Source of the DNA: Lachnospiraceae bacterium
Lineage (GTDB): Bacteria; Bacillota_A; Clostridia; Lachnospirales; Lachnospiraceae
Assembly: GCA_017634255.1 (NCBI GenBank)
Contig: JAGBNT010000086.1
Coordinates: forward strand, 1 to 19,822
Length of the DNA stretch: 19,822 bases
Reading direction: 5' to 3'
The stretch's first letter is position 1, and the number at the start of each line of letters is the position of its first letter. Under the pieces are notes generated by a model. It worked only from the letters and a program-made list of their open reading frames with translations. It made no database searches and was not told the origin of the DNA. A program made the translations under genes and the position numbers. This document shows, in pieces, positions 1 through 19,822 of this stretch.

Positions 1-15
1 ATACGAGGTGATAAA

Positions 16-1590
16 GTGTTTAAATGTAAAAGCTGCGGAGGAGACCTCATCTTTAATATCGAAAAGCAGGACATGGAGTGTATGTTCTGCAACAGCCACT
101 TTGCCGTGGAAGAATACGCCGAGGACAGGGCGGCAGACGAAGATGAAGTCTATGAAACGACGGTATACACCTGTACACAGTGCGGAGCCGAGCTCACGAG
201 CCAGGATAACTCCGCGGTTGCATTTTGCAGCTACTGCGGAACGGAGGCGGTGCTGGAGGGAAGGATAAGCCAGGCTTACCGTCCGTCCCACATAGTTCCC
301 TTTAAAAAGACCAAGGAAGAGTGCAAAAAGATCTACCTTGAAAAGGCAACGAGGGAGCCCTATGTACCAAAAGAATTTAAGGATCCTCAATTTATAGATA
401 AGTTCAGAGGGATATATATCCCCTATTGGGAATATGATGTTGCGTTTAATAACGAGCCGGTATTGAAGGTAAATGAGAGCTACACCTCGGGAAATTACAG
501 ATACGACAATGTGTATAATGTCAAGCCCGAGATAAAGGATACAAACATCATTATACCCTGTGACGCCTCCGCAAGCTTCGATGACGAAATAGCAGGCGAG
601 ATAGCTCCCTACCATAAGGAAAGCATACGGGATTTTAACCCTGCATATCTTGCGGGATTTTTTGCTGACACAGCCGATGTTGAAAAGGAGGTTTACGCCG
701 ACGAAGCTGTCGGCAGGGCGCAGGATCACGTTTTATCCAACGTTACAAAGGATTTTAAGGAGGGAGCCCACATCGAGATATCCAATGACGATAAAGAGCG
801 GAGCAGGATACTTGGAACTGAATGCAGGGGCGTTAAGGGAAGCCTCTATCCAGTCTGGTTTTTGACCTGGAGACATGATAAACGGCTTGCATACGGTGTT
901 ATAAACGGAGAGACAGGGAAAATATCGGCGGAGATCCCTGTGGACATAAAGACGTTTATGATGGTTTCGGGCATCATCGCCATTCTTGTATTTTTGGTCA
1001 TGACGCTTACCGGAGCTCTTATTCTCCCGCCCACAGTATTGATCTTTGCAGATATAGCTGCCTACATTGCCCAGTATTACTACCAGAAAGAGGTTTCCGC
1101 AATAATGGAAAAGGAAACCAACCGGAATAATCTGGGTGCGCTTAGCGCCAAGGAACTCGAAGAGATGAAAAAGAAAGGCAGAAAAAGGGGTAAAAAGGGT
1201 CTTTCGGCAGTCGTTATCTTCGCTGTTGTGGGAATACTTGCGTTTTTTTTCGTTATGCTGGATACCTACGAAAGACTGCACTTCATTACCCCGGTGATAT
1301 TTATAGTCGGTTTCATCTGGTTTATCAGAACCTTGAAGCCCCTCGCCCGGATAAAGGAAAAGCGCATGATCTTCGGGGCGATACTCCCTGTAGTGGCGCA
1401 ATTTATAGCTGCTGCCATAGGCATAATGCTTCCGGCAGCAGACTGGATATATTATTTAGGCTGCGTGGTGGTTTTTGGAGCGCTTACGGTTACTTCGCTG
1501 GGTCTTATTCTGGAATATAATCTTCTTACGACAAGATCTATTCCCGATTTTCACGACAGAAAAGGAGGAAACAAGGATGCGGGCAGATAA
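16..1590 (+). CDS. Double zinc-ribbon, multi-pass membrane protein of unknown function
   Basis: 524 aa from a GTG start; an AGGTG Shine-Dalgarno sits about 5 nt upstream (6-10). The N-terminus shows two CxxC...CxxC zinc ribbons: Cys4/Cys7 with Cys22/Cys25, and Cys53/Cys56 with Cys71/Cys74. A soluble region of about 230 residues follows, then roughly six hydrophobic segments from residue 315 to 500, interrupted by a Lys/Arg/Glu-rich loop near 365-395. This resembles proteins annotated as TFIIB-type zinc-ribbon membrane proteins in Clostridia; no enzymatic motif is visible. The ribbons probably face the cytoplasm, since Cys4 and Cys7 lie before any membrane segment and there is no signal peptide. 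The gene overlaps the TPM-protein start by 14 bp, implying translational coupling. Whether an upstream gene belongs to the operon lies outside the window. Function is unknown; the zinc-ribbon call is firm. Confidence 0.85.
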   Translation: MFKCKSCGGDLIFNIEKQDMECMFCNSHFAVEEYAEDRAADEDEVYETTVYTCTQCGAELTSQDNSAVAFCSYCGTEAVLEGRISQAYRPSHIVPFKKTKEECKKIYLEKATREPYVPKEFKDPQFIDKFRGIYIPYWEYDVAFNNEPVLKVNESYTSGNYRYDNVYNVKPEIKDTNIIIPCDASASFDDEIAGEIAPYHKESIRDFNPAYLAGFFADTADVEKEVYADEAVGRAQDHVLSNVTKDFKEGAHIEISNDDKERSRILGTECRGVKGSLYPVWFLTWRHDKRLAYGVINGETGKISAEIPVDIKTFMMVSGIIAILVFLVMTLTGALILPPTVLIFADIAAYIAQYYYQKEVSAIMEKETNRNNLGALSAKELEEMKKKGRKRGKKGLSAVVIFAVVGILAFFFVMLDTYERLHFITPVIFIVGFIWFIRTLKPLARIKEKRMIFGAILPVVAQFIAAAIGIMLPAADWIYYLGCVVVFGALTVTSLGLILEYNLLTTRSIPDFHDRKGGNKDAGR

Positions 1591-2365
1591 GAGAAGAACA
1601 CTTGGCCGTATAGCGGCTGTATTATTTATCATGCTGCATATAATGGTGTATTCGTCCTTTTTCGTGTTGGGAGCGGATGCTGCCCTGTATGTCAATTCGG
1701 AAACAGGTTATGGGGTCTATATATATGACGAGGAGGACCTGCTTACGGACGAAGAGGAGGAAGAATTGCTGCAGAACATGATCCCCCTGACAGAGTACGG
1801 CGGGGCGGCGTTCCTTTCGACCTCTTCCTCGGATGCGGAGTCAACCGTAAGAAATTCGAGCAGTAATATCTTTAATAATGCCAGCAGTACACTCCTTCTT
1901 ATCGATATGGGGGTGAGGGAGATAAAGCTGGCTAATACCGGTGCTGTGCACAAGGCGGTAACTGATAACTATATGAATATTATCACCGATAACAGTTATA
2001 CCTATGCTTCGGACGGGGATTATCTCGCCTGCGCCCAGGCGATCTTTGAGCAGGAGTACAGCGTCCTTGAAGGACAGAGGATAGCTCAGCCCATGAGATA
2101 CCTGACAAATATACTGACAGCGATAGTAGTGGGTCTGCTGCTTAACTTTATCTATGTATGGGTCAGGAAAGGCAAGGTCACCATTAGCGACAGCGAGCTA
2201 ATAGCGGCGGCAGCGGGTGCGGCAATCGGTACGGCTGTCAGTAAGCAGCGGGTAAGCTCCAGAAAAACCAGGATCGTCAGCTCCTCTGGCTCGGGAGGCG
2301 GCGGAGGCGGCTTCTCCGGAGGAGGCGGAGGTTTCTCCGGCGGCACAGGGGGTCATAAGTTTTAA
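1577..2365 (+). CDS. TPM-domain secreted/anchored protein with Gly-rich C-terminus
   Basis: 262 aa from ATG 1577, chosen because AAAGGAGG (1561-1568) sits at normal spacing; the frame is open 34 codons further upstream but without a comparable start. Residues 1-35 look like a signal peptide (basic MRADKRR, then a hydrophobic run ending near ADA). Residues about 45-165 match the TPM domain (YgcG/Psb32 family), including the characteristic acidic start DEEDLLTDEEEEELL. A single membrane helix follows at about 175-197. The tail has an Ala-rich helix (208-220) and ends in a GGGGGGFSGGGGGFSGG-type stretch, as is common in this family. TPM domains have been linked to phosphatase-like activity and photosystem repair in other lineages; the bacterial role is unsettled. 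Domain extracellular, tail cytoplasmic is the simplest topology. It is coupled to the zinc-ribbon gene and lies 2 bp before the next gene. Confidence 0.85.
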   Translation: MRADKRRTLGRIAAVLFIMLHIMVYSSFFVLGADAALYVNSETGYGVYIYDEEDLLTDEEEEELLQNMIPLTEYGGAAFLSTSSSDAESTVRNSSSNIFNNASSTLLLIDMGVREIKLANTGAVHKAVTDNYMNIITDNSYTYASDGDYLACAQAIFEQEYSVLEGQRIAQPMRYLTNILTAIVVGLLLNFIYVWVRKGKVTISDSELIAAAAGAAIGTAVSKQRVSSRKTRIVSSSGSGGGGGGFSGGGGGFSGGTGGHKF

Positions 2366-2367
2366 TA

Positions 2368-2973
2368 ATGGACTACCTGCAGCTTGCCCTTAAACTGATA
2401 TCGGGTATACTGCCCGAAAATATCATACTGCGCTCCCTGGTCGAGACACTGCTGATATTTGCGCTTATCCTCGCCCTGGGCTGCGCTGTAGCGCTTATAA
2501 ACTGGGTGCTGTCCTGGGTGTTTGCAATGATCATCGGAAGCATACCTACATTCCTGCTGATGAACTTTGTGACCTACCCGGGGACGGTCCACCATGAGCT
2601 TTCCCATGCGCTGCTCATCTTCCTGACCGGGGGCAGGCTGAGAAAGATCTGTCTTGTGCCAAGCCCCACTACCCTGGGTCATGTTGAATTTAACACTCGG
2701 GGAAATATATTTTTCCGCTCCCTCCAGCTGTCGCTGTCCGCTGTGGCACCTGTCCTTTGCGGGCTTGTGACGGAGGTACTTCTTTTTACCTATGTATACC
2801 CGAATGTAGGGCTGACCTGGCAGAAGGTTTTGTTTTTCTACCTTGCCATAAGTATTTTTGTTCACCTGACATTGAGTATTCAGGATCTCATCAACTTTTT
2901 TCAGGGACTCCTCCCTTCTATTTTCGTCTTTTTCCTTATATTGCTGGGGATAAACTATATCAGAAGCGTATAA
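2368..2973 (+). CDS. Small membrane protein with HELSH motif, M50B-like putative peptidase
   Basis: 201 aa starting 2 bp after the TPM gene stop. It is very hydrophobic, with about five membrane segments (roughly 22-45, 46-66, 78-88, 120-143, 153-172, 183-198). HELSH at residues 76-80 fits the zinc-binding HExxH of site-2-type M50 metalloproteases, with His76, Glu77 and His80 as presumed ligands and base. A late HLTLSIQD segment (166-173) offers Asp173 as a possible third ligand, resembling the M50B arrangement of Asp following a His-x-x-x-Ser stretch. It is short compared with RseP/SpoIVFB and has no PDZ domain, so it could also be a non-proteolytic relative. Gene order ties it to the zinc-ribbon and TPM proteins, suggesting a joint membrane function. 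The motif is seen directly; proteolytic activity is inferred. Confidence 0.7.
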   Translation: MDYLQLALKLISGILPENIILRSLVETLLIFALILALGCAVALINWVLSWVFAMIIGSIPTFLLMNFVTYPGTVHHELSHALLIFLTGGRLRKICLVPSPTTLGHVEFNTRGNIFFRSLQLSLSAVAPVLCGLVTEVLLFTYVYPNVGLTWQKVLFFYLAISIFVHLTLSIQDLINFFQGLLPSIFVFFLILLGINYIRSV

Positions 2974-2980
2974 AATCTTC

Positions 2981-3009
2981 TTGACACCGGGCGTTTTGGA
3001 TGCTATATT
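2981..3009 (+). promoter_or_regulatory. Consensus SigA-type promoter of the GntR/ABC operon
   Basis: TTGACA at 2981-2986 and TATATT at 3004-3009, separated by 17 bp. It lies in the 74-bp gap after the HELSH gene and would start transcription near 3015, about 33 nt before the GntR start codon. Confidence 0.85.
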
Positions 3010-3014
3010 AACCG

Positions 3015-3028
3015 TATTAGTAGTAATA
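3015..3028 (+). promoter_or_regulatory. Candidate GntR (YtrA-type) operator
   Basis: Perfect inverted repeat TATTA-GTAG-TAATA placed right at the predicted transcription start. YtrA-type GntR regulators commonly repress their own operon from such a site, and the first gene of this operon encodes one. Assignment to this regulator is inference from position and symmetry. Confidence 0.5.
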
Positions 3029-3047
3029 GTACAGTTAGGAGGTAGCA

Positions 3048-3413
3048 ATGAAGCCAATAGATTACAGAGATTCGCGTCCTATCTATGAGCAGATAGCTGA
3101 ATATTATATGAGGCTTATCCTGTCCGGCGCACTTAAAACAGATGAACAGCTTCCTTCTGTCAGGAGTCTTGCGATCGAGCTTTCCACCAATCCCAATACG
3201 GTGCAAAAGGCATATGCGGAGCTGGAAAGAAAAGACTATATCTATACTGTCCAGGGGAGGGGGAATTTTGTGAAAGAGAAGGAAAATCTTTTAAACGCAA
3301 GGCGGGAGGAGCTCATAGAAAGCTTAGGCGCCATATTTGCAGAGGCGGATGAGTTTGGAATGGACATCGACGAGCTTGTTAAAAAAGCGAAGGAGGGGAG
3401 GAGAGATAAATGA
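3048..3413 (+). CDS. GntR-family (YtrA subfamily) transcriptional repressor
   Basis: 121 aa from ATG 3048 with TTAGGAGG (3036-3042) upstream. Residues 1-75 form the winged helix-turn-helix: the RPIYEQIAEYY start, LPSVRSLAIELSTNPNTVQKAY recognition region and a GRGNFV wing, all typical of GntR proteins. Only about 45 residues follow, a short helical tail, as expected for the YtrA subfamily, which lacks a large ligand domain and dimerises through this tail. These proteins usually repress an adjacent ABC transporter and are often relieved by cell-wall-active compounds or envelope stress. It overlaps the ATPase start by 4 bp (ATGA). The consensus promoter and palindrome directly upstream fit autoregulation. 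The inducer cannot be told from sequence. Confidence 0.9.
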   Translation: MKPIDYRDSRPIYEQIAEYYMRLILSGALKTDEQLPSVRSLAIELSTNPNTVQKAYAELERKDYIYTVQGRGNFVKEKENLLNARREELIESLGAIFAEADEFGMDIDELVKKAKEGRRDK

Positions 3414-4315
3414 TCACGATTAGTAATATCAGTAAATCCTTCGGAGAGATAAAAGCAGTAGACAACATAACGCTTTCCATAGAAGAAAAGCAGGTATTCG
3501 GTCTTATAGGAACCAACGGTGCGGGAAAGAGCACATTGCTTAGGATAATGTCGGGAGTTCTCGTACCCGACAGCGGCGAAGTGCTGATAGACGGAGACAA
3601 GATATATGACGCTCCCGCGGTAAAAGAGAAGATATTTTTTATTCCGGATGAGGCATACTTTTTCCCGAACGCTACCGCAATGGACATGAAGAAATATTAT
3701 GCGGGCATCTACCGGGGCTTTGACGGACAAAGATTTGATAATCTCCTGTCGAATTTTAATCTTGCCCCGAATATAAAGATAGCCTCGTATTCCAAGGGCA
3801 TGAAGAAGCAGCTGTCGCTGATACTCGGAATAGCCTCCAATACAAAATACCTGTATTGTGATGAGACCTTTGACGGGTTGGACCCCGTTATGCGCCAGGC
3901 GGCAAAAAGCCTTATGGCAAACGACATGGAGAAAAGGGAATTTACACCTATAATCACGAGCCATAACCTAAGAGAACTGGAGGATATCTGCGACCATGTA
4001 GGTCTCCTGCATAAAGGCGGAGTCCTCTTATCCAGAGACATAGAGGATATGAAGCTCAATCTGCAGAAGATACAGTGCGTATTCAGGGAGGGCGTAAATC
4101 TGGCGGAGGTTGAGGAGAAGCTGGACATACTTCTCCACGAGGAAAGAGGCAGCCTTCATACCTATACGGTCAGGGGAAGCAAGGAATCTGTAGAGACGCT
4201 GTTCAGTGGAGTTGACACCATATTTTTTGAAACCCTGTCCCTGACTCTCGAAGAAATATTTATCAGCGAAACGGAGGTGGTCGGATATGACATTCGAAAA
4301 CTCATCATCGGATAA
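3410..4315 (+). CDS. ABC transporter ATP-binding protein (YtrB-like)
   Basis: 301 aa. Walker A is GTNGAGKST (34-42), the signature region is SYSKGMKKQL (126-135; the Gly-poor SKGM form usual in ABC-2 exporters), Walker B is YLYCDE with Asp151/Glu152, followed by a D-loop GLDP, and the switch His is His185 (TSHNL). The Q-loop position reads IPDE rather than Gln, also usual in this subgroup. The C-terminal about 80 residues are the variable regulatory extension. The start overlaps the regulator stop by 4 bp and the 3' end overlaps the permease by 29 bp, so the three genes form one translationally coupled unit. It energises the permease encoded next. The substrate is unknown; envelope-stress or antimicrobial-peptide export/sensing is typical for this operon type. 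Confidence 0.92.
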   Translation: MITISNISKSFGEIKAVDNITLSIEEKQVFGLIGTNGAGKSTLLRIMSGVLVPDSGEVLIDGDKIYDAPAVKEKIFFIPDEAYFFPNATAMDMKKYYAGIYRGFDGQRFDNLLSNFNLAPNIKIASYSKGMKKQLSLILGIASNTKYLYCDETFDGLDPVMRQAAKSLMANDMEKREFTPIITSHNLRELEDICDHVGLLHKGGVLLSRDIEDMKLNLQKIQCVFREGVNLAEVEEKLDILLHEERGSLHTYTVRGSKESVETLFSGVDTIFFETLSLTLEEIFISETEVVGYDIRKLIIG

Positions 4316-6512
4316 GATCAAATTAAACAGCATGACACAATGGGCTATAGCCATGAGGAGAAAATGGCTCCTTGCCATCTATATACTCTCAGCCGTAATA
4401 TGGTATCCGGTTATTACGGTGGTAAAACTGACCGGAGAGATAAACAGGATTGGACGCTCTGTTCCGGAGGTTTCCTTAAAGAGCGTGATGGTGCACGATT
4501 TCAGTTCTGTCATAGGCTTTGACAGCCTTAGCTTTTTAGCGGTCACAGCGCTGGCTTTTATCACTGCGATACAGGGCTTTTCATATCTATATCGCCGCCA
4601 GACCATTGATTTTTATGAGTCACAGCCCGTAAAGAAAAGCTCCCTGTTTATCAAGATATATCTGAACGGCTTTTTGATGTATCTGCTGACAGCGGCTGCA
4701 GGCTATATCCTTGCCTTTGTCATAGCCGGAGCTATGGGGATATTCCGCTTTGCACTTATAGCAGAAGCCATGGTGGAATTTGCAGAGCTTGCGCTTTTGT
4801 TCCTGGGGATATATTCCATAACCATTTTGGGAACAATCGTCAGCGGCACCCTGATAATGGGGATTATGGTCAGTGTATTTTTGCTGTCGGCGGAGGTTGT
4901 TATAAGGGGTCTGGTCTTTATCTGTTCGCAGACCTACCTTTCAACATTTTACACTTCCTCATTTAATGTATGGGATACCCTTACTTCGCCGTTCTTTACC
5001 TTTACCGAGACCGCAGGAAGACTTTCCTTTTTCTACACCGATGATTCGGTATACCGTATCTCTGCAGTCTATCGCCATATTGAGCAGGCGCTGGGATCGG
5101 ATATAAAGCTGCTTATAATAGCGGTTGTCGCTACGGCGCTTGCCTGGATCGCATATAAGCGGAGAAGGTCGGAGAGCGCAGGACATTCTGTAGCCTTCAC
5201 CCTCGCAGAGTGGATCTTAAAATTTGTTATAGCGTCGGCAGCATGTATACTAGCCGGAGTGATGATGGACACAGTGACACAGGGAGCGGTAGCAGTGGTA
5301 TTTATCGGTATCATACTTACTGCCTTCATCCTGTGTGCCATTGCAGAGATAATATTTGAAAGCGATTTTAAGGCGCTCTTCAAAAATCCCTGGCATATAG
5401 CGGTAGTGGCAGCAGTCGGCATCGGAGTGATCTTAGGCTACAGATTTGATGTTACGGGCTTTGAAACCTACATTCCCGAAGCCGGTAAAGTGGAAAGCTG
5501 CGCTATTTTCAACACCTACGGCACGGGCAGGGATTATTATGAAGCCGACGGCAATATGATCGGCAATCAGGAATATTTTGAAAAATATATGCATCTTAAG
5601 GATATTCAGGGAGTTGAGGATATAGCCAGATACGGACAGGCTGTACAGGTTGACAGGGAAAGGATTTACAGAGGACTGGATATTGCTTACCAGGGCGAGG
5701 ATAATATCGCCATGGACGAATCCGAGATGGAGTATTTCTGGGACAAGGTGGTTATGTACAGGATGAGGAATGGAAAGAACGTGTACAGGAGGATAGCAGT
5801 GCCCGAGGATATCGACCCGGCAATGCTTGACCGCATCACTAAGAGCCCCGAATACAGCCTGTGCCTGTATGGACTTAACGATGAAGTTGTAGACAGGCTG
5901 GCGAAAGCGGCGCAGTATTCAGAGCTTGGCTTTAATTCCGGCTGTACACAGCTTCAGGGAGACGGAGAGCTTTTTAAGGAATTTGCGAAAGTCTATAAGA
6001 AGGATGTTGAGGAGAATTACAGCTTCTCGATAGCGCATAATTCCGATCCTGTAGGAACCGCGTATTATTCGCCCCAAAACAATGTTCCGGTGGGACAGCC
6101 CACATACTACCTGAGCTATGTAGTCTTTCCTGAATATAAGAATACCGTTAAATTCCTGGAGGATAAAGGACTTTACTCAGGGGAGCTCCTGCCGGTTGAA
6201 CATGTAGATAAGATCACTATATACCATGATCCCAATGTCTATAAGTATTATTCCGACAATGAGGAATACGAGTACGAGGAGATAGAGGAAAAGGAGTATA
6301 CCGATCCCGGGCAGATAAAGACTATAATGAGCCAGGTTCACTTTGACGGGGAGGATTGGGAATGGAGGTCGAATAATTACGTAGATTACAGCTATGATAT
6401 CGTGGTAAGCATGGACAGTGATTATAAGCCCGAAGGCTACTCCAACAGGGGCGGAACCTATAATCTCTACTTCCGCTATGGTAAGATACCTGATATTGTA
6501 AATTTTGATTGA
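4287..6512 (+). CDS. ABC-2 type permease with large extracytoplasmic domain
   Basis: 741 aa from ATG 4287, with GGAGG (4273-4277) 9 nt upstream supporting this start despite the 29-bp overlap with the ATPase gene. Residues 1-390 hold about eight to nine membrane segments, beginning near residue 27. The YRRQTIDFYESQPVKKSSLF region (about 97-116) is the cytoplasmic coupling segment common to this permease family (FYxSLPVKR-like). After the last helix (about 369-388) comes a soluble region of about 350 residues rich in Tyr, Asp and Glu, with no further membrane helix, so it probably lies outside the membrane. The permease partners with the ATPase encoded just upstream and is controlled by the GntR protein. 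A rho-independent terminator about 120 bp downstream closes the operon. Confidence 0.85.
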   Translation: MTFENSSSDKIKLNSMTQWAIAMRRKWLLAIYILSAVIWYPVITVVKLTGEINRIGRSVPEVSLKSVMVHDFSSVIGFDSLSFLAVTALAFITAIQGFSYLYRRQTIDFYESQPVKKSSLFIKIYLNGFLMYLLTAAAGYILAFVIAGAMGIFRFALIAEAMVEFAELALLFLGIYSITILGTIVSGTLIMGIMVSVFLLSAEVVIRGLVFICSQTYLSTFYTSSFNVWDTLTSPFFTFTETAGRLSFFYTDDSVYRISAVYRHIEQALGSDIKLLIIAVVATALAWIAYKRRRSESAGHSVAFTLAEWILKFVIASAACILAGVMMDTVTQGAVAVVFIGIILTAFILCAIAEIIFESDFKALFKNPWHIAVVAAVGIGVILGYRFDVTGFETYIPEAGKVESCAIFNTYGTGRDYYEADGNMIGNQEYFEKYMHLKDIQGVEDIARYGQAVQVDRERIYRGLDIAYQGEDNIAMDESEMEYFWDKVVMYRMRNGKNVYRRIAVPEDIDPAMLDRITKSPEYSLCLYGLNDEVVDRLAKAAQYSELGFNSGCTQLQGDGELFKEFAKVYKKDVEENYSFSIAHNSDPVGTAYYSPQNNVPVGQPTYYLSYVVFPEYKNTVKFLEDKGLYSGELLPVEHVDKITIYHDPNVYKYYSDNEEYEYEEIEEKEYTDPGQIKTIMSQVHFDGEDWEWRSNNYVDYSYDIVVSMDSDYKPEGYSNRGGTYNLYFRYGKIPDIVNFD

Positions 6513-6634
6513 CGGAATTTAAATTGAATGTTATGATTTAGTCGATGTAATAGCATGAGCTCCCGGCGGTCTCCCTTATATCTCTCTGAATATATTTATT
6601 TGGCAAAAAATCTTGCCGGGGGCATTAAAAAATT

Positions 6635-6672
6635 AAAAGATTCTGTTATCCTGTCGATAGCAGAATCTTTTT
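6635..6672 (+). terminator. Rho-independent terminator of the GntR/ABC operon
   Basis: Arms 6635-6650 and 6656-6671 pair over 16 bp with one G-U and a 5-nt loop (CTGTC); the descending arm ends in TCTTTTT. It lies about 120 bp after the permease stop. The gap 6513-6634 holds nothing else that I recognise. Confidence 0.85.
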
Positions 6673-6720
6673 ATTACTACGGTCATCAAATGTCGCCATC
6701 ATATGATGACCGTAGTAATA
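6672..6720. repeat. Perfect 17-bp inverted repeat, copy 1 of a dispersed palindromic element
   Basis: The arm TATTACTACGGTCATCA (6672-6688) is exactly complementary to 6704-6720, with a 15-nt loop. It starts at the last base of the terminator and ends 45 bp before the CvfB-like start codon. Its core (CTACGG, 5 nt, AAATGTCG, 3 nt, TCATAT) recurs with identical spacing at 10633-10660, so it belongs to a repeat family rather than being a simple terminator. Confidence 0.75.
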
Positions 6721-6765
6721 CTATCGCAGAGCCGCCGAAAGGAAGTTAATATATAGGAGCATAAA

Positions 6766-7593
6766 ATGATCAAACCGGGATATATCCAGAAATTGAAAAT
6801 AGTAAAAAGAACCGAATTTGGCGTATACCTTGCAGACGCCTCCGGGGAAAAGGTTCTGCTTCCCATAAAGCAGGTGCCGCCATCCGCCGATATCGGCACC
6901 GAGCTGGAGGTATTCGTATATCTTGATTCAAAGGACAGGCTCATATCGACGGTAAACCGCCCCCTTATTACAATAGGAGAGACAGCCCTCCTTAAGGTCA
7001 GGGAGGTCACAAGGCTCGGAGTCTTTCTGGATATGGGACTGGAGCGGGATCTGTTCCTGCCCTTCAGGGAACAGACCTATACCCCGGATACCTCCCATGA
7101 GGTTCTGGTAAAAATGTACGTGGACAAAACCGGGCGGCTGGCAGCTAGTATGAAGGTCTACGATTCCCTCTCGATTGAAGCTCCCTATGCCAAAGACGAC
7201 GAGGTGGAGGGGCTAGTATACGAGATAAGCCGGAATTTCGGCGCCTTTGTTGCGGTGGATAATAAATATTCGGCTCTGATCCCGCAAAAGGAGGTTCCGC
7301 CTGACCTAAAGGCAGGGGAGTGGGTTCATGCCCGGGTCACCGGGGTCAAGGAGGACGGAAAGCTGGATCTTTCGGTTCATAAAAAGGCATATCTGCAGAT
7401 GAATGACGACGCCGAGAAGCTTCTGGGTCTAATGGATGATAACGGCGGCTCTCTGGGCTTTAACGAAAGAAGCGAGCCCTGGTTTATCCGGGAAAAGACA
7501 GGGATGAGCAAGGCAGCCTTTAAGAGGGCCATAGGGCATCTGCTTAAGGAAAAGAAAATAATCATTACGCAGGAGGATGTGGTCCGAAAGTGA
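6766..7593 (+). CDS. cvfB: CvfB/YitL-family S1 RNA-binding protein
   Basis: 275 aa from ATG 6766, with AGGAG (6755-6759) 6 nt upstream. It shows three tandem OB/S1-like modules at about 1-65, 66-130 and 140-205 (repeated GVYL/GVFLD/GAFVAV strand signatures and VxGVxEDGKLDLSV in the third) and a C-terminal winged helix at about 210-270 (LGFNERSEPWFIREKTGMSKAAFKRAIGHLLKEKKI). This order matches CvfB of Staphylococcus and YitL of Bacillus, cytoplasmic RNA-binding proteins that affect expression of virulence and other genes. Length is normal for the family. No good promoter is obvious; the palindromic repeat just upstream could play a regulatory part. The family assignment is strong, the cellular targets are unknown. 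Confidence 0.88.
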   Translation: MIKPGYIQKLKIVKRTEFGVYLADASGEKVLLPIKQVPPSADIGTELEVFVYLDSKDRLISTVNRPLITIGETALLKVREVTRLGVFLDMGLERDLFLPFREQTYTPDTSHEVLVKMYVDKTGRLAASMKVYDSLSIEAPYAKDDEVEGLVYEISRNFGAFVAVDNKYSALIPQKEVPPDLKAGEWVHARVTGVKEDGKLDLSVHKKAYLQMNDDAEKLLGLMDDNGGSLGFNERSEPWFIREKTGMSKAAFKRAIGHLLKEKKIIITQEDVVRK

Positions 7594-7628
7594 CACAGTG
7601 ACACTATTAGGCAAGGCCTTTGTGTGAT

Positions 7629-7705
7629 TTTCACAAAATATAGCCCCTTAATATGTGAAAGATGCACAATAAAAAATCTGATTTCACAAAACTTATGTGA
7701 AAGAT
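7629..7705. promoter_or_regulatory. Array of TTTCACA / TGTGAAA half-sites, candidate regulator binding region
   Basis: TTTCACAAAA occurs at 7629-7638 and 7682-7691; TATGTGAAAGAT occurs at 7652-7663 and 7694-7705. Each pair makes an inverted repeat TTTCACA...TGTGAAA (spacers 18 and 7 nt). A tighter TGTGA-TTT-TCACA lies at 7623-7635. The array ends 5 bp before a -35 hexamer, a place suited to an activator. The half-site resembles those of CRP/FNR or Rex proteins, but the spacing matches neither consensus, so the regulator is not assigned. Confidence 0.6.
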
Positions 7706-7710
7706 TAGCG

Positions 7711-7739
7711 TTGATATCGGCAGGATAATTGCGTATAAT
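7711..7739 (+). promoter_or_regulatory. Strong SigA-type promoter of the 78-aa protein gene
   Basis: TTGATA (7711-7716) and a perfect TATAAT (7734-7739) with a 17-bp spacer. The predicted start near 7746 gives a leader of about 47 nt ending in the AAAGGAG ribosome-binding site (7779-7785). Confidence 0.85.
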
Positions 7740-7792
7740 GCACCCGTAAACATGTTAAATAGAATGAAAGACTTTAAGAAAGGAGAACGAAG

Positions 7793-8029
7793 ATGAAGGT
7801 TCAGAACATTAATGACGTGGATAAGTTTTTTAAGGTAGTTGACAGCTGCAGCGGAAAGGTTGAGCTTGTTACCGGTGAGGGAGACAGACTTAACTTAAAG
7901 TCAAAGCTTTCACAGTATGTTTCAATGGCAAATATCTTTTCAGACGGAACCATCAAGGAGCTTGAGATCGTGGCTTATGAGCCCGCTGACATCGACAAGC
8001 TTGTAAACTTCATGATGGACGGAAACTAA
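7793..8029 (+). CDS. Conserved small protein of unknown function (78 aa)
   Basis: Complete 78-aa frame starting MKVQNINDVDKFFKVVD, with AAAGGAG 7 nt upstream of ATG 7793. It is soluble, mildly acidic, with no signal peptide, no helix-turn-helix and one Cys (Cys19, in the SCSGK segment). The pattern alternates helix and strand (DVDKFFKVVDSC, KVELVTGEGDRLNLKSKL, ELEIVAYEP, DIDKLVNFMM), suggesting a compact alpha/beta fold. I recall similar short proteins in Lachnospiraceae without an assigned function, but cannot confirm that here. It is a single-gene unit with its own strong promoter, an upstream operator array and a terminator-like hairpin downstream, so it is probably well expressed and regulated on its own. 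No function is assigned. Confidence 0.82.
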   Translation: MKVQNINDVDKFFKVVDSCSGKVELVTGEGDRLNLKSKLSQYVSMANIFSDGTIKELEIVAYEPADIDKLVNFMMDGN

Positions 8030-8082
8030 ACGCCCACCCCATGCCAAAGATACTTTTAGAGTAAATTCCGATAGGATTTGAT

Positions 8083-8111
8083 TTGACTTGCATTGCCCTC
8101 GTGTCTATGAT
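8083..8111 (+). promoter_or_regulatory. Promoter of the secreted cysteine peptidase gene
   Basis: TTGACT (8083-8088) and TATGAT (8106-8111) with a 17-bp spacer. The start would fall near 8118, giving a leader of only about 18 nt. The -10 element coincides with the loop of the hairpin at 8095-8123. Confidence 0.65.
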
Positions 8112-8132
8112 GGATACGGGGGCTTTTGATTT
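8095..8132 (+). terminator. Terminator-like hairpin after the 78-aa gene
   Basis: Arms 8095-8105 and 8113-8123 pair over 11 bp (GCCCTCGTGTC with two G-U wobbles) around a 7-nt loop, followed by TTTTGATTT. It is a plausible rho-independent terminator for the 78-aa gene even though it overlaps the next promoter. Confidence 0.6.
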
Positions 8133-8135
8133 ACA

Positions 8136-9041
8136 ATGATAAGAAAAGCTTTTGCCAGAGCACTAACCTGCATGGCGCTGACAATATGCATAATCGCAGC
8201 TTCTCCGGGCAGCGTGCGCGCCTCCTTTTCAATAGGCGCCCTAAGGGGCAGCGAGAAGTTTGACGAGACCATCAGGGAGGACAGCCCATGGTTTTTCGAG
8301 CATGGAGAATTTTCCATGCAGGGAATAAATCAGTTCGGCTATACAGGAACCTGCGGAGAAGCAGCTCTGGCAAACGCCATGAACCATATTTTTTCAACCT
8401 CCTATTATACGGAAAATATGCTCGTTAAGATGGCTGTGGATCACAAGCTGTGCACCACCGAAAGTGATATCAAGGAAAATCTGGGGGGAATGAGCCCCGA
8501 ACAGATGATGTATCTTATCACCTTTCTAAATAACGTTGCCGGTACCGACATCCTGGAATATTCCATATCCATGGACCACATTGCAGAAAATGTATTTAAG
8601 CAGCCCGAATATTCGATGGGCGGCGTCTATGTCTGCGACAACTCCATAGAGCTAAAGGAGGACGATGTCGCCGGAGTGGATGCGGTCATGATGGTGACAA
8701 AGGGCGTGCCGGATGTGGAGGCGATGGCAGAGGATATCGATAACGGCTACGTCTATGTGGAATGTGTGGACAGCAATATCCTGTGGGATTTCGACCGGAC
8801 GATAGTGGAGGCTGTGGGTATGAAGTATATAGCCTCAAATCACTGGATAGCCGTTACGAATACCATCCGGGATAAACAGGGGAAATTGCTGGGCTTCTAT
8901 GTCGTAGATTCCGGAACAGGCACAAAGACAGTTCTAAAGGATAAAATGCACACCATGATATTCGGGCTCCCCAATGAGCCCATAACGGATGCGGCATGCA
9001 TAAGGATAAACCCGGTGGAGAGCGGAAAGGCAGGGCGCTAA
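8136..9041 (+). CDS. Secreted papain-like (C39-like) cysteine peptidase
   Basis: 301 aa. Residues 1-29 form a signal peptide (MIRKAFAR basic start, hydrophobic core, cleavage near VRA-S). A papain-fold triad is visible: Gln66 (oxyanion hole) and Cys73 in QFGYTGTCGEAALANAM, His236 in SNHWIAVTN and Asp258 in FYVVDSG, in the order and spacing of C39-like peptidases. There is no ABC exporter or membrane domain, so it is a free secreted enzyme rather than a bacteriocin-processing transporter. Substrate is unknown; an envelope or extracellular protein, or a self-standing toxin-like hydrolase, are all possible. The start codon lacks a clear Shine-Dalgarno (GGGGG at 8118-8122 is 13 nt away); the alternative Met13 is no better and would spoil the signal peptide. 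It is transcribed from its own promoter. Confidence 0.75.
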   Translation: MIRKAFARALTCMALTICIIAASPGSVRASFSIGALRGSEKFDETIREDSPWFFEHGEFSMQGINQFGYTGTCGEAALANAMNHIFSTSYYTENMLVKMAVDHKLCTTESDIKENLGGMSPEQMMYLITFLNNVAGTDILEYSISMDHIAENVFKQPEYSMGGVYVCDNSIELKEDDVAGVDAVMMVTKGVPDVEAMAEDIDNGYVYVECVDSNILWDFDRTIVEAVGMKYIASNHWIAVTNTIRDKQGKLLGFYVVDSGTGTKTVLKDKMHTMIFGLPNEPITDAACIRINPVESGKAGR

Positions 9042-9130
9042 ATGCTACGCTCAGGATGCGCACCCGCGCGATAGAAATATGCTGTATAAAGGCAGCCGCG
9101 CCCGGCGAGAGAATGTAGCAAGCGGCATTT

Positions 9131-10540
9131 TTACTTAACCAGCTTATACAGTGAAAAGGAGTATTGGTCGAAGCTCATGTTGGAGACAAACTCGCTTTTG
9201 TAGCCGTATTTTGAAGCCTCTTTAAGATAATTCTCATAGCCCGGCACGGCAAAATACCATAATTGACCGCTACATTCGCCGGCAGTTTCCCAGTCGTATT
9301 TTTTAAGAGAGGGATAGTAATACCGCATACAAAGCTCTATCTGGTATTTGTCCTCGTATATAACGTAGCCGTCCCCGGCCTTAAGGTTTTCATCCATATA
9401 GGCTGTCATTGTATTTACTCCCGGGGCGTACTCCGCGGCAAACTCCTGGGTATAGACCGATATGAGGGAGGCGGACAGGATAAGGGTGAATATCCCGGGG
9501 CAGAAAGCCGGGAACAGACCCTCGCTGTCTCCGGCAGCCATCGCTGCCCCAAGCCATAAAAGCCCAAGAGACGGGATGAGATAACGGGCTGTAAAAACGC
9601 TTCCTCCGCTAATGAATGAGCAGACATAGCCGAAGCATAAGGTTAGATAGGGTATTGTGATCAGCAGGGCAGGAACCGCAAACCGTATGCTTTTAAAGGA
9701 GCTGATGACGGCAAAAATAAACAGGATGAGTACGGCAGCCATCAGCAGCAGCGATACGGGGGTTATATTTGTCACATAGGGAAAGCGCAGGTCTGAAAGG
9801 AGCGACCGCAGGCTCAGAGCCTCCATGGAAAAATATCCGCTGGCACGCCCCAGCTGGTATACGGTAAGGACGAGCATCGGAAGATACAGGAGAAAAAAGA
9901 CACCCAAAGCCGTAAAAAAGGTCCTTAAACGCAGCTTCTTATCGCCGGTAAGCCGGAGGGCAGCCAAAAGAAGCATGAGCCAGAGAAAAGCGCAGGGTAT
10001 CAGGGCATACTGGTGGGTATAGCCTGCCAGTACCGAGAAGAGCACAAAACCGGCATGGGCTTTTTTAACATGCTCTGCCTCCGATGTAAGTATTTCGAGG
10101 GCAAAGACCCCTGCAGAGGTTGTAAAGAAAAGCCCCCAGCTGTAAGGACGTATCTCCACTCCGTAATGCAGGAGATGGGGGGCACAGATGATGCAGACAG
10201 TGAACAGCGCAGCCGCCCTGTCCCCGCATAGCCTTGCTATATACCGGGGGCTGAGCCATAGCATCAAAAGGAGCATCGGAAGCGCCGAGGATAGCTTCAT
10301 GATATACGGGCTGTACCCGAAAACGCGGGTCAAGACCCAGGTAAATACATTATAGAGGGGCGGAAGGGTGTCGGAAAAGGTCTGCCGGAGCATCTGTACG
10401 AAGCTGCTGCGGATCATGCAGGCAGTAAATGCTTCGTCAACCCACAGGTTATTATTGAATATCAAAGACAGGTATATGGCGCTGCCTATAAGTCCCAATG
10501 CATATATACCCGTTTTTGTCGAAAAAACACTTCCCTTCAT
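9131..10540 (-). CDS. PMT/GT39-like GT-C membrane glycosyltransferase
   Basis: 469 aa from the ATG at 10540 on the minus strand (a TTG seven codons upstream at 10561 is the alternative; neither has a Shine-Dalgarno). About ten to twelve hydrophobic segments span residues 10-365. The first external loop carries LWVDEAFT, whose Asp35-Glu36 pair is the catalytic acidic motif of GT-C enzymes of the PMT_2/ArnT type, followed by the conserved TLPPLYNVF. Such enzymes move a sugar from a polyprenyl-phosphate donor to an extracytoplasmic acceptor. The last about 100 residues are soluble (DENLKAGDGYVIYEDKY onward) and probably extracytoplasmic. The gene stands alone on its strand, convergent with the cysteine peptidase gene and divergent from the WecG-like gene. 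Acceptor unknown; wall polymer or surface protein are candidates. Confidence 0.8.
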   Translation of the reverse strand: MKGSVFSTKTGIYALGLIGSAIYLSLIFNNNLWVDEAFTACMIRSSFVQMLRQTFSDTLPPLYNVFTWVLTRVFGYSPYIMKLSSALPMLLLMLWLSPRYIARLCGDRAAALFTVCIICAPHLLHYGVEIRPYSWGLFFTTSAGVFALEILTSEAEHVKKAHAGFVLFSVLAGYTHQYALIPCAFLWLMLLLAALRLTGDKKLRLRTFFTALGVFFLLYLPMLVLTVYQLGRASGYFSMEALSLRSLLSDLRFPYVTNITPVSLLLMAAVLILFIFAVISSFKSIRFAVPALLITIPYLTLCFGYVCSFISGGSVFTARYLIPSLGLLWLGAAMAAGDSEGLFPAFCPGIFTLILSASLISVYTQEFAAEYAPGVNTMTAYMDENLKAGDGYVIYEDKYQIELCMRYYYPSLKKYDWETAGECSGQLWYFAVPGYENYLKEASKYGYKSEFVSNMSFDQYSFSLYKLVK

Positions 10541-10546
10541 GATGCC

Positions 10547-10552
10547 ATTATA
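10547..10552 (-). promoter_or_regulatory. Possible -10 element for the glycosyltransferase gene
   Basis: TATAAT on the minus strand, only 6 nt before the ATG at 10540. No good -35 lies at 16-18 bp (TATACT at 17 bp is weak). If real, the transcript would begin at the start codon. Confidence 0.35.
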
Positions 10553-10563
10553 TACCGACAAAG

Positions 10564-10593
10564 TTGAAAAGTATATCTCAACTATGGTATAAT
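10564..10593 (+). promoter_or_regulatory. Promoter of the WecG-like/regulator/ftsEX block
   Basis: TTGAAA (10564-10569) and a perfect TATAAT (10588-10593), spacer 18 bp. The start near 10600 leaves a leader of about 114 nt before ATG 10714. Confidence 0.75.
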
Positions 10594-10601
10594 TCCATGA
10601 C

Positions 10602-10680
10602 TATAACTACGGTAGTGACCGCAGGAATATATCTACGGCTATTAAATGTCGTTGTCATATTAAGTAGTCGTAGTGATATC
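10602..10680. repeat. Copy 2 of the palindromic element, within the 5' leader
   Basis: ATATCTACGGCTA (10629-10641) pairs with 10665-10679 apart from a 2-nt bulge and one G-U. The core CTACGG (10633-10638), AAATGTCG (10644-10651) and TCATAT (10655-10660) match copy 1 at 6677-6704 with identical spacing. An additional arm-like sequence TATAACTACGGT sits at 10602-10613. The element lies in the transcribed leader of the WecG-like gene. Confidence 0.65.
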
Positions 10681-10713
10681 ATCTTGCCCTGGAAACAGTG
10701 GGATATTTTGATT

Positions 10714-11373
10714 ATGAGACAGATTGAATTATTGGGTCTTAAGCTGCAGGATCATTCCGTAAGGGAGGCCATGAGGCTCCTGCATGAGTTTATGAATGAT
10801 GAGGTGTGTAACAAGCTGGATTTTGTTACTCACGAGCTGCTGCTGAGCGCATCAGAAAATCCTGAGCTGGCGGGGTATATACAGGGAGCCGATCTGACTG
10901 TGTTTACCTCTCCTGATATACTGGCAGCCGCCAATATGTCGGGAAGAGCCAGAGAGCGCGAGATTGAGAGCAACCTGTTCCTCAAGGGGATGCTGCGCAA
11001 GTTTTCCAAGGAGGAAAGGAGTATATATCTCATAACTCCGTCAGAAGAGGTCGCGGACACGTTAAAAGCAGAACTGGCGACGATAAATGACAGGCTTAGG
11101 TTTTGCGGGGTAAGTGTTGCAGGAACAGATGATTTTGATATGGATTCCATAGTCAACGATATTAATTCGGTGATCCCGGATGTTGTAGTTATAAGGCTTG
11201 CCGCCGGCATGGGAGAAAAATTCATGGCGGTCAATTCCATGAAGATCAATTCCAGACTTTTGGTGTCATTGGGGGATGCAGAGTTGAAAGGTCTCGGAAG
11301 CGGGTACACTGGTCTTCGAAACTTCATCATCCGCAGGTTGTTTAAGAGGGAGGCTACAAAATACCAGAATTGA
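10714..11373 (+). CDS. Divergent WecG/TagA/CpsF-like protein, probably catalytically degenerate
   Basis: 219 aa from ATG 10714; the frame is open upstream to 10564 but that stretch overlaps the promoter and repeat and does not look like the family. The ribosome-binding site is weak (AGTGGGA at 10697-10703). The fold pattern of WecG/TagA/CpsF glycosyltransferases can be followed: LLGLKLQDHSVREAM start, VTHELLLSASENPELAGYIQGADLTVF, ERSIYLITPSEEVADTLKAEL, NSVIPDVVVIRLAAGMGEKFM. However, the usual Asn of the VTxN motif is His40, the PDG motif is reduced to Pro67-Asp68-Ile, and the GxPxQE motif reads AAGMGEK, lacking Pro and Gln. So transfer of N-acetylmannosamine-type sugars to lipid-linked carriers is doubtful, and a binding or regulatory role is possible. 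It is followed by the CdaR-like regulator and ftsEX on the same strand. Confidence 0.65.
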   Translation: MRQIELLGLKLQDHSVREAMRLLHEFMNDEVCNKLDFVTHELLLSASENPELAGYIQGADLTVFTSPDILAAANMSGRAREREIESNLFLKGMLRKFSKEERSIYLITPSEEVADTLKAELATINDRLRFCGVSVAGTDDFDMDSIVNDINSVIPDVVVIRLAAGMGEKFMAVNSMKINSRLLVSLGDAELKGLGSGYTGLRNFIIRRLFKREATKYQN

Positions 11374-11461
11374 CCAGCCGGAGGATATTTAGGACTGGGA
11401 GCTGCCGGTGAGGGTTCAGGGCAGGTCCTGACGGCAAAAATATTAAAGGAGAAGGTGCCGT

Positions 11462-12553
11462 ATGATAACTAACCAGATATTACTCAGTACCATTGAAGGG
11501 CTAAAGGCTATTACAAATGAAAATTTATGCGTAATGGACACGGAGGGCAGGAAGCTTGCCTCCACCTTTGAGGAAGACCGTGTTCAGCCGGAGGACGTTA
11601 TAAGCTTTGTCCGGTCCCAGGCCGACAGTCAGGAGATAAGCGAGTACCAGTTTTTTAAGATTTACGACGAGGATTCCCAGCTGGAATATGTGCTCGTGGT
11701 AGACGGGGGCAGCGATGCTTCATTCATGGTCGGCAAGATCGCCGCGTTTCAGATCAGAGGGCTCCTAAGCGCTTATAAGGAGCATTACGATAAGGATAAT
11801 TTCATAAAGAATCTCCTGCTCGACAACCTCCTGCTCGTGGATATATACAACAGGGCAAAAAAGCTGCATCTGGAGACGGATGTAAGGCGTATGGTTCTGC
11901 TGGTGGAGACGGGAGTAGAGAAAAACAGCGGTGTTCTCGAAAAGCTTCGGGAGCAGTACGGCAGCAAGGCAGGGGATTTTGTAACGGCGGTTGACGAGAA
12001 GGATATAATAATTGTCAGGGAGATCCCCGACAGAACCAAAGAGGATTCGGAGCAGAAGACAGCCCAGAGCGTACTTTCAATGCTGGAAAAGATGGGCTGT
12101 ACCCAGGCTCGTATATCATACGGAACCAGCGTTTCTTCCCTTAAGGACGTAAGCCACTCCTATAAGGAAGCGAAGATGGCGCTGGATGTAGGCAAGATAT
12201 TTTTTGAAAACAGGAGTATAATAGCCTACAGCTCATTGGGGATCGGGCGCCTGATATATCAGCTGCCGATACCGCTTTGCAAGATGTTCATAAAGGAAAT
12301 TTTCCAGGGCAAGTCTCCCGAGGATTTCGACGAGGAGACGCTGGTCACTATAGATAAGTTTTTCGAAAATTCCCTGAACGTATCAGAGACCTCGCGGCAG
12401 CTTTTTATACATAGAAACACGCTTGTATACAGGCTGGATAAGCTGCAGAAGATCACGGGTCTGGATCTTAGGGTCTTCGAGGATGCTATCACCTTTAAGA
12501 TCGCGTTAATGGTCTCCAAGTACATGAAGTATATGGAGAAGTATAATTATTAA
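11462..12553 (+). CDS. CdaR/PucR-type transcriptional regulator
   Basis: 363 aa from ATG 11462 (AAAGGAGAAGGTG at 11445-11457 upstream). The C-terminus, about residues 298-355, is the PucR/CdaR helix-turn-helix: FFENSLNVSETSRQLFIHRNTLVYRLDKLQ, then GLDLRVFEDAITFKIALMV. The middle region (about 135-265) resembles the degenerate GGDEF-like domain of CdaR proteins, with ISYGTSVSSLKDVSHSYKEAKMALDVG typical of the segment before the HTH. The N-terminal about 100 residues form a small sensor-like domain. Such regulators respond to small metabolites (sugar diacids or purine catabolites in studied cases). Here no catabolic gene is near: it lies 13 bp before ftsE, which suggests it has been recruited to envelope or division control. 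Target and ligand are unknown. Confidence 0.8.
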   Translation: MITNQILLSTIEGLKAITNENLCVMDTEGRKLASTFEEDRVQPEDVISFVRSQADSQEISEYQFFKIYDEDSQLEYVLVVDGGSDASFMVGKIAAFQIRGLLSAYKEHYDKDNFIKNLLLDNLLLVDIYNRAKKLHLETDVRRMVLLVETGVEKNSGVLEKLREQYGSKAGDFVTAVDEKDIIIVREIPDRTKEDSEQKTAQSVLSMLEKMGCTQARISYGTSVSSLKDVSHSYKEAKMALDVGKIFFENRSIIAYSSLGIGRLIYQLPIPLCKMFIKEIFQGKSPEDFDEETLVTIDKFFENSLNVSETSRQLFIHRNTLVYRLDKLQKITGLDLRVFEDAITFKIALMVSKYMKYMEKYNY

Positions 12554-12566
12554 AAAGGAAGCAGAT

Positions 12567-13292
12567 ATGGCATATGTAAGAGACAATTCCGATCAGCCGG
12601 TCATCAACTTGGAAAACGTGAGTATGCAGTATGAAAGGACCGAATCGCCGGCGTTGGACAAGATCTCTCTGCGGGTTGAGCCGGGAGAGTTCGTCTTTGT
12701 GGTGGGAGACAGCGGATCGGGCAAGTCTACCCTGATAAAGATCCTTTTGCGGGAGGAAAAGGCCACCAGCGGGCGGGTGTTCGTAAACGGTATTAACGTC
12801 AGCAAGATAAGGCACGGGAAGATACCCAGATACAGAAGGAACATCGGGGTTGTCTTCCAGGATTTCAGGCTTTTAAAAGATAGAAATGTATATGAGAATG
12901 TTGCATTTGCACAGAGGGTTATATCTACTCCGGCGGGGCAGATAAAAAAGAACGTACCTTCTGTGCTTTCACTTGTGGGGCTGGCGCAGAAATACAAATC
13001 CAAGCCCAGCAATCTCTCCGGAGGAGAGCAGCAGAGGGTTGCAGTGGCAAGGGCGCTGGTCAATAAGCCGAGGCTCCTCCTTTGCGACGAGCCTACCGGA
13101 AACCTCGACCCCAAGACGACCTGGGAGATTATGTATCTTCTTGAGGAAATAAATAATTCAGGTACGACGGTGCTTGTGGTAACTCATAACCGTGAGATAG
13201 TCAATGCCATGCAAAAAAGGGTTGTTACCATGAAAAAGGGCGTTATCGTCAGCGACCAGAGGAAGGGCGGTTATATAGATGAGGATTATTAA
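12567..13292 (+). CDS. ftsE: Cell division ATP-binding protein FtsE
   Basis: 241 aa from ATG 12567 with AAGGAAG upstream (12555-12561). All ABC ATPase motifs are intact: Walker A GDSGSGKST (47-55), Q-loop Gln98 in VVFQDFRLL (a hallmark of FtsE), signature LSGGEQQR (150-157), Walker B LLLCDEPTGNLDP (170-182) and switch His207 (VTHNRE). A short C-terminal extension (KKGVIVSDQRKGGYIDEDY) follows. FtsE binds FtsX at the inner face of the membrane; its ATP cycle is transmitted to peptidoglycan hydrolases outside. The 3' end overlaps ftsX by 14 bp, so the two are translationally coupled. The product and partner calls are well supported by both motifs and context. Confidence 0.95.
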   Translation: MAYVRDNSDQPVINLENVSMQYERTESPALDKISLRVEPGEFVFVVGDSGSGKSTLIKILLREEKATSGRVFVNGINVSKIRHGKIPRYRRNIGVVFQDFRLLKDRNVYENVAFAQRVISTPAGQIKKNVPSVLSLVGLAQKYKSKPSNLSGGEQQRVAVARALVNKPRLLLCDEPTGNLDPKTTWEIMYLLEEINNSGTTVLVVTHNREIVNAMQKRVVTMKKGVIVSDQRKGGYIDEDY

Positions 13293-14181
13293 CAGTTTTT
13301 TCTATACTCTGGGACAGGGCTTTAAAAATATATGGAGAAATAAATCCTTCTCGCTCGCGACTATCGCCACGATAGCCTCCTGCGTATTTTTATTCGGTCT
13401 GTTCTATTCAGTAGTGCTGAATTTCCAGAATGTATTCAGGCAGGCGCAAAACAGCGTTGCCGTCACGGTATTTTTTGACTACGGTATAAGCGACGCAGAG
13501 ATAACCGCTATAGGAGAAGCCATCAAGGGCAGAGCCGAGGTCTCAAGGATAGAATTTGTCTCCGCACAGGAAGCCTGGGATACCTTCAGAAAGGAAAACC
13601 TCGGTGAATATGCGGATACCTTCGGAGACGACAACCCCTTAGAGGACGATGCCAACTACGAGATATATCTGAATGATGTTTCAATGCAGGATTCGCTTGT
13701 AACCTATCTTGAAGGAGTGAACGGGATAAGGGAGGTAAGAAAATCCGCCATTGTCGCCAACATGCTCACTAATATAAATTCACTTGTAGGATATGTGTCT
13801 ATGGGCATAATCTTTATCCTGTTTGCCGTATCCATCTTCCTTATCAGCAATACGGTCGCCCTGGGAATTACAGTGAGAAGTGAAGAGATAGGGATAATGA
13901 AGCTTATCGGGGCTACAGACTTTGTTGTAAGGGCGCCTTTCGTATTTGAAGGTATGCTCCTGGGACTTATCGGTGCCGGACTACCCTTGATAGCCGTATA
14001 TTTTTTATATAACAGAATAGTTGAGTACGTTACGGAACGCTTTGAGATATTATCCTCAATACTCAAGTTCCTTCCGGTGGAGGAGATATTCCTGACACTG
14101 GTGCCTGCCTCCCTGATCCTGGGTGTTGGCATAGGCTTTCTGGGAAGCTTTACCTCTACCAGAAAGCACTTGAAGGTGTAA
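13279..14181 (+). CDS. ftsX: Cell division permease-like protein FtsX
   Basis: 300 aa from ATG 13279, inside the last codons of ftsE; GGAAGGGCGG upstream (13261-13270) serves as ribosome-binding site. Topology is that of FtsX: cytoplasmic N-terminus with the conserved QGFKNIWRNKSFSLATI segment, helix about 24-46, an extracytoplasmic domain at about 47-170 (SVAVTVFF...IEFVSAQEAW), then helices at about 172-195, 222-245 and 273-293. The loop NTVALGITVRSEEIGIMKLIGATDFVVRAPFVFEG is the FtsX/MacB signature region. FtsX carries no transport function; its outer loop binds and activates a coiled-coil hydrolase, here very probably the product of the next gene, whose ATG directly follows this stop codon. 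Confidence 0.95.
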   Translation: MRIINSFFYTLGQGFKNIWRNKSFSLATIATIASCVFLFGLFYSVVLNFQNVFRQAQNSVAVTVFFDYGISDAEITAIGEAIKGRAEVSRIEFVSAQEAWDTFRKENLGEYADTFGDDNPLEDDANYEIYLNDVSMQDSLVTYLEGVNGIREVRKSAIVANMLTNINSLVGYVSMGIIFILFAVSIFLISNTVALGITVRSEEIGIMKLIGATDFVVRAPFVFEGMLLGLIGAGLPLIAVYFLYNRIVEYVTERFEILSSILKFLPVEEIFLTLVPASLILGVGIGFLGSFTSTRKHLKV

Positions 14182-15447
14182 ATGAAAAGAAGGTTATTAC
14201 AACTAATAGTTCTTTTTATTATCATGTTTTCGGTGTGTACAGTCAGTGTGACCACTTATGCTGATGAAGATGAGGAGGGGGAAGAAGATGATTCTTCCTC
14301 TTCTTCGTCGGGGGCTTCGTCGCTTTTGACCAATGATAAGATCAAATCCAGCGAGAAGGCAAAATCCGATGCTGAGCGGACAAAGGCTGCTCTGACCCAG
14401 GGCGAGGAAAATGCTAAAAAGATAATAGCCTCGCTGGAAACTGCCAAATCAGATGCACAGGAATATGTTACCCGGATAGACGGGGAAATAAGTGATATTC
14501 AGGATAAGATAGAGACAATCTCTGCAAATATCGTCCGGCTTGATGAGGACATAGCAAAGACCCGGGAGGAGCTAGAGGAAGCTGAGGAGACCCGTGACCA
14601 GCAGTACGAATATATGAAGATGCGGATCAAGGCATCCTATGAAAGCCGAACCCAGACGATAGTGGAAGCCATATTTACCTCCAAAGGGATAGGCGAGCTT
14701 CTAAACCGGTCGCTGTATTTAAACGAGGTGGCGGCTTATGACGACAGGAAGCTTGCCGAATTTGCCGAGACGGTCGAGACAGTGGAGGAGACCGCCCGTA
14801 TCCTTGCCGCCGAGGAGGAGGAACTCCAAAAAGTCATGGACGACGCCCTTGCGGAAGAGACTGCCGCCCAGACTTTATTGAATGAAAAAGAGCGTGAAGT
14901 AGCCGCGTATACCGCCTCCATAGGTGATAAGGAGGCGCAGATAAGAGAATATAAGGCGATGATAGCGGAGCAGGATTCCATAATCGCCACAATGGAAGCT
15001 GCGATAAAGGCTGAACGGGAGAGGCTTGTACAGGAGGCTCGAAAATACGGGGGCGGAGTCTTTGCGCATCCCTGCCCCGACTATACAAGGATCTCCGATG
15101 AGTACGGAATGAGGATGCACCCGACACTGGGCGTGGAGCTGATGCATAACGGCATTGACTTTGCCGCTGCCTCTGGGACTCCCATATATGCGGCAGCGGA
15201 TGGCGATGTCGTCGGTGCAGGGTATTCCGCCAGCATGGGAAATTATGTGATGATCGACCATGGAAGCGATATAATTACAATATACATGCATGCTTCAAAG
15301 CTCCTGGTTTCACAGGGGGACGAGGTCTCCAGAGGAGATAAGATAGCCCTTGTGGGATCGACGGGCAGATCCACCGGACCCCACCTGCATTTTGGGGTCA
15401 GGGAAAACGGATCCTATGTAAATCCCGCCAAGTACCTCGGCGGTTGA
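14182..15447 (+). CDS. FtsX-partner M23 peptidoglycan endopeptidase (EnvC/PcsB-like coiled coil)
   Basis: 421 aa; ATG 14182 directly follows the ftsX TAA, with GAAGGTG (14172-14178) inside ftsX as ribosome-binding site. Residues 1-27 form a signal peptide, followed by an acidic and Ser-rich linker (DEDEEGEEDDSSSSSS). Residues about 50-290 are predicted long coiled coil, rich in Glu, Lys and Ala. The C-terminal M23/LytM domain (about 300-421) has the zinc ligands His322 and Asp326 (HNGID) and His403 in PHLHF, with His401 and His370 (YMHAS) as catalytic histidines, so it looks active. Position and architecture match hydrolases whose coiled coil docks on FtsX. It likely cuts peptide cross-links during septation. 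Confidence 0.92.
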   Translation: MKRRLLQLIVLFIIMFSVCTVSVTTYADEDEEGEEDDSSSSSSGASSLLTNDKIKSSEKAKSDAERTKAALTQGEENAKKIIASLETAKSDAQEYVTRIDGEISDIQDKIETISANIVRLDEDIAKTREELEEAEETRDQQYEYMKMRIKASYESRTQTIVEAIFTSKGIGELLNRSLYLNEVAAYDDRKLAEFAETVETVEETARILAAEEEELQKVMDDALAEETAAQTLLNEKEREVAAYTASIGDKEAQIREYKAMIAEQDSIIATMEAAIKAERERLVQEARKYGGGVFAHPCPDYTRISDEYGMRMHPTLGVELMHNGIDFAAASGTPIYAAADGDVVGAGYSASMGNYVMIDHGSDIITIYMHASKLLVSQGDEVSRGDKIALVGSTGRSTGPHLHFGVRENGSYVNPAKYLGG

Positions 15448-15470
15448 GGCATCATGCTGAAAGGAAGAAT

Positions 15471-16676
15471 ATGAAAAAAAGCAAGATATTCTGGAGCGGC
15501 ATTGTTGTAGGGCTTTTGATAGCTGCGGGGATGCTGCTGCTGGTATTCATGGGAAGCTCTCTTTTTACGCTCATAACCGGAAAAAGCATTTCCTCCGAAA
15601 GCCTCCTGGACAAGGAGGTGCAGACTAAGCTGGAAATGCTCAATTCCATGATGGATAAAAATTTTATAGAATACAGCGATTCTCTTGAATCAACCTCCAG
15701 GACGGAGGGGATATACAAGGGACTTGTAAGCTCTCTGGGGGACCCCTATTCGGAATATTTTACGGAGGAGGAGTTCAACAAGGAGATCGAGGACGATTCC
15801 GGAGTATTTGGAGGCATCGGGGTCCAGATAGCCGAGGATTATGAAAACGGAACCTTTTATGCAGCCGCCTTCGTGGGTAAAAATTCTCCCGCGCAGAAAG
15901 CAGGAATGATGGAAAACGATGTCTTTCATCAGGTTGATGGTCTTCCCGTGGAGGGGATGTCGTTAGAGGAGCTCGTCGGACATTGCAGGGGCGAGATAGA
16001 TACGACAGTCGAGCTTATCATGCTTCGGGGCGAAGATCAGGAAGAAGTAAAGATAACTATAAAGCGTGCGAAGATAGAGAGTACGAGCGTCACCGGAAAC
16101 ATGGAGGAGGGGACGACAGGCTATATCAGGATAGTAGAATTTGCCCAGAATACTCCCGACCAGTTTAAGGAGACCGTTGGGGATCTGGAAAAAGAGGGAA
16201 TGGACAGGCTTATTTTGGATCTAAGGAGCAATCCCGGAGGAGATGTTACTGCCGTACTTGAGGTGGCGGATGCTATCATGGACGGGGGGCGTATAGTCTT
16301 TACAAAAAATAAGTCCGGCAAGGAGAAGGACTACGATGCCACCGCCGGCGGAATGGATCTGCCTATGGTGGTTTTGGTAAACGGCTTCTCTGCGTCCGCA
16401 TCCGAGATACTTACCGGAGCCCTTAAGGACCATGGGCTCGCCGTTATAATGGGGACCCAGACCTTTGGAAAGGGAATAGTCCAGGGAATATATCCCCTAA
16501 ACGACGGCTCTGCGATAAAGCTTACTGACAGGAAATACTTTACTCCCAGCGGGAACAATATCCAGGGCGTGGGTATCGCTCCCGATATTGTGGTGGAATT
16601 TGATTCCGTAAGCTTTGATAAGGACGGCACGGATAATCAGCTTGAAGAGGCGAAAAAATATATTAAGAACATGTAA
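15471..16676 (+). CDS. C-terminal processing protease, S41 family with PDZ domain
   Basis: 401 aa from ATG 15471, with AAGGAAG (15461-15467) upstream; a TTG nine codons earlier has no comparable site. Residues 1-30 hold a membrane anchor (IVVGLLIAAGMLLLVFMG). A PDZ domain lies at about 85-175 (GGIGVQIAED, NSPAQKAGMMENDVFHQVDG) and the S41 core at about 185-375. The catalytic Ser309 in NGFSASASE, Lys334 and Gln338 in FGKGIVQ are present with the CtpA/CtpB spacing of 25 and 4. The enzyme is anchored and cleaves extracytoplasmic proteins from their C-termini. Its place directly after the M23 gene (23-bp gap) suggests it processes or degrades envelope hydrolases or their regulators; the substrate is inferred only. 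Confidence 0.93.
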   Translation: MKKSKIFWSGIVVGLLIAAGMLLLVFMGSSLFTLITGKSISSESLLDKEVQTKLEMLNSMMDKNFIEYSDSLESTSRTEGIYKGLVSSLGDPYSEYFTEEEFNKEIEDDSGVFGGIGVQIAEDYENGTFYAAAFVGKNSPAQKAGMMENDVFHQVDGLPVEGMSLEELVGHCRGEIDTTVELIMLRGEDQEEVKITIKRAKIESTSVTGNMEEGTTGYIRIVEFAQNTPDQFKETVGDLEKEGMDRLILDLRSNPGGDVTAVLEVADAIMDGGRIVFTKNKSGKEKDYDATAGGMDLPMVVLVNGFSASASEILTGALKDHGLAVIMGTQTFGKGIVQGIYPLNDGSAIKLTDRKYFTPSGNNIQGVGIAPDIVVEFDSVSFDKDGTDNQLEEAKKYIKNM

Positions 16677-16714
16677 GGAGCTGCTGCATAATAAACGTGT
16701 TTATGAACAGCTCC
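16677..16714 (+). other. Intercistronic hairpin between the S41 and YfhO genes
   Basis: GGAGCTG (16677-16683) directly after the S41 stop pairs perfectly with CAGCTCC (16708-16714). The 24-nt loop holds a further weak inverted repeat, ATAAAC-GT-GTTTAT. No T-run follows, so it is not a normal terminator; it may affect mRNA stability or yfhO translation. Confidence 0.5.
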
Positions 16715-16731
16715 CAACCGGATTTTCCCAT

Positions 16732-19305
16732 ATGAAAGAAAAGAACCTGGTAAATAGAAAACTCTTATATCCTGCGGCCTTTTTGCTTCCGGTGGTCATG
16801 CTCGGTATCGTCTTCCTCCTTCGCGGCATATATCCCTTCGGAGACAGCACCGTTATGACCGGGGATGCGCAGTACCAGTTTGTGGATTATCTTTCATATC
16901 TTAAATCCATCGTATTCGGCAATAACGATTTTAATTATTCCTTCAGTAAAAATCTGGGCGGAAACATGAGGGGTTTTTCGGCTTACTACTACATGAGCCT
17001 GCTCAATTACCTGACCCTCCCCTTTCCCTCAGAGCTAATACCCGCCGCCCAGGGGCTTGTGCTCGCGGTGACGGTGGGGCTGTGCTCCCTTGATTTTTGC
17101 ATAATGATAAGCAGTCTTCACGGGGCGCGGTATTCAAACCTTATCTTTTCCATCGCCTATGCCTTTATGGGCTTTATAGCCGTTTATTTCCAGCTTTCCA
17201 TGTATTTTACCAATCTGGCGGTATTTCCGCTGATAATACTGGGCTTGATCAGGCTTACCGAGGACAGGAGCCATTTTCTGCTCTATATCGTTACGCTGTT
17301 TATAGCGGTTCTTTGCAATTACTATTCCGGCTTTATGATATGTATTTTTTGCCTGCTGTTTTTTATTTACAGGATCATGCTGAAAGCCGGGAGCCTGCTG
17401 GAACTGAAAACCTACGCCGGAACCGCTTTGGTGTTTGCGCTAAGCTCCTGCCTGGCTGCGGCGCTGTCCGCCTTTAACCTTGTTCCGGCGCTTCTTTCCC
17501 TGGAGGGGGAAAAGAATGTCATTTCTCTCGGACTATATAGAACCTTCCCTCTAAGCCGGTTTTTCTCCGGACTTTACACAGCCTCCTTTAAGGGCAATCT
17601 AAGTACCGGCATGCCGAATATATATTGCGGGGGGCTGATGGTATTCCTGCTCTTTAGGTATTTTATCAACAGCAGGATATCGAAAAAGGAGAGGATATTA
17701 TCAGGTTTATTTATAGCCTTTCTTATTATAAATATGTATTTTAATCCCCTCAACGTTTTATGGCACGGATTTAACCAGCCCATAGGCTTTCCGTTCAGGT
17801 ACGCCTACATGCTCTCCTTCCTGTTCATATATCTTTCGTACAGGGGCTTCATAGAGCCTAATGAGCGTAAAACCCGGGCTGAGGTCGTCTTTTTCCTCAT
17901 CTTTATCCTTTACTCCGCCTTCCTCCTGCTGGCAGGGAGCGAGACGGTGGGCTCAAAGGAAGTACTTATAACAGCTTCGATCCTGGGGATGGTTCTCCTG
18001 ATCGATCAAAATAAGAGGCTTCCCGTGCAGTGGGTTATAACGGCGCTCCTTGTCCTAACCGCCGCAGAGCTTTCCTATAACTTTTACTCTGCGATGGGGC
18101 AGGTGGAGCTCGCCTCTTTGTCTGAATATAGGGAATATATCCGCGATATGAATGCCACGATAGAAGAGATAAAGGAGGACAGGGACTTTTACCGCATGGA
18201 GAAGGATGTCAGGAGAACGCATAATGATGCAATGCAGTTTGATTATGCGGGTCTGTCCCATTTCAGCTCCAGTGAAAAGAAGGACAAGATGATCTTTCTG
18301 GCAAAGCTCGGACTCAGAAATAACGGGAACTGGGCATTTTACCCGGAGCCCTCCACAATGCTCTTAGACAGCCTTTTGGGGCTAAAGCACTTTGTTTCTC
18401 AGTTCCATACGACTCCGAATAATTATACAAAGATCATAGAGGATAAATTATACAAGGGCTACACCAATGAGGCCGCCCTGCCGCTGATGTTTGCCGGAAG
18501 CAGCAGGGTGACGGAAATGGATTACAGAGATTTTGGCAGCGATCCCTTTGAATTTCAGGAGGCAATAGCGGATGCCCTTGCCGGAAAGGAGACCGGTATA
18601 TTCAGAAAGGCCCAGGTGCTTTCAGTTAAAGCGGTAAATCTCAAGGAAAGTGCCGAAGAAGGCTTCACTCACTATGAAAGGCAGAACCCGCAGGAGGACG
18701 CCTATCTTTGCTATTCCGTGTTTGTTGAGGAGGTCATGGATGAGCCGGAGCATCCCGAGTGCCTGTTTGCCTATTTCGATGCCCCGTCGGTTCAGGATGT
18801 GACGCTTTACAGGTACGATACGGATATGGGTCCGTATTTCGGCATATACAGGTGGAATATCGTAAATTTTGAGACCCACACTGAGGGCGATACATATGAG
18901 GTAAAGCTTCGCCCCAATGGTATGGGCATGGATATAGCCAACGCATATTTTTATTATGAGGACAGAAACGCAGTCAGGGCTTTCAGCGCGGACATAACCG
19001 CAGCCCCGTCCAGGCTGGAAAAGATGACCAGCTCGCATTTAAAGGGGGAAATATCCATAGACAGCGAGGATAAATATGCAGTGCTGTCCATCCCCTATGA
19101 TAAAGGCTGGAATGTCCTCGTAGACGGAAAGAGGGCTGAGACGGTCCCGGCAGCGGGGATGCTGCTGTCCTTTGCACCCGGCACAGGGGAGCATGAAATA
19201 GATATGCGCTATATCCCTAAGGGAATGTATGCAGGAAATATACTGTCAATAGTCGCATTTTTGATTTTATGCTTTTTGGCGGTAAAAAGAAAATTTAGAA
19301 AATAG
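16732..19305 (+). CDS. YfhO-family GT-C membrane glycosyltransferase
   Basis: 857 aa from ATG 16732; the frame is open for 39 codons upstream but overlaps the S41 gene and the hairpin, and the MKEKNLVNRK start gives the usual cytoplasmic head before helix 1. No clear Shine-Dalgarno precedes it. About twelve to fourteen hydrophobic segments span residues 12-470, then a large extracytoplasmic region (about 475-825) and a final helix near 833-851 with a basic KRKFRK tail. The first outer loop has GDSTVMTGDAQYQFVDYLSY with Asp45, a conserved YfhO pattern and probable catalytic residue. In Bacillus and Listeria YfhO-type proteins glycosylate teichoic acids with lipid-linked sugars. Here it is the last gene of the envelope cluster; the exact acceptor is not known. 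Confidence 0.85.
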   Translation: MKEKNLVNRKLLYPAAFLLPVVMLGIVFLLRGIYPFGDSTVMTGDAQYQFVDYLSYLKSIVFGNNDFNYSFSKNLGGNMRGFSAYYYMSLLNYLTLPFPSELIPAAQGLVLAVTVGLCSLDFCIMISSLHGARYSNLIFSIAYAFMGFIAVYFQLSMYFTNLAVFPLIILGLIRLTEDRSHFLLYIVTLFIAVLCNYYSGFMICIFCLLFFIYRIMLKAGSLLELKTYAGTALVFALSSCLAAALSAFNLVPALLSLEGEKNVISLGLYRTFPLSRFFSGLYTASFKGNLSTGMPNIYCGGLMVFLLFRYFINSRISKKERILSGLFIAFLIINMYFNPLNVLWHGFNQPIGFPFRYAYMLSFLFIYLSYRGFIEPNERKTRAEVVFFLIFILYSAFLLLAGSETVGSKEVLITASILGMVLLIDQNKRLPVQWVITALLVLTAAELSYNFYSAMGQVELASLSEYREYIRDMNATIEEIKEDRDFYRMEKDVRRTHNDAMQFDYAGLSHFSSSEKKDKMIFLAKLGLRNNGNWAFYPEPSTMLLDSLLGLKHFVSQFHTTPNNYTKIIEDKLYKGYTNEAALPLMFAGSSRVTEMDYRDFGSDPFEFQEAIADALAGKETGIFRKAQVLSVKAVNLKESAEEGFTHYERQNPQEDAYLCYSVFVEEVMDEPEHPECLFAYFDAPSVQDVTLYRYDTDMGPYFGIYRWNIVNFETHTEGDTYEVKLRPNGMGMDIANAYFYYEDRNAVRAFSADITAAPSRLEKMTSSHLKGEISIDSEDKYAVLSIPYDKGWNVLVDGKRAETVPAAGMLLSFAPGTGEHEIDMRYIPKGMYAGNILSIVAFLILCFLAVKRKFRK

Positions 19306-19399
19306 GTGCCGTAAACACAGCATCTTGTGGGTGAAGATGATGACAGACCACAACTTGTTCCGGGCATGAAAAAAACATAAATTTTTCTTGAAAAAGTTG

Positions 19400-19431
19400 T
19401 TGACAAGGGGCAATAGCGATGTTAATATAAT
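19400..19431 (+). promoter_or_regulatory. Promoter with AT-rich upstream region before the structured RNA
   Basis: TTGACA at 19400-19405 with downstream TAATAT (19423-19428, 17-bp spacer) or TATAAT (19426-19431, 20-bp spacer). An A/T-rich stretch (19368-19399) could act as an UP element, as in rRNA promoters. The strand between 19306 and 19399 also has a 6-bp hairpin CATCTT/AAGATG (19321-19339), not followed by T residues, and no gene. Confidence 0.65.
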
Positions 19432-19822
19432 CAACGCGCCGCAAAAAGAGATTTCTTGAGGCGCGGCAAAGTAAGCTTTCAAGCGCTCTTGTGAAGAGCG
19501 AAGCGATGAACAGCGAGAAAGCTTGTTAGCAAGATGCGAAGCATCTTGCGGCGAACCATGACAAACAGACAGCAATGCAGCCCTGAAGGTTCCTTATGGG
19601 GGAGATAGAGAGCATCGAAGGATGAAGGACATTGACCCCGAGAGAACAATTCAGAGAAAGACCAAGAGTTATCAAAAAGATAACAACGCGAAGTATAACG
19701 GATAGAATGAAGCGCAGCTTTGTTCTGTTGCCGGAGAGAAACGAAAGGCTCTAAAAGAAGCCTTAAAGATTTAGTTTCATTAAGAAACTTAAATGAATTT
19801 CAAGGATACATGTTTTATACAA
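19432..19822 (+). ncRNA. Hairpin-rich noncoding leader or structured RNA, running off the window
   Basis: About 390 nt with no convincing reading frame but many exact stems: 19435-19440/19460-19465; 19473-19480/19517-19524 enclosing a 7-bp hairpin 19484-19490/19494-19500; a 9-bp hairpin 19529-19537/19541-19549 with GAA loop; 19553-19557/19588-19592; 19668-19673/19679-19684; 19710-19713/19717-19720 extended by 19704-19707/19723-19726; 19745-19750/19759-19764; 19774-19778/19784-19788. It follows a promoter. The strongest guess is the leader of an rRNA operon whose 16S gene begins just past the window edge; other structured RNAs are not excluded. I do not recognise a named family. Confidence 0.5.

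Follow-up and report, generated by a model that had tools for sequence, protein, structure and literature searches.

The window, the 19,822-nt stretch of Lachnospiraceae DNA analysed here (GenBank assembly GCA_017634255.1, contig JAGBNT010000086.1), encodes between 12567 and 19305 an ABC ATPase (FtsE by position), FtsX, an M23 peptidase, an S41 protease and a YfhO-family membrane protein. These genes are followed by a sigma-70 promoter and a hairpin-rich region that extends to the contig end (Table 1). Relatives of the locus were sought with the neighbouring S41 protease, which identified two loci from Lachnospiraceae metagenome-assembled genomes (MAGs), L001 and L002. From 5721 of the window to the end of its own contig, L001 (from a goat rumen MAG) is for the most part collinear with the window, and this collinearity covers the five genes listed above, the promoter and the region that follows it. 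The window also encodes, at 8136-9041, a 301-aa protein with no Pfam match, which displays 81% DNA identity in L001. A stretch of 93 nt at 9040-9132 is found in L001 (2476-2568) immediately ahead of the counterpart of 8130-9041 rather than behind it, reflecting either a small shift in order or a repeat. The L002 contig stops short of the position of the hairpin-rich region, and a search of the L002 genome with this sequence returned no match.

Table 1. Features at the 3′ end of the window.
Feature	Position	Strand	Basis
yfhO-family membrane protein gene	16702-19305	+	Pfam YfhO PF09586, E 3.2e-158; upstream of leader; same neighbour in L001
Sigma-70 promoter	19400-19428	+	TTGACA at 19400, spacer of 17, TAATAT at 19423-19428, TG before the -10
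5′ GC-rich hairpin just after promoter, boxB-like position	19435-19465	+	Arms 85% complementary
Closing stem with 7-bp hairpin	19473-19524	+	Inverted pairs; lineage-specific by sequence comparison, absent from L001
Perfect 9-bp hairpin	19529-19549	+	Inverted pairs; lineage-specific by sequence comparison, single copy in window, absent from L001
Conserved leader block, GAACCATGACAAACAGACAGCAATGCAGCCCTGAAGGTTC	19553-19592	+	boxA-like by position and likeness to a boxA consensus
Possible short helix closing the block, CTGAA (19583-19587)/TTCAG (19650-19654)	19583-19654	+	TTCAG after block in relatives
Distal leader part with further hairpins	19655-19763	+	Homologous to L001; fold
Foreign segment, inverted piece of another genus's 16S leader	19764-19822	-	59/59 to G359:C135; orientation opposite to 16S

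The strong promoter that the original prediction placed ahead of the region is confirmed by its two hexamers, their spacing and the TG before the -10. The same prediction described a region with no ORF, which is correct for the plus strand at a threshold of at least 80 aa but not for the minus strand, where a 102-aa frame occupies 19267-19575; part of this frame (∼19451-19551) is absent from L001. The two most striking hairpins are perfect, comprising 7 bp (19484-19490/19494-19500) and 9 bp (19529-19537/19541-19549), each with a 3-nt loop, and the former is enclosed by an 8-bp closing stem (19473-19480/19517-19524), all exactly as originally proposed. The claim of seven or more exact stem-loops was, however, overstated; seven inverted pairs are present, but two of these (I3 and I7) are long-range and two (I1 and I5) are imperfect, with I5 residing in the foreign tail described below.

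Folding of 19430-19822 (393 nt) yielded -113.9 kcal/mol (z -5.3), a value matched by none of 100 shuffled sequences, while 19433-19763 alone gave a z of -5.7. The leaders, or leader parts, of eight relatives folded in the same way displayed z values of -2.1 to -5.3, showing that strong folding is usual for such leaders. The view that the region contains far more structure than an ordinary leader therefore holds against chance, but not against the 16S leaders of relatives. In the first 45 nt after the promoter a stem was predicted in all 38 folds, window included, although in L010 it consists of only four pairs. The z value of this stem was -2 or lower in 20 of the 38 (window included) and only -1.3 in L001, and its sequence differs among relatives.

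Comparison with L001 separates the conserved from the variable parts of the region. The two sequences are 80% identical over 19344-19450 and 82% identical over 19552-19777 (229 columns), while L001 lacks nearly all of 19451-19551, the stretch that holds both striking hairpins. A search for these hairpins in 48 genomes of the genus, which diverged copies could escape, matched no leader; a single 24-nt match to the 19473-19524 hairpin was found in G335, where the locus (L083) lacks the leader block. The possibility that the hairpins are a repeat element was rejected, as each is present in single copy in the window when up to three mismatches are allowed. Judged by these sequence comparisons, the two perfect hairpins are lineage-specific.

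The identity of the region is revealed by what lies behind the conserved block in related genomes. Loci with at most five errors to the block (19553-19592) were fetched from part of the matching places, and the exclusion of the window and two duplicates left 47. A 16S start was located 131-293 nt downstream of the block, on the same strand, in 16 of the 47, and the contig ended first in the other 31, with no locus falling outside these two groups; two of the 31, L011 and L051, end within the 16S start itself. Every fetched relative with a long enough contig thus carries 16S behind the block, consistent with an rRNA operon leader, the first of the two alternatives originally put forward. In G322 (L081 and L082) Rfam identified 16S, 5S and 23S behind the block, constituting a full operon. 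When one mismatch was allowed in the -35, 38 of the 48 loci that carry the block, counting the window, had a promoter of the window's kind no more than 220 nt ahead of it; the block core lies 34-131 nt after the -10, and the order of promoter, hairpin and block is kept in relatives. In L001 the contig stops 211 nt beyond the shared block, and its terminus, ...TTTTGAGA, may represent the first bases of the 16S gene of L001.

Broader searches show how the leader is distributed. Within the G001 genus, the query 19360-19822 found matches, mostly near 19549-19594, in 29 of 48 genomes and none in the other 19; the matches often occur as several copies per genome and often near contig ends. In a few cases the match is confined to the promoter part; at one of these, G322:C1:504800, the surrounding 7 kb contains no 16S start. 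An even draw across the family, queried with 19550-19822, gave matches in 12 of 299 genomes; in G155 the match is restricted to the tail.

The window leader is therefore homologous to leaders of proven rRNA operons, and the presence of 16S behind the block in relatives, together with the Rfam-confirmed operon in G322, identifies the region as an rRNA operon leader. There is little doubt that ∼19433-19763 of the window constitutes the 5′ leader of a 16S rRNA operon and that the last 59 nt derive, in inverted orientation, from a 16S leader of another Lachnospiraceae genus, a reading for which the homology, the downstream 16S genes of relatives and the inverted tail provide direct support. As the window itself contains no 16S, we infer the gene that this leader would precede. 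The leader is an ordinary rRNA operon leader equipped with lineage-specific hairpins and does not represent a new RNA class.

The conserved block most likely acts as a boxA, as judged from its position and its similarity to a boxA consensus. The block, the CCTTGAAAAACTAACA form carried by the L081 leader and the boxA-looking CTTTGAAAACTGAATA located between 5S and 23S in the L081 operon all resemble the Firmicutes boxA consensus. An automatic search of this 5S-23S spacer for the whole block found no close copy (eight substitutions). Compared with boxA, the Lachnospiraceae block (GACAAACAAACAGCAATGCAACCCTGAA in relatives) is longer, and the extension is nearly invariant here. It is conceivable, though unlikely, that the block exceeds boxA, with the nearly invariant CAGCAATGCA-CCC extension and a possible closing helix forming a lineage-specific element that would bind an additional factor serving antitermination or the early assembly of the 30S subunit.

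The helix in question, CTGAA/TTCAG, may close the block. Counting the window, 29 distinct sequences carry TTCAG downstream of the block; it is missing from L035 and L037, in which 136 and 77 nt, respectively, were available, while L051 displays one compensatory change (CCGAA/TTCGG). In only 5 of 30 distinct sequences was the helix equalled by no more than 10 of 200 shuffles (16 loci were too short and were skipped), and the longest helix in the window, which is not CTGAA/TTCAG, was reached by 112 of 200 shuffles. A MAFFT alignment of 28 rows (A1) comprised 27 of the 29 TTCAG-bearing sequences and L051; L021 and L024 were left out owing to their long loops, and L007 and L036 were trimmed to the contig end. 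The TTCAG-bearing rows were chosen for this motif, 15 loci that lack it being dropped, most with fewer than 80 nt to look in (L035 and L051 are the exceptions). Because A1 misaligns the 3′ arm and its rows were selected for TTCAG, no claim of covariation is made from it. Pairing between leader and trailer was also considered; in L081 the predicted duplex (-23.4 kcal/mol) was equalled by 3 of 200 shuffled trailers, which is suggestive only.

The last 59 nt of the window (19764-19822) do not belong to the leader, and the single transcript of ∼390 nt envisaged as far as 19822 is therefore not sustained. In the genus of G155, 28 of 29 genomes match this tail, the best match, in G359:C135, being identical at all 59 positions. 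A family-wide draw of 397 genomes yielded only three matches, two of which span just 22-28 nt. Wherever a 16S start can be seen (19 of 19 distinct places, from 23 locus rows, four of which repeat the same place), the matching segment falls within the leader and is oriented opposite to 16S. The match begins at 19764, and just before the junction the sequences have hardly anything in common. The L001 alignment runs 14 nt beyond this point, to 19777, in AT-rich sequence, and the junction was therefore placed from the foreign side. As these 59 nt are inverted and foreign, extension of the contig beyond 19822, the check originally suggested for locating 16S, would probably miss the gene.

The tail is most likely a chimeric contig end formed at an rRNA repeat. 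A true genomic rearrangement, in which the leader was cut from its 16S and placed head-to-head with another leader, would fit the clean junction, as the near absence of shared sequence offers no obvious overlap to mislead an assembler. Such an event is nevertheless improbable, since the tail belongs to a different genus, as its distribution within that genus and across the family demonstrates, and occupies the very end of the contig, the position at which assemblies are interrupted by rRNA repeats. Still less credible is a reading of the tail as the trailer, the 3′ arm of a 16S processing stem, and hence a natural reverse complement of the leader. While a trailer is expected to be partly complementary to its own leader, all 19 informative places have the matching segment on the leader side, and a match of 59/59 is both longer and more exact than expected for a stem common to two genera. 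Furthermore, among the loci of the tail's genus, four of which contain masked or unknown stretches, only L073 and L076 show the 16S 3′ end and trailer, and neither has a trailer-side match; the trailer-arm reading was rejected on these two visible trailers only.

The second original alternative, an unnamed large RNA, is unsupported by these data, as the block precedes 16S in relatives. A large stand-alone RNA that has nothing to do with rRNA and would define a new structured class might be argued from the strong fold, the region's own promoter and the lack of an Rfam match, but can be given almost no credence in view of the 16S behind the block wherever contigs reach it (16 of 47, the other 31 being cut off first), the lack of a terminator-like site on the plus strand in 19290-19822, and striking hairpins that are missing from L001 and unmatched in the leaders of the 48 genus genomes. 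The Rfam search that had been recommended was performed and matched no family; Rfam 15 gave no matches across the whole window, and at a loose threshold 19380-19822 returned three matches far below the gathering scores (E 4.4-4.9), so that no family reached its gathering threshold. No tRNA or tmRNA was detected in the window, and the titles and abstract starts among the literature matches listed contained nothing on the leader element of the window.

A model for the operon leader can be proposed from these comparisons. RNA polymerase would start at the 19400 promoter and first synthesize the GC-rich hairpin. The conserved block, most likely boxA, would be transcribed next, binding NusB/NusE and loading the antitermination complex, after which the polymerase would pass through the spacer hairpins and enter the 16S rRNA, the leader presumably being trimmed off later. 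The two showy hairpins would then be lineage-specific spacer elements. The tail, joined at ∼19763/19764, most likely stems from a chimeric read or from misassembly at the repeat through which the true contig would enter 16S.

These results remove a candidate new RNA class. The conserved block, which matched no Rfam 15 family, could help to mark the start of rRNA operons at the broken contig ends of Lachnospiraceae MAGs. Users of the sequence should also be aware that the last 59 bases of the contig are probably foreign.

The operons of the relative G322 (L081:1045-5911 and L082:880-5746) display the order 16S-5S-23S, the same as that reported as common in Lachnospiraceae (PMC2914790); the likeness is one of gene order, not of leader. 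With respect to the leader, the appropriate comparison is with the rrn operons of Escherichia coli, in which, as described in PMC10250234, boxB, boxA and boxC follow the promoter and occur again before 23S, boxA being the part needed for the antitermination complex. The arrangement described here resembles that of the E. coli boxB-boxA-boxC leader in that a promoter is followed by a hairpin, a boxA-like block, variable hairpins and then, in relatives, 16S, and in both systems the sequence is variable outside a short block.
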